Below are positions 1 through 39,714 of a DNA stretch of 39,714 nucleotides, piece by piece. This DNA comes from a virus: positions 1 through 39,714 of the IMG/VR virus record IMGVR_UViG_3300042549_001262; one strand, 5' to 3'. The number at the start of each line of letters is the position of its first letter. Position 1 is the stretch's first letter. The notes beneath the pieces are model-generated. The model searched no databases. It had not been told where the DNA came from and saw only the letters and a list, made by a program, of their open reading frames with translations. The translations under genes were made by a program, and so were the position numbers.

Positions 1-170
1 CAGCGCGTTTCTTATCTGCGTCAGCGCGTAGGCTTGTTAATTTGTCTTGAAGGTTAGCCTCAATGTCTTTAACTTTTGCAGAATAATCTTTTGCAATGTC
101 AATAAGTTCTTTGGCATTGTCTTTGCGTATTTCTATTTGTGCTTTAGCGTAATCTTTTTCAGCATCAGCA
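1..170. repeat. Terminal direct repeat, left copy
   Basis: These 170 bases are repeated at 39545-39714 with a single difference (G at 44, C at 39588 on the plus strand). The repeat lies inside the tape measure gene. Joining the ends across it keeps the reading frame, so it marks a circular or circularly permuted genome rather than two separate loci. The mismatch changes Asp to Glu in the encoded protein, which looks like strain variation or a sequencing error. Confidence 0.9.
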
Positions 171-1690
171 ATTTGTTCTGCGTATCTTTCTCTTGCTTTT
201 AACATGTCCTCATCAAAAGCAGTTTGAGCCTTTTTAATAGCCTCTAAATCTTTAGTAGATACGCCGCCGCCCTTGCCTTTGCCAGCGCCTTTGTCTTTAA
301 CACCTTGGGTTGCATTGTTTACTTTATCTGCGGTTGTGCCTGCTTGCTTACCAACTTTATCCAAAGTTGCAATAAGGCCAGTTGCTTTCTTAGCCGCGCT
401 ATCAGCAAAATTAGAAATGCCATTTAAGCCGCCATTTATCATGTCTAAAGCGCCTTTAGCGTATTTACCCACTCCAGGTAATTTAGATAAAGCGCCTAAA
501 AAGAAACGCATTGGCCCAGTAACAATTTTCATAATTGCTTCAAATACTTGCCCAACCATAGGAACAATAGAAGCAAAAGCCTTAATAGCAACTTTGGCTA
601 CAGAAATAACTACATTGCGGAATGTTTCACTTCGCTTCCATAGCGTTGCAATGCCAGCCGCAAGTAGAGCAACGGCTGTAATAATTAAGCCAATAGGGTT
701 TGCCTTAGTAACTGCTGTCCAAACTTTAGTAGCGATTGTTGCCGCGTTAATAGCCAATGTGTAAACACCCCAGATAACAGCGCCAGCCGCTAAGACCGCG
801 CCAAATGTTGCAACTGCTGTGGAGTTTTCTTTGAGAAATTTTCCTACTGCTTTAAGAACAGGGACAATTCCAAATTCCATAACTTTTAGAAGTGCGTTAA
901 ATACAGGAAGCAAGCCTTGACCAATTGCAACCTTAGCGTTATCCATTTCTGCGGCAACGCGGCGCATAGTGTTAGCGGTTCCTCCTGCGGTGCGGTCATA
1001 ATCGCCTTGTTGTCTAGCAGTATCTTTCATAATCAATGCGTAAGCCGCTTGCGCTTTAGCCGCAGGGTCCAGCGCTTCTTTAGTATTTTTAATAAGCCCA
1101 AGAGATAAAGCCTCAGTTTTTAAGCGAGTTTCAGAAAGAACAGAACCAAACTTTTTCATAGGTTCTGTTTCACCAGATAAACCAGAACGCAAAGCCTGTA
1201 ATGCGTCATCAACAGGCATATCATTGAATGAAGCCATATCAACGGCAAGTTCAGTTAATGATTTAGCAAAATTCTTTGTATCGCCTTCACCAAGGCCAAA
1301 TGCGTCAAACAAGTTACCAAAAGTTCCAACGGCAGTAAGCGCACTACGCTCTGACATACCAAAATTAGCAGTTGCGCCAGCCGCCCATTCTTCAATTTCT
1401 TTAGAGTTATTGCCAAAGACAACGCCCACTTTAGAAAGTGCTTCAGCCGTATTTGATGCCGCCATAATTGATTCTTTAGCAAAAGAAACAACTTGGGTAG
1501 CGGCAAATGTGGCTCCCATAGCCGCGCCTACTCTTTTAAGATTGCCTACAAAAGAACTCATTTTGTTGCTTGTTGTAGCAACGGTTCCGTCTAAACCTTT
1601 AAGAGATGCCTCAGCCTGCGCCATTCCTGCTTTAAGTTGAGATACATCTGCTTGAAGTTGGACCAGGATTGGTGGGATTGATGATGCCAT
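1..1690 (-). CDS. Tape measure protein, N-terminal part
   Basis: This open frame starts at ATG 1690 behind a GGGGATAAGGA leader and runs off the left edge without a stop, continuing in frame at the right end (38508-39714). Joined, the protein is 908 residues. It would set tail length, act as a scaffold for tail tube assembly and enter the cell envelope at infection. The first 250 residues (starting MASSIPPILVQLQADVSQLK) are typical of siphovirus tape measures. A long hydrophobic stretch follows around residues 290-370, with Ala/Gly/Ile/Val-rich segments fit to cross a membrane. A Gly/Lys-rich linker then leads into a charged coiled coil containing Asp-Ala-Asp-Lys-Lys-Arg. At about 1.5 angstrom per residue the tail would be near 135 nm (inference). 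The gene lies directly after the chaperone cluster, as expected. Confidence 0.93.
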   Translation of the reverse strand, partial: MASSIPPILVQLQADVSQLKAGMAQAEASLKGLDGTVATTSNKMSSFVGNLKRVGAAMGATFAATQVVSFAKESIMAASNTAEALSKVGVVFGNNSKEIEEWAAGATANFGMSERSALTAVGTFGNLFDAFGLGEGDTKNFAKSLTELAVDMASFNDMPVDDALQALRSGLSGETEPMKKFGSVLSETRLKTEALSLGLIKNTKEALDPAAKAQAAYALIMKDTARQQGDYDRTAGGTANTMRRVAAEMDNAKVAIGQGLLPVFNALLKVMEFGIVPVLKAVGKFLKENSTAVATFGAVLAAGAVIWGVYTLAINAATIATKVWTAVTKANPIGLIITAVALLAAGIATLWKRSETFRNVVISVAKVAIKAFASIVPMVGQVFEAIMKIVTGPMRFFLGALSKLPGVGKYAKGALDMINGGLNGISNFADSAAKKATGLIATLDKVGKQAGTTADKVNNATQGVKDKGAGKGKGGGVSTKDLEAIKKAQTAFDEDMLKARERYAEQIADAEKDYAKAQIEIRKDNAKELIDIAKDYSAKVKDIEANLQDKLTSLRADADKKRA

Positions 1691-1693
1691 TCC

Positions 1694-2125
1694 TTATCCC
1701 CTCAGTTTAGATGCAAGTGCAAGTGTAAAGGTTCTAGACAATTTCCCACTGTCTTTCAGTGAGTTAGCCGCAGGACCTAAGAATGGATATTTTACGCCAG
1801 GTTTCCAATTAGGGCCGCCTAATTCAACATGACGGGCGTAAGACATTGTTGCACTAACTTCAGCAATGTAAGTGCCAAATCCGTAACGGGATTGCGTTGT
1901 AATAGAACGGCGCAAATTACCTGTTACAACATTTGGGCCAGGGCCGCCAGAACGCGGTTCTCCTTTTTTATGTGTGCCAGTGTTGGCATTTATTTTTGCC
2001 TGCCGTTCAACAGCCAAACCAGTTATGGTAATTGCGTATTGCGCGGCTTTTTCATATTGGTCCTCTGTAGCATTAAAGCCTGCAAGCACTTGGGCTAGAT
2101 TAGTAATACGGACTGAACCTGCCAT
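1694..2125 (-). CDS. HK97 gp10-like tail completion / head-tail joining protein
   Basis: This 143-residue protein starts at ATG 2125, overlapping the stop of the chaperone extension (TAATG), and ends four bases before the tape measure start. It has an N-terminal helical part and a central segment with VTGNLRRSI and YARHVELGGP. That pattern matches the HK97 gp10 / minor tail completion family, whose members bind the tail terminator or neck region. Most phages carry this gene upstream of the major tail protein; here it sits between the chaperones and the tape measure, which is a less common order. The family call rests on motif likeness, so confidence is moderate. Confidence 0.65.
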   Translation of the reverse strand: MAGSVRITNLAQVLAGFNATEDQYEKAAQYAITITGLAVERQAKINANTGTHKKGEPRSGGPGPNVVTGNLRRSITTQSRYGFGTYIAEVSATMSYARHVELGGPNWKPGVKYPFLGPAANSLKDSGKLSRTFTLALASKLRG

Positions 2126-2675
2126 TACTCACCTCTAGACCTGTCTGCCTTTACGCTCTCTACAGTATTAGCAATTGCTAATAACCAATCTGCCGTTCCT
2201 GCTGGAAGATTATCTACCTGTTCTGGTGTCCACCCAAAGCGGTCAGCCATATTAAAGTAATACATCTGTTCATCAGGATATTCAAACGCTTCATGGCGTT
2301 CTCCACCCTCCAAAATCCACTTTAGGCGTTGGAGTTGCCTGAAAGCGCTTTTGGGTCTGCCTCTGTTTCTGGTGTTTCAGCCAGGTTAGGAAACAAAAAC
2401 TTCTGAGCATCTTTAGTTTCATCAACTAAAGCGTCATAATCTTTCATTTCTAATTCATCAAGATTGTCAATTTTAATTGCTGGAATAAGAAAATCAAATG
2501 ACCAATCTTCAACAAGCATTGCAATAAGAGCATCACCTAAAGCAAGAGCGCGTGATAAATCGCCGCCTTCTACTTCTGCTGATTTAAGAACGCGCTTACG
2601 GTCTTTAACGCGTAGTGAAGATGGGTCTTTCAATGTAACTGTTGCGCCTGATGGCAGTGTAACTTTTTTTGACAT
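2125..2675 (-). CDS. Tail assembly chaperone, long frameshifted form (GT)
   Basis: The long form reads the first 109 codons of the short chaperone gene, slips one base back at the CCCAAAA heptamer (2349-2355) and continues in the other frame to the stop at 2125, giving 183 residues. After the slip the frame reads KSAFRQLQRLKWILEGGERH and continues through EYPDEQMYYFNMADRFGWTP. The downstream frame has no convincing start of its own (only a TTG at 2313), which supports production by frameshift. In lambda and many siphoviruses the G and GT proteins wrap the tape measure and recruit tail tube subunits. The position between major tail protein and tape measure fits this. Confidence 0.87.
2322..2675 (-). 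CDS. Tail assembly chaperone, short form (G)
   Basis: The 117-residue acidic protein starts with MSKKVTLPSG and ends in a disordered Pro/Glu-rich tail (ETEADPKALSGNSNA). A start region rich in threonine and lysine followed by helices is usual for siphovirus G-type chaperones. The start at 2675 is preceded by an AGGAGG-like site. It follows a strong hairpin terminator behind the major tail gene, so it may be transcribed at a lower level. It is the unshifted product of the same gene that yields the long GT form. Confidence 0.87.
   Translation of the reverse strand: MSKKVTLPSGATVTLKDPSSLRVKDRKRVLKSAEVEGGDLSRALALGDALIAMLVEDWSFDFLIPAIKIDNLDELEMKDYDALVDETKDAQKFLFPNLAETPETEADPKALSGNSNA
2349..2355 (-). 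promoter_or_regulatory. -1 ribosomal frameshift slippery site
   Basis: On the minus strand the sequence is CCCAAAA, read as C CCA AAA in the chaperone frame. That is the canonical X XXY YYZ heptamer for a -1 shift. It lies 27 bases before the stop of the short frame, and the -1 frame stays open through to the next gene. Both geometry and location match the conserved G/GT frameshift of long-tailed phages. Confidence 0.9.
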
Positions 2676-2719
2676 TTTGCCTCCTAATAGTTTGCCTTCC
2701 TTACATCATAACTTAAAAG

Positions 2720-2774
2720 GAGTAGATGGGCGGGATAGCGGGAAGGCGTTCGCTATCAACCAACCCATCTACTC
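2720..2774 (-). terminator. Branched hairpin terminator after major tail gene
   Basis: On the minus strand a perfect 11-bp stem (GAGTAGATGGG with CCCATCTACTC, plus-strand arms 2720-2730 and 2764-2774) encloses a second 7-bp stem (734-740 with 751-757). It is followed by CTTTT. It lies between the major tail gene stop and the chaperone start. It should stop or attenuate transcription so that the tail tube subunit is made in excess over chaperones and tape measure. Confidence 0.85.
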
Positions 2775-2783
2775 TGGAACTAT

Positions 2784-3770
2784 TTAGGCGTATGTGCCAG
2801 ATGCTTTAGCGTTCTGGAGAACCCACTTAATAGGTGAGAAACCGCCAGTTGAACCTGCATCTGTTGTGTTGCCCTGACCGTTAAGGTCAATTGTTACTTG
2901 AACAAAATCTTCCCCACGCTCAATTACTGCGGCTGTGTAAGCACCCTTAGTAATTGTTGCTTGGATTTGAACTGCCGCCGCTCCTGCGCCGTAAGCCCAA
3001 TTCAGAACAATTGCTGGTTGTGAGTTGCTTAGGAAGCGAGTTAGTTCTGTGTCATCTTCCATAATGAATGTAATTTTGCCCATAACTTCAATAGGACCAA
3101 GGAAGATGTTGTAAGGATTTTGTGTGTTTGAAATGCCGTAAACAGGTGTCACATTGCGCTTCATGTCAATGTTGCCTGTCATTGCATTAGACACTGCTGA
3201 ACCACCGATTGAAACAGTGCCACGCCATACTGGTGTAGGAAGAACTGTTGAGAATGATGGTGTTGGGTCTGAAACTGCTGTTGATGCCCAACCAGTTGTC
3301 TTTGTGTCATATTCCAACATGCCGTCTGCATTGAACTTCAATGAGAAGTCTGAGAACTGGCAACCTGGGTATGAGCGAACATCTGCGGCATAGAAGTCAG
3401 TCAATGTGTAAGAAATTGGCTGGTCATCTGCGCCTGATACAAGGCTGTTCTTTAGAGAAATTGTGTGTGTGTATGGTGCTGATGCTCCTGTAGTTGCAAC
3501 AGAACCAAGCAAACCTGCTAAACCATAACCAATTGTGTCAGCGAATACTGCGCCGCCAAAATCTACAGTTGAGCGTGTGCGCCCTGGAATGTAGTTGTAA
3601 TTAACAACATTGGAACCGCGTAGTCCTGTGTCATAGAGCGGGTCAATGATGTCTTGTGGTTTTAGACTGTCTTTTGCTACTGGAATAAAATCTGTTGGTG
3701 CAACTATTGTTCCCTTAGTAACTTCTTTAGCAATACCAAGGTAGGACCTAACGGATTGTTGAACGGACAT
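2784..3770 (-). CDS. Major tail protein (tail tube subunit)
   Basis: This 328-residue protein would form the tail tube by stacking of hexameric rings. It begins MSVQQSVRSYLGIAKEVTKG and holds the GTxxxPTDFIPV pattern common at the start of siphovirus tube proteins, then beta-rich sequence and a C-terminal stretch WVLQNAKASGTYA. It sits upstream of the frameshifted chaperones, the standard position. Its start overlaps the previous stop (TAATG). A strong hairpin terminator directly follows, consistent with high expression. Confidence 0.85.
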   Translation of the reverse strand: MSVQQSVRSYLGIAKEVTKGTIVAPTDFIPVAKDSLKPQDIIDPLYDTGLRGSNVVNYNYIPGRTRSTVDFGGAVFADTIGYGLAGLLGSVATTGASAPYTHTISLKNSLVSGADDQPISYTLTDFYAADVRSYPGCQFSDFSLKFNADGMLEYDTKTTGWASTAVSDPTPSFSTVLPTPVWRGTVSIGGSAVSNAMTGNIDMKRNVTPVYGISNTQNPYNIFLGPIEVMGKITFIMEDDTELTRFLSNSQPAIVLNWAYGAGAAAVQIQATITKGAYTAAVIERGEDFVQVTIDLNGQGNTTDAGSTGGFSPIKWVLQNAKASGTYA

Positions 3771-3985
3771 TACTTCACCTCTTTAGCGATTGTGTCTGAC
3801 GCGGCAGACTGGTTTGTTGTGGTTTCTTCTTTTGGTGCTGTTGTAAATGATGGCTTAGCCGTTCCACCAACTGTGAAGTCAGGGTGACTAAAACCTTCTG
3901 GTGCGTCAATCACATCACCTGGTTTTACAGTGGTTCCAAGTGAAGGAAACACTCTTTCTTCTGTTCCTTTGTATGTTACTTTCAT
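3770..3985 (-). CDS. Small head-tail region protein
   Basis: This 71-residue protein starts MKVTYKGTEERVFPSLG. Its first half (TVKPGDVIDAPEGF) looks like a small beta-barrel, similar to short proteins that sit between connectors and major tail protein in many actinophages. The second half is Thr/Ala/Glu-rich and probably disordered. A possible role is head-tail joining, inferred from position only. Confidence 0.6.
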   Translation of the reverse strand: MKVTYKGTEERVFPSLGTTVKPGDVIDAPEGFSHPDFTVGGTAKPSFTTAPKEETTTNQSAASDTIAKEVK

Positions 3986-3992
3986 GTTTCTC

Positions 3993-4493
3993 CTATGCTT
4001 GGACCATCTGTGTCACATCAAATTCAAGTTCAGCAAAAATATCCGTTGCTCCTTCACCTTCTGCTGTTGCGGGTTCGCCGTAACGCGCAGTGATGATTGG
4101 CTCAGCACCTTGCCAAACTAAGTTGCCGCTTTCATCACCAAAATTGTGATTAGAGCGCAACCGTTCTTTAATGTTGTCTATAAGGGTATCAAAATCAGCC
4201 ATCACATCTTGTGAATTCATGTGCATTGAATGGCAATACACTTGAAGAATTACGGTGTAATCAACACGCTTCCAACCGCTAGTAGCACCACCAATTGCTA
4301 AACGGGTTTCATTTTCTGACGCAATAAATACAACTACTGCACTACGGGTCATTTGTCCTGGTTGTGCATTGACTTGAAAATCAATGCGTTTTGGAAAAGA
4401 AATAAACACCTGATTGAGTGAAGCAATAGGTGGGTTGTAAATAAAATCTGAAAGTTGGGCGCGAACGGCAGAGCGGCCCGTAAGGTTTGCCAT
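3993..4493 (-). CDS. Putative tail terminator / head-tail connector
   Basis: This 166-residue protein overlaps the upstream connector gene by one base. The pattern of an N-terminal helix, a beta region with WKRVDYTVILQVYC and a helix with DFDTLIDNIKERLRSN resembles tail terminator (gpU-like) proteins, which cap the tail tube and join it to the head. It sits between the adaptor and the major tail protein, where such a gene is expected. No catalytic motif is visible. The exact connector type is uncertain. Confidence 0.6.
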   Translation of the reverse strand: MANLTGRSAVRAQLSDFIYNPPIASLNQVFISFPKRIDFQVNAQPGQMTRSAVVVFIASENETRLAIGGATSGWKRVDYTVILQVYCHSMHMNSQDVMADFDTLIDNIKERLRSNHNFGDESGNLVWQGAEPIITARYGEPATAEGEGATDIFAELEFDVTQMVQA

Positions 4494-5377
4494 TATCGTA
4501 TCCTGCGATACTTACTAACCATATCCAAAGCAAGAGCAACGGAACCTGAATAACGCTGGTTGTTAGCAACATTGGCTGTTGGTTGTGTAGTTAGGTTCAT
4601 GGTCATTGAACTATCACCGCGAGCGCGGATAAATACTGTAGTCATTAAAATTGCGGCTTGTTTTAGAGCGGTAGGCATATTGCTAAATGCAACTGCGGCA
4701 TGGGTATAAACCAATGGTGTTGCAAGAGTTACGGTGGTATTTCCGTAAACATAGTTAGGGGATACAACAACTATTTCTGAGTTAGCACCATCATAAATGT
4801 GGTATCTCTCGCCTGGGATAATGCCTGAAGCATCTGTAACTACAAGAGTAGAAGCCAGCGCTGTTCCTGCACAAAGAGTGTTTACATAGCCGCCTACATA
4901 GGTGTATTTGGTGTAAATAACCTGGCCTGGAACGCCTGCTGGACCAAATGCCAATGGGCCTTGTGAAGAATAAGTTGTTTGGAACTGGCTAAGCGGAACA
5001 ATTACTTGTTGGTTTTCAAACCAGCATTGTGATGGGTCTGTTAGCGCCTGAAGATTATTAGGCGTTGTGCCGTAGTAGAAAGACTCTAAGGAAAGAATTG
5101 GGTTTACATTTGGGTGTAGCGCAATATAACCCTGGTTATTCATGCGAACGCGTTGGGTTTCTGTTGTTTGGCTTGCTACTAAATCTTGGTTCAAATATTC
5201 ATTAAGGTATGAAGAAGCCCGCATAATGACACGGGCGAGTTCAGCATCTTGGGCTTGCTGATTTCCGTTTACTACAAGGTTGTTGTAATCAATAGATGTG
5301 GGCGCGTTCTTAAACTCAGCAACAGTAATGTATGGGTTTTCATCAAAACCAGTGAGTGTTGTTACGCCCGTTGCCAT
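4493..5377 (-). CDS. Head-tail adaptor (connector) protein with inserted domain
   Basis: At 294 residues this is longer than usual gp6-like adaptors. The N-terminal third contains MRASSYLNEYLNQDL, and the C-terminal part has PTALKQAAILMTTVFIRAR and SVALALDMVSKYRRI. These are the helices that frame adaptor proteins below the portal. Between them lies a beta-rich insert (about residues 165-235, including VTDASGIIPGERYHI) that looks like a small surface domain. It follows the capsid gene and precedes the tail terminator-like gene. The assignment comes from helix pattern and order. Confidence 0.7.
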   Translation of the reverse strand: MATGVTTLTGFDENPYITVAEFKNAPTSIDYNNLVVNGNQQAQDAELARVIMRASSYLNEYLNQDLVASQTTETQRVRMNNQGYIALHPNVNPILSLESFYYGTTPNNLQALTDPSQCWFENQQVIVPLSQFQTTYSSQGPLAFGPAGVPGQVIYTKYTYVGGYVNTLCAGTALASTLVVTDASGIIPGERYHIYDGANSEIVVVSPNYVYGNTTVTLATPLVYTHAAVAFSNMPTALKQAAILMTTVFIRARGDSSMTMNLTTQPTANVANNQRYSGSVALALDMVSKYRRIR

Positions 5378-5659
5378 TTATGAATTCCCATCTGTCGGTA
5401 TGCCGTTAGAGTTGTCATGCCCGCATTTACTACATAAAGCAAACCAACTACCAAAGCCACATTCTACGCAAGTAAAGCCTCTGTTTGCGTCACCTTTGTC
5501 ATAAGGGTTAAGAGATGCTTCAAAAAAACCTTCAGCCTTTAATGCCCGTTGTGCGGCGGCATTTTCCACTGTGTAAATTCCTTTTTTATCAGGGCGGTAA
5601 GTTCTGTTACCAATAACAGTTTCTCTTACGCCTCTATCTGGTGCTACCCATCTGCCCAT
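5378..5659 (-). CDS. Small zinc-ribbon protein downstream of capsid gene
   Basis: This 93-residue protein is taken from the second of two adjacent ATGs (MGRWVAPDRG), because AGGAGG lies five bases upstream. A longer frame would start inside a terminator hairpin. The first 60 residues include VIGNRTYRPDKKGIYTVENA. The C-terminal part has two Cys pairs, CVEC and CSKC, spaced like a zinc ribbon. It is the first gene after the terminator behind the capsid operon. It may be structural (capsid decoration or head completion) or regulatory; the sequence does not decide. Confidence 0.65.
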   Translation of the reverse strand: MGRWVAPDRGVRETVIGNRTYRPDKKGIYTVENAAAQRALKAEGFFEASLNPYDKGDANRGFTCVECGFGSWFALCSKCGHDNSNGIPTDGNS

Positions 5660-5683
5660 CATTGCCTCCTGTTTATGAAAGAA

Positions 5684-5709
5684 GGGTGCGCCCGTTATAT
5701 GACGCACCC
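5684..5709 (-). terminator. Rho-independent terminator after capsid operon
   Basis: The minus strand carries GGGTGCG, a 12-base loop and CGCACCC, followed by TTCTTT. Plus-strand arms are 5684-5690 and 5703-5709. It lies between the small gene after the capsid gene and the zinc-ribbon gene, and would lower transcription of downstream connector genes relative to capsid. Confidence 0.8.
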
Positions 5710-5722
5710 TCCTTGTTCATAC

Positions 5723-5839
5723 TTATTTTGGTGTGATTATCTCAGCCGTTGTCATGTGTGATGTTGTGCCGTCAGGTAAAACCGTCTGACCACCACCGTG
5801 ACTATTTGTAGGCTGGTTACAACCACATTCTAAACACAT
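5723..5839 (-). CDS. 38-residue Cys-rich protein
   Basis: This tiny gene starts at ATG 5839, overlapping the capsid stop (TAATG), and so is translationally coupled to it. The protein starts MCLECGCNQP, with three closely spaced Cys, followed by HGGGQTVLPDGTT. It may bind a metal, but a full four-ligand site is not evident. It sits inside the transcript that ends at the hairpin at 5684-5709. Function is unknown. The coupling and tight packing favour a real gene. Confidence 0.55.
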   Translation of the reverse strand: MCLECGCNQPTNSHGGGQTVLPDGTTSHMTTAEIITPK

Positions 5840-7512
5840 TATCCGTTTACGATACCTGAAACTGCGCCGTTCCATGCTGGAGCAGAGCAGAAGAATGTTC
5901 CACGGAAGTATGTTGAGAAGTCATAAGAGAACTGAGTTACAGGCCACTGGATACCCATGTAGTCCTGAACTAAGAAGTTCGCCCAAACATCTGATACCTC
6001 TGTGTCAGGGATTGGAAGTGTGAATGAAAGAATTGGAGCAACACCTTGGTTGAGCCATGGGTGAACCATTAGGTCCACTGACTTACCTGTTACTTCATTC
6101 TGTAGGCCAGTTACGATTGAACCGTATGTTGTGCCATCTTCACCTGGGTTGTTGATAACTAGGCGGTAGTTAGCATTTGAGCCGCTCTTGATTGCATCAG
6201 AGAGTTGCTTACGGTCATTTCCGTTAAGGAGAACCATGTCTGGGTCAGCCTTTACATTCTGATACATAGCCGCAAACGCAGTTTGGAATTCTCCACCTGG
6301 GTTTGAAGTTGAGAATGTGCTGTTGATTGCGTTGTTGAAACCAGAGTTAGGTCCAAGAACAGTTGCAAGAATTCCGTCATAACCAGTTGCGTAAGCAGAT
6401 GTATCTGCTGTTGCGCGTGATGCGGCGGCTCCTGTTGTTGTGAAAGCGGCATTGTTGCCTGTTAGTCCTTGTGTTCCAGCACCTTGAATTGTGAAAGTGC
6501 CAGTTCCCTTTAGGGTTCCTTGATACTTCAAGTTAGCCGCGCCTGTTGTTGTTCCAACATAGATGTTGTAACCAAGTGCGCCAACTACAGGAGTTGAAAC
6601 TGTGATTGTAAGAACATCACCTGATGCAACTGCGGTGCTTCCTGACTCTGTTCCTAGGATTGACTCACCAAAGCCGTTGCCAGAAATACCAGCGTCAGCA
6701 GTAACATTGATGAAGTAGTTTGTTGCGGCTAGTGCTACCTGTGAACCAGATGCAACTGGTGAAGCAACTGTGAATGTAGGTGCTGAAAGAGCGCCTGAGT
6801 ATCCACTTGCTGTTCCGCGAGCCATAAGCATCATGCGTTCTTCCATCAACATTGTTGCGTAAAGTGTTGATGTTGATGACAACTGGCGTAGGTCTTGGTA
6901 ACCAAGGCCTGAGAAGTTAGCATCAAATGTAACGCTGTCAGATAGTGAGTATGAGTTGTAAGGAAGAATTAAATCTTGCGCCGCATAAGAAATCTTAGGG
7001 CCGCGCTCGTAGTTAATTGCACCAAATGTAGTAGTTGTGTCCTGTGTAATTCCAGGCCATGTGTTTCCTACTCCACCTGTTCCTGTTCCTGTGTAACCCA
7101 AAATCTGCTTTTGACGGTGGCTTGTGCCAACGCCTTTTTTGCGTGGGATACGGTTACGGAGAGGTGTTGGGCGTGGTGTAAGCAACTTTGCAGGTGCTTC
7201 AAGGTCAAACGCCGCAAATGATGTTGATAGTGGAGATGTAAGTGTGATGTCCTTCTGAATGTCCTGCATTGCAAGGCGTTGTGCCGCCAAAGCATTTTGT
7301 AGGCCAGAAGCCGCATCTGGTGTTAGTGACTTGTTTGCAACAAGCGCTTCAAGTTGCGCTGTTGGGTCTGCCTGTGGTGCTTGCCCTGGGATTGAAGATG
7401 AGTTTGAAAGTGATTTACCTAATTCAGAGGTAAATTCTTCCATGCGCTCAGCCGCTTCCTTTGGAGAAGCATCAGAGAACAAGTCAGCCACTTTAGGTGC
7501 TGAAAATGTCAT
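5839..7512 (-). CDS. Major capsid protein, HK97 fold, with inserted beta domain
   Basis: This 557-residue protein is the expected shell subunit. It follows the protease/scaffold gene, and the region downstream has connectors. An N-terminal delta-like helical region (residues 1-100) would be removed on maturation. The core has LRNRIPRKKGVGTSHRQKQI at its start and ends with QWPVTQFSYDFSTYFRGTF. Residues about 240-365 form a Gly/Thr/Ser-rich insert with LGYNIYVGTTTGAANLKYQG, resembling an Ig- or Fn3-like domain displayed on the capsid. Such insertions are known in several phage capsids. It starts behind an AAAGGAAAA leader. A terminator lies shortly downstream. Confidence 0.9.
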   Translation of the reverse strand: MTFSAPKVADLFSDASPKEAAERMEEFTSELGKSLSNSSSIPGQAPQADPTAQLEALVANKSLTPDAASGLQNALAAQRLAMQDIQKDITLTSPLSTSFAAFDLEAPAKLLTPRPTPLRNRIPRKKGVGTSHRQKQILGYTGTGTGGVGNTWPGITQDTTTTFGAINYERGPKISYAAQDLILPYNSYSLSDSVTFDANFSGLGYQDLRQLSSTSTLYATMLMEERMMLMARGTASGYSGALSAPTFTVASPVASGSQVALAATNYFINVTADAGISGNGFGESILGTESGSTAVASGDVLTITVSTPVVGALGYNIYVGTTTGAANLKYQGTLKGTGTFTIQGAGTQGLTGNNAAFTTTGAAASRATADTSAYATGYDGILATVLGPNSGFNNAINSTFSTSNPGGEFQTAFAAMYQNVKADPDMVLLNGNDRKQLSDAIKSGSNANYRLVINNPGEDGTTYGSIVTGLQNEVTGKSVDLMVHPWLNQGVAPILSFTLPIPDTEVSDVWANFLVQDYMGIQWPVTQFSYDFSTYFRGTFFCSAPAWNGAVSGIVNG

Positions 7513-7538
7513 TAGATTTTCCTTTAGTTAGAGTTGGG

Positions 7539-9380
7539 TTAGTTCTTGGTTAGGGCATCAGCCTTAGCAAAAAATTCATCTGCTAATTGCTTATATCCCT
7601 TTGCAAGAATTGGGTCAGTTGTTGCTTGTGCTTTCGCTTTGTAGGTAGCGGCTTTAACTAGCAGGTCATTAGGTTGTGCCTGTGATGTTCCTGTTCGCTT
7701 TGGGCCACCAGCCACCGCAAGAGATTTAGCAATTGCCAACTCTGACTCCAATGCCGCCGCTTTTTCTAGTGCCGCCTCTTTTGCGGATACTAGAGAAGCA
7801 ACCTCTGACTTAATGGAGGCGGTTGCGCTCTTGATTGCCTGTTCTACTATGGCTTCTACTTCTTCTGCTGAAATATCATCAGCAGAAACCTTTGGCGCTT
7901 CAACAGTTTCTTCTGTTGTTGCTTCTTCAGCAGGAGTTTCTTCAACTGCTGGTGCTTCCTCTACAACTGGTGCTTCTTCAGCAACAGGAGCAACTTCTAA
8001 ATTGCCAACTTCAGCAGACTTAGGTGACTCTGATGGAGGAACAATCTTTGCTTCTGTAAGTGTTGCGTAAGTTTCTTCAGATGGCACTGGATTAGGATTT
8101 GCTTCTTTGTCCATTGCTTCTTTATACATCTTGCAACGCTTATCAAATGCTTCTTCTGTTTCGCCTGCTTTCATACAACGCTTCATAAAGGCCTCACGGT
8201 CCTCACCTTTGCGTTGCATCAAATCTTCTTTATCTGAAGCGGCTTTGTTTTCAATAATTGTTTCTTCTTCCATAACTTCTCCTTCTGCTTCTTCACCTTG
8301 ATACCAAGCATGAAGATGAGCAACGGCTTCTAGTAGGTGTGAGATAGAAAGAATTTCATTATGTCCTTCTTTCATTTCTTCTGCTTCTACAGCAATCAGA
8401 TTAGCCAATGCTTCACGGGCCGCTTCATACTGTGTCTTGTCAAACTTGACCAAATCGCCCAAAATGGATTTAGCGCTAGTAATTGCTGTTGTCTTTTCCA
8501 CTTGGGTTTCCTCCTGTGTTTGTGTAGAAGATTGTAGAACAGTTTCTTCCACTGTTTCTTCTGTTTCAATCAGTTCTTCTACCTGAACAATGGTGCTGTC
8601 CTCAGCGCTTGCTGACTTAGCCAAAACAAGTTGGCAGTTAGGGTTGGCGGGTCTATCAACCAGGCTAACTTCTACAATTTGCCCATCAACAATGCGACCA
8701 TTAGCCGCCTTGCTGTCTTGAATTACGCGTGGGTTCTTGATGCCAATAGAGAAGCCTTTAAGAACGCCATGCTCAACTTTCTTTGCGCTTATTGGGTCCA
8801 CAACTAACGCTGTAATGTAATGACCGTCTTTCTTGTATTCATAATCTGTTGCGACTCCTGCGGCAATGTTTGAATGTTGCTCACGGATATTGCCACCTGA
8901 CTTAAACCAATGTGGCATTGCGCGGTCTAACCAATCGCCATCACAAATTTGCTTATCAATATCAAGCGCGTCATCTGTTGCCTTACCGTAAACAGTTATT
9001 GTGCCGTCTGCGTGTCTGTCAGCCTTCTCAATTGCAAAATATGATGTTGTCAGATTGACGGTCATTGTTTTCTCCTTGTTTTTTTGTTCATTAGTAATTC
9101 TTTTTGCCCAAGCCCTACCAGCATCTCCACCCCACAACAACCAAGCAATGTATCCAGCGCTATCTTTTCCCCAACCTTCACCTTGCTTATCTACCTCATG
9201 GCGAGCAAAGTAAGAGTTCATTCTATTTAATGTTTCTAATGATAATGCTTTTCCGTTTGATAAGTCACGGGCGCGAGCCACACCAACTTCAGTGCCGCCA
9301 CGGTTATATTTGGCCCGTAACTCTAATCCGCGTTTAGCGTTATTGCGGACTTCTTGCGGTGGAACAAAACCTTTAGCCAT
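7539..9380 (-). CDS. Prohead protease fused to scaffold
   Basis: At 613 residues this appears to be a three-part protein. Residues 1-95 (GGTEVGVARARDLSNG, YIAWLLWGGDAGRAWAKR) are a small domain often found at the start of phage maturation proteases. Residues 105-275 form the protease domain (XkdF/S78-like), with a His in IREQHSN and a Ser in LKGFSIGIK as likely catalytic residues. The rest is Glu/Ala-rich and coiled-coil, ending in QADEFFAKADALTKN, as expected of a scaffold. An internal ATG near residue 106 (MTVNLTTSYFAIEK) could give a shorter product. It cleaves the scaffold and capsid delta region during head maturation. Confidence 0.82.
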   Translation of the reverse strand: MAKGFVPPQEVRNNAKRGLELRAKYNRGGTEVGVARARDLSNGKALSLETLNRMNSYFARHEVDKQGEGWGKDSAGYIAWLLWGGDAGRAWAKRITNEQKNKEKTMTVNLTTSYFAIEKADRHADGTITVYGKATDDALDIDKQICDGDWLDRAMPHWFKSGGNIREQHSNIAAGVATDYEYKKDGHYITALVVDPISAKKVEHGVLKGFSIGIKNPRVIQDSKAANGRIVDGQIVEVSLVDRPANPNCQLVLAKSASAEDSTIVQVEELIETEETVEETVLQSSTQTQEETQVEKTTAITSAKSILGDLVKFDKTQYEAAREALANLIAVEAEEMKEGHNEILSISHLLEAVAHLHAWYQGEEAEGEVMEEETIIENKAASDKEDLMQRKGEDREAFMKRCMKAGETEEAFDKRCKMYKEAMDKEANPNPVPSEETYATLTEAKIVPPSESPKSAEVGNLEVAPVAEEAPVVEEAPAVEETPAEEATTEETVEAPKVSADDISAEEVEAIVEQAIKSATASIKSEVASLVSAKEAALEKAAALESELAIAKSLAVAGGPKRTGTSQAQPNDLLVKAATYKAKAQATTDPILAKGYKQLADEFFAKADALTKN

Positions 9381-9382
9381 GA

Positions 9383-9664
9383 TTATGCTGAATAAGTTAG
9401 AACAATTGCGCCTGCCGCAGAAGCCGCCGCAGAAATAGCGTAAATGATGTCATTGCCGCTTGCGTAGAAAGTTTGTGATGTGCCAGCCGCAATTGTGCGC
9501 CCAATAGTTGCGCCTGAAGTAGCAATGGTTGTGTCACCAACAAAGATTGATGCACTATGACCGTTGTAAACCGTGATTGGAGTTTGTGGTCTTGCGTTGC
9601 TATCTACTTGATGCAAGATTGAAACTACTGTTTGTGTGCTTGCGTTGATGTGTTTGAACGCCAT
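9383..9664 (-). CDS. Small structural protein, possible head decoration
   Basis: This 93-residue, Ala/Thr/Ser-rich, beta-type protein (MAFKHINASTQTVVSILHQV) contains VYNGHSASIFVGDTTIATSG and ends with IVLTYSA. It resembles small head fibre or decoration proteins encoded beside the protease and capsid genes. It has no metal site or hydrophobic segment. The role is inferred from composition and position. Confidence 0.55.
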   Translation of the reverse strand: MAFKHINASTQTVVSILHQVDSNARPQTPITVYNGHSASIFVGDTTIATSGATIGRTIAAGTSQTFYASGNDIIYAISAAASAAGAIVLTYSA

Positions 9665-9665
9665 G

Positions 9666-9869
9666 TTAATCCTCTATCCATTCAATTATGGCTGATGGTC
9701 CTGATGCCTTACCACTAACTGTATCAACTTTCTGATTGCCGTAACGCTCAAAGTAAATGCGTTCTGCTTTGGCATCACCAAAAATTGCTCTTTGCTGTAA
9801 TTCATATTTAGGCATGTTGGCGTAATCTTCATAAGCCAACACTTCATCTAACGGCTTTCCTATTTCCAT
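9666..9869 (-). CDS. Small head-region protein of unknown function
   Basis: The 67-residue protein is started at ATG 9869, overlapping the MuF gene stop (TAATG); a longer frame from 9896 would overlap MuF more. The sequence (MEIGKPLDEVLAYEDYANMP, then ELQQRAIFGDAKAERIYFER) is helical and charged. It lies between the MuF-like gene and a possible decoration gene. No family is recognised. Confidence 0.6.
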   Translation of the reverse strand: MEIGKPLDEVLAYEDYANMPKYELQQRAIFGDAKAERIYFERYGNQKVDTVSGKASGPSAIIEWIED

Positions 9870-11527
9870 TACTGAAATACCCCTCTTTCTTTCCATGGTC
9901 TGCGATTGTTTTGCCCATCAAATAACTCGTAATATTCTTTTCTGTTGAGGTCCCAACCAAATTCTTTTGCCATAGCCGCAACCATTGGGTTGCTTTTATC
10001 GCCCCATGTCCATTCAGCAAACATCTCAGCGTAAAATTCTTCTGGGTCTTTGCCAGCATAACGGCTGAAATTGCCTTTTCCTGATTTATCTTGACCGTAT
10101 TTACGCTTCAACCCACCAATAAATCTACCTTTTTTCATATTAAACCACCCATCAATAGTATGCCCAAGTTCATGTGCAATGGTGTAAAGGTTTTCATTAG
10201 TGGTGTTAGAAGATGGCATAAACCAACCGTTGTAATCTGTGTTAGGTGTATCAGGCAAAGCCGCCCTTACATCTTTAGGGTTTACCCAAATGGAGTCATG
10301 CGACAAATAAGTGTAAGCGCTAGTTCCAGCCTTTTGCATAGGCTCTACTACAAAAGTGTAGCCCCGCTCAATTCCGTTTTCATCAAACCTGCGCCATTCA
10401 GGTAATTTGGCAACAGTCACATTAACATTTTCTATAAATGCGTTCAAATGTTTTTCTTCAACAGTAGTTACGGTTTTGCTAACGCGGATTGTATGAACGC
10501 CATTAGACACAACGGTAGAAGCATCATTAAATTGGTCCCGCATAATCTTTTTAATGTTGTCATTTGCAGGGTCTAAGCCTTTTCGCACACGGCGGGCTTC
10601 TTGTGTGGCTAACCAATCATCTTCCGTAATTTTCTTCCAAGAACCAGCAACAACAGGATTAACAGTAGGAACAACAGGTGTTTGAAGAACGCCAGTATTG
10701 CTAACTGTAGGAGCCGTAATAGTTCCTCCTGTATATCCAGCATCTTCAAAGTCAGGCAATACTGGAAGCAATACGCAACGGCAATGTGGGTGAGCAGGTG
10801 GCTGTGTGTTTCCTGAATTAAATGTGCCGCCTATGGCTACAACTTGGTTAGCGTTTTTTGCGCATTTGTCACATGGGCTAGATACTTCCCATTCCATTTT
10901 TTCCAAGCCTGCTTCTTTGTAACGGTTTATGGTGGCAAAAGAAATGGCGCGGTTCTGCTCTGTAATGGCTATAGATAGGGCGCGGGAAGCGCTCGCAACA
11001 TGGTCCTTGATGCGTTTTGCTGAACGCTCAGCAGTTAAACCAAGTTCAATGGCTTCTCCTACAGCGTTGCCAATATCCCTTACGGTTGTATCTGAGAATT
11101 CCTTAAAGGTAATGCCCTGGCTTTCAAGAAGTTTCTTAAATGCGTCAGGTGGGCGCAAAAGTAACGCGGCGGCTCTATCTCCTGGCCTCCAGTTAGCCCA
11201 ATCAACTTCTGTATCTGTTGCCTTGTTGCGTTCACGGGCAAAGCGTAATTGTTCATCAGCAAAAGCCTCACCAGTTACATAGCCCTCAGCCCAAACGCGC
11301 ATCATTACTTCTTTAAGCGTTTCTAGATTGACCCGCACATTGAGCATTACCCATGCGCGAGCGCGGGCGCGGTCTTGTGCAAGGTTGCCTGACTTAATTG
11401 GGTTTGTCTGTAAATAATTGTCATAGACCCAACGCGCATCAAATGACTGGGCTAATGCCGCCCTAATCTTTAATGCGTTCTTTGCCGCTAACCGCGCATC
11501 AGCCTCTAATGCGGGTTTGTAGGTCAT
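9869..11527 (-). CDS. MuF-like minor head protein fused to a zinc metalloprotease domain
   Basis: This 552-residue protein starts inside the last codons of the portal gene. Residues 1-260 form a phage Mu gpF-like head morphogenesis domain, with the typical end CDKCAKNANQVV and HPHCRCVLLP (two Cys/His clusters). A Pro/Thr/Val-rich linker (about 262-300) joins it to a C-terminal domain that has HELGH at 452-456 and an acidic helix PEEFYAEMFAEW near 495-506. That is the arrangement of zincin metallopeptidases, where the third ligand is a Glu downstream. MuF proteins are packed into the capsid and are often joined to toxin or enzyme domains that may be delivered with the DNA. This one may cleave host proteins on entry or process head proteins. 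Confidence 0.83.
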   Translation of the reverse strand: MTYKPALEADARLAAKNALKIRAALAQSFDARWVYDNYLQTNPIKSGNLAQDRARARAWVMLNVRVNLETLKEVMMRVWAEGYVTGEAFADEQLRFARERNKATDTEVDWANWRPGDRAAALLLRPPDAFKKLLESQGITFKEFSDTTVRDIGNAVGEAIELGLTAERSAKRIKDHVASASRALSIAITEQNRAISFATINRYKEAGLEKMEWEVSSPCDKCAKNANQVVAIGGTFNSGNTQPPAHPHCRCVLLPVLPDFEDAGYTGGTITAPTVSNTGVLQTPVVPTVNPVVAGSWKKITEDDWLATQEARRVRKGLDPANDNIKKIMRDQFNDASTVVSNGVHTIRVSKTVTTVEEKHLNAFIENVNVTVAKLPEWRRFDENGIERGYTFVVEPMQKAGTSAYTYLSHDSIWVNPKDVRAALPDTPNTDYNGWFMPSSNTTNENLYTIAHELGHTIDGWFNMKKGRFIGGLKRKYGQDKSGKGNFSRYAGKDPEEFYAEMFAEWTWGDKSNPMVAAMAKEFGWDLNRKEYYELFDGQNNRRPWKERGVFQ

Positions 11528-13389
11528 GTCAAATACGCTTTAGCGAGCGCTCTAGCGGTATCTAAGTCACCGTCAAAAGCACAACGGTTCAATGCCTCAC
11601 CCACAATAGGGTCCAGGCTCTTGAACTCAAATAGGCGGGCGCGCTTGCCCTTGTTGGCCCACTTCATAAATGCTTTTACTTCATCAGCCTGTTCTTTATC
11701 GGCTTCTTCTTCTTTAGGCGTTTCAATTGTTTCTTCAACTGGTTTCGCTTCAGCAGTATCAGGAGTTGAAGGCGCAATAGGAGTTGCATTTGGTCCCTCC
11801 AATGCAGGAGCGCTAGTAACTTCTTTAGCGTTAATAATGCCATCAGGTGAGAATAGATAAAGTTCTGAACCGCTCATAAGTAATGGCATATCCGCTTGTG
11901 GAGTATCAAGCAGTGGCAAACCTAGTTCTGAACGGCGCTCATTGATTGTCTTGCCGCCTGATTTAATCTCAATCTCTGATTTACGCGCATGGCTTTCATC
12001 ATCTTTGCGGCTTGATGTCATTAAACGGAATTCAAGTTCTCTAGGCATACCAAGGTATGTGTAAGAGAGGTTTGTAATCATCTTAGAAATCCAGTTAGCC
12101 AATGGCTGAATACCAATTGCTTCTGCGTTTTCTGCCTGACCGTCTTGGAAACCTGCGCCTCCCAAGCCTCCCTTTGGAGAGAAGCCAATCTCAGCAGGTT
12201 GAACACCAAAGTGACCGCAAATTGATGTAATCAAATAATCATCAAGTGTGTCTTTGAACTTCTCGCCATAGCCGTCATTGACTACAGGAGTTAAACCTTT
12301 TGGAAGCAGTCTTGCTCGCATACGCTGTTGTGTTTGGCCTGAAAGGTCATCATTAAGAATGTTTTCATAGGCGCGTAGAAGGTCTGGGTTAGTTCCCCAA
12401 TCTTCATCAGTTGTAAACATAAGTTCTGGCAATACACCATCTGTGTATTCAGCGCGTATCCATTGCTGGCGGCGTAAATAAATGTCTGCCAGTGGAAGCG
12501 CTCGCTCTACAGGAGAGAAGCCATATACAGAAATGGTGCGGCGATTACGGACACAATAAGCAAGTTGGTCTGAAGTAAATTCACCGTCTGCCTTTGGGTC
12601 CTCCTCAGTAGCGCTGAATTCAGAGCGTGGAAAACCATAAAGGATTTGCTGGAAGGCCGCATTAGGTGACATAGGGCGCATACCACGGTCATCAATCAAT
12701 GGCTTAATGGTTGAACCATCTAGGATTTGGAAGGCGTATAAATCGCCTCCTACGGTCTTTAATGGGTATGTAGCCCATGCGTCAATAACAAGGATTTCTT
12801 CTGCGGCAATCATTAGCCAATCAGAAAATGTTAAACCGTTTGCTTTGTCAGGGTTTTCCCAGAATTCACGGACACGGTTAATTTCATCTGTGTATTTTTC
12901 ACGGGCCTTAGCCATAGCGCGAACATGGTCACCGCCTGCTTCAGCCGCAATCTTTTCTGACGCGTCTGTTCCAAGGGTAATGTCCCAATCAAGTCCAACA
13001 AGTTTAGATTTAGTTACTTCAATACAACGGCGCAAAATATCAATCTGGTCTGCGGCGGCGCGTAATGTCTTAAAAGGTATAAGGCGCGTTTCAGTAACAT
13101 TGATGTTCTGAGCAACCTGGTATTCATAACGGCGTGGTTCTGGTCTGCCAGTTTCAGGATTAACAGGGTTAATTGCACCTGGCGTAATAGGCATACCAGG
13201 GCCAAAAGGAACTGATGCACTAAAAGGAGCGCGTGGAAGCGGGTTAGTGTTTCCGTAATTCTGTTGCAACTGGTTGGCTATTGCCAGCATGTCATTTTGT
13301 GACAACACTGTAGAGCCAGCAGGAAGATTTGGAGCCTTTTCAATATTTCCTGTTGCTATTGCTTTTGCGATACGGTCCCTAAGACCCAT
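11524..13389 (-). CDS. Portal protein
   Basis: This 621-residue protein would form the dodecameric portal at the capsid vertex through which DNA is packaged. It has the usual features: an N-terminal region with VAQNINVTETRLIPFKTLRA, a central wing with WLMIAAEEILVIDAWATYPL and the stretch YLITSICGHFGVQPAEIGF. The C-terminal 120 residues are Glu/Ala/Pro-rich and end in a helical segment (DPIVGEALNRCAFDGDLDTA), longer than in compact portals. It precedes the MuF gene with a 4-base overlap. It is separated from the terminase by four fibre-like genes, an unusual arrangement. Confidence 0.9.
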   Translation of the reverse strand: MGLRDRIAKAIATGNIEKAPNLPAGSTVLSQNDMLAIANQLQQNYGNTNPLPRAPFSASVPFGPGMPITPGAINPVNPETGRPEPRRYEYQVAQNINVTETRLIPFKTLRAAADQIDILRRCIEVTKSKLVGLDWDITLGTDASEKIAAEAGGDHVRAMAKAREKYTDEINRVREFWENPDKANGLTFSDWLMIAAEEILVIDAWATYPLKTVGGDLYAFQILDGSTIKPLIDDRGMRPMSPNAAFQQILYGFPRSEFSATEEDPKADGEFTSDQLAYCVRNRRTISVYGFSPVERALPLADIYLRRQQWIRAEYTDGVLPELMFTTDEDWGTNPDLLRAYENILNDDLSGQTQQRMRARLLPKGLTPVVNDGYGEKFKDTLDDYLITSICGHFGVQPAEIGFSPKGGLGGAGFQDGQAENAEAIGIQPLANWISKMITNLSYTYLGMPRELEFRLMTSSRKDDESHARKSEIEIKSGGKTINERRSELGLPLLDTPQADMPLLMSGSELYLFSPDGIINAKEVTSAPALEGPNATPIAPSTPDTAEAKPVEETIETPKEEEADKEQADEVKAFMKWANKGKRARLFEFKSLDPIVGEALNRCAFDGDLDTARALAKAYLT

Positions 13390-13427
13390 GTGTATCTCCT
13401 TTTTGCCCCTTGTGGTTCAGGCGTTAG

Positions 13428-14870
13428 TTATGCGTGGACTACAACTCTATATTGATTTGAGGTAGGTGCAACTGAGAATAACAAGGTTATGGCAGTTGTG
13501 CTTGTGTGCTGAACATCTGTAATGACCTCAGCGTATGGGCTTGAATTGTCATAAACAGAAACAATTACATCTCTAGTGCCTAGGTTATGGGTAATTGTGT
13601 AAGAAGTGTTTGTGCCATCTCCTACATTTGCCGCATATTTGGTGACAACCACGGCGGTATCAATGTTAATGCCGCCTGAAGTTACTGTAATACCAGTTCC
13701 AGCATCAGCGCTAATCACATTGTCTGTGATAGCAATACCGTTACCTGCTGTGTAGATACCTACACCAGCAATCTGCACCCATGTCTGGCCTGCAAATGAT
13801 GTTAGGTAGTGATTTGATTGTGACCAAGAAGTTCCAGCCTTAGTTGTTCCTTCTTGAATGTAGATTGTTGCGCCAATAAGTTCTGTGTATGGGTTGGCAT
13901 CTGTTGAACGGGTTAATGTGTAGTTAGTTCCGTTGTCAGCATAGACATAGATACCATCTTGGGTGTCATCTGTCTGGTTTGTAAGAACGATGCGGTATCC
14001 AGCATCAGCACTTGTTAGTGCGCCATAGGTATCAATGTCTAAAGTTCCAGTTGAACCTGTTAAAGCCACATTTACAGTTGAAAGTAGATTAGCGGCTACC
14101 TTCCATGTCAGACCTTGAACTGCTTGGTCCACATAGTATTTAGTTGCGGCATCTTGGTCATCTGTTGGGTTAGCAAGTCCAGTAATTTTGTATGAACCCC
14201 ATGCCACATTTGCTGTTGGTGCGGCTAATGCTGAAAGATTGATAGATGCGTGTGCGGCATTATCGTGTGTTGGAGTTCCGTGTGTGTGGTCTGAACGGGT
14301 AACAGTTGTTGCTGAACCATTTCCTGATGCAGAACCAAATGATGTTTGTGCGGTGACATTGCCAAAGCCAGGACCAGCGTGTGCGTGGTCATGACGGCTT
14401 GGTGTTGTGCCTGTTCCAGCAGATGCGCTACCTGCTACTGATGTAGTGGTAGGTGTTTCATTAGAAAGTGATGGTGTTCCGTGGGTATGGTCAGCGCGAG
14501 CGTAGTTAGTTGATGTTCCGTTGCCTGAAGATGCGCCATAAGTTGTTTGCGCGGTTACTGAGCCAAAGTTAGAAACCTGGTCCCATGAAGCACCGTTATC
14601 AAATGACATAATTTGTGTGTCAGTTGCAAAGTAAAGGCGGCCTGGTGTTCCTGCTACTGGGCGAGCGCTTGCAAGACCGTAAATAACTTCAGACTCATTA
14701 AGAACATCAACCCAAGAGTTATTATCATAGAAATAAAGTGTGTTATCACTTGTGTTGTAATAAATTTGTCCAGGGATAGGTGAAGCGGGTGCGGTGGCTA
14801 AATTCTGAATAACCGCGTTTTGAAGTTCATTTTTATTAAGGTCAATGCCTACTAGAAATTTACGGGCCAT
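13428..14870 (-). CDS. Tail fibre / collar-type adhesin with HxH repeats
   Basis: The 480-residue protein starts at MARKFLVGID, because AGGTGG lies eight bases before ATG 14870. Near the N-terminus it has two GxxYF(N/A)T-type motifs (GQIYYNTSDNTLYFYDNNSW and GRLYFATDTQ). The centre has three His-rich repeats (ADHTHGT, RHDHAHAG, SDHTHGT), like the metal-binding HxH motifs that stabilise T4-type fibre tips and collar domains. The C-terminus is beta-rich. It probably binds the host surface or decorates the virion. It lies between the terminase and portal genes rather than with the other tail genes, so a head or neck fibre is also possible. Confidence 0.7.
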   Translation of the reverse strand: MARKFLVGIDLNKNELQNAVIQNLATAPASPIPGQIYYNTSDNTLYFYDNNSWVDVLNESEVIYGLASARPVAGTPGRLYFATDTQIMSFDNGASWDQVSNFGSVTAQTTYGASSGNGTSTNYARADHTHGTPSLSNETPTTTSVAGSASAGTGTTPSRHDHAHAGPGFGNVTAQTSFGSASGNGSATTVTRSDHTHGTPTHDNAAHASINLSALAAPTANVAWGSYKITGLANPTDDQDAATKYYVDQAVQGLTWKVAANLLSTVNVALTGSTGTLDIDTYGALTSADAGYRIVLTNQTDDTQDGIYVYADNGTNYTLTRSTDANPYTELIGATIYIQEGTTKAGTSWSQSNHYLTSFAGQTWVQIAGVGIYTAGNGIAITDNVISADAGTGITVTSGGINIDTAVVVTKYAANVGDGTNTSYTITHNLGTRDVIVSVYDNSSPYAEVITDVQHTSTTAITLLFSVAPTSNQYRVVVHA

Positions 14871-14871
14871 T

Positions 14872-14997
14872 TCATATACCACCTAACATGCTTGAATGAA
14901 TAAAACTTTTAGTGGTTGATGTGCCACTTTGATATGGTGCAATGTTATCAAAAACGCTTGCTTCTAGATTGGTTGGCGTTAAGGCTATTCTGCTCAT
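14872..14997 (-). CDS. Short paralogue of tail protein gene at 36566-36817
   Basis: This 41-residue protein begins MSRIALTPTN and contains VFDNIAPYQSGTSTT. The tail gene at 36566-36817 begins MSRLALTPTN and contains VFDSIAPYNGGDATTT, so the two are related. This copy has lost the middle (GDLYFNT) section. It starts on the previous stop (TAATG) and ends one base before the next gene. It may be a remnant or a minimal linker in the fibre module. Confidence 0.65.
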   Translation of the reverse strand: MSRIALTPTNLEASVFDNIAPYQSGTSTTKSFIHSSMLGGI

Positions 14998-15314
14998 TAG
15001 ATTATGTAAGCCGTTCCAGTAAAGGCTGAACTAAAAGTAATAATCATTTGATTAACGCTTGGGTAACTAAAAGTGCCTTCACACATAGTTCCTGCTGAGT
15101 CCAGAACCACTGCTGTTGGATAGCCGTTTAGATTGTGGTTAATGGTCCACACTGATGCGGATACAGCCTGAGTATGGGTGTAGAAAATGTCTGATGAATC
15201 AAATGTTCCTGGCGCTCCTTGTGGGCCTGGTGCAGATACGGTGATTGTTGGCGTTTCATTGATGACATTGATTACGGGAATGATGGGTTCTACAACAATA
15301 ATTTCATCAGCCAT
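14997..15314 (-). CDS. Small fibre-module protein with short collagen-like turn
   Basis: This 105-residue protein has an N-terminal beta part (IIPVINVINETPTITVSAPG), a short GPQGAPG collagen-like segment and a C-terminal beta domain (TINHNLNGYPTAVVLDSAGT). The last pattern is common in phage fibre tips. The start overlaps the previous stop by one base. It belongs to the four-gene fibre module between terminase and portal. Confidence 0.6.
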   Translation of the reverse strand: MADEIIVVEPIIPVINVINETPTITVSAPGPQGAPGTFDSSDIFYTHTQAVSASVWTINHNLNGYPTAVVLDSAGTMCEGTFSYPSVNQMIITFSSAFTGTAYII

Positions 15315-15673
15315 TAGCGTGTTACCTCAGCGCTTACTACTGCCTGTCCTTGGATTAAACGGGTAACAACTGCTGTAGGTGAAGCAGGTGATGTTATTTC
15401 CATGTCATAGTAATAAGTGCCTTCATCAATGGCTCTTGTTTGTGTTGCCGTTGCGCGTATTGCAATAAGACCTGTAAGCGCTGTGATTGTAATACCGCCG
15501 CCTGCGGCTGATGTTAATGAAAGAACAGCAGTTGGAGCATCAGGATATGAGCGCAATTGAAGCGCGGCTGAATAACCAGTTAAATTTACGGCTGTTCCAT
15601 CGGGATTGTCATAGTTCACATTTAAGAACCAGTCTGCACCTTGGTCAATTACTACATTGTATGCGACTGCCAT
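15314..15673 (-). CDS. Beta-rich virion protein, BppU-like N-terminal pattern
   Basis: This 119-residue protein begins YNVVIDQGADWFLNVNY and continues TAVNLTGYSAALQLRS and GTYYYDMEITSP. The pattern is shared with baseplate upper protein (BppU) N-terminal-like proteins that anchor receptor-binding modules. It directly follows the large terminase, and its start lies next to the terminase stop. The family call rests on motif resemblance. Confidence 0.6.
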   Translation of the reverse strand: MAVAYNVVIDQGADWFLNVNYDNPDGTAVNLTGYSAALQLRSYPDAPTAVLSLTSAAGGGITITALTGLIAIRATATQTRAIDEGTYYYDMEITSPASPTAVVTRLIQGQAVVSAEVTR

Positions 15674-17101
15674 TTAGACTCCTTCAACAACCTGTGTAGG
15701 AATGATTATAGCGGTTCCACACTTTGAACAATGTGACATTGACTTAGGCATAGGCAATCCGCAACTAGGGCAAATGTTAGCAATTGCATTGAAGTAATTA
15801 CTTACACTTGATGTTCCAAGTAAATCACTAAACGCCTGCACCATGGCATCAATGCGGTCAGGGCTATCAGGGTCTTGTGGTGTCCACACCGTCATTTGGT
15901 CCTCTAGCATTGCAAACTCACCAACATGATGCACACGCCCTTGTTCATACATTGCCGCTACTGGTTCTGCTCTTAGTTTCTTGCCCACATGCGCTCGCAC
16001 TTCTCTAACTGGTAAAGAGTTACGCACTTGTTTAAGAACTGCACTGACCATATCGCCACCTTGGTTTACTTCTACCAGGATTGAGTCAGCCTTATGTTTG
16101 TCAAAAACTTCTACGGCTTTTGTAGCCCATTCAAGCGGGCTTCCCTTAAATGAGTAGTCAGCAATCACATAACCATTACCGCCTGTGTCACAACCAGCAA
16201 CAATAATTCCTGTTTCATCTGAGTCTTTTGTATTTGTTACGGCAGGGTCAATGGAAACAATGACGCGTGACATTGCTGGTGCTTTCTGCACACGGTTACG
16301 GTCAATAACTCCTTTGGTCCATAACGCGCCTTCAACATCATCAAGAATTTCTCCATAAAGTTCTTGCCTTCCAAGCCTGGTGTTGTTGTAGCGGGCCTGT
16401 AATTCTAAAAGAGCGCTAGGCGCAAGGTTCTTAGCGTTATCAAATGTTGAACCGCGTGTAATGACAATAGAGCCGTCTTTGCGGCCCGCCAGCATACGGA
16501 TAAGCGGTGTTGGTCTTGGTGTGGTGGTGACAACAACGCGTGGTTTATCTCCAAGGCGTAATCCAAACTGCAATTGGTCCCAAGCATCTGAATATCTATA
16601 CGCACCTAATTCATCACACCAGGCTCCATGGTGTTGCGGTCCACGGAAACGCTCTGGTTGGTCTGCGGAAAAGAGTTTTATCTTTGAACCGTTTACCAGA
16701 AGGATTTCACCCATAGAACGGTTCCAGTGTTCAAGCATGTGGTATCTGCGTAGCACTGAAATAACGCCTGACTCGCCTTCAGCGCATGTATCTCTAGCAT
16801 CTGAGAATGTAGGTGCGACAATGGCCCAACGGGTTTCAGGTTGGCTTATAGCCTCCCAAGCAAGCCATTCTGCGGCTGTCCTGGTCTTGCCTGCACCACG
16901 GCCTGCCATATACAGCCAAATGTGCCAATCGCCTTCTGGTGCTAATTGTTCTTTACGGGCTAGGCGGTTCTTCCATAAATATCTGCTCGCCTGCACTCTC
17001 GCGTTCAATGAGGGTTGCGTCAGAACTTCCTGACTCAAATGTATCAATGAGTCTGGCAATTCTATCAACTTCTGCGTCAATGCTTCCTGTTCCACTGTCA
17101 T
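15674..17101 (-). CDS. terL: Terminase large subunit with C-terminal zinc ribbon
   Basis: This 475-residue packaging ATPase-nuclease pumps DNA into the prohead and cuts it. Walker A is AGRGAGKT (about residues 66-73), preceded by EQLAPEGDWHIWLY, as in gene-transfer-agent and HK97-type terminases. A Walker B-like acidic pair is in GAWCDELGAY. The C-terminal nuclease has SIDPAVTNTKDSDETGI and ILVEVNQGGD. After the nuclease, residues 444-461 carry CPSC and CSKC, a zinc ribbon not usual for this family. The first 149 bases overlap the small subunit gene. No internal ATG lies before Met65, so the long overlap probably stands, though a non-ATG start inside is possible. Confidence 0.92.
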   Translation of the reverse strand: MTVEQEALTQKLIELPDSLIHLSQEVLTQPSLNARVQASRYLWKNRLARKEQLAPEGDWHIWLYMAGRGAGKTRTAAEWLAWEAISQPETRWAIVAPTFSDARDTCAEGESGVISVLRRYHMLEHWNRSMGEILLVNGSKIKLFSADQPERFRGPQHHGAWCDELGAYRYSDAWDQLQFGLRLGDKPRVVVTTTPRPTPLIRMLAGRKDGSIVITRGSTFDNAKNLAPSALLELQARYNNTRLGRQELYGEILDDVEGALWTKGVIDRNRVQKAPAMSRVIVSIDPAVTNTKDSDETGIIVAGCDTGGNGYVIADYSFKGSPLEWATKAVEVFDKHKADSILVEVNQGGDMVSAVLKQVRNSLPVREVRAHVGKKLRAEPVAAMYEQGRVHHVGEFAMLEDQMTVWTPQDPDSPDRIDAMVQAFSDLLGTSSVSNYFNAIANICPSCGLPMPKSMSHCSKCGTAIIIPTQVVEGV

Positions 17102-17450
17102 AGTTCACCACTTCTGCTTGTATCTTGGTTGGCGCATCTAGGCCCAAGAATTTAGCCCGCCTATCCATAATGCGTAGAACAAACTCACCCGCTCGCATGT
17201 TTCCTTGTATGGCTGGTTCCCAATACACCTCTTGCAAAACATCTAAGCGTTCTAACTCCATATACAAAGCGGCTTCAGTGGGTTCTTTCTGTTGGCGCTT
17301 GATGGCTCGCATATAAGCCTTTAACGCTCCTGAGCCTGATGAATAACCTGTTTGCTCAGCGATAGTGCGCCAGGTCAGCGATTGAGTGCGTAACGCTAAT
17401 ACCGCGTTCTCTTTCTCAATCTGCGCTGGTTCAGGTGTTTTTCTTGCCAT
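16953..17450 (-). CDS. terS: Terminase small subunit
   Basis: This 165-residue protein would recognise the packaging site and hand DNA to the large subunit. The N-terminal part (LTWRTIAEQTGYSSGSGALK) is a helix-turn-helix, followed by a helical oligomerisation segment and an acidic C-terminus ending MEEPPSP. It starts at ATG 17450, which lies right at the predicted transcription start. There is no Shine-Dalgarno sequence, so translation may be leaderless. The upstream region 17457-17590 has direct and inverted repeats that may be its binding site. Confidence 0.82.
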   Translation of the reverse strand: MARKTPEPAQIEKENAVLALRTQSLTWRTIAEQTGYSSGSGALKAYMRAIKRQQKEPTEAALYMELERLDVLQEVYWEPAIQGNMRAGEFVLRIMDRRAKFLGLDAPTKIQAEVVNYDSGTGSIDAEVDRIARLIDTFESGSSDATLIERESAGEQIFMEEPPSP

Positions 17451-17456
17451 GTGTTC

Positions 17457-17485
17457 ACTATAAATGAGGAAACATTATCTTGCAA
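17457..17485 (-). promoter_or_regulatory. Predicted late promoter before terminase
   Basis: On the minus strand TTGCAA (17480-17485), a 17-base spacer and TATAGT (17457-17462) form a sigma-70/SigA-type promoter. Six bases separate the -10 box from the terS ATG, so the transcript would begin at or next to the A of the start codon. No ribosome binding site is present. Leaderless mRNAs are common in Actinobacteria. Confidence 0.65.
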
Positions 17486-17509
17486 AATGAGTTGCACATT
17501 ATCTGCAAA
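17473..17509 (-). repeat. Direct repeat pair overlapping late promoter
   Basis: Minus-strand TTTGCAGATAATG (497-509 in the 17 kb coordinates) and TTTGCAAGATAATG (473-486) are near-identical copies with a 24-base period. One overlaps the -35 box and spacer of the predicted late promoter. They may bind a late activator or the small terminase. Confidence 0.55.
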
Positions 17510-17517
17510 GAACAAAA

Positions 17518-17542
17518 CCCCTACACCGTAGATGTGTAAGGG
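17518..17542 (-). terminator. Terminator ending the early transcript
   Basis: The minus strand has CCCTTACAC, a seven-base loop ATCTACG and GTGTAGGG, with one bulged T, followed by GTTTTGTTCTTT. It lies between the last early gene (stop at 17622) and the late promoter, and would end the early transcript. Confidence 0.75.
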
Positions 17543-17553
17543 TCATGTCCAGC

Positions 17554-17590
17554 ACTCAGTAGATTACTTATGTTTCATCTACCAGTGAGT
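17554..17590. repeat. Inverted repeat near terminase, possible packaging or second terminator site
   Basis: ACTCAGTAGAT (554-564) pairs with ATCTAC and TGAGT (577-582, 586-590) across a 12-base loop, with three unpaired bases. It is just upstream of terS, where cos or pac sites often lie. It has no clear U-run on the minus strand. The role is uncertain. Confidence 0.45.
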
Positions 17591-17621
17591 TAAACCTATA
17601 ACTAATTACGGTTAAAAGCAA

Positions 17622-17771
17622 TTACTTCAACTCAGTGATACTTATGCCTTCATAGAACTTCTTCTCAAATAAAGTTCCTGAATGGTTTTTGGCGGCATGG
17701 CTCTCGTAATGTTTCTTCAATACATGGTGTTTGCAGATGTCACAAAACCCGCCTTCTTTATCCTCAGACAT
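17622..17771 (-). CDS. 49-residue zinc-finger-like protein
   Basis: This small protein starts MSEDKEGGFCDICKHHV. It has Cys10, Cys13 and His at 21, 25 and 30, a spacing reminiscent of C2H2-type metal sites. The gene overlaps the stop of the upstream gene by eight bases (ATGTCTGA), which suggests translational coupling. It is the last gene before the terminator at 17518-17542. Function is unknown; it may bind nucleic acid. Confidence 0.6.
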   Translation of the reverse strand: MSEDKEGGFCDICKHHVLKKHYESHAAKNHSGTLFEKKFYEGISITELK

Positions 17772-17967
17772 CTTCAGGAAAAGGATTACCGTTCTTAACC
17801 ATGTTTAACCTGGCATCTAGCAAATCATCTAGGCTTGTTTGCAACATTTCTTTTTTGCGCCAATCCATGCGGTCACCATAGATGTCAGTTTTTAGCATGT
17901 TATGGACATGCTTTAGCGCTTCATCTATATCTTCTAGAGTTACTTCCTCTGTTAATAAGACCGTCAT
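17764..17967 (-). CDS. Small helical protein of unknown function
   Basis: This 67-residue acidic protein (MTVLLTEEVTLEDIDEALKH, then KKEMLQTSLDDLLDARLNMV) is predicted to be wholly helical. It begins 12 bases after the preceding small gene and overlaps the next. No family is recognised. It is part of the chain of small genes before the terminase. Confidence 0.65.
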   Translation of the reverse strand: MTVLLTEEVTLEDIDEALKHVHNMLKTDIYGDRMDWRKKEMLQTSLDDLLDARLNMVKNGNPFPEDV

Positions 17968-17979
17968 GGCTACATACTA

Positions 17980-18141
17980 TTATTGCTTACGGCCTTTTGG
18001 CTTTAATTCCGCTTCTACTTCATCACGCACAAGTTCAATTAGGTTTTCTATTTTGAACGCAAGATTATCTTTGCCTTTTGAGCGTAATCTTTCTCCAAAC
18101 ATAGACAACGCCAGGGCTACTTCAGCATCTTCACTTATCAT
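17980..18141 (-). CDS. 53-residue helical protein of unknown function
   Basis: The gene starts MISEDAEVALALSMFGERLR and ends in KPKGRKQ. It overlaps the upstream gene by 11 bases. The sequence is a charged helix (LAFKIENLIELVRDEVEAEL). Open frame, coupling and operon position support it; no function is visible. Confidence 0.6.
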   Translation of the reverse strand: MISEDAEVALALSMFGERLRSKGKDNLAFKIENLIELVRDEVEAELKPKGRKQ

Positions 18142-18316
18142 TGTTTGTTTCCTTGCTTTTTAGGAAATCTAACAACTGCTCAACAATGACTACATCACGC
18201 CCGTCTATGTGATGGTGATAGTCACCAGCAAATGCTTCAACTTCACGGATAACTTCCATTCTTGCCTGCAATTTAAGAACGGAAACCATTCCTATGATGT
18301 TATCTACATCAGCCAT
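18131..18316 (-). CDS. 61-residue protein of unknown function
   Basis: This small protein (MADVDNIIGMVSVLKLQARM) has a three-His stretch in AGDYHHHIDGRD and a C-terminal helix. It overlaps the upstream HTH gene by eight bases (ATGGCTGA). The His run could bind metal, but no known family is recognised. Confidence 0.6.
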   Translation of the reverse strand: MADVDNIIGMVSVLKLQARMEVIREVEAFAGDYHHHIDGRDVVIVEQLLDFLKSKETNNDK

Positions 18317-18497
18317 TATTGCGTAAATCTCGCTTAGCCTTGTATGCCTCTACATCTTCGCGCTTGTAATAAACATTACGGCCTGACTTCTCAACCCATG
18401 CAATTGTCTTACGGTGTTGTATTTGGCGTAAATTGTTCATGTTGATGCCTAAAATTTCTGCGGTTTCTTTAGCGCTAATCAAACCTGCTTCTACCAT
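18309..18497 (-). CDS. Excisionase/MerR-like helix-turn-helix protein
   Basis: This 62-residue protein is a typical Xis/AlpA-type winged helix (HTH_17): ISAKETAEILGINMNNLRQI is the helix-turn-helix, followed by the wing SGRNVYYKREDVEAY. It likely binds DNA as a small transcription regulator. No integrase is present, so an excision role is unlikely. Its start overlaps the SSB stop. It may regulate the late switch, given its place shortly before the terminase (inference). Confidence 0.82.
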   Translation of the reverse strand: MVEAGLISAKETAEILGINMNNLRQIQHRKTIAWVEKSGRNVYYKREDVEAYKAKRDLRNNG

Positions 18498-18856
18498 GGT
18501 GCTTCCTCCTGTGTTTGTGGTGCAGTGTAATTCTTATGTGTGCGTGGCACAAGCCCAATATGGTCAGCAGTAATTTCCATAGATGATTTTTCTTTGCCTT
18601 CTTTATCGGTGTATGTAGATTGCTTTAGCGCACCTGTAACTAATACAGAGTCACCTTTTTTAATGCAATCAACTGTTGCTTCAGCCTTTGTGCCAAACTG
18701 AACAACACGGAACCACATTGTTTCTCCATCAACCCATGCGTCACCTTGTTTTTGGCGTGATGTGTAAGCAATTGAAAATGTTACATACGCGGTGTTTGAT
18801 TTAGAAAACTTTAATTCTGGTTCTTGTCCTACATTGCCTTTTACTGTGATATTCAT
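18491..18856 (-). CDS. ssb: Single-stranded DNA-binding protein
   Basis: This 121-residue protein has the OB fold of SSB: MNITVKGNVGQEPELKFSKS at the N-terminus, WFRVVQFGTKAEATVDCIKK in the middle and KGDSVLVTGALKQSTYTDKE. The C-terminus is acidic and ends EEAPW rather than DIPF, so its contact with host partners may differ. It protects single strands during replication and recombination. It follows the HNH gene with no gap. Confidence 0.93.
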   Translation of the reverse strand: MNITVKGNVGQEPELKFSKSNTAYVTFSIAYTSRQKQGDAWVDGETMWFRVVQFGTKAEATVDCIKKGDSVLVTGALKQSTYTDKEGKEKSSMEITADHIGLVPRTHKNYTAPQTQEEAPW

Positions 18857-19192
18857 TTAATCGCCTTCCATCATTGTGAATTCAGAACCATCATCTTGTA
18901 ACAAAACAATAGTTCCATCTGGTTTTACAAACGGTTGTTCATTTGGTTCTTTCCAACTTGGGCATATCCAGCCTTTTGCTTCAGCCTTTGCTGGTTGGAG
19001 GTGAATACTATCAGTGCGTAAGTTATGGCACCCGTGATGCACCCTAATTAAATTTGCTGGTGTGTCTTTGCCGCCGCGTGACTTTAACTTACGGTGGTGT
19101 AAGGCCATAGAAGGTAGCGCTGGTGACCCGCAAGTTTCGCAGTAATCACCAGCGCGGTTGAGAACAATTTCTACAACCTTTTTGTTTATCAA
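18857..19192 (-). CDS. HNH endonuclease
   Basis: The 111-residue form starts at TTG 19192, chosen because GGGGG lies six bases upstream and the codon overlaps the preceding stop. A longer frame from TTG 19252 has no ribosome site and overlaps that gene by 64 bases. The motif is clear: CETCGSPA, ALHHRKLKSRGG, then NLIRVHHGCHNLR, with two Cys pairs or Cys/His ligands for structural zinc. HNH nucleases of this type often assist the terminase in cos-cleaving phages, or act as homing nucleases. The gene is not next to terL here. Confidence 0.85.
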   Translation of the reverse strand: MINKKVVEIVLNRAGDYCETCGSPALPSMALHHRKLKSRGGKDTPANLIRVHHGCHNLRTDSIHLQPAKAEAKGWICPSWKEPNEQPFVKPDGTIVLLQDDGSEFTMMEGD

Positions 19193-19626
19193 TACCAACC
19201 CCCATGCAAATCTGGTCCCGCTTTCTTTTTCCAAAATTCCCAGGCACCGCAAGGAGTTGAATAGCGTTTGTAAATGTAACGCAATCCAGCCTTTACTTGT
19301 ATTTGTGGGTCTTTGGGTCTTACGGGATAACCATAATTTACCCAGGTGGAATTGAGAAATTGAGGAATTCCAAATGCGGTAGATGTTGGGTTAGCCGCAT
19401 GAGGCCTCCAGCCGCTTTCTTTGTGCCAAAGTCTTTCCAGGCAGGCAAATTCACGGTTAGGATTTTTCCATTGCTGTTTAACCAAATGTAGGGCATATTC
19501 TTTTGGAGCCATTACTTTGATTTTTAACGCTTGCGTCATTACTGGCGCTTGCGCTTCAGCGTGTGGAAGTGCAACAAGCCCTACCGTAAAAACGGCTACT
19601 AAAAGAGCGTGTTGGTAAAACTTCAG
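19189..19626 (-). CDS. Exported lytic transglycosylase-like protein, probable CTG start
   Basis: The catalytic domain matches actinobacterial aggregation-promoting/transglycosylase proteins: LWHKESGWRPHAANPTSTAF holds the catalytic Glu (residue 70), followed by GIPQFLNSTW, DPQIQVKAGLRYIYKRY and PCGAWEFW. The first ATG (19539) has no ribosome site. Upstream the frame stays open and encodes a signal peptide (KFYQHALLVAVFTVGLVALP, then AEAQA) back to CTG 19626, with AAAGG seven bases ahead. The next codon upstream but one is the stop of the previous gene. The 145-residue product would be exported to cleave peptidoglycan, perhaps helping lysis or remodelling. It is far from the lysis cassette. 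Confidence 0.75.
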   Translation of the reverse strand: MKFYQHALLVAVFTVGLVALPHAEAQAPVMTQALKIKVMAPKEYALHLVKQQWKNPNREFACLERLWHKESGWRPHAANPTSTAFGIPQFLNSTWVNYGYPVRPKDPQIQVKAGLRYIYKRYSTPCGAWEFWKKKAGPDLHGGWY

Positions 19627-19629
19627 GTT

Positions 19630-19722
19630 TTAGCCTTTGGCTCCTTTGGCACAACAGCCACAAGCGGTTTCACCGTATTTCCAACCGCCGCATTGATTAC
19701 ATCTATTTACATTGCTGTCCAT
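19630..19722 (-). CDS. 30-residue zinc-ribbon peptide
   Basis: This tiny gene starts at ATG 19722 behind AAGGGGGA. The peptide MDSNVNRCNQCGGWKYGETA ends with CGCCAKGAKG, giving CxxC and CGCC metal ligands. Its stop lies three bases before the probable CTG start of the transglycosylase gene, in the same frame. A good ribosome site and Cys pattern support it. Function is unknown. Confidence 0.55.
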   Translation of the reverse strand: MDSNVNRCNQCGGWKYGETACGCCAKGAKG

Positions 19723-19757
19723 GAGTTCCCCCTTAAAGAGTAGTTTTTGGACCAGGA

Positions 19758-19964
19758 TTAGTTTACCCCTACTAATGGGTATTCAAAGACTTTTGCGTGG
19801 GCTTTGCCATTAGGTTCTAGTAAAACAATTTCACGCCACAAGCGTGAATTACCGTAATCAACGCATTTGTTGTAAGCATTAACCGCGTCTAATGCGTTGT
19901 CATAACGCTGAGAAAAGGCTATTGAACCATCTTCAATAATTTGTAACATAAATTGATAACTCAT
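19758..19964 (-). CDS. 68-residue protein of unknown function
   Basis: This small protein (MSYQFMLQIIEDGSIAFSQR, then ALDAVNAYNKCVDYGNSRLW) has a beta-helix-beta look. It overlaps the upstream gene by four bases (ATGA). It resembles small phage proteins that have a repeated DALDAYNKC-type helix, but no function is known. Confidence 0.65.
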   Translation of the reverse strand: MSYQFMLQIIEDGSIAFSQRYDNALDAVNAYNKCVDYGNSRLWREIVLLEPNGKAHAKVFEYPLVGVN

Positions 19965-20179
19965 TCACTTTCCCTTCTTACGGTAATGGTATGTCCACAT
20001 TCTTTACATGTGACCTCTTGCTCTACATTTCCCCAATCATCAGTTTCAAAATCTTCTTCCCATGACCCTTTGCAACTGTAATTTTCTGAACAATCATTAC
20101 ATTGCTCAGCGCAAACAATTTCTAAAGTTACGGTTGTGGAATAAATGCCAGAACCCATCATGCTAAATCCTGGTGTCAT
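19961..20179 (-). CDS. 72-residue zinc-binding protein
   Basis: It contains CNDCSENYSC and, after an acidic stretch, TCKECGHTITV, so two Cys pairs form a likely zinc site. The start used is MTPGFSMMGS at 20179, which overlaps the previous gene by four bases; a start at the inner Met pair is possible. It has a central run EEDFETDDWGNVEQEV. Function is unknown. Confidence 0.65.
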   Translation of the reverse strand: MTPGFSMMGSGIYSTTVTLEIVCAEQCNDCSENYSCKGSWEEDFETDDWGNVEQEVTCKECGHTITVRRESE

Positions 20180-20361
20180 GACTCCCTGCTTTCTAACATG
20201 TTTTTGTAAGCCGCATTAAAAGCCTTGTTTTCCCAAGTTTGAGCAACATCATTAAAGTTTTTAATTACTTCAAGTTGCATATCAGGGTCATTGCTTTCAG
20301 CCGCTTTAATCATTGCTTTGCCTGTAACTAATAAAAACATTTCTACATTTGTGTCTGTCAT
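20176..20361 (-). CDS. 61-residue helical protein of unknown function
   Basis: The protein (MTDTNVEMFLLVTGKAMIKA, then DVAQTWENKAFNAAYKNMLE) is helical and overlaps its neighbours by four bases at both ends, so the gene is part of a coupled run. No family or site is recognised. Confidence 0.6.
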   Translation of the reverse strand: MTDTNVEMFLLVTGKAMIKAAESNDPDMQLEVIKNFNDVAQTWENKAFNAAYKNMLESRES

Positions 20362-20936
20362 TTAATTGCCGCCTTTTTCTTGGTTTTTGTTTTAATTTTT
20401 TTAGTAGTAATTGATGCGGATTTGATTGTTTCCGTATCAACGGTTGTTGCGTTTATTGTGATTGGTTGTATTGCAACAATTAAAGCCTCTTGTGCGGCTT
20501 GTGCTAGTTCTAGATTGCGTTGATATTGAAATTGAGCATCTTTGTAGCGTTGTGCCAAATCATCTAACGATAACGGCAACACGGTAGTTACGCCTGTTGT
20601 GGCATTAATTTCTACTTTGGTGCAATTGCCTAGAGCGCATGAATCAGCCAAAGGCGCTTGCGGTGTTGTTATTAATCTTGTTAATTCATTAGTGACTGCT
20701 TCCAATGAACCACTAAAACTTATTGATTGATTATTAGTTTTAATTGCAACTTGGTGTGTAGGTGCTATTGCTTCAGGAATTACTGGTTCAGGTTCAATTA
20801 TTCTAGATGTTGCATCTCTATAAGTTACAACCCCAGTAGTGCAATTAATTTCCATCTCACACACACCGCTAGGACAATTAGCCCAAGCGTTTGTTGGAAT
20901 AAGCGTTAAAACAATTCCCAATATAATCTTTTTCAT
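20358..20936 (-). CDS. Secreted protein with duplicated Cys motif
   Basis: The 192-residue protein is started at MKKIILGIVL (20936), since this ATG overlaps the previous stop (TAATG) and begins a signal peptide ending NAWA at residue 19. The mature protein begins with CPSGVCEMEINCTTGVVTYR. A second copy of the motif, CALGNCTKVEINATTGVTTV, lies near residue 110 and is followed by LPLSLDDLAQRYKDA. The C-terminal tail is Lys-rich. It may act outside the cell membrane, for instance in superinfection exclusion. Its second motif matches a tail-region protein at 33612-33848. The function is not known. Confidence 0.7.
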   Translation of the reverse strand: MKKIILGIVLTLIPTNAWANCPSGVCEMEINCTTGVVTYRDATSRIIEPEPVIPEAIAPTHQVAIKTNNQSISFSGSLEAVTNELTRLITTPQAPLADSCALGNCTKVEINATTGVTTVLPLSLDDLAQRYKDAQFQYQRNLELAQAAQEALIVAIQPITINATTVDTETIKSASITTKKIKTKTKKKAAIK

Positions 20937-21091
20937 TATTCGCCTCCAAAATAACATTCAACCATGTCACCAAAACAGTAGTGGTCACCAACCCACCAGA
21001 TGTGGTTAAGAACCCAATAACCACCAACAATTGCCGCAAGAATTAGAACTGCTCTTACGCGCTTTCCACGCTTTGTTAGTTTCATGTGCAT
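20936..21091 (-). CDS. 51-residue single-pass membrane protein
   Basis: The sequence MHMKLTKRGKRVRAVLILAA, then IVGGYWVLNHIWWVGDHYCF, shows a basic N-terminus and one hydrophobic span. It starts at ATG 21091 (a second ATG at 21085 is possible), overlapping the upstream gene's end. Its stop shares a base with the next ATG (TAATG). It is a small membrane protein of unknown function. Confidence 0.6.
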   Translation of the reverse strand: MHMKLTKRGKRVRAVLILAAIVGGYWVLNHIWWVGDHYCFGDMVECYFGGE

Positions 21092-21261
21092 GTCCGTTCA
21101 TCTTGGACTTTACGGACTTTGGTTACCCAAACGCCAGGTAGCGCTTGTTCCACCATTTCTAGGATTTGCTCACGCTGTAGCGCGTTAATCATTGATTTAG
21201 ATTTATTAACAGGAATCTCAAAATCTTCCTTATCAATAAATACTTCTACTTTGAACTTCAT
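21082..21261 (-). CDS. 59-residue protein of unknown function
   Basis: The sequence MKFKVEVFIDKEDFEIPVNK, then INALQREQILEMVEQALPGV, is a small alpha/beta protein. The start overlaps the preceding stop (TAATG). No catalytic or binding motif is seen. It is supported by coupling and conserved-looking composition. Confidence 0.6.
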   Translation of the reverse strand: MKFKVEVFIDKEDFEIPVNKSKSMINALQREQILEMVEQALPGVWVTKVRKVQDERTCT

Positions 21262-21464
21262 TAGTTTGCCTCCTGCATTATTTCAACTAAGCGCTGTCTA
21301 GCATTTCTAAACCCGCGCACATCTTCTATATGGACTGAACCTTCTTCTGTGTGTTTTCCAATCTGATATGTGGCACACGCTCCTGCCAAATACATTAAGT
21401 AATATTTGCCGTCATGTGTTTGGCGGTAGCCATTTATGTCAGATTTTGTTAATACAAGTTTCAT
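21261..21464 (-). CDS. 67-residue protein of unknown function
   Basis: The start at 21464 (MKLVLTKSDINGYRQTHDGK) is preferred over an upstream ATG, because AAGGGGG precedes it and its ATG overlaps the earlier stop (ATGA). It contains CATYQIGKHTEEGSVHIEDV. No family is recognised. Confidence 0.6.
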   Translation of the reverse strand: MKLVLTKSDINGYRQTHDGKYYLMYLAGACATYQIGKHTEEGSVHIEDVRGFRNARQRLVEIMQEAN

Positions 21465-21583
21465 TCGCTTGCCCCCTTGTTTTTTAATTGTTCTCTTTCG
21501 CACTCACCATAAAGTTTATGATTTGTTTGACGATTGATTACATAAGTGCCACATGCTGAACAGATTGCCGCGTAGCGTTCCAT
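21461..21583 (-). CDS. 40-residue Cys-pair protein
   Basis: The peptide MERYAAICSACGTYVINRQT, then NHKLYGECEREQ, has CSAC plus a later Cys and His that may bind zinc. It lies two bases after the previous gene and overlaps the next by four bases. It is one of several tiny Cys proteins in this region. Confidence 0.5.
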   Translation of the reverse strand: MERYAAICSACGTYVINRQTNHKLYGECEREQLKNKGASE

Positions 21584-21585
21584 AA

Positions 21586-21906
21586 TTAGCAACCTGCCTT
21601 TGCAATAACAATTCTGTTTTCTGTAATTACTGCGTTGTAACCTTTTTCAACAAGATAAGTAAACATTGCGTTAATTGCTGAAACTTGGCGTTCAATTACT
21701 AATTCATAATTGCGTGAAAAATGTGAAGATGAACCTGGTTCATAAATTACAATTACGCTTTTTGGATAATTTGTAACTACAAAACCTTCAGATGTGTAAT
21801 GGTAGCCACGCACTCTTGTTGCGCCTGATGATGATTTTGAAAAACCTTTTGCGTTCAAAGCGCGACTAATGGCTGTCGCGCTTGCTGTTTTTGTTGATGT
21901 AATCAT
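21586..21906 (-). CDS. 106-residue protein of unknown function
   Basis: The start at ATG 21906 (MITSTKTASATAISRALNAK) is chosen over a longer frame that would overlap the previous gene by over 100 bases. The protein is mixed alpha/beta, with KGYNAVITENRIVIAKAGC at its end. It resembles its upstream neighbour in general layout, but no clear homology is visible. Function is unknown. Confidence 0.65.
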   Translation of the reverse strand: MITSTKTASATAISRALNAKGFSKSSSGATRVRGYHYTSEGFVVTNYPKSVIVIYEPGSSSHFSRNYELVIERQVSAINAMFTYLVEKGYNAVITENRIVIAKAGC

Positions 21907-21908
21907 GT

Positions 21909-22217
21909 TTATGCACCTACCTTCATTTGTTGTAAACGGATTGCGTAATCTATTTCGCGGTTCATTTGAACATAAGAAATGTTGCGCTTGCTTTGAGTTT
22001 TTGCAAATGCCATTGAGCGGCATACGCTGAAATATTTGCGTGTGCGGTTACCTGATGTTGTGTAAGCGCCAGCAGTAAAAATGTAAGTTGTGTCAAACCA
22101 TTGGTTTTTTGAGATTGCACTAAATGTAAATGATGTTTCTGTTTCTGTAACTTCTACATCAAAACCTGCATCAACTAACTTTTGTGCCATTTCCTTTGTT
22201 GTTGTAACTGCGTTCAT
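21909..22217 (-). CDS. 102-residue protein, first gene of second small-gene operon
   Basis: The start has an ideal GGAGGCAAAA site. The protein (MNAVTTTKEMAQKLVDAGFD, then FDTTYIFTAGAYTTSGNRTR) has an N-terminal helix and a beta part. It is the first gene after the promoter and hairpin module at 22237-22290, so it should be well expressed early. No known function. Confidence 0.65.
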   Translation of the reverse strand: MNAVTTTKEMAQKLVDAGFDVEVTETETSFTFSAISKNQWFDTTYIFTAGAYTTSGNRTRKYFSVCRSMAFAKTQSKRNISYVQMNREIDYAIRLQQMKVGA

Positions 22218-22236
22218 TTTTGCCTCCGTGTCTAGT

Positions 22237-22290
22237 GGGCTTATGCCCTTTGGTTGAAACCAATCTTACGCTTTTTTGGAACAATTACAA
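22237..22290 (-). promoter_or_regulatory. Phage promoter 1 with leader hairpin and TSS palindrome
   Basis: The minus strand has TTGTAA (22285-22290), a 16-base spacer and TAAGAT (22263-22268), within a conserved GGTGCTTGTAATTGTTCC block. At the likely start is a palindrome TTGGTTTCAACCAA (22250-22263), and the leader forms GGGC-ATAA-GCCC (22237-22248), followed by CACTAGAC and GGAGG. The same module occurs at 23511-23564 and, in altered form, at 28084-28137. Confidence 0.7.
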
Positions 22291-22324
22291 GCACCATTTG
22301 TGTCAATTATTTGTGTGTTTTGGG

Positions 22325-22513
22325 TCACTTTTTGCCCAGGCAACGGCGGCATAAAAGCGGGTGAAAAGCCGTCTGGAACGGGCTGACATGGATTGGGTCA
22401 GCCTGAGTGTCCATCAAGGCGTTGTGGCAGGTGGCCTGCCCTGTAATCCTGTCCACGGTATGCCATTTGCCGCCTCCTGGCGCTGGATAGAAGATGTAGG
22501 TGCGCTCACGCAT
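22325..22513 (-). CDS. 62-residue protein of unknown function
   Basis: The start at ATG 22513 (MRERTYIFYPAPGGGKWHTV) overlaps the stop of the zinc-ribbon gene by eight bases. A longer frame would lie wholly over that gene. It has a conserved-looking His and Cys content and ends LLCRRCLGKK, which could bind metal with QATCHN. The function is unknown. Confidence 0.6.
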   Translation of the reverse strand: MRERTYIFYPAPGGGKWHTVDRITGQATCHNALMDTQADPIHVSPFQTAFHPLLCRRCLGKK

Positions 22514-22646
22514 GGGCCAGGACTTCTTTCTTGCAATCGGCGCAAAGCAAGGCCCGCCAAAATTTAGCCTTACCTTCTGAGTCCTGGTATTTGCCCCAGG
22601 TGGCAGAAAGGTAGGCGTTGTTTCCGCATTGGTCACACATTTCCAT
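22506..22646 (-). CDS. 46-residue zinc-ribbon protein
   Basis: The sequence MEMCDQCGNNAYLSATWGKY, then FWRALLCADCKKEVLAHA, has CDQC and CADC about 30 residues apart, a classic zinc ribbon. The start at 22646 follows the upstream stop by two bases. This frame was preferred to the overlapping longer frame because of its Cys spacing and coupling. Confidence 0.65.
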   Translation of the reverse strand: MEMCDQCGNNAYLSATWGKYQDSEGKAKFWRALLCADCKKEVLAHA

Positions 22647-22648
22647 TA

Positions 22649-22816
22649 TTAGTTACCGTCTTTCTTAAATTCAAGGTAAAAACCTTTTTGATATTCGTTT
22701 TCAAATGTCCACATACCATCTGTTAAATCTTCATTTAATTTGTTAGCAAAATTCCAAGCGCCGCCTTGTGTTTTCCAATACTTTGTTTGTCCGTTCTTAT
22801 CTTTGTAAGTAATCAT
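22649..22816 (-). CDS. 55-residue protein of unknown function
   Basis: The sequence MITYKDKNGQTKYWKTQGGA, then WNFANKLNEDLTDGMWTFEN, suggests a small beta-rich fold with conserved Trp. It begins six bases after the upstream gene. The open frame, aromatic composition and operon position support it. Function is unknown. Confidence 0.6.
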   Translation of the reverse strand: MITYKDKNGQTKYWKTQGGAWNFANKLNEDLTDGMWTFENEYQKGFYLEFKKDGN

Positions 22817-22822
22817 TTTTAA

Positions 22823-23176
22823 TTACACGCCTTTCACTTTGTCATCATAAATATTTGTCTGACGGAATTCCGCAGGGATTTCTTTAATGCACTCTGAGCC
22901 AACTGGAAACCAGCCCATGTAACCACCGCATGTAGCGGCAATTTCAAGGTCTTGTGGGTGAACAACAACTGCTCCACCTTCTCCAACAATTACGCCTAGT
23001 GAGTTGCCTTGCTTTGATGTATCGCGGCCACAAAAAATGCAGTTTAGAAAACCAAGTAAATTCTTATCTGCTTTGGCTTGATACTTTGGACCAAACAAAT
23101 TGGTTGCTTCAAATGCGCGGTATGGTTCTTGTGTTCTGCTGTTAATTCCTACAACCCATTTTCCGTTGATAGCCAT
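22823..23176 (-). CDS. 117-residue protein of unknown function, possible metal site
   Basis: The protein (MAINGKWVVGINSRTQEPYR) contains LNCIFCGRDTSKQGNSLGVI, with a CIFC pair, and later AATCGGYMGWFPVGSECI. The Cys may bind zinc. It follows the 103-residue gene in the promoter-2 operon. No family is recognised. Confidence 0.65.
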   Translation of the reverse strand: MAINGKWVVGINSRTQEPYRAFEATNLFGPKYQAKADKNLLGFLNCIFCGRDTSKQGNSLGVIVGEGGAVVVHPQDLEIAATCGGYMGWFPVGSECIKEIPAEFRQTNIYDDKVKGV

Positions 23177-23178
23177 TA

Positions 23179-23490
23179 TTACTTACCTGCCTTTGCAATA
23201 GTCTTATACACACGCTTTACATTTTCGCGTTGTGCTTCTGTAATGTCAGTGCGGTGTAAATCTCTAAAAACAAGAGTGCTAATAACTGCGCGTTCATTTG
23301 CTGACACCCAGATTGTTGCATCTTGCATTAAATCAATAAGACGGTCCCAATTAGATATTTGCATTGGTGTTAAATTTTTATCATTTTTAATCAATGAATA
23401 AATTACGCGTTGAACATAAACGCGTGAATGAAAATCAAGTTCAAGAATTGTTAGTTCTGTGTTATCAACTATCTTTGATGCTGTGTTCAT
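23179..23490 (-). CDS. 103-residue helical protein, first gene of promoter-2 operon
   Basis: The start has GGAGGCAACA upstream. The protein (MNTASKIVDNTELTILELDF, then SNWDRLIDLMQDATIWVSAN) is helical and ends VKRVYKTIAKAGK. It directly follows the second promoter-hairpin module. Function is unknown. Confidence 0.65.
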   Translation of the reverse strand: MNTASKIVDNTELTILELDFHSRVYVQRVIYSLIKNDKNLTPMQISNWDRLIDLMQDATIWVSANERAVISTLVFRDLHRTDITEAQRENVKRVYKTIAKAGK

Positions 23491-23510
23491 TTGTTGCCTC
23501 CTGGTCTAGT

Positions 23511-23564
23511 GGGCCTGCGCCCTTTGGTTAGACCAAGTATTACGGATTTTTGGAACAAATACAA
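23511..23564 (-). promoter_or_regulatory. Phage promoter 2 with leader hairpin
   Basis: The minus strand has TTGTAT (23559-23564), a 16-base spacer and TAATAC (23537-23542) inside GGTCCTTGTATTTGTTCC. The leader forms GGGC-GCAG-GCCC (23511-23522) and then CACTAGACC and AGGAGG. A short palindrome TTGGT-CTA-ACCAA (23524-23536) covers the predicted start. Loop bases differ from promoter 1 while the stem is kept. Confidence 0.7.
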
Positions 23565-23607
23565 GGACCTTTTGTGTTAATTATTTATGTGTCCTTGGTC
23601 ACATGGT

Positions 23608-23997
23608 TTAGGTCAGGTTTTTGGGCAATCTGGCCCCTACGCTCACGCTTACGCCAGGCGTGTCCCCATAGGCCTTAGAAGCCGTTATACGGGTCACCTG
23701 AGCGTCATCACGGTAGGCAATGGCGGTCAGGGCATCTAAAACCCCACGCACCAATTTGTCCAAATCAGGAGGAACGGTTGGCTCCTGGCGGGTCACGGTC
23801 CTTGGGCGGGCAACCGTAAAATCCATTTCAATTTCTACTGGTTCAAGATGTGGTTTGGCTCCAGCCAGTTTTGCGGAAAGCGCTATTGCAGAACGCCATG
23901 CGGCTAGTGCAGAACCTTGTGAATGAATGACATGTCCGTTGATTACTTTCATAGAACCTTGCGGAACAGGTTGTCCATCTACATTGAAATTTATCAC
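23608..23997 (-). CDS. rusA: RusA-like Holliday junction resolvase
   Basis: This 129-residue protein is a RusA-family nuclease that cuts four-way DNA junctions formed in recombination and replication. It has the N-terminal VDGQPVPQGSMKVINGHVIH, the signature PPDLDKLVRGVLDALTAIAY, and RDDAQVTRITASKAYGD with the metal-binding Asp residues. It starts with GTG 23997, overlapping the previous stop (GTGA). It is the last gene of the recombination operon. Confidence 0.92.
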   Translation of the reverse strand: MINFNVDGQPVPQGSMKVINGHVIHSQGSALAAWRSAIALSAKLAGAKPHLEPVEIEMDFTVARPRTVTRQEPTVPPDLDKLVRGVLDALTAIAYRDDAQVTRITASKAYGDTPGVSVSVGARLPKNLT

Positions 23998-24185
23998 AAA
24001 GAAATTGTAACTAAACCTGTCACTATTTCAATATGAGGGTTACCAAATTGGTCAATAACATTTAAGTCATAAGTTCCAATTTTGTCTGGTCCATCAATGT
24101 ATTTAACAGTGTAAGTGTTGTTGTTAATTACAACATTGTCACCGCAAATAACACTTGATGCTGGTATTGAAGTTACAGTAGCCAT
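23994..24185 (-). CDS. 63-residue protein of unknown function
   Basis: The gene starts behind AAGGAGTAAGA. The sequence MATVTSIPASSVICGDNVVI, then NNNTYTVKYIDGPDKIGTYD, is a small beta protein. It overlaps rusA by four bases. A small AT-rich gap of 63 bases precedes it, which has repeated ATTAGT motifs and may hold a weak promoter. Confidence 0.65.
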   Translation of the reverse strand: MATVTSIPASSVICGDNVVINNNTYTVKYIDGPDKIGTYDLNVIDQFGNPHIEIVTGLVTISL

Positions 24186-24248
24186 TCTTACTCCTTACGG
24201 ATAATGATTACGGATTAGTGTAACTGTTATTAGTAATTGATGCGTAGG

Positions 24249-25061
24249 TCACATGTTCTTCAAAAGCACCCGTAATGTTTCTGGCATAGGCGCGGCGTTG
24301 CGGCGGGCTTCTTCATTTTCGCGCTTCCAGCGTTCTGTTTCTAAGCGCTCGCGTTCTGATTTCTCACGGGATAACCGTAATTCTTCTGCTTTCTTTTCTT
24401 CAGCCGTTTTTTCTCTTGCTGGTAAAGCGTCATCAAGCCACCTGTGAGCGTTTAACCAGGTAGAAGGGTGGGCTGTGTATGCAGGAACTCTGTTTGGGTC
24501 CGTAGCATAGGCCTGAGCGCCTTTAATGATTATCTCTGATGAAGTGTGTGACACCGCTTTTTCAAATGCTTTCATTGCGGCCTGCTTTGCAACCTTCAAA
24601 GGATAAATTTTCCAGAATTCATCAAACTGGTTTATATCTAAGTTCTTCTTAGATAGTTCTTCTAAAGAACCCTGATTATCCGACTTCGGTTTTCCAGGGT
24701 TCGGTTTTCCAGGGTTCGGTGAGCCTGCACTAACCGTAGTGGGATTTCCAGGGTTCGGCACTACATCTTGTGGTGTGTCAAAAACAAAGTTCTTAGTTTC
24801 AAAAGTTCCGTTAGGTAGGCGCTCAACAACAGTGCGTATGTAGCCGCAATCCCGTAATTCTTTTAACGCAGTCAAAATTGCATCACGGCCTTCTTTGCCT
24901 GAACGCGCCAATGAGTCACCTGATACGCGCCAATTATCAGGGCGTGAAAGTATCTCTAGGAGAACTCCACGCGCCCGATAACTTAGGCGGTTATCTCTTA
25001 TGACGGAATTTGAGATAACAGAAAAGTTACTTTCTAATCTTGGGCTTCTTATGATGCTCAT
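24249..25061 (-). CDS. Winged-helix replication initiator / replisome organiser
   Basis: This 270-residue protein starts behind AGGAGGCATAA. Residues 1-90 form a winged helix (SYRARGVLLEILSRPDNWRV, then LKELRDCGYIRTVVERLPNG), as in DnaD/replication protein O-type initiators. A linker with repeated NPGKP/NPGNP follows. The C-terminal part (FDEFWKIYPLKVAKQAAMKA, then PSTWLNAHRWLDDALP) is the DnaD-like domain seen in phage replication proteins that load the host helicase. It ends in a basic helical tail. Short repeats in the linker DNA may be the origin. It sits between WhiB-linked genes and rusA. Confidence 0.8.
   Translation of the reverse strand: MSIIRSPRLESNFSVISNSVIRDNRLSYRARGVLLEILSRPDNWRVSGDSLARSGKEGRDAILTALKELRDCGYIRTVVERLPNGTFETKNFVFDTPQDVVPNPGNPTTVSAGSPNPGKPNPGKPKSDNQGSLEELSKKNLDINQFDEFWKIYPLKVAKQAAMKAFEKAVSHTSSEIIIKGAQAYATDPNRVPAYTAHPSTWLNAHRWLDDALPAREKTAEEKKAEELRLSREKSERERLETERWKRENEEARRNAAPMPETLRVLLKNM
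24636..24758. other. Candidate replication origin: iterons and hairpins inside initiator gene
   Basis: Three copies of TTTCCAGGGTTCGG lie at 24690-24704, 24705-24719 and 24744-24758 (15-base units, two adjacent). Beside them are two perfect inverted repeats, ATCTAAG/CTTAGAT (24636-24654) and GTTCTT/AAGAAC (24656-24670). The cluster sits between the codes for the N- and C-terminal domains of the initiator, as the lambda origin sits within O. The protein repeat alone could explain part of it. Confidence 0.5.
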
Positions 25062-25520
25062 TTATGCCTCCTGATTAACAATTATATTTCTAAAATAATT
25101 TTGAAAGTCAGCAACATTAACAAAGATTACAAAATCTGTTTCATTTGTGTCTTTGCGTGTATGTATAACTGGCTCTAAATGCGCTAATGCTTTTGCGGGA
25201 ACCATCATAAGGCCATCTGTAAACCTAAAACAAATTCTGTTATAGGACTCAGGGTTATCTGTGTATGGTGGAGAAATAAGCATTTGCTGTAATTTATTGT
25301 AAGGAAAAATAGCGGGATATTTACTAGAACTGTTAAGCCATTTGATTTCCAAATCACCTATGTAATTTTCACGCCCGTTTTCATAAACGCGTTGAATGTG
25401 AAAATCAGTAAAATAAAATTTTGGCGTAGCGTATAACCTCCATGGCAAAATCTGGCAAAGATGAACAGCCATAATTTGTTCACGGCGGTTATCGCTATGA
25501 ACCTGTCTAATTGGCTCCAT
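25062..25520 (-). CDS. 152-residue protein of unknown function
   Basis: The start taken is ATG 25520 (MEPIRQVHSDNRREQIMAVH), overlapping the WhiB stop region. It is an alpha/beta protein with many aromatic residues (WRLYATPKFYFTDFHIQRVY). No motif links it to a known family. It lies between WhiB and the replication initiator. Confidence 0.7.
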   Translation of the reverse strand: MEPIRQVHSDNRREQIMAVHLCQILPWRLYATPKFYFTDFHIQRVYENGRENYIGDLEIKWLNSSSKYPAIFPYNKLQQMLISPPYTDNPESYNRICFRFTDGLMMVPAKALAHLEPVIHTRKDTNETDFVIFVNVADFQNYFRNIIVNQEA

Positions 25521-25851
25521 CAATGCACTCCCTAATTTCTACATAAGTTATTCCAAAATCTTTCATGCTCTTTAGAGCGCGTAAACGCTGATTGGGATAC
25601 TTGTAATAGTTCTGCATAGACACGCGTTCAACACCTGTCAGCCCACCCCATACGCCGTAATCCTCATATTGAAATGCGTATGTCAGGCAGTCTTTCCATA
25701 ACGGACATGCAGTGCAAATAGACCGTAATGAATTTATGTATTCATACTGCATAATAGAGCGTTCTTCTTCCACTGAATAAAACAAATCAGTAGGAATTCC
25801 AAGCGCTCTACATTCAGCCTGGTCCCAATCTATTTCGTCATACTTGGGCAA
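25507..25851 (-). CDS. whiB: WhiB-family iron-sulfur transcription regulator
   Basis: This 114-residue protein has the four Fe-S cysteines of WhiB: Cys14, Cys46, Cys49 and Cys55 (CRALG, then CTACPLWKDC). The G[VI]WGG turn follows at 66-70 (GVWGGLTGVER), then a basic C-terminus. It starts at TTG 25851, seven bases after AGGAG. WhiB proteins bind sigma-A and alter host transcription; phage copies are known in actinophages (for example TM4 WhiB acts on host septation and superinfection). Its presence is a strong sign of an actinobacterial host. Confidence 0.93.
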   Translation of the reverse strand: MPKYDEIDWDQAECRALGIPTDLFYSVEEERSIMQYEYINSLRSICTACPLWKDCLTYAFQYEDYGVWGGLTGVERVSMQNYYKYPNQRLRALKSMKDFGITYVEIRECIDGAN

Positions 25852-26498
25852 CCTATTTCTCCTGTCCTGTCAAAGTATGGGCAGTAGTCTGCACAAAATT
25901 TTGCAAACTTCTCTGGCGCTGGAGCAGGAGAATTGTTTTCAACAAGTTGCTTTATGTTTTCTAGCCACGCCAAACCTTCTTCAGCAAGTGCGCGGTCATA
26001 AGGTTCACGAAAAATTTTAATTTCTTCCATCTTGCCATCACGGGGAATTCCAACAAGAGAAACCTCTTTTACTTCATAGCCGTTTTTTTCTAAAAGCCAG
26101 CCATAAACATGTATTTGATAACGCTGTTGTTCTGACCCAAAATAACGCAGACCAGATTTTTTAATGCTTTTCCAGTCCACAACTAGGCCTTCATCTTTTA
26201 CAAACAGGTCACAATGGCCTTTCAAATCTCCATGCGACACTTCAATTTCAATCAGGTAATTGTCACCAAATGGGTCCTCACGCTTGATTGCTTCTTCCAT
26301 ACCAGCATGAATAAAAGTTCCAAGGATTGCCGCTAACTTCTCAGTTTCATTAACCTTTGGTGTGCGTTTTAAGTCATGCCATACACGGCGAGAACAACCG
26401 CCAATACTGCTAGGCCCAATTTCTACCTGCTGTGACCTGTCACGGGAACCGTCATAAGCCGTAAGCGATTTGGTTACTACGCTATGTAAGTCAATCAT
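25830..26498 (-). CDS. Cas4/RecB-like exonuclease
   Basis: This 222-residue PD-(D/E)XK nuclease has an N-terminal Cys (GGCSRRVWHDLK, residue 35), a His in GTFIHAGMEE (64), the core GHCDLF with Asp97, and VVDWKS (Asp108-Lys110). A Cys-rich end holds CADYCPYF and IGC. Those Cys would hold a 4Fe-4S cluster, as in Cas4. It would process DNA ends for recombination with the annealing protein upstream. No other cas gene is present. It overlaps neighbours by 4 and 22 bases. Confidence 0.88.
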   Translation of the reverse strand: MIDLHSVVTKSLTAYDGSRDRSQQVEIGPSSIGGCSRRVWHDLKRTPKVNETEKLAAILGTFIHAGMEEAIKREDPFGDNYLIEIEVSHGDLKGHCDLFVKDEGLVVDWKSIKKSGLRYFGSEQQRYQIHVYGWLLEKNGYEVKEVSLVGIPRDGKMEEIKIFREPYDRALAEEGLAWLENIKQLVENNSPAPAPEKFAKFCADYCPYFDRTGEIGCPSMTK

Positions 26499-26671
26499 TT
26501 TTTGCGGTTCTCCATAACTCTTTTAATCATTATTTCTTGTGTATTTACATATCTATCAAGCCGTTCCATTGCTTCTTTAGCAATTGCTTTGGCTTCTTTT
26601 TTCTTAAACCCAAAACGCTTGTTTAAGGTTTCAGCAAAAGTTTCTATGCGTTCTTCTATTGTGTGGCTCAT
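26495..26671 (-). CDS. 58-residue basic helical protein
   Basis: The sequence MSHTIEERIETFAETLNKRF, then GFKKKEAKAIAKEAMERLDR, ends in KRVMENRKK. It is a basic coiled or helical protein with possible nucleic-acid binding. Both ends overlap neighbours by four bases (ATGA). The function is unknown. Confidence 0.65.
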   Translation of the reverse strand: MSHTIEERIETFAETLNKRFGFKKKEAKAIAKEAMERLDRYVNTQEIMIKRVMENRKK

Positions 26672-26847
26672 AAATCATCTTCTGTCCATTGACCACTTAG
26701 GTCCTCTAGGTCCCTAAAGATGCTTTCCATTTGAACGCGGATTGCTTCCATGCGAGCCATAGCCGCTATTACACCAAACTTAAATCCAATGTGAAAACAA
26801 AGATAGCCAACAATGATGCCAATTACTAAAGCAAGAATAGTCATCAT
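26668..26847 (-). CDS. 59-residue single-pass membrane protein
   Basis: The sequence MMTILALVIGIIVGYLCFHI, then GFKFGVIAAMARMEAIRVQM, starts with a hydrophobic span and continues as a helix ending SGQWTEDDL. The ATG at 26847 overlaps the previous stop (ATGA). It is a small membrane protein of unknown function. Confidence 0.65.
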   Translation of the reverse strand: MMTILALVIGIIVGYLCFHIGFKFGVIAAMARMEAIRVQMESIFRDLEDLSGQWTEDDL

Positions 26848-27212
26848 GTTAAATCCATACTTGTTCGCACTGATGTGCCAATAGAGCGAGCAATTTCTAC
26901 TTGGGTCTTAATGCGGGAAGCATTAGCGCGAGCGGCTTTAACAATTGCCTCTGTAATACCAATGTGCATGTGTAATTGTTCATTATCAATTAATGCCAAA
27001 TCATCACGCTCTTGAACTGTGTAGTTTTTTCCATTTGGTGAAGATTTAGAAGCGTAGGTCATACGGCTTTTTGCCATAGAAATCTCATAATGAGATTTAG
27101 CCTGGTTGTAATCAATCTCAGCCTTGCTTAATTCTTCATGCGCTTCATCAATTTCTTTTGATAGCGCATAAAGGCGGGCCTCAATTTGTGCTGGTGTCAC
27201 TATCTGAGTCAT
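26844..27212 (-). CDS. 122-residue coiled-coil protein
   Basis: The gene starts at ATG 27212 behind GGAG. It overlaps its upstream neighbour by 32 bases, so a later start (GTG) is possible. The protein (IEARLYALSKEIDEAHEELS) is a long heptad-like helix to residue 70, followed by NYTVQERDDLALIDNEQLHM. It may be a small recombination or structural partner. No family is recognised. Confidence 0.65.
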   Translation of the reverse strand: MTQIVTPAQIEARLYALSKEIDEAHEELSKAEIDYNQAKSHYEISMAKSRMTYASKSSPNGKNYTVQERDDLALIDNEQLHMHIGITEAIVKAARANASRIKTQVEIARSIGTSVRTSMDLT

Positions 27213-27462
27213 CAGATGGCTCCTTCACAATTTGTAGGCCTTCATTTTCATGGCGGGCTTGTAACTTAATAAGCCCAGTTGCATCACTGGTTAAATTAAA
27301 TGGGTCTGCGGCAAACTGAAAACCTGCGCGGTCCATAGCCTCACCAAGAACTTCAGGAAAAATATCTAGTTCTTTAGCAACGGCTCTAATACCTAATGAG
27401 TTCATGTGAACCGCAACAACAAATCCTGCTGACGGTTGAAACTTGTTTTCTTTTTTACTCAT
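27181..27462 (-). CDS. 93-residue protein with possible HTH
   Basis: The start overlaps the preceding stop (TAATG). Its centre, NSLGIRAVAKELDIFPEVLG, looks like a helix-turn-helix, and the C-terminus is acidic (KEPSDDSDSDTSTN). It follows the annealing-protein gene and could be a recombination accessory. Function is inferred only weakly. Confidence 0.65.
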   Translation of the reverse strand: MSKKENKFQPSAGFVVAVHMNSLGIRAVAKELDIFPEVLGEAMDRAGFQFAADPFNLTSDATGLIKLQARHENEGLQIVKEPSDDSDSDTSTN

Positions 27463-28061
27463 TAGTTGTTTTCCTTTGCATCTAGTATGGATTTGCGTGT
27501 GTTAATTGCATCTTTCAATGTGCCTTCAGGTGTAGCCGCATCTAACAAATCAACATTTGTTTGCCAGATGGTGCGTAGTTGTTCAACATCATCACACACT
27601 GATACAGCAGTAATTGTTGCAACAGCCATATTTATTTCTTCATTAGTATAAACGCGGGCTACCGTAATCTTTTTCTCTATTGGCGCGGTAGTAGCCGTTT
27701 GACGGTTGCGAACTTCTTCAGAAGATGCAATGCCTTTCTTTGTATCTACTGCAAGCGCCGCCACCATTGCGCGACCCCATGCGGCTGTTTCCGCATTTTG
27801 TAATTCTGAGTCACGGGTAAAATTGGTTGGTCCTGGAATTGGTTCCCAGGCATAACCAACACCAGGCAGTTTGTCATCTGGTGTGCGATACGCCGCCGCG
27901 CTATAAACCATAAAACATTTAATTTTTCCATCAGGCATTTCTACTCTTTCAATATAAGGTTCTTTCCAAGGTTGAAAACCGCCTGTTGGATATTTTTCAC
28001 GGAATTCAACAATGCGGGTTGCCACATCAATGTAATCCAATGGTCCTTTGTAACTTGCCAT
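27462..28061 (-). CDS. Putative single-strand annealing (recombination) protein
   Basis: This 199-residue protein starts behind TGGAGGAA. The core has CFMVYSAAAYRTPDDKLPGV and ELQNAETAAWGRAMVALAV-like sequence, a pattern seen in phage proteins placed with Cas4/RecB nucleases and related to Erf/Rad52-type annealing proteins. A charged C-terminal half (VYTNEEINMAVATITAVSVC) is helical. It is the first gene of the recombination operon, behind promoter 3. It would anneal single strands in partnership with the nuclease and SSB. The family call is tentative, made from motif and context. Confidence 0.6.
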   Translation of the reverse strand: MASYKGPLDYIDVATRIVEFREKYPTGGFQPWKEPYIERVEMPDGKIKCFMVYSAAAYRTPDDKLPGVGYAWEPIPGPTNFTRDSELQNAETAAWGRAMVAALAVDTKKGIASSEEVRNRQTATTAPIEKKITVARVYTNEEINMAVATITAVSVCDDVEQLRTIWQTNVDLLDAATPEGTLKDAINTRKSILDAKENN

Positions 28062-28083
28062 AATCTATTCCTCCATTTGTAGT

Positions 28084-28137
28084 GAGCCTGTGGCTCTGGT
28101 TAAGGCGTAATGTATAGACCCCTACTGACAAATACAA
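28084..28137 (-). promoter_or_regulatory. Phage promoter 3 with leader hairpin, divergent region
   Basis: The minus strand has TTGTAT (28132-28137) in GGTGCTTGTATTTGT, then TATACA (28111-28116) at a 15-base spacing. The leader forms GAGCC-ACA-GGCTC (28084-28096) after AACCA and before CACTAC and GGAGG. Relative to promoters 1 and 2 the stem bases differ but pair, which suggests a conserved structure. It faces away from the plus-strand Ntn-hydrolase gene. Confidence 0.6.
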
Positions 28138-28193
28138 GCACCTGCAAAAAACGGCGTGGCGTGAGAAGATTTACACCTATTTAGGGAGGCCCA

Positions 28194-28781
28194 ATGACCA
28201 CACTTGCCGCGTTCCAGGGCAACGGGTTTGCCATTATTGGCGCTGACTCACGGGCTACAGATGACAATGGAAGCCACATCATTCTTTCTAATCCAAAAGT
28301 GTCTTGGGACAATGCAGGTGATTACATCTTTGCAATTACTGGCGCTACCCGTGGCGGCAATCTTATTCAGCAAGGTTGGGTTCCACCCGCGCCACCTGAA
28401 TTTACTTCTATTCAAAAGTTAGATGAGTTTATGACCCAGGGTTTTATTCCTGAATTGCGTGACCATTTTATTGACTCTGGTTTTGACTCTAAATGGGAAG
28501 GTGAAGCGGCTTGGACCGACTCAGCATTTTTAGTTGCAGTGCAAGGAGTTATCTACCCAATAAATATTGATTACGGTTGGGATAGAGATATACGCGGAAC
28601 CTATGTTTTTGGTAGCGGTGGAGATATTTCATTGGGCGTAATGGTTGCGTTGGGAATTGATAAATGCAAAGACAATCCTAAAGAAGCAAGAAAGATTGTT
28701 AAAAGAGCAGTTGAAATTGCTTGCCAATGGAACGCTTTTTGTGCGCCGCCAGTGGTAATTGAAATTCAATATGTGGACTAA
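28194..28781 (+). CDS. 20S proteasome beta-like Ntn hydrolase
   Basis: This 195-residue protein is the only plus-strand gene. It starts at ATG 28194 behind AGGGAGG. After Met removal it begins TTLAAFQGNGFAIIGADSRA, matching the proteasome beta start: Thr1 nucleophile, Asp17 (GADSRAT) and a Lys near 33 in SNPKVSW. A GSGGDISLGVM segment fits the GSG near Ser129. The C-terminal NAFC seems to replace the usual Asp166-x-x-Ser169, so activity is uncertain. It is shorter than actinobacterial PrcB and lacks a propeptide. No alpha subunit or ATPase is encoded. It may be self-assembling like HslV/Anbu, a host-proteasome interactor, or a protease for phage or host proteins. It is convergent with the phosphoesterase gene (4-base overlap). 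Confidence 0.8.
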   Translation: MTTLAAFQGNGFAIIGADSRATDDNGSHIILSNPKVSWDNAGDYIFAITGATRGGNLIQQGWVPPAPPEFTSIQKLDEFMTQGFIPELRDHFIDSGFDSKWEGEAAWTDSAFLVAVQGVIYPINIDYGWDRDIRGTYVFGSGGDISLGVMVALGIDKCKDNPKEARKIVKRAVEIACQWNAFCAPPVVIEIQYVD

Positions 28782-29812
28782 TCAAGCCAAACTTTGTAAG
28801 CGGCAGTAACGCGGCCTTTTTTGGGGTCAATAAAATGCAAGCGCTGTGATGGCGTAGCACTAGCGGCAAGCATTACACCCGCGTAACGGTTGTCTGACTC
28901 AGTAGAACCTGTTTGATAAACAGAACCAAGGCCATTAGGTAGCGCCCATTCATTGTGCGTGTGGTAATGCCCAATGTAACAATCTCTAAAGTTCCAGTCA
29001 TAAGAACCTGAAAGCCAACGGGACACATGATTAACAATTGCACCAGGAGAAGCAAAACCATTGCGGCCTACTTCATCACCGTGAATAAGCAATGCTCGGT
29101 AATTGCCAATCTCAATGCGTTGAATATCTTCAGGGCAATCTTGCCAGGTAAGGCGTTTTTCTCCTGCTAATAGTTGCTTTGCTAGTTCATAGCACATGCG
29201 GTCAAAATTATCTGAGCGCGGAACATTGTCACGCTTGGAACCAATGCGCCCGTGATTTCCCCATTCAGGAACTACCGTAACCTTTTCATAATTAGCCAGC
29301 GCAAAACGGACTACATCAACAATCAAACGCGACACATTTACATACTGTTCAAACAAAGTGCTATCAACTTCAAACGCTTGGGTAGGAAAATTAAACAAAC
29401 CTTCAACCATGTCACCACCAAAAGCAATAGTTACATCTTTAACAGGGTGGTCTGCTCTTTGAATTTCTGTAATTGCAACAGCCTTTGTAGCAAATTGTAA
29501 AACGCGGTCACGCATAATCTCTGAGTTGTATGAAACGGTGCGCTTAGCACCTTGCCAATCTGTCATGTGCCATAGGGCTACTTCACCTTTGGTTTTGCGT
29601 TTATCAATTTTGACTTCTGGCACTGGCATAACTTTGCCAAATGTCAGCATGGCATCATAAGCCGCTTGTTTTGTAGCAAATACTAAATCTTCATTGCGTT
29701 CTTTAGATTGTTTTAATTGTTTTTGAACGCGCATTAACGCATTGCGTAATTCTTTTACATCTTCTGACTCAATGCCATCTGGCATTTCTTCAAATTGGTC
29801 TTTAAGACTCAT
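28778..29812 (-). CDS. Metallophosphoesterase, calcineurin-like
   Basis: This 344-residue protein has phosphoesterase motifs in order: WHMTDWQGA (first ligand), FGGDMVEG, VVPEWGNHGRIG, LLIHGDEVGRNG and CYIGHYHTHNEW. An N-terminal helical segment (residues 15-55) precedes the domain. It could act on DNA ends (SbcD/Mre11-like) or on nucleotides. It starts behind GGAGATAGCC and overlaps the small gene upstream. It is the last gene of the late-side transcript. Confidence 0.85.
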   Translation of the reverse strand: MSLKDQFEEMPDGIESEDVKELRNALMRVQKQLKQSKERNEDLVFATKQAAYDAMLTFGKVMPVPEVKIDKRKTKGEVALWHMTDWQGAKRTVSYNSEIMRDRVLQFATKAVAITEIQRADHPVKDVTIAFGGDMVEGLFNFPTQAFEVDSTLFEQYVNVSRLIVDVVRFALANYEKVTVVPEWGNHGRIGSKRDNVPRSDNFDRMCYELAKQLLAGEKRLTWQDCPEDIQRIEIGNYRALLIHGDEVGRNGFASPGAIVNHVSRWLSGSYDWNFRDCYIGHYHTHNEWALPNGLGSVYQTGSTESDNRYAGVMLAASATPSQRLHFIDPKKGRVTAAYKVWLD

Positions 29813-30053
29813 TGGCTATCTCCATGCCGTGATGGGTATAACCCGCCTTATCTAGCCAGTTATCCTCATGTTGTGGGTTTGCTATACAACGCACTGATTT
29901 TCCAGCGTCATACATAAGTGCTACTACATGTGGAGGAATGTTTTCTATTTGCAAAAGCGCTCCCCAGATGCGCCCAATCATTACAAAATTGGTGTGAGCA
30001 TCTCCATGAATTTCTTGCCTATCAGCAAGAATGTCATTTACTCTTTTGGACAT
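29802..30053 (-). CDS. Small phage protein, DUF6378-like
   Basis: This 83-residue protein has RQEIHGDAHTNFVMIGRIWG followed by IPPHVVALMYDAGKSVRCIA and DNWLDKAGYTHHG. This pattern occurs in short phage proteins of unknown function (resembling DUF6378). The gene starts behind AAGGG. It may act with nucleotide metabolism or DNA processing, but the function is unknown. Confidence 0.7.
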   Translation of the reverse strand: MSKRVNDILADRQEIHGDAHTNFVMIGRIWGALLQIENIPPHVVALMYDAGKSVRCIANPQHEDNWLDKAGYTHHGMEIANES

Positions 30054-30277
30054 TTACATTGACCCTTAAAATGCGCTCGCATACTATCGGCACTACATTT
30101 ATAGCCTTCAGCCCTTAACGCTCTTACAATTACATTTTGAGAATAATTTAATTTAATTGCGCTATCTAATGCTTTTTGTTCCGTTATTGGAAGTGAGTCA
30201 TAAAGAGCCTGATAAGAACATATACCTACAGGCTTTTGTGATTTTATTATTTCTTGCATACGGTCTGCTAAACCCAT
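30038..30277 (-). CDS. 79-residue putative DNA-binding protein
   Basis: The gene starts behind AGGAGG. The protein (MGLADRMQEIIKSQKPVGIC, then NVIVRALRAEGYKCSADSMR) has a helix-turn-helix-like pattern and ends AHFKGQCKCPKE with Cys. It may bind DNA. A leader hairpin AACC-TTAT-GGTT (30295-30306) lies just upstream. Confidence 0.65.
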   Translation of the reverse strand: MGLADRMQEIIKSQKPVGICSYQALYDSLPITEQKALDSAIKLNYSQNVIVRALRAEGYKCSADSMRAHFKGQCKCPKE

Positions 30278-30318
30278 GATTGCCTCCTAGCCTCAACCAT
30301 AAGGTTACCTCATAAAAT

Positions 30319-30346
30319 GAAAAAGGAGCAGTTTAGACACATGCTC
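30319..30346 (-). terminator. Probable terminator after lysis cassette
   Basis: Minus-strand GAGCA and TGCTC (plus arms 30326-30330 and 30342-30346) enclose an 11-base loop and are followed by CTTTTTC. It lies after the last lysis gene and before the small genes at 30277. The stem is short, so strength is moderate. Confidence 0.55.
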
Positions 30347-30376
30347 AGGTGTGCTTTCCCATGGAGGCGGGAAACT

Positions 30377-30631
30377 TTATGCCTTCTTCTTAACTGCTTT
30401 CTTTGCAGATTTCTTAGCAAGCGCTTTAATTTCTACATCTACTTTGTCAGCAATTAGACCAAACGCAGGGTCAGATGGATTGATTGCGCGGATTGCAGGA
30501 CCCGCAATAGCGGCTAGTCCAGCAATAGCAATTGCCTTAATGTCTGTTTCTCCAGCGCTGTAAACAGCAATAGCCGCTACAACAAATGAGCGGGCGTATG
30601 ACTCTAGGGCTAATTTAATTTTTGCGTTCAT
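30377..30631 (-). CDS. Small membrane-associated protein, possible second holin
   Basis: This 84-residue protein starts behind AAGGAGTAAA. It has hydrophobic stretches (FVVAAIAVYSAGET and AIAIAGLAAIAGPAIRAI) and a Lys-rich tail ending KKAVKKKA. Such proteins lie beside endolysin genes in several actinophages. It may be a holin or a membrane-binding accessory. Its position immediately after the CHAP endolysin supports a lysis role. Confidence 0.6.
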   Translation of the reverse strand: MNAKIKLALESYARSFVVAAIAVYSAGETDIKAIAIAGLAAIAGPAIRAINPSDPAFGLIADKVDVEIKALAKKSAKKAVKKKA

Positions 30632-30633
30632 TT

Positions 30634-31143
30634 TTACTCCTTAAATTTTGGCTTGCCAAAGCCTACTACGGATACGGGTTTTGATGGAAGCACCTTGCTA
30701 CCGTTCTTTTTTTTATAGGCGCGAACCTTTTTACAGACTTCCCCGCCGTTGCGTTGGCTACCTTTTTTATCAGGAGAAGTATTACCTTCAACGCAAACAA
30801 CAGTTCCGTCACCTTTGTCTTTAATTACAATACCTACATGGCTAATGCCAGTTACGCCGTCACCAGGAAAATCAAAAAATACAATATCTCCAGGCTCAGG
30901 AGTAGCGGTTTCAGCGTCTTGCCATCTGCCATTCTTTTGAAACGCAGTAGCGCCAGCAACAGTTGAAACGCAATTAGGAATTTTAAGTCCTATCTCATTA
31001 GCGCACCACATAACAAAACTTCCACACCAAGGTAAGAAATTAGCCTTAGTAAATTTCCCATATTTTGTTTCATTATCTTTAGGGCCTTCAATGGTCCCTA
31101 CTTCTGCAAGTGCAACAGCAATAAACTCATTTGCTTGGGTCAT
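30634..31143 (-). CDS. CHAP-domain endolysin
   Basis: The start at ATG 31143 (MTQANEFIAVALAEVG) is chosen, because AAGG lies eight bases upstream; the earlier GTG overlaps the holin more. The 169-residue protein has the CHAP amidase/peptidase catalytic Cys40 (FLPWCGSFVMWC), His102 (GISHVGIVIKD) and Glu119/Asn121 (VEGNTS). A Lys/Pro-rich tail follows, with no clear extra wall-binding domain. It would degrade peptidoglycan at lysis. It follows the holin gene. Confidence 0.88.
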   Translation of the reverse strand: MTQANEFIAVALAEVGTIEGPKDNETKYGKFTKANFLPWCGSFVMWCANEIGLKIPNCVSTVAGATAFQKNGRWQDAETATPEPGDIVFFDFPGDGVTGISHVGIVIKDKGDGTVVCVEGNTSPDKKGSQRNGGEVCKKVRAYKKKNGSKVLPSKPVSVVGFGKPKFKE

Positions 31144-31411
31144 CAATTTCACCTTCCTTTGGCTTTGGCTTAGATTTTAACCCATTGGCGCTGACTATGC
31201 CCGCAAGAGTTCCAGTTAAAAATACGGTTAGCGTGGAAACAAGGTCAATAAAAGCCGCATCATTAGGCGCTTGGGCCATTGGCTGTGTAATAAATAACAG
31301 CGCATACAACATACTGCTTACTGATACAGCAAACACAACCGCTAACACAATGCCAATAGTTACAATTAAACGGGCGTGTAATTCTTCAGGAGTAAATCTC
31401 TTTCTAGCCAT
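31127..31411 (-). CDS. Holin, two transmembrane segments
   Basis: The start at ATG 31411 (MARKRFTPEELHARL) has GGAG eight bases upstream and overlaps the lipoprotein stop by eight bases. The longer frame would start within the lipoprotein gene. The 94-residue protein has two membrane spans (about 14-39 and 54-73) and a charged C-terminal tail, as class II holins do. It lies directly before the endolysin gene. Confidence 0.75.
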   Translation of the reverse strand: MARKRFTPEELHARLIVTIGIVLAVVFAVSVSSMLYALLFITQPMAQAPNDAAFIDLVSTLTVFLTGTLAGIVSANGLKSKPKPKEGEIDDPSK

Positions 31412-31595
31412 TGTTAATCTCCACTTCTGGAAGTAAGTCTTTTGTGCATTGACCAAGTGCCTCACATTGCGGCGGGTTACATTGTGCTTTTTCCCAGTTT
31501 TCATATTCTTGACATGGGTAACGCACCCACCCTTGATAACTGCAACCAGTGAGTAATGTTGTTAATAATATGCCCCCCGCTAAGACCTTAAACAC
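31404..31595 (-). CDS. Small Cys-rich lipoprotein
   Basis: The GTG start at 31595 overlaps the previous stop by eight bases. The 63-residue protein has a lipobox LLTGC at residues 14-18 and a short mature part with Cys pairs (RYPCQEYENWEKAQCNPP, then QCEALGQCTKDLLPE). It would be anchored outside the cell membrane. Similar short lipoproteins are encoded in lysis cassettes of other aquatic phages. In a monoderm host a spanin role is unlikely; exclusion or wall interaction is possible. Confidence 0.7.
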   Translation of the reverse strand: MFKVLAGGILLTTLLTGCSYQGWVRYPCQEYENWEKAQCNPPQCEALGQCTKDLLPEVEINNG

Positions 31596-31839
31596 TTTTG
31601 GCTTTTAGGACAGCCAGGTCCGTAATGACCGCTTGTTGATTGCGGTGAACTTCTTTTAATTGTTGTTCCATGCCTCTACCTTCATTAAATAAAGCGTATT
31701 CAATTCTTGCTAATTTTGTGTCTTGGGAAGTTAAACGCATGTCTATTTTGCGCCATGCTTTGAACGCTCCAGCAGGTAAAAGAATTACAATAGAAATAAG
31801 TTGTGCAAGCGCCAGCGCAATATCAAGCGTAATTTTCAT
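31588..31839 (-). CDS. Membrane-anchored coiled-coil protein of lysis region
   Basis: This 83-residue protein has an N-terminal hydrophobic span (LALAQLISIVILLPAGAF) and a helical charged remainder (LTSQDTKLARIEYALFNEGR). No ribosome site is evident at 31839. It precedes the lipoprotein and holin genes and may assist lysis (XhlA-like partner), inferred from layout. Confidence 0.6.
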   Translation of the reverse strand: MKITLDIALALAQLISIVILLPAGAFKAWRKIDMRLTSQDTKLARIEYALFNEGRGMEQQLKEVHRNQQAVITDLAVLKAKSV

Positions 31840-31856
31840 GGAAATAATATTACCAA

Positions 31857-32471
31857 TTATGAAAGAAAATACATGCCTGTAAAATAAAAGAAATCAGCAA
31901 CTTGTAATGTATGCGGGCTGTTGTAATCCATACGCGCCATAGTGCCATTTGATTGTGGGTAATAGAGTTCTGCCGTTGTTGTGCTAGGGACAATATCCAT
32001 GCTTAACATATAATGTGCGCCTGTAGCCGTATGGTGCAAACCACCATCTACAACATTATGAATAGACGGCGTTAAACCTGCGGGCAATGTAAGAGAATAA
32101 TCACCAGTGCCAAAATTAGTTACGGTTGTGCAATTAACTCTAATAGTAAAAAAAATCATTTTGCCAACGCGTGAATAAAAACCCGTGGCTGGTGTGCCTG
32201 TATAAGCCAATCCTGTGCCAGTCCAGGTGGAAGTAAAGGCTATTTTAGGAACGCCTAAATAATCATCTGCAAATACAACCCATTCAATGCCATTCCAATA
32301 TTTCATTTGGTCAGTTGTATTGTCAAAAATAATGTCACCTATGCGCGGGTAGGTAGGTTCTGTAGTCACATCAGGAGCAGTAAAGCGCACTGCATTTTCT
32401 AATTTTTTTATGCGGTTATCTAAATCATTAAACAAAGAACGCAAGTCAGCAGGTTGGTTGATGTATGCCAT
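31857..32471 (-). CDS. Tail protein with N-terminal coiled coil
   Basis: This 204-residue protein starts on the previous stop (TAATG). The first 30 residues (LRSLFNDLDNRIKKLENAVR) are a short coiled coil. A GDIIFDNTTDQMKYWNGIEW motif then matches the GD(L/I)YFNT motif in other fibre genes here. The rest is beta-rich, ending FFYFTGMYFLS. It likely forms a trimeric tail tip or fibre. Confidence 0.65.
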   Translation of the reverse strand: MAYINQPADLRSLFNDLDNRIKKLENAVRFTAPDVTTEPTYPRIGDIIFDNTTDQMKYWNGIEWVVFADDYLGVPKIAFTSTWTGTGLAYTGTPATGFYSRVGKMIFFTIRVNCTTVTNFGTGDYSLTLPAGLTPSIHNVVDGGLHHTATGAHYMLSMDIVPSTTTAELYYPQSNGTMARMDYNSPHTLQVADFFYFTGMYFLS

Positions 32472-33589
32472 TACACAATTTCGCTTTCTGTTCCAGTAGT
32501 TAAAGATAGCGTAACGCGTTCAGGCCCATCTTCACCAGGTTCCACGCTTGAACCCACAATACGGTAAATGGCATCTAAGCCGTTAGGAAAACGGTCATCA
32601 GTAATAATAATGCGGGCATCATCTCCTACTTCATAGGTCCCGTAAACAGGGTCCACATAAGCAGGCACTACAACTTTCATAGTAATTGGCGGTGTGACAA
32701 AAGCGTTGATTGCGCCCATAGCCAAATTATCTAAAACAGTTTGGTCAGTAACATCTGAGTAATTAACTTGGTCCTCTAAGAGCGCCCAACCGTCTGTAAA
32801 AATAGTTGGGTGTTGAGCGTTAGATATAAGTTTGCCTTCATTTGAACCTGCGCCAATTGCATAAATTGAGTTAGCGGTAATTGAGCCATCTTCAGGGTAT
32901 TCATATTCAACAATGTTGCCAGCAGGTAAAGTAAATACAGGCACATTGATGTCACCAACGCTATAAACAAGGCCACTGCGCGGGTAGTAAGTGTTAAAAG
33001 ATTTAATAGGCAAATCTGTAATAGCGTCATAGGCAATATCAATATGAAAATCAAAGCCATCTGATTGACGGGATAGGTCTTGAATAGCCTGAAATACATT
33101 TTTTAATTCATAGTAATAGTAAACGCGGTCAATTAAAATGCCTGAAGTTGTTTCACCTTCTGAGTTATAGCCAATGCCAATGTCACCGTAAGGAACAGCC
33201 TGAGCATCTTCAATTAAAGTTTTAGCCACAACTAATTGGTCTATGCCAGCAAAATCAACTGTCTGCGTAATTCTTCTACGCTCAAAATATGAAATCCATT
33301 CACGGGCTGTAATGGAAAGAGTTTGTTCAGAACTGTTATATGTGCGGCCCCAAATAACCCCGCCCCATACCAAGATGCCATCACGGTCCACATAAAGGCC
33401 GCATTTGCCAGGAATGGTTGAAGCATCAACATTAAATTTATCGGTGTTAATACCAGACAAAAGCAGATGACCACTAAAGGTTCCCGCTTGATTTAACTGC
33501 TGTGTAAAAGCAACACCCGTTAATGGAAGTTCACCAATAATAGTATTGGTAAGTAGGTCCACAAATAAATACCGATATGTGGTAGCCAT
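32471..33589 (-). CDS. Minor tail protein (tail hub / Tal-like)
   Basis: This 372-residue protein (MATTYRYLFVDLLTNTIIGE, then LPLTGVAFTQQLNQAGTFSG) has the N-terminal barrel pattern of tail hub proteins, and GLYVDRDGILVWGGVIWGRT next. The latter part has EYPEDGSITANSIYAIGAGS and ends LSLTTGTESEIV. Such proteins form the central hub below the distal tail protein. It starts behind AAAGGGG. It lies after the adhesin array, not next to the distal tail gene. Confidence 0.65.
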   Translation of the reverse strand: MATTYRYLFVDLLTNTIIGELPLTGVAFTQQLNQAGTFSGHLLLSGINTDKFNVDASTIPGKCGLYVDRDGILVWGGVIWGRTYNSSEQTLSITAREWISYFERRRITQTVDFAGIDQLVVAKTLIEDAQAVPYGDIGIGYNSEGETTSGILIDRVYYYYELKNVFQAIQDLSRQSDGFDFHIDIAYDAITDLPIKSFNTYYPRSGLVYSVGDINVPVFTLPAGNIVEYEYPEDGSITANSIYAIGAGSNEGKLISNAQHPTIFTDGWALLEDQVNYSDVTDQTVLDNLAMGAINAFVTPPITMKVVVPAYVDPVYGTYEVGDDARIIITDDRFPNGLDAIYRIVGSSVEPGEDGPERVTLSLTTGTESEIV

Positions 33590-33611
33590 TGCAGACCCCT
33601 TTCCCTAATAA

Positions 33612-33848
33612 TTAACCAGCGATTGCGGCGGCTTCTTCTTCGCTTAAACCTAAAGCGGCAAGTTTAGCAAGCGCTGATGCTTTTGCTTCTGCTTTAGCAG
33701 TTGCTTCTGCTTCTGCGGCGGCGCGGTTTGCTTCTTCTTGTGCGCGGTCTATTTCTAGTTGTGCTATTTCTTCTGCGGTTAAAGGAAGAATAGTTTGCTC
33801 TCCTGTGGAGCAATCCACAATTACTTTAGTTAGTGTTTCTGTTGTCAT
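33612..33848 (-). CDS. 78-residue Ala/Glu-rich protein with CSTGE motif
   Basis: The protein begins MTTETLTKVIVDCSTGEQTI and continues LPLTAEEIAQLEIDRAQEEA, then is a long Ala/Glu helix. The first half matches the second motif of the secreted protein at 20358-20936 (KVEINATTGVTTVLPLSLDD). Related motifs occur in tail-fibre-assembly-type proteins. Its place among tail genes suggests a tail assembly or chaperone role. Confidence 0.65.
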   Translation of the reverse strand: MTTETLTKVIVDCSTGEQTILPLTAEEIAQLEIDRAQEEANRAAAEAEATAKAEAKASALAKLAALGLSEEEAAAIAG

Positions 33849-33858
33849 TTTATTCCCC

Positions 33859-34383
33859 TTATGAGTTTTTGATGCCGTATAGATAGAATGATGAACCTAT
33901 TTGAAATAAGTCAGTAGGACTATTTGCCGTAAAACTTATAGAAGTAATTGCACTTGTATCTCGCAAAAGGTGGGCGCTTTGACCAATGTTTGTGTTTGGC
34001 GAGTCAAATTCAGCACTTTCATTGGCTGAATGTGGTTTGTTGCTTGCTGATAAATACGCAGGAATATAAACTTCCGTATTGCCAAATGCGCTTGTGGTAG
34101 CGGTGTTTCCAGTTCCCGCTGAGTAAAGTAGAGTTCTATTATCACTTCCATCTCGCGCCGTTCCCAAAGTAGCGCCATCTTGAAACATTCTCACTGTTGA
34201 ATAAACAGTTGTTGAAAGTCCGTTAAGTCTTAAAGAACCTGATACAAGAGTGCTACCTGTGTTAGTTCTGTAACTCATTCTTAATATTAAATCAGTGTAA
34301 GTAGCAGGAATAGAAGAAAAAGTAATAGTAGTAGTAGTTGAAGCAAGAACATTAGAGGCGATTAAAATAAATGTGTTTGCCAT
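33859..34383 (-). CDS. Adhesin module 3 (SSIPxTY...LYGIK family)
   Basis: This 174-residue protein has TITFSSIPATYTDLILRMSY near the start and AITSISFTANS ending FYLYGIKNS. Two neighbours share this frame of start and end motifs, with variable middles. It is probably a receptor-binding or tail tip protein. No catalytic motif is seen. Confidence 0.65.
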   Translation of the reverse strand: MANTFILIASNVLASTTTTITFSSIPATYTDLILRMSYRTNTGSTLVSGSLRLNGLSTTVYSTVRMFQDGATLGTARDGSDNRTLLYSAGTGNTATTSAFGNTEVYIPAYLSASNKPHSANESAEFDSPNTNIGQSAHLLRDTSAITSISFTANSPTDLFQIGSSFYLYGIKNS

Positions 34384-34386
34384 AAT

Positions 34387-34842
34387 TTAAGCCGCCTTTA
34401 TTCCGTATAAAGTCAAAGGATTTCCACCGTTATTAAGAAGGGTGATGCTTGTTATAGCAGAAGTGCTACTCCACCTGCTTACACTTATATTAGTGTATCC
34501 ATTTATATTATTGTCATTTGCAAATCTAGATATTGATGATTTGAATGTGTTTCCAGTATAACTAAAAATGTCTATTTCATAAAATCCAAATCCAGAAGCG
34601 TGGTTATAGGCTCCGTAGGTGCGGGTCTGACTATTTAGTCTTGTTGTTAATCTATTTGTGCCATCTGATTCAAGAAAAGTAGTGAAATAATTTGTTCCAC
34701 TATCGCCATTGTATCGCCATTCAATATTTTGACTGCCTGAAGCAGTTACTCCTACAAGTCTTAAATCAGTGTATGTTTGCGGGATAGATGAAAAAGTTCC
34801 TAATCCCGATAGCGTAGCAATTGGTTCGTATGTTATCGCCAT
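34387..34842 (-). CDS. Adhesin module 2 (SSIPxTY...LYGIK family)
   Basis: This 151-residue protein carries GTFSSIPQTYTDLRLVGVTA near its start and TSAITSITLLNNGG, then LTLYGIKAA, at its end. The middle is Gly/Asn/Ser-rich beta sequence. It is one of three tandem paralogues separated by a few bases. It is likely a host-binding tail protein. Confidence 0.65.
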   Translation of the reverse strand: MAITYEPIATLSGLGTFSSIPQTYTDLRLVGVTASGSQNIEWRYNGDSGTNYFTTFLESDGTNRLTTRLNSQTRTYGAYNHASGFGFYEIDIFSYTGNTFKSSISRFANDNNINGYTNISVSRWSSTSAITSITLLNNGGNPLTLYGIKAA

Positions 34843-34845
34843 TTA

Positions 34846-35928
34846 TTATCCCTTAATTCCATATAGAGCAAATGTAGTTCCAGTAGTGTAATTTGATGGA
34901 GTAAATAAAGTTACACTGGTTATTGCCGCAGTATTATTTCGCATACCTGACCCCCGTATTACCTTACCTGAACCACTATTAGCCAAACCTGATGCATACC
35001 TAAGTGATTTTATTTTTGTAGTAGAGGCGTAATCTATAATGTCAATTACTCCAACGGTAAATGAATTGGCTACATCAGAAACAGATTGAATACCAATTCT
35101 ACTGACTATGCCAAGTCCATTACCGCCGCCAGTGCCAGTGCCGCCTCCTCCATTGCCTTCTATTAAGTGTTCCGTATAGTTAGTTGCTGTATCGCCATTA
35201 AAACGAACACCCAAAGTATCAAAACTAGGGTTAGCCGCCATAAATCTTATTTGTAAATGTTTGTATGTGCCTGGAATAGAAGAAAATGTTACTGTATTTG
35301 TTGAAGATGGATTTGCAGTTGCAATAGAGTCAAATGCGCCTGGGTCTAATGGCGCTACGCCGTTAGAAGCGGCTGATGCTGTTGATGTTCCGTTTGCGTT
35401 AGTTGCTGTAACGGTAAATGTGTAAGTAGTTCCGTTTGTTAATCCTGAAACTGTAATTGGTGACGCACCTGTTCCAGTTAATGAACCAGGAGATGAAGTA
35501 GCGGTAAATGTTGTAATTGTTTTGCCGCCTGTAGCACCTGCTGTGTAAGTGACTGTTGCTGTGGTATTTCCAGGCGTTGCGGTTCCAATAGTAGGAGCCT
35601 GTGGAACTGTAGTTGCAGTAATGCTTGCAGAAGCCGTAGAAGCATCAGAAGTTCCAGCCGCGTTTGTAGCAGTTACAGTAAATGTGTAACTTGTGCTTGA
35701 TTGAAGCCCTGTAACAGTTAATGGAGATGACGCGCCTGTTGCAGTAAAACCGCCAGGGCTGGAAGTTGCGGTAAATGAAGTTGCTGTTGCACCTGCTCCT
35801 GGAGTAAACGCAACAGAAGCCGCACCGTTATTAAATGCGCGAGCAGTGCCAACATCAGTAGCCGTAACGCCTGTTGGTATTCCAGGCGCTCCTTTTGCAG
35901 ATGAAGCAATCACTCCAAGAATAGGCAT
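34846..35928 (-). CDS. Adhesin module 1 with two fibronectin type III domains
   Basis: The start at 35928 (MPILGVIASSAKGAPGIPTG) overlaps the upstream stop (TAATG); a longer frame would overlap more. The 360-residue protein has two Fn3 repeats (about residues 25-110 and 110-195, each with SYTFTVTATNAAGTSDAS-type strands). A C-terminal domain follows, with TVTFSSIPGTYKHLQIRFMA and AITSVTLFTPSNY, then FALYGIKG. That domain matches modules 2 and 3. Fn3 domains are often added to phage tails and may aid surface binding. Confidence 0.75.
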   Translation of the reverse strand: MPILGVIASSAKGAPGIPTGVTATDVGTARAFNNGAASVAFTPGAGATATSFTATSSPGGFTATGASSPLTVTGLQSSTSYTFTVTATNAAGTSDASTASASITATTVPQAPTIGTATPGNTTATVTYTAGATGGKTITTFTATSSPGSLTGTGASPITVSGLTNGTTYTFTVTATNANGTSTASAASNGVAPLDPGAFDSIATANPSSTNTVTFSSIPGTYKHLQIRFMAANPSFDTLGVRFNGDTATNYTEHLIEGNGGGGTGTGGGNGLGIVSRIGIQSVSDVANSFTVGVIDIIDYASTTKIKSLRYASGLANSGSGKVIRGSGMRNNTAAITSVTLFTPSNYTTGTTFALYGIKG

Positions 35929-36569
35929 TAGGAAATGTCCCCCATTACTACCCAACTGTTTGCGGCTAATTTAATGCAAGTTGCTGATGAGTAACGAACA
36001 CGCAATTTAGGTGCATTTGCCGTTGCTCCTGTTGAAACAATTGTTGTAGTTCCAGCAGTAACCGCTTGAATTGTTGTTTGACCTGTTCCAATTTGCAAAA
36101 CATTTATTTGTGTTCCAATTGGAAAATCTACTGAAGCGTCAGTGGGAATAGAAAAAGTATTAGCAGAACCCACATTCATTGTAACTAATTGACCATTATT
36201 TGCAAGAACAGCAACATAAGAAGCAGTTTCAGGGTCAATTGCAAGATTAATTTTTGGGTCTGTTAAAGTTTTATTTGTAAGAGTTTGAGCCGTTGTTAAA
36301 TCAGCAGTCACGGCAGTATTAATAGAAACCGTAACTGTTCCAGTTGTGCCGCCGCCGCTTAAACCTGTTCCTGCTGTAACTCCAGTAATGTCACCAATTT
36401 CACCCGTAATAGAATAAGCCAACGAATTCCAAGCAGTTGAACCATTACCAATTTTTGCTTTACCCGTGTCGGTTTCAAAACCAAATTCACCTGAAGCAAG
36501 AGTTGGATTAGCAGAAGTCCATGACGCGGCAGTTCCACGCCTAAGTTGTATTTGTGTTACTACGCTCAT
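35928..36569 (-). CDS. Tail fibre protein with MTD-like N-terminus
   Basis: The 213-residue protein begins MSVVTQIQLRRGTAASWTSA and continues GEFGFETDTGKAKIGNGSTA, a motif found at the start of many phage fibre proteins (major tropism determinant N-terminal type). Later come LTNKTLTDPKINLAID and a C-terminal domain ending SWVVMGDIS. That domain repeats in the gene at 36814-37641. It likely trimerises and binds the tail or host. It overlaps the previous gene by four bases. Confidence 0.7.
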   Translation of the reverse strand: MSVVTQIQLRRGTAASWTSANPTLASGEFGFETDTGKAKIGNGSTAWNSLAYSITGEIGDITGVTAGTGLSGGGTTGTVTVSINTAVTADLTTAQTLTNKTLTDPKINLAIDPETASYVAVLANNGQLVTMNVGSANTFSIPTDASVDFPIGTQINVLQIGTGQTTIQAVTAGTTTIVSTGATANAPKLRVRYSSATCIKLAANSWVVMGDIS

Positions 36570-36817
36570 GGAGTCCCTCCGTCAAATGCTTGTGTTGCTG
36601 TTGTTGTTGCATCTCCACCGTTATATGGAGCAATGCTATCAAAAACTCCAGCATCTATCTCTGTGATAGCGCTACTTATTGCTGTCCATGCAGAACCATC
36701 ATAAACTTTTAGTCCTGTTGAAGTGTTAAAATATAAGTCACCCGCTCTAAGAGTTGGAGTCATAATATCTGTTGCGCTTGCAGGGACATTTGTTGGAGTT
36801 AAGGCTAAGCGGCTCAT
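36566..36817 (-). CDS. 83-residue fibre protein with GDLYFNT motif
   Basis: The protein (MSRLALTPTNVPASATDIMT) has GDLYFNTSTGLKVYDGSAWT and ends with VFDSIAPYNGGDATTTATQA. A shorter relative lies at 14872-14997. Both ends overlap neighbours by four bases. It seems to be a modular piece of a fibre or baseplate. Confidence 0.65.
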   Translation of the reverse strand: MSRLALTPTNVPASATDIMTPTLRAGDLYFNTSTGLKVYDGSAWTAISSAITEIDAGVFDSIAPYNGGDATTTATQAFDGGTP

Positions 36818-37641
36818 GATATGTCACCAACTACAAGCCAATTATTATTGGAAGTTTGTATAGCGGTTGCTGTTGAATATTGAACTCTTAATTTTGGTGT
36901 AGCGGCTGTAGCGCCTGTAGAAACTACAGTTACGCCTGCGCCACCTTGGATAGTAACTTGCCCTGCTCCGTATTGAGCAAAAGTAATTTGAGCGCCTACA
37001 GGATAATCAACGCTTGAATTTGGTGGAATTGTTGTTGTGATTGCAGACCCATTTGCCTGAGTAACAAGTTTTCCATTGTCGCTTGCAACTGTTGTATATG
37101 TAGTGCCTGTTTGTGGATTTACAGAAAAGTTTAATTGCGGTGCAGGTAAATTAGTTGTTACATCTGCGCGGGTATCCGTAATGTTTGCAGAAGTAATTGA
37201 AGTAACTGCCGCTCCTACTGCGATTGTTGCAAGGCTAATTGAGTTGTCAGGAACGGCTGGTGCAGTTGGTGAACCAGCAGGAGTTCCAGCAAGAACTTGA
37301 AAAATCACATCATTAAAAGCGCCTGTGTAATAAGCATCACGAACTGTGACAACTACGCGGTCAATGCGTGGGTTTGTTGGGTCTGCTGTTGTAACGGTAA
37401 GAGTTGCTTGTGCGTCATTGTATGCAACATAAGCGCCCATGTTTGCTTGGGTTGTTCCAATAATTGCGGCCCACCCTGCCGCAACTCTGACGGACATACC
37501 AGCAGGAGAGTTTTGGGTTACAGCAAGAGAAGAAGAACCAATGATGCCTGTTGTGGCATAAAGAGCCTGTGTAGTAAGACGGTCACTTTCAGCAGGATAA
37601 CTTCCCGCTTGTAACCAACTTGGAGGTGTAACAAGTGTCAT
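36814..37641 (-). CDS. Tail tip / baseplate protein
   Basis: This 275-residue protein starts behind AGGAGAATAA. The first half (LTTQALYATTGIIGSSSLAV, then SVRVAAGWAAIIGTTQANMG, and PRIDRVVVTVRDAYYTG) is like minor tail proteins of actinophages that follow the distal tail gene. The C-terminal 105 residues (VVSTGATAATPKLRVQYSTA, ending WLVVGDIS) match the end of the gene at 35928-36569. It is likely a baseplate or fibre attachment protein. Confidence 0.7.
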   Translation of the reverse strand: MTLVTPPSWLQAGSYPAESDRLTTQALYATTGIIGSSSLAVTQNSPAGMSVRVAAGWAAIIGTTQANMGAYVAYNDAQATLTVTTADPTNPRIDRVVVTVRDAYYTGAFNDVIFQVLAGTPAGSPTAPAVPDNSISLATIAVGAAVTSITSANITDTRADVTTNLPAPQLNFSVNPQTGTTYTTVASDNGKLVTQANGSAITTTIPPNSSVDYPVGAQITFAQYGAGQVTIQGGAGVTVVSTGATAATPKLRVQYSTATAIQTSNNNWLVVGDIS

Positions 37642-37649
37642 TTATTCTC

Positions 37650-38507
37650 CTAAACAAACGCTGATTGCCATGTGACAACCGCTTGGGTAGTGCCAGCCAA
37701 TGTTCCTGTTCCAGTCAGGTAAAATTCATTATTACCTGGTTGTGCAGAAAACCATTCACCAGAGATTAGTGTATTACGCGCAGGGCTTCCATTGAGTGTG
37801 ATTACTCTGTTATACAGGTCCACAAGCAAAATATCTGAAGAACTGTATGTGCCTACAAAATTAAGCGCCTTGTTTTCAGTTGTATTGCCTACGGTTGGGT
37901 TAGTAATAGGTCCACTGATTGCAATAGTTGGATAAGTAGTTGCCCAACCTGTATTGCTAATTGTTGTGGAAATAATTACGGAACCGCCACCATAAGTTAC
38001 ATTGTAAGTGCGGTCATAGATGCGGCCTGTAGGCGGTGTGTAAAGAAGGGTGGCTGTTTGAATATTGCTGTTGTAATAAAGCGGGTCAGGGCAAAAAAAT
38101 TCAACTTGGGAAACAATGTATCCGTAGGTGTAGTCAGGGTCCACGGTAGTCCTTAGACCGCGCACACGGGCGTTTATGACCTGTTCACCTGCCGCGTTAG
38201 ACAATATGAAGTAAAGAGGCGTTGTGCCGCTCTGTTGGGCTTGTAGGACCTGTTGAATGGTGTTGTAATTGGCTTGGGCTGAAGCGCCAGAAGAAGCCAA
38301 AGTAAGAAAGATTATGCTAATAGTTCTGCCACCATAAAAATCACGGCCTGAGAACATGCCATCTGCGTAACCACGGTTGTCATCTTGATTACGGATACTA
38401 GGCAGGCTTTCTAAACCATCTACAGATTGAATTTGATAAGGCGAACCAGTGCCACCAAAAACTTGTCCGTTAAAAGAAAATGAATAATTTTGAATTACGG
38501 CTGGCAT
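37650..38507 (-). CDS. Distal tail protein (Dit-like)
   Basis: This 285-residue protein follows the tape measure gene, its start directly abutting that stop. The first part (YSFSFNGQVFGGTGSPYQIQ, then GLESLPSIRNQDDNRGYADG) and GGRTISIIFLTLAS are typical of the siphovirus distal tail family, whose N-terminal domain forms a ring at the tube end. The middle has VSQVEFFCPDPLYYN. The C-terminal part (LYNRVITLNGSPARNTLISG) is the second beta domain. Confidence 0.82.
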   Translation of the reverse strand: MPAVIQNYSFSFNGQVFGGTGSPYQIQSVDGLESLPSIRNQDDNRGYADGMFSGRDFYGGRTISIIFLTLASSGASAQANYNTIQQVLQAQQSGTTPLYFILSNAAGEQVINARVRGLRTTVDPDYTYGYIVSQVEFFCPDPLYYNSNIQTATLLYTPPTGRIYDRTYNVTYGGGSVIISTTISNTGWATTYPTIAISGPITNPTVGNTTENKALNFVGTYSSSDILLVDLYNRVITLNGSPARNTLISGEWFSAQPGNNEFYLTGTGTLAGTTQAVVTWQSAFV

Positions 38508-39714
38508 TTATCGGTCCCTTAAAGCGGCAATTTGTGAAGATGTTCTACTAGGTGTATTTACTGTTACTGCGCTACCGTATTTAATTCCGTTTACCACATC
38601 TGATGCAATCTTTTTTGGGTCAGCCATATTGACACCTGTAATTGCAATGTTGTTATTGGTTGTAGGCGCAGATTTGGTTGCGTTAGCGGCGGCATTTTTG
38701 AAACCAATGTCAGCGTATTTGTCCGTAGCAGATTTAGATGCTAAAGCCGCCGCATTTGCCTGAGCAGTTTGTAATGAAGCCATCAAAGCCGCTACTTCAG
38801 CAAGTTGAGTTTTAAGTAAACTAATTTTTTGAGTTGTTGAAACGCTAGTAGCCTCAATAGATTTTTCAAAAGCCTTCATAGCCTCATTAAGAGATTTTTG
38901 TAAGGTAGCAGAAGCATCAGCAAGCGCTTCATCATATTTAGCCTTAGCCGCCGCAAGCGCTTCTTCCATTTTAGCCATAGACTCAGCAATGCGTTCATCA
39001 CGAACAGTTGCCGCCTCAGTCATAGCCTTCAAATAATCAGCGTTAGCCTCAGCCATGCTTGTTTTAAGTTCAGCATCTACTTCAGCCAAAGAATTTTTTA
39101 GGTCAATTGCTACTTGGTCATAAGCCTCACGCAATTGAGATGTAGCCAGGTTAGCGCCGTTATTCATAGACTTAGCAAGTGAGTCTAAACCTGTGTCTTG
39201 AATACTTTCCAAATCCATAAAAGTTTCTTGAATAACTTTTTGTTGTTCTGGCGTTGCCTTTTTAAGTTCATTTATCATGTCTAAGCCAGCAGTAGGGCCA
39301 GCCTTTACTACTTCTTCAATAAATGTTTGTGCATAACCTTGCCCTGATAGAAAAGCCGCACCTTCTTGTAGCGCTTTAGCATCTGCTAATTGCTTCTTCA
39401 TTGACTCTAAAAAGCCGCCAGATGTCTTGCCTTTGAATAAATCAGAAATACTAAACGCCGCACCCGTAGCAAATGCCCCACGCAAACGGTCAATAGATTG
39501 CTGAATAATAGACATTTGTTTGTCAGCCGCTTGCTTAGTCAGGTCAGCGCGTTTCTTATCTGCGTCAGCGCGTAGGCTTGTTAATTTCTCTTGAAGGTTA
39601 GCCTCAATGTCTTTAACTTTTGCAGAATAATCTTTTGCAATGTCAATAAGTTCTTTGGCATTGTCTTTGCGTATTTCTATTTGTGCTTTAGCGTAATCTT
39701 TTTCAGCATCAGCA
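38508..39714 (-). CDS. Tape measure protein, C-terminal part
   Basis: The frame enters at the right edge and ends at 38508. Joined across the junction it completes the 908-residue tape measure protein that begins at 1690. It is not a separate gene starting at Met 39515: the codons before it (ADLTKQAADKQ) are open and continue into the repeat. This part is an Ala/Glu/Lys-rich coiled coil (AEVDAELKTSMAEANADYLK, then AMTEAATVRDERIAESMAKM), followed by a short C-terminal region (SRTSSQIAALRDR). It is followed by the distal tail gene. Confidence 0.93.
   Translation of the reverse strand, partial: ADAEKDYAKAQIEIRKDNAKELIDIAKDYSAKVKDIEANLQEKLTSLRADADKKRADLTKQAADKQMSIIQQSIDRLRGAFATGAAFSISDLFKGKTSGGFLESMKKQLADAKALQEGAAFLSGQGYAQTFIEEVVKAGPTAGLDMINELKKATPEQQKVIQETFMDLESIQDTGLDSLAKSMNNGANLATSQLREAYDQVAIDLKNSLAEVDAELKTSMAEANADYLKAMTEAATVRDERIAESMAKMEEALAAAKAKYDEALADASATLQKSLNEAMKAFEKSIEATSVSTTQKISLLKTQLAEVAALMASLQTAQANAAALASKSATDKYADIGFKNAAANATKSAPTTNNNIAITGVNMADPKKIASDVVNGIKYGSAVTVNTPSRTSSQIAALRDR
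39545..39714. repeat. Terminal direct repeat, right copy
   Basis: This is the second copy of the 170 bases at 1-170, with one mismatch. It falls within the tape measure frame and marks the point where the circular map was opened. It is too variable in position among phages of this type to be taken as a packaging end without mapping reads. Confidence 0.9.

Follow-up and report, generated by a model that had tools for sequence, protein, structure and literature searches.

The replication initiator gene of an uncultivated phage raises the question of whether the origin of replication lies within the gene itself. We examined positions 1 to 39,714 of IMG/VR record IMGVR_UViG_3300042549_001262 (39,714 nt; hereafter the window), for which an earlier note had proposed a possible origin in the stretch that encodes the linker between the two domains of the initiator. 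Suppression of synonymous change, together with repeats and an adjoining AT-rich block as in lambda O and TP901-1 rep, supports that proposal. With a probability of roughly 0.86, the linker-coding segment (about 24630-24758) is a theta replication origin inside the initiator gene, in which iterons would be bound, an AT-rich block melted and the host helicase loaded. The features of the locus are as follows.

24249-25061, minus strand: replication initiator gene, 270 aa (HTH_36, phrog_270, AlphaFold)
24771-25061, minus strand: N-terminal winged-helix domain, residues 1-97 (HTH_36 at residues 25-75; well modelled)
24745-24758, minus strand: iteron 1, CCGAACCCTGGAAA, isolated and least conserved copy
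24706-24719, minus strand: iteron 2, CCGAACCCTGGAAA, exact copy
24691-24704, minus strand: iteron 3, CCGAACCCTGGAAA, exact copy
24675-24689, minus strand: last, divergent (fourth) repeat unit, CCGAAGTCGGATAAT, at 15-nt spacing
24667-24674, plus strand: inverted half-copy, GAACCCTG, perfect 8-bp complement of the direct repeats
24635-24655, no strand assigned: perfect inverted repeat TATCTAAG/CTTAGATA within the AT-rich block (arms 24635-24642 and 24648-24655, 5-nt loop)
24630-24665, minus strand: AT-rich block, TTAGAAGAACTATCTAAGAAGAACTTAGATATAAAC, candidate DNA-unwinding element (near-invariant, low stability)
24432-24629, minus strand: helical C-terminal domain, about residues 145-210 (phrog_9327; modelled helices 145-204)

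A profile search identified the gene product as a phrog_270 replication initiation protein (E 4.6e-36), the match at residues 10-257 covering most of the initiator, and placed HTH_36 at residues 25-75 (E 6e-6; 26.4 bits, above the cut-off of 25 bits). The AlphaFold model (mean pLDDT 77) consists of a winged-helix domain, a linker and a helical C-terminal domain. Only residues 101-142 had a pLDDT below 50 and are predicted to form a disordered linker. Positions 24636-24758 encode residues 102-142, and the segment is thus placed between the DNA-binding and C-terminal domains, as had been proposed. The N-terminal winged-helix domain would be the repeat-binding domain, and the C-terminal domain may recruit the host helicase; a phrog_9327 primosomal protein profile matched residues 119-220 (E 1.7e-18). 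The initiator had no sequence match among solved structures, and Foldseek returned only weak winged-helix matches (all E > 0.001), with primosomal DnaB of Geobacillus and domain 1 of RctB as the best functional leads.

The replication and recombination module of the initiator also encodes RusA (23608-23997, two genes downstream), SSB, a Cas4-like exonuclease and an SbcD-like exonuclease. No helicase, polymerase or helicase loader was recognised among the 18 window proteins scanned with PHROGs, a set that left out the 63-aa gene between RusA and the initiator (23994-24185). A WhiB-family regulator is encoded two genes upstream of the initiator (25507-25851, minus strand). Judging from this gene and from related actinophages, the host is probably an actinobacterium, despite a GC content of about 43%. 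An HslV-family peptidase-like gene (phrog_1040; 28194-28781, plus strand) lies on the strand opposite to the surrounding replication module.

The three copies of CCGAACCCTGGAAA (TTTCCAGGGTTCGG on the plus strand) described in the earlier note were found at the positions listed above. All are on the minus (coding) strand, none occurs elsewhere in the record, and no other 14-mer of the window has three copies within 70 nt. These 14-bp direct copies, at offsets of 15 and 39 bp, are accompanied by a single divergent direct unit and a single inverted half-copy. The half-copy pairs with the direct repeats to give the inverted repeat GAACCCTG/CAGGGTTC (24667-24674 with 24695-24702). Both of the perfect inverted repeats reported for 24636-24758 are present, though TATCTAAG/CTTAGATA begins one base outside that interval. 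The direct self-similarity of the linker was 35, compared to a mean of 9 in synonymous reshuffles that preserved the peptide (p<1/300). Searching for the repeat in palindromic form gave only three unrelated places.

The exact 14-mer is common only to the window and its two closest relatives, and the conserved repeat core of the wider clade is roughly CCnnnCCTGnAAACC. The Pro107 codon of iteron 1 was CCC, CCT or CCA in relatives, while the Pro120 codon of iteron 3 was CCG in 29 of 29 and the Pro125 codon of the divergent unit was CCG in 28 of 28. In 15 sampled genes of this phage, CCG makes up 5% of the proline codons, as against four of the eight in the linker. The inverted half-copy tracks the direct repeats in L052-L062 and does not do so in L011/L013, so that covariation is imperfect.

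A TTAGAA box opens the AT-rich block, 24 nt past the start of the last repeat. Positions 24630-24669 are the least stable 40-mer of the initiator gene and rank 47th among the 39,675 40-mers of the window (top 0.12%). The block is conserved more strongly than the repeats, with a synonymous difference of 0.018-0.043 in its half of the segment (codons 131-146). Furthermore, a 27-nt piece of it was found in 29 contig stretches, always in the frame of the initiator. By comparison with lambda, an unwinding element would be expected to have this position and character, and the block is our candidate for that role. In the 39-kb contig IMGVR_UViG_3300005805_000006, the frozen block is present at both ends (L202:45-71 and L209:12330-12356), which suggests that the genome is either terminally redundant or circular and complete, with the cut falling within the initiator gene.

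Among 31 diverse linkers, CTATTA, TTAGAA and ATAGAA each occurred about four times as often as in shuffles that preserve the peptide. The unwinding region of Bacillus subtilis oriC has a CTACTATTACTTCTACTA strand (PMC10201434), which the box after the last repeat resembles, and the AT-rich region of lambda has CACTATTACAAAAG at a similar place. We tentatively raise the possibility, which we consider rather doubtful at present, that a box at a fixed distance from the last repeat (TTAGAA, ATAGAA or CTATTA) is a sequence-specific and strand-specific loading signal, beyond easy melting, and is common to very different in-gene phage origins.

Free synonymous variation in related phages had been named in the earlier note as an outcome that would speak against an origin. 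Of 71 relatives fetched, 29 distinct full-length sequences, including that of the window, entered the codon alignment. Synonymous difference at codons 102-146 was 0.106 in clade A and 0.069 in clade B, compared to 0.390 and 0.398, respectively, in the rest of the gene, and no random column set out of 20,000 was as low as the linker. This freeze strongly favours an origin. Relative to expectation, synonymous difference was about 1.1 in the flanking domains, 0.24-0.42 in the repeats, 0.05-0.15 in the AT-rich block and about 1 in the C-terminal domain. The dip is local: against the window sequence, values were 0.35-0.48 in eight flanking genes, 0.41 in the rest of the initiator and 0.12 in the linker. 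Amino-acid variation in the linker was 0.243 versus 0.218 elsewhere in clade A and 0.387 versus 0.332 across all sequences; it was lower in the clade B linker (0.093 versus 0.155). Lambda O, which served as a positive control, has the same low-synonymous signature at its known origin: in the iterons and AT-rich DNA, 3 of 43 codons varied synonymously, versus 56 of 256 elsewhere (p=0.014). The relatives of TP901-1 were too few and too alike for a synonymous comparison.

Constraint on the DNA can be separated from constraint on the peptide by strand-swapped repeats, by a constant geometry and by an AT-rich box that persists outside coding sequence. L045/L069 carry CCAGGCTTCGG, and the minus-strand repeat of the window reads CCAGGGTTCGG on the plus strand; the same repeat is thus present on the opposite strand, where the linker encodes NQASGNQASVFQAS. 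Likewise, the L044 repeat CCAGGCGTCGG and the L052-type CCGACGCCTGG are reverse complements of each other. The peptides encoded by the swapped repeats are unrelated (NQAS type versus PxPGKP type). A last repeat of 15 nt followed by 9 nt and a WWAGAA or TTAAAA box was found in 36 distinct linkers with freely changing residues; the search filter required that spacing, and the count shows how common the arrangement is rather than an unbiased rate. In the nine L052-L062 loci that were read, TAATAA ends the frame directly after the repeats and the inverted copy. The non-coding DNA past this stop nevertheless has TAATAAGAACTATC or a close variant at the position where the window has TTAGAAGAACTATC. 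As the frame ends after the iterons (around 3300-3430 of these loci), the binding and C-terminal parts are either encoded separately in L052-L062, or the C-terminal part has been lost. A separate ORF (MEISAAKAQLEVWADWYQPKHVPWRRW...) lies downstream of the non-coding box. An initiator relative in a Gallionellaceae MAG (L192:1501-1893) also has a frame that stops just past the linker repeats, after 131 codons.

The odd repetitive peptides of this initiator family (PNPGKP, PxSENP, NQASGNQAS and others) are hereby shown to largely reflect the DNA signal. In the window and in most relatives tested, including St80, BF695, LbEF, EfHo07 and BurkJC1, repeats exceeded those of codon shuffles that keep the peptide, while by the same self-similarity measure L017, L032, L047, REQ2 and Vib had few direct repeats, or none, in excess of shuffles. 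Repeat-bearing linkers are found at the same place in named phages of Staphylococcus, Enterococcus, Lactobacillus, Lactococcus, Bacteroides and Burkholderia, as well as in Pontimonas, Pseudoalteromonas, Arthrobacter, Gordonia and Microbacterium phages; in most of these the repetition is greater than in peptide-preserving shuffles.

DNA-level constraint alone would fit any protein-binding array. The repeats could be operators through which the initiator or another phage regulator controls transcription, with no origin function, and the WhiB-like regulator two genes upstream is in keeping with such a role. However, the repeats lie about 300 nt inside the gene, away from the promoter, and are followed at fixed spacing by a near-invariant block of low stability, as in lambda ori. 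In addition, all 29 contig stretches with the 27-nt piece have it in the initiator frame, and we regard an operator array as unlikely. Conservation could also act on RNA, if the segment were a structured element of the initiator mRNA that regulates translation or stability. The window strand folds better than shuffles (z = -3.55), and the TATCTAAG/CTTAGATA hairpin is invariant within the clade. This hairpin is, however, lost in L035, L042, L058 and L065, two-sided compensatory change was seen in none of the 23 predicted pairs (the covariation term was nil), and the repeat is found on either strand. Moreover, inverted repeats were not in significant excess in BF695, LbEF, EfHo07 and Phluffy, although all four have direct repeats. 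An RNA element is, in our judgement, very improbable.

The repetitive peptide PNPGKPNPGKP might instead be a low-complexity repeat that arose by recent tandem duplication of codons, with the identical DNA copies as unselected leftovers. The probability that three PNPG copies share codons by chance is about 1e-3 under the codon usage of this phage, and copying would explain identity within one genome. Such copying fails, however, to account for synonymous identity among phages that are 60-75% identical in protein, for the frozen, non-repetitive AT-rich block, for the strand swap and for the persistence of the AT-rich box where it is non-coding, and we regard this explanation as scarcely credible. 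An origin embedded in the linker codons is the reading that we adopt.

The earlier note had described the arrangement as the same as that of lambda ori within O. The layout agrees: initiator-binding repeats (putative ones in the window) lie in linker codons (residues 117-145 of 299 in lambda O; residues 102-130 of 270 in the window), with about 40 bp of AT-rich DNA on their 3' side (PMC5043065). In lambda, binding of O opens this adjoining 40-bp A+T-rich region (PMC5043065). The iteron type does not agree, as lambda has four palindromic iterons of 18-19 bp that bind O dimers, whereas the units in the window are 15 bp apart and mostly direct. Nor was a counterpart of the lambda P helicase-loader gene recognised beside the window initiator among the genes scanned. 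The O-like families phrog_678 (E 0.001) and phrog_345 (E 0.0015) matched the initiator only marginally. These comparisons support an origin that would work like lambda ori in O, yet probably lies outside that family in the strict sense.

A closer counterpart is Rep of the Lactococcus phage TP901-1, the gene for which is annotated as 'replication protein, experimental'. Its N-terminal domain is homologous to that of the window initiator (34.9% over 83 residues, E 1e-10), its linker codons contain 15-nt units (CCAGATGTGGNTTTT; TTTTCCAGATGTGG-type repeats) with AT-rich DNA after them, and its module also includes ssb and rus genes. In contrast, the C-terminal domain of TP901-1 Rep gave no match to that of the window initiator in the search, and both the repeat sequence and the host group differ. 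Ostergaard et al. reportedly found in 2001 that the repeats in TP901-1 rep are needed for replication. Related 'replisome organizer' origins of Gram-positive phages (Tuc2009 type) belong with TP901-1 rep in this comparison. It supports placing the window initiator gene, near TP901-1 rep, in the wider class of initiator genes that contain an origin.

Other initiators offer more distant parallels. The RepA genes of the mycobacteriophages Miko, Rachaly and Jeeves are sufficient for autonomous replication, with the cis-acting ori placed within or beside repA (PMC7157519). The window initiator, probably also from an actinophage, would likewise have its ori within the gene. However, RepA is a plasmid-type initiator of 320-350 aa that serves prophage maintenance and not lytic growth, and the region examined in that study was reported to lack repeat motifs (PMC7157519). 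The replisome organizer gp38 of Bacillus phage SPP1 binds its origin (oriL) and recruits loader and helicase (PMC5615212), a likeness to the window initiator that would be one of function; SPP1 differs in having its own loader and helicase genes (G39P and G40P). A 666-aa ORF that resembles primase-helicases contains CCGATATCGGAA(A) twice in what is presumably its interdomain linker (L228:2017-2045 and L229:11757-11785), and these copies may represent an in-gene origin in an unrelated replication protein.

GC skew, proposed in the earlier note as a check, did not point to the linker. The cumulative minimum of the window is at 33.65 kb (31.7 kb detrended), away from 24.7 kb. The test was given no weight because TP901-1, with its experimentally identified rep at 6.7-7.6 kb, also has its minimum elsewhere (3.0 kb; 5.2 kb detrended).

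Several other candidate functions were considered for the segment. An overlapping gene was rejected, as no alternative frame is open through the window linker and none is open consistently across relatives. DnaA boxes were no more frequent than expected in the window (112 near-matches versus 126 expected), with nothing special at the linker site. A packaging site was rejected by reasoning, given the distance of 7 kb to the terminase genes (terL at 15674-17101, assigned by eye).

Near-identical linker repeats beyond the needs of the peptide and an easily melted AT-rich segment on their 3' side are hallmarks of an iteron origin, and both are present here. By analogy with lambda and the replisome organizers, the winged-helix domain of the initiator would bind the tandem 15-bp repeats, and the resulting nucleoprotein complex would melt the adjoining AT-rich block. 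The C-terminal domain would then load the host helicase onto the opened strands. The linker peptide would be mostly a by-product of the DNA signal, and because it is predicted to be disordered, it may tolerate any residues that this signal dictates.

Literature searches, which did not extend to most subscription journals, returned no report of this origin. The design of an origin within a gene is known from other phages, and the evolutionary evidence for it is unusually clear here. Overall, the locus provides a concrete candidate origin for a group of uncultivated phages whose hosts are probably actinobacteria. With a constant geometry and a near-invariant AT-rich block to look for, origins could be located simply, from sequence only, in many phage genomes, and the same features allow one to examine whether the unwinding element is recognised by its sequence.
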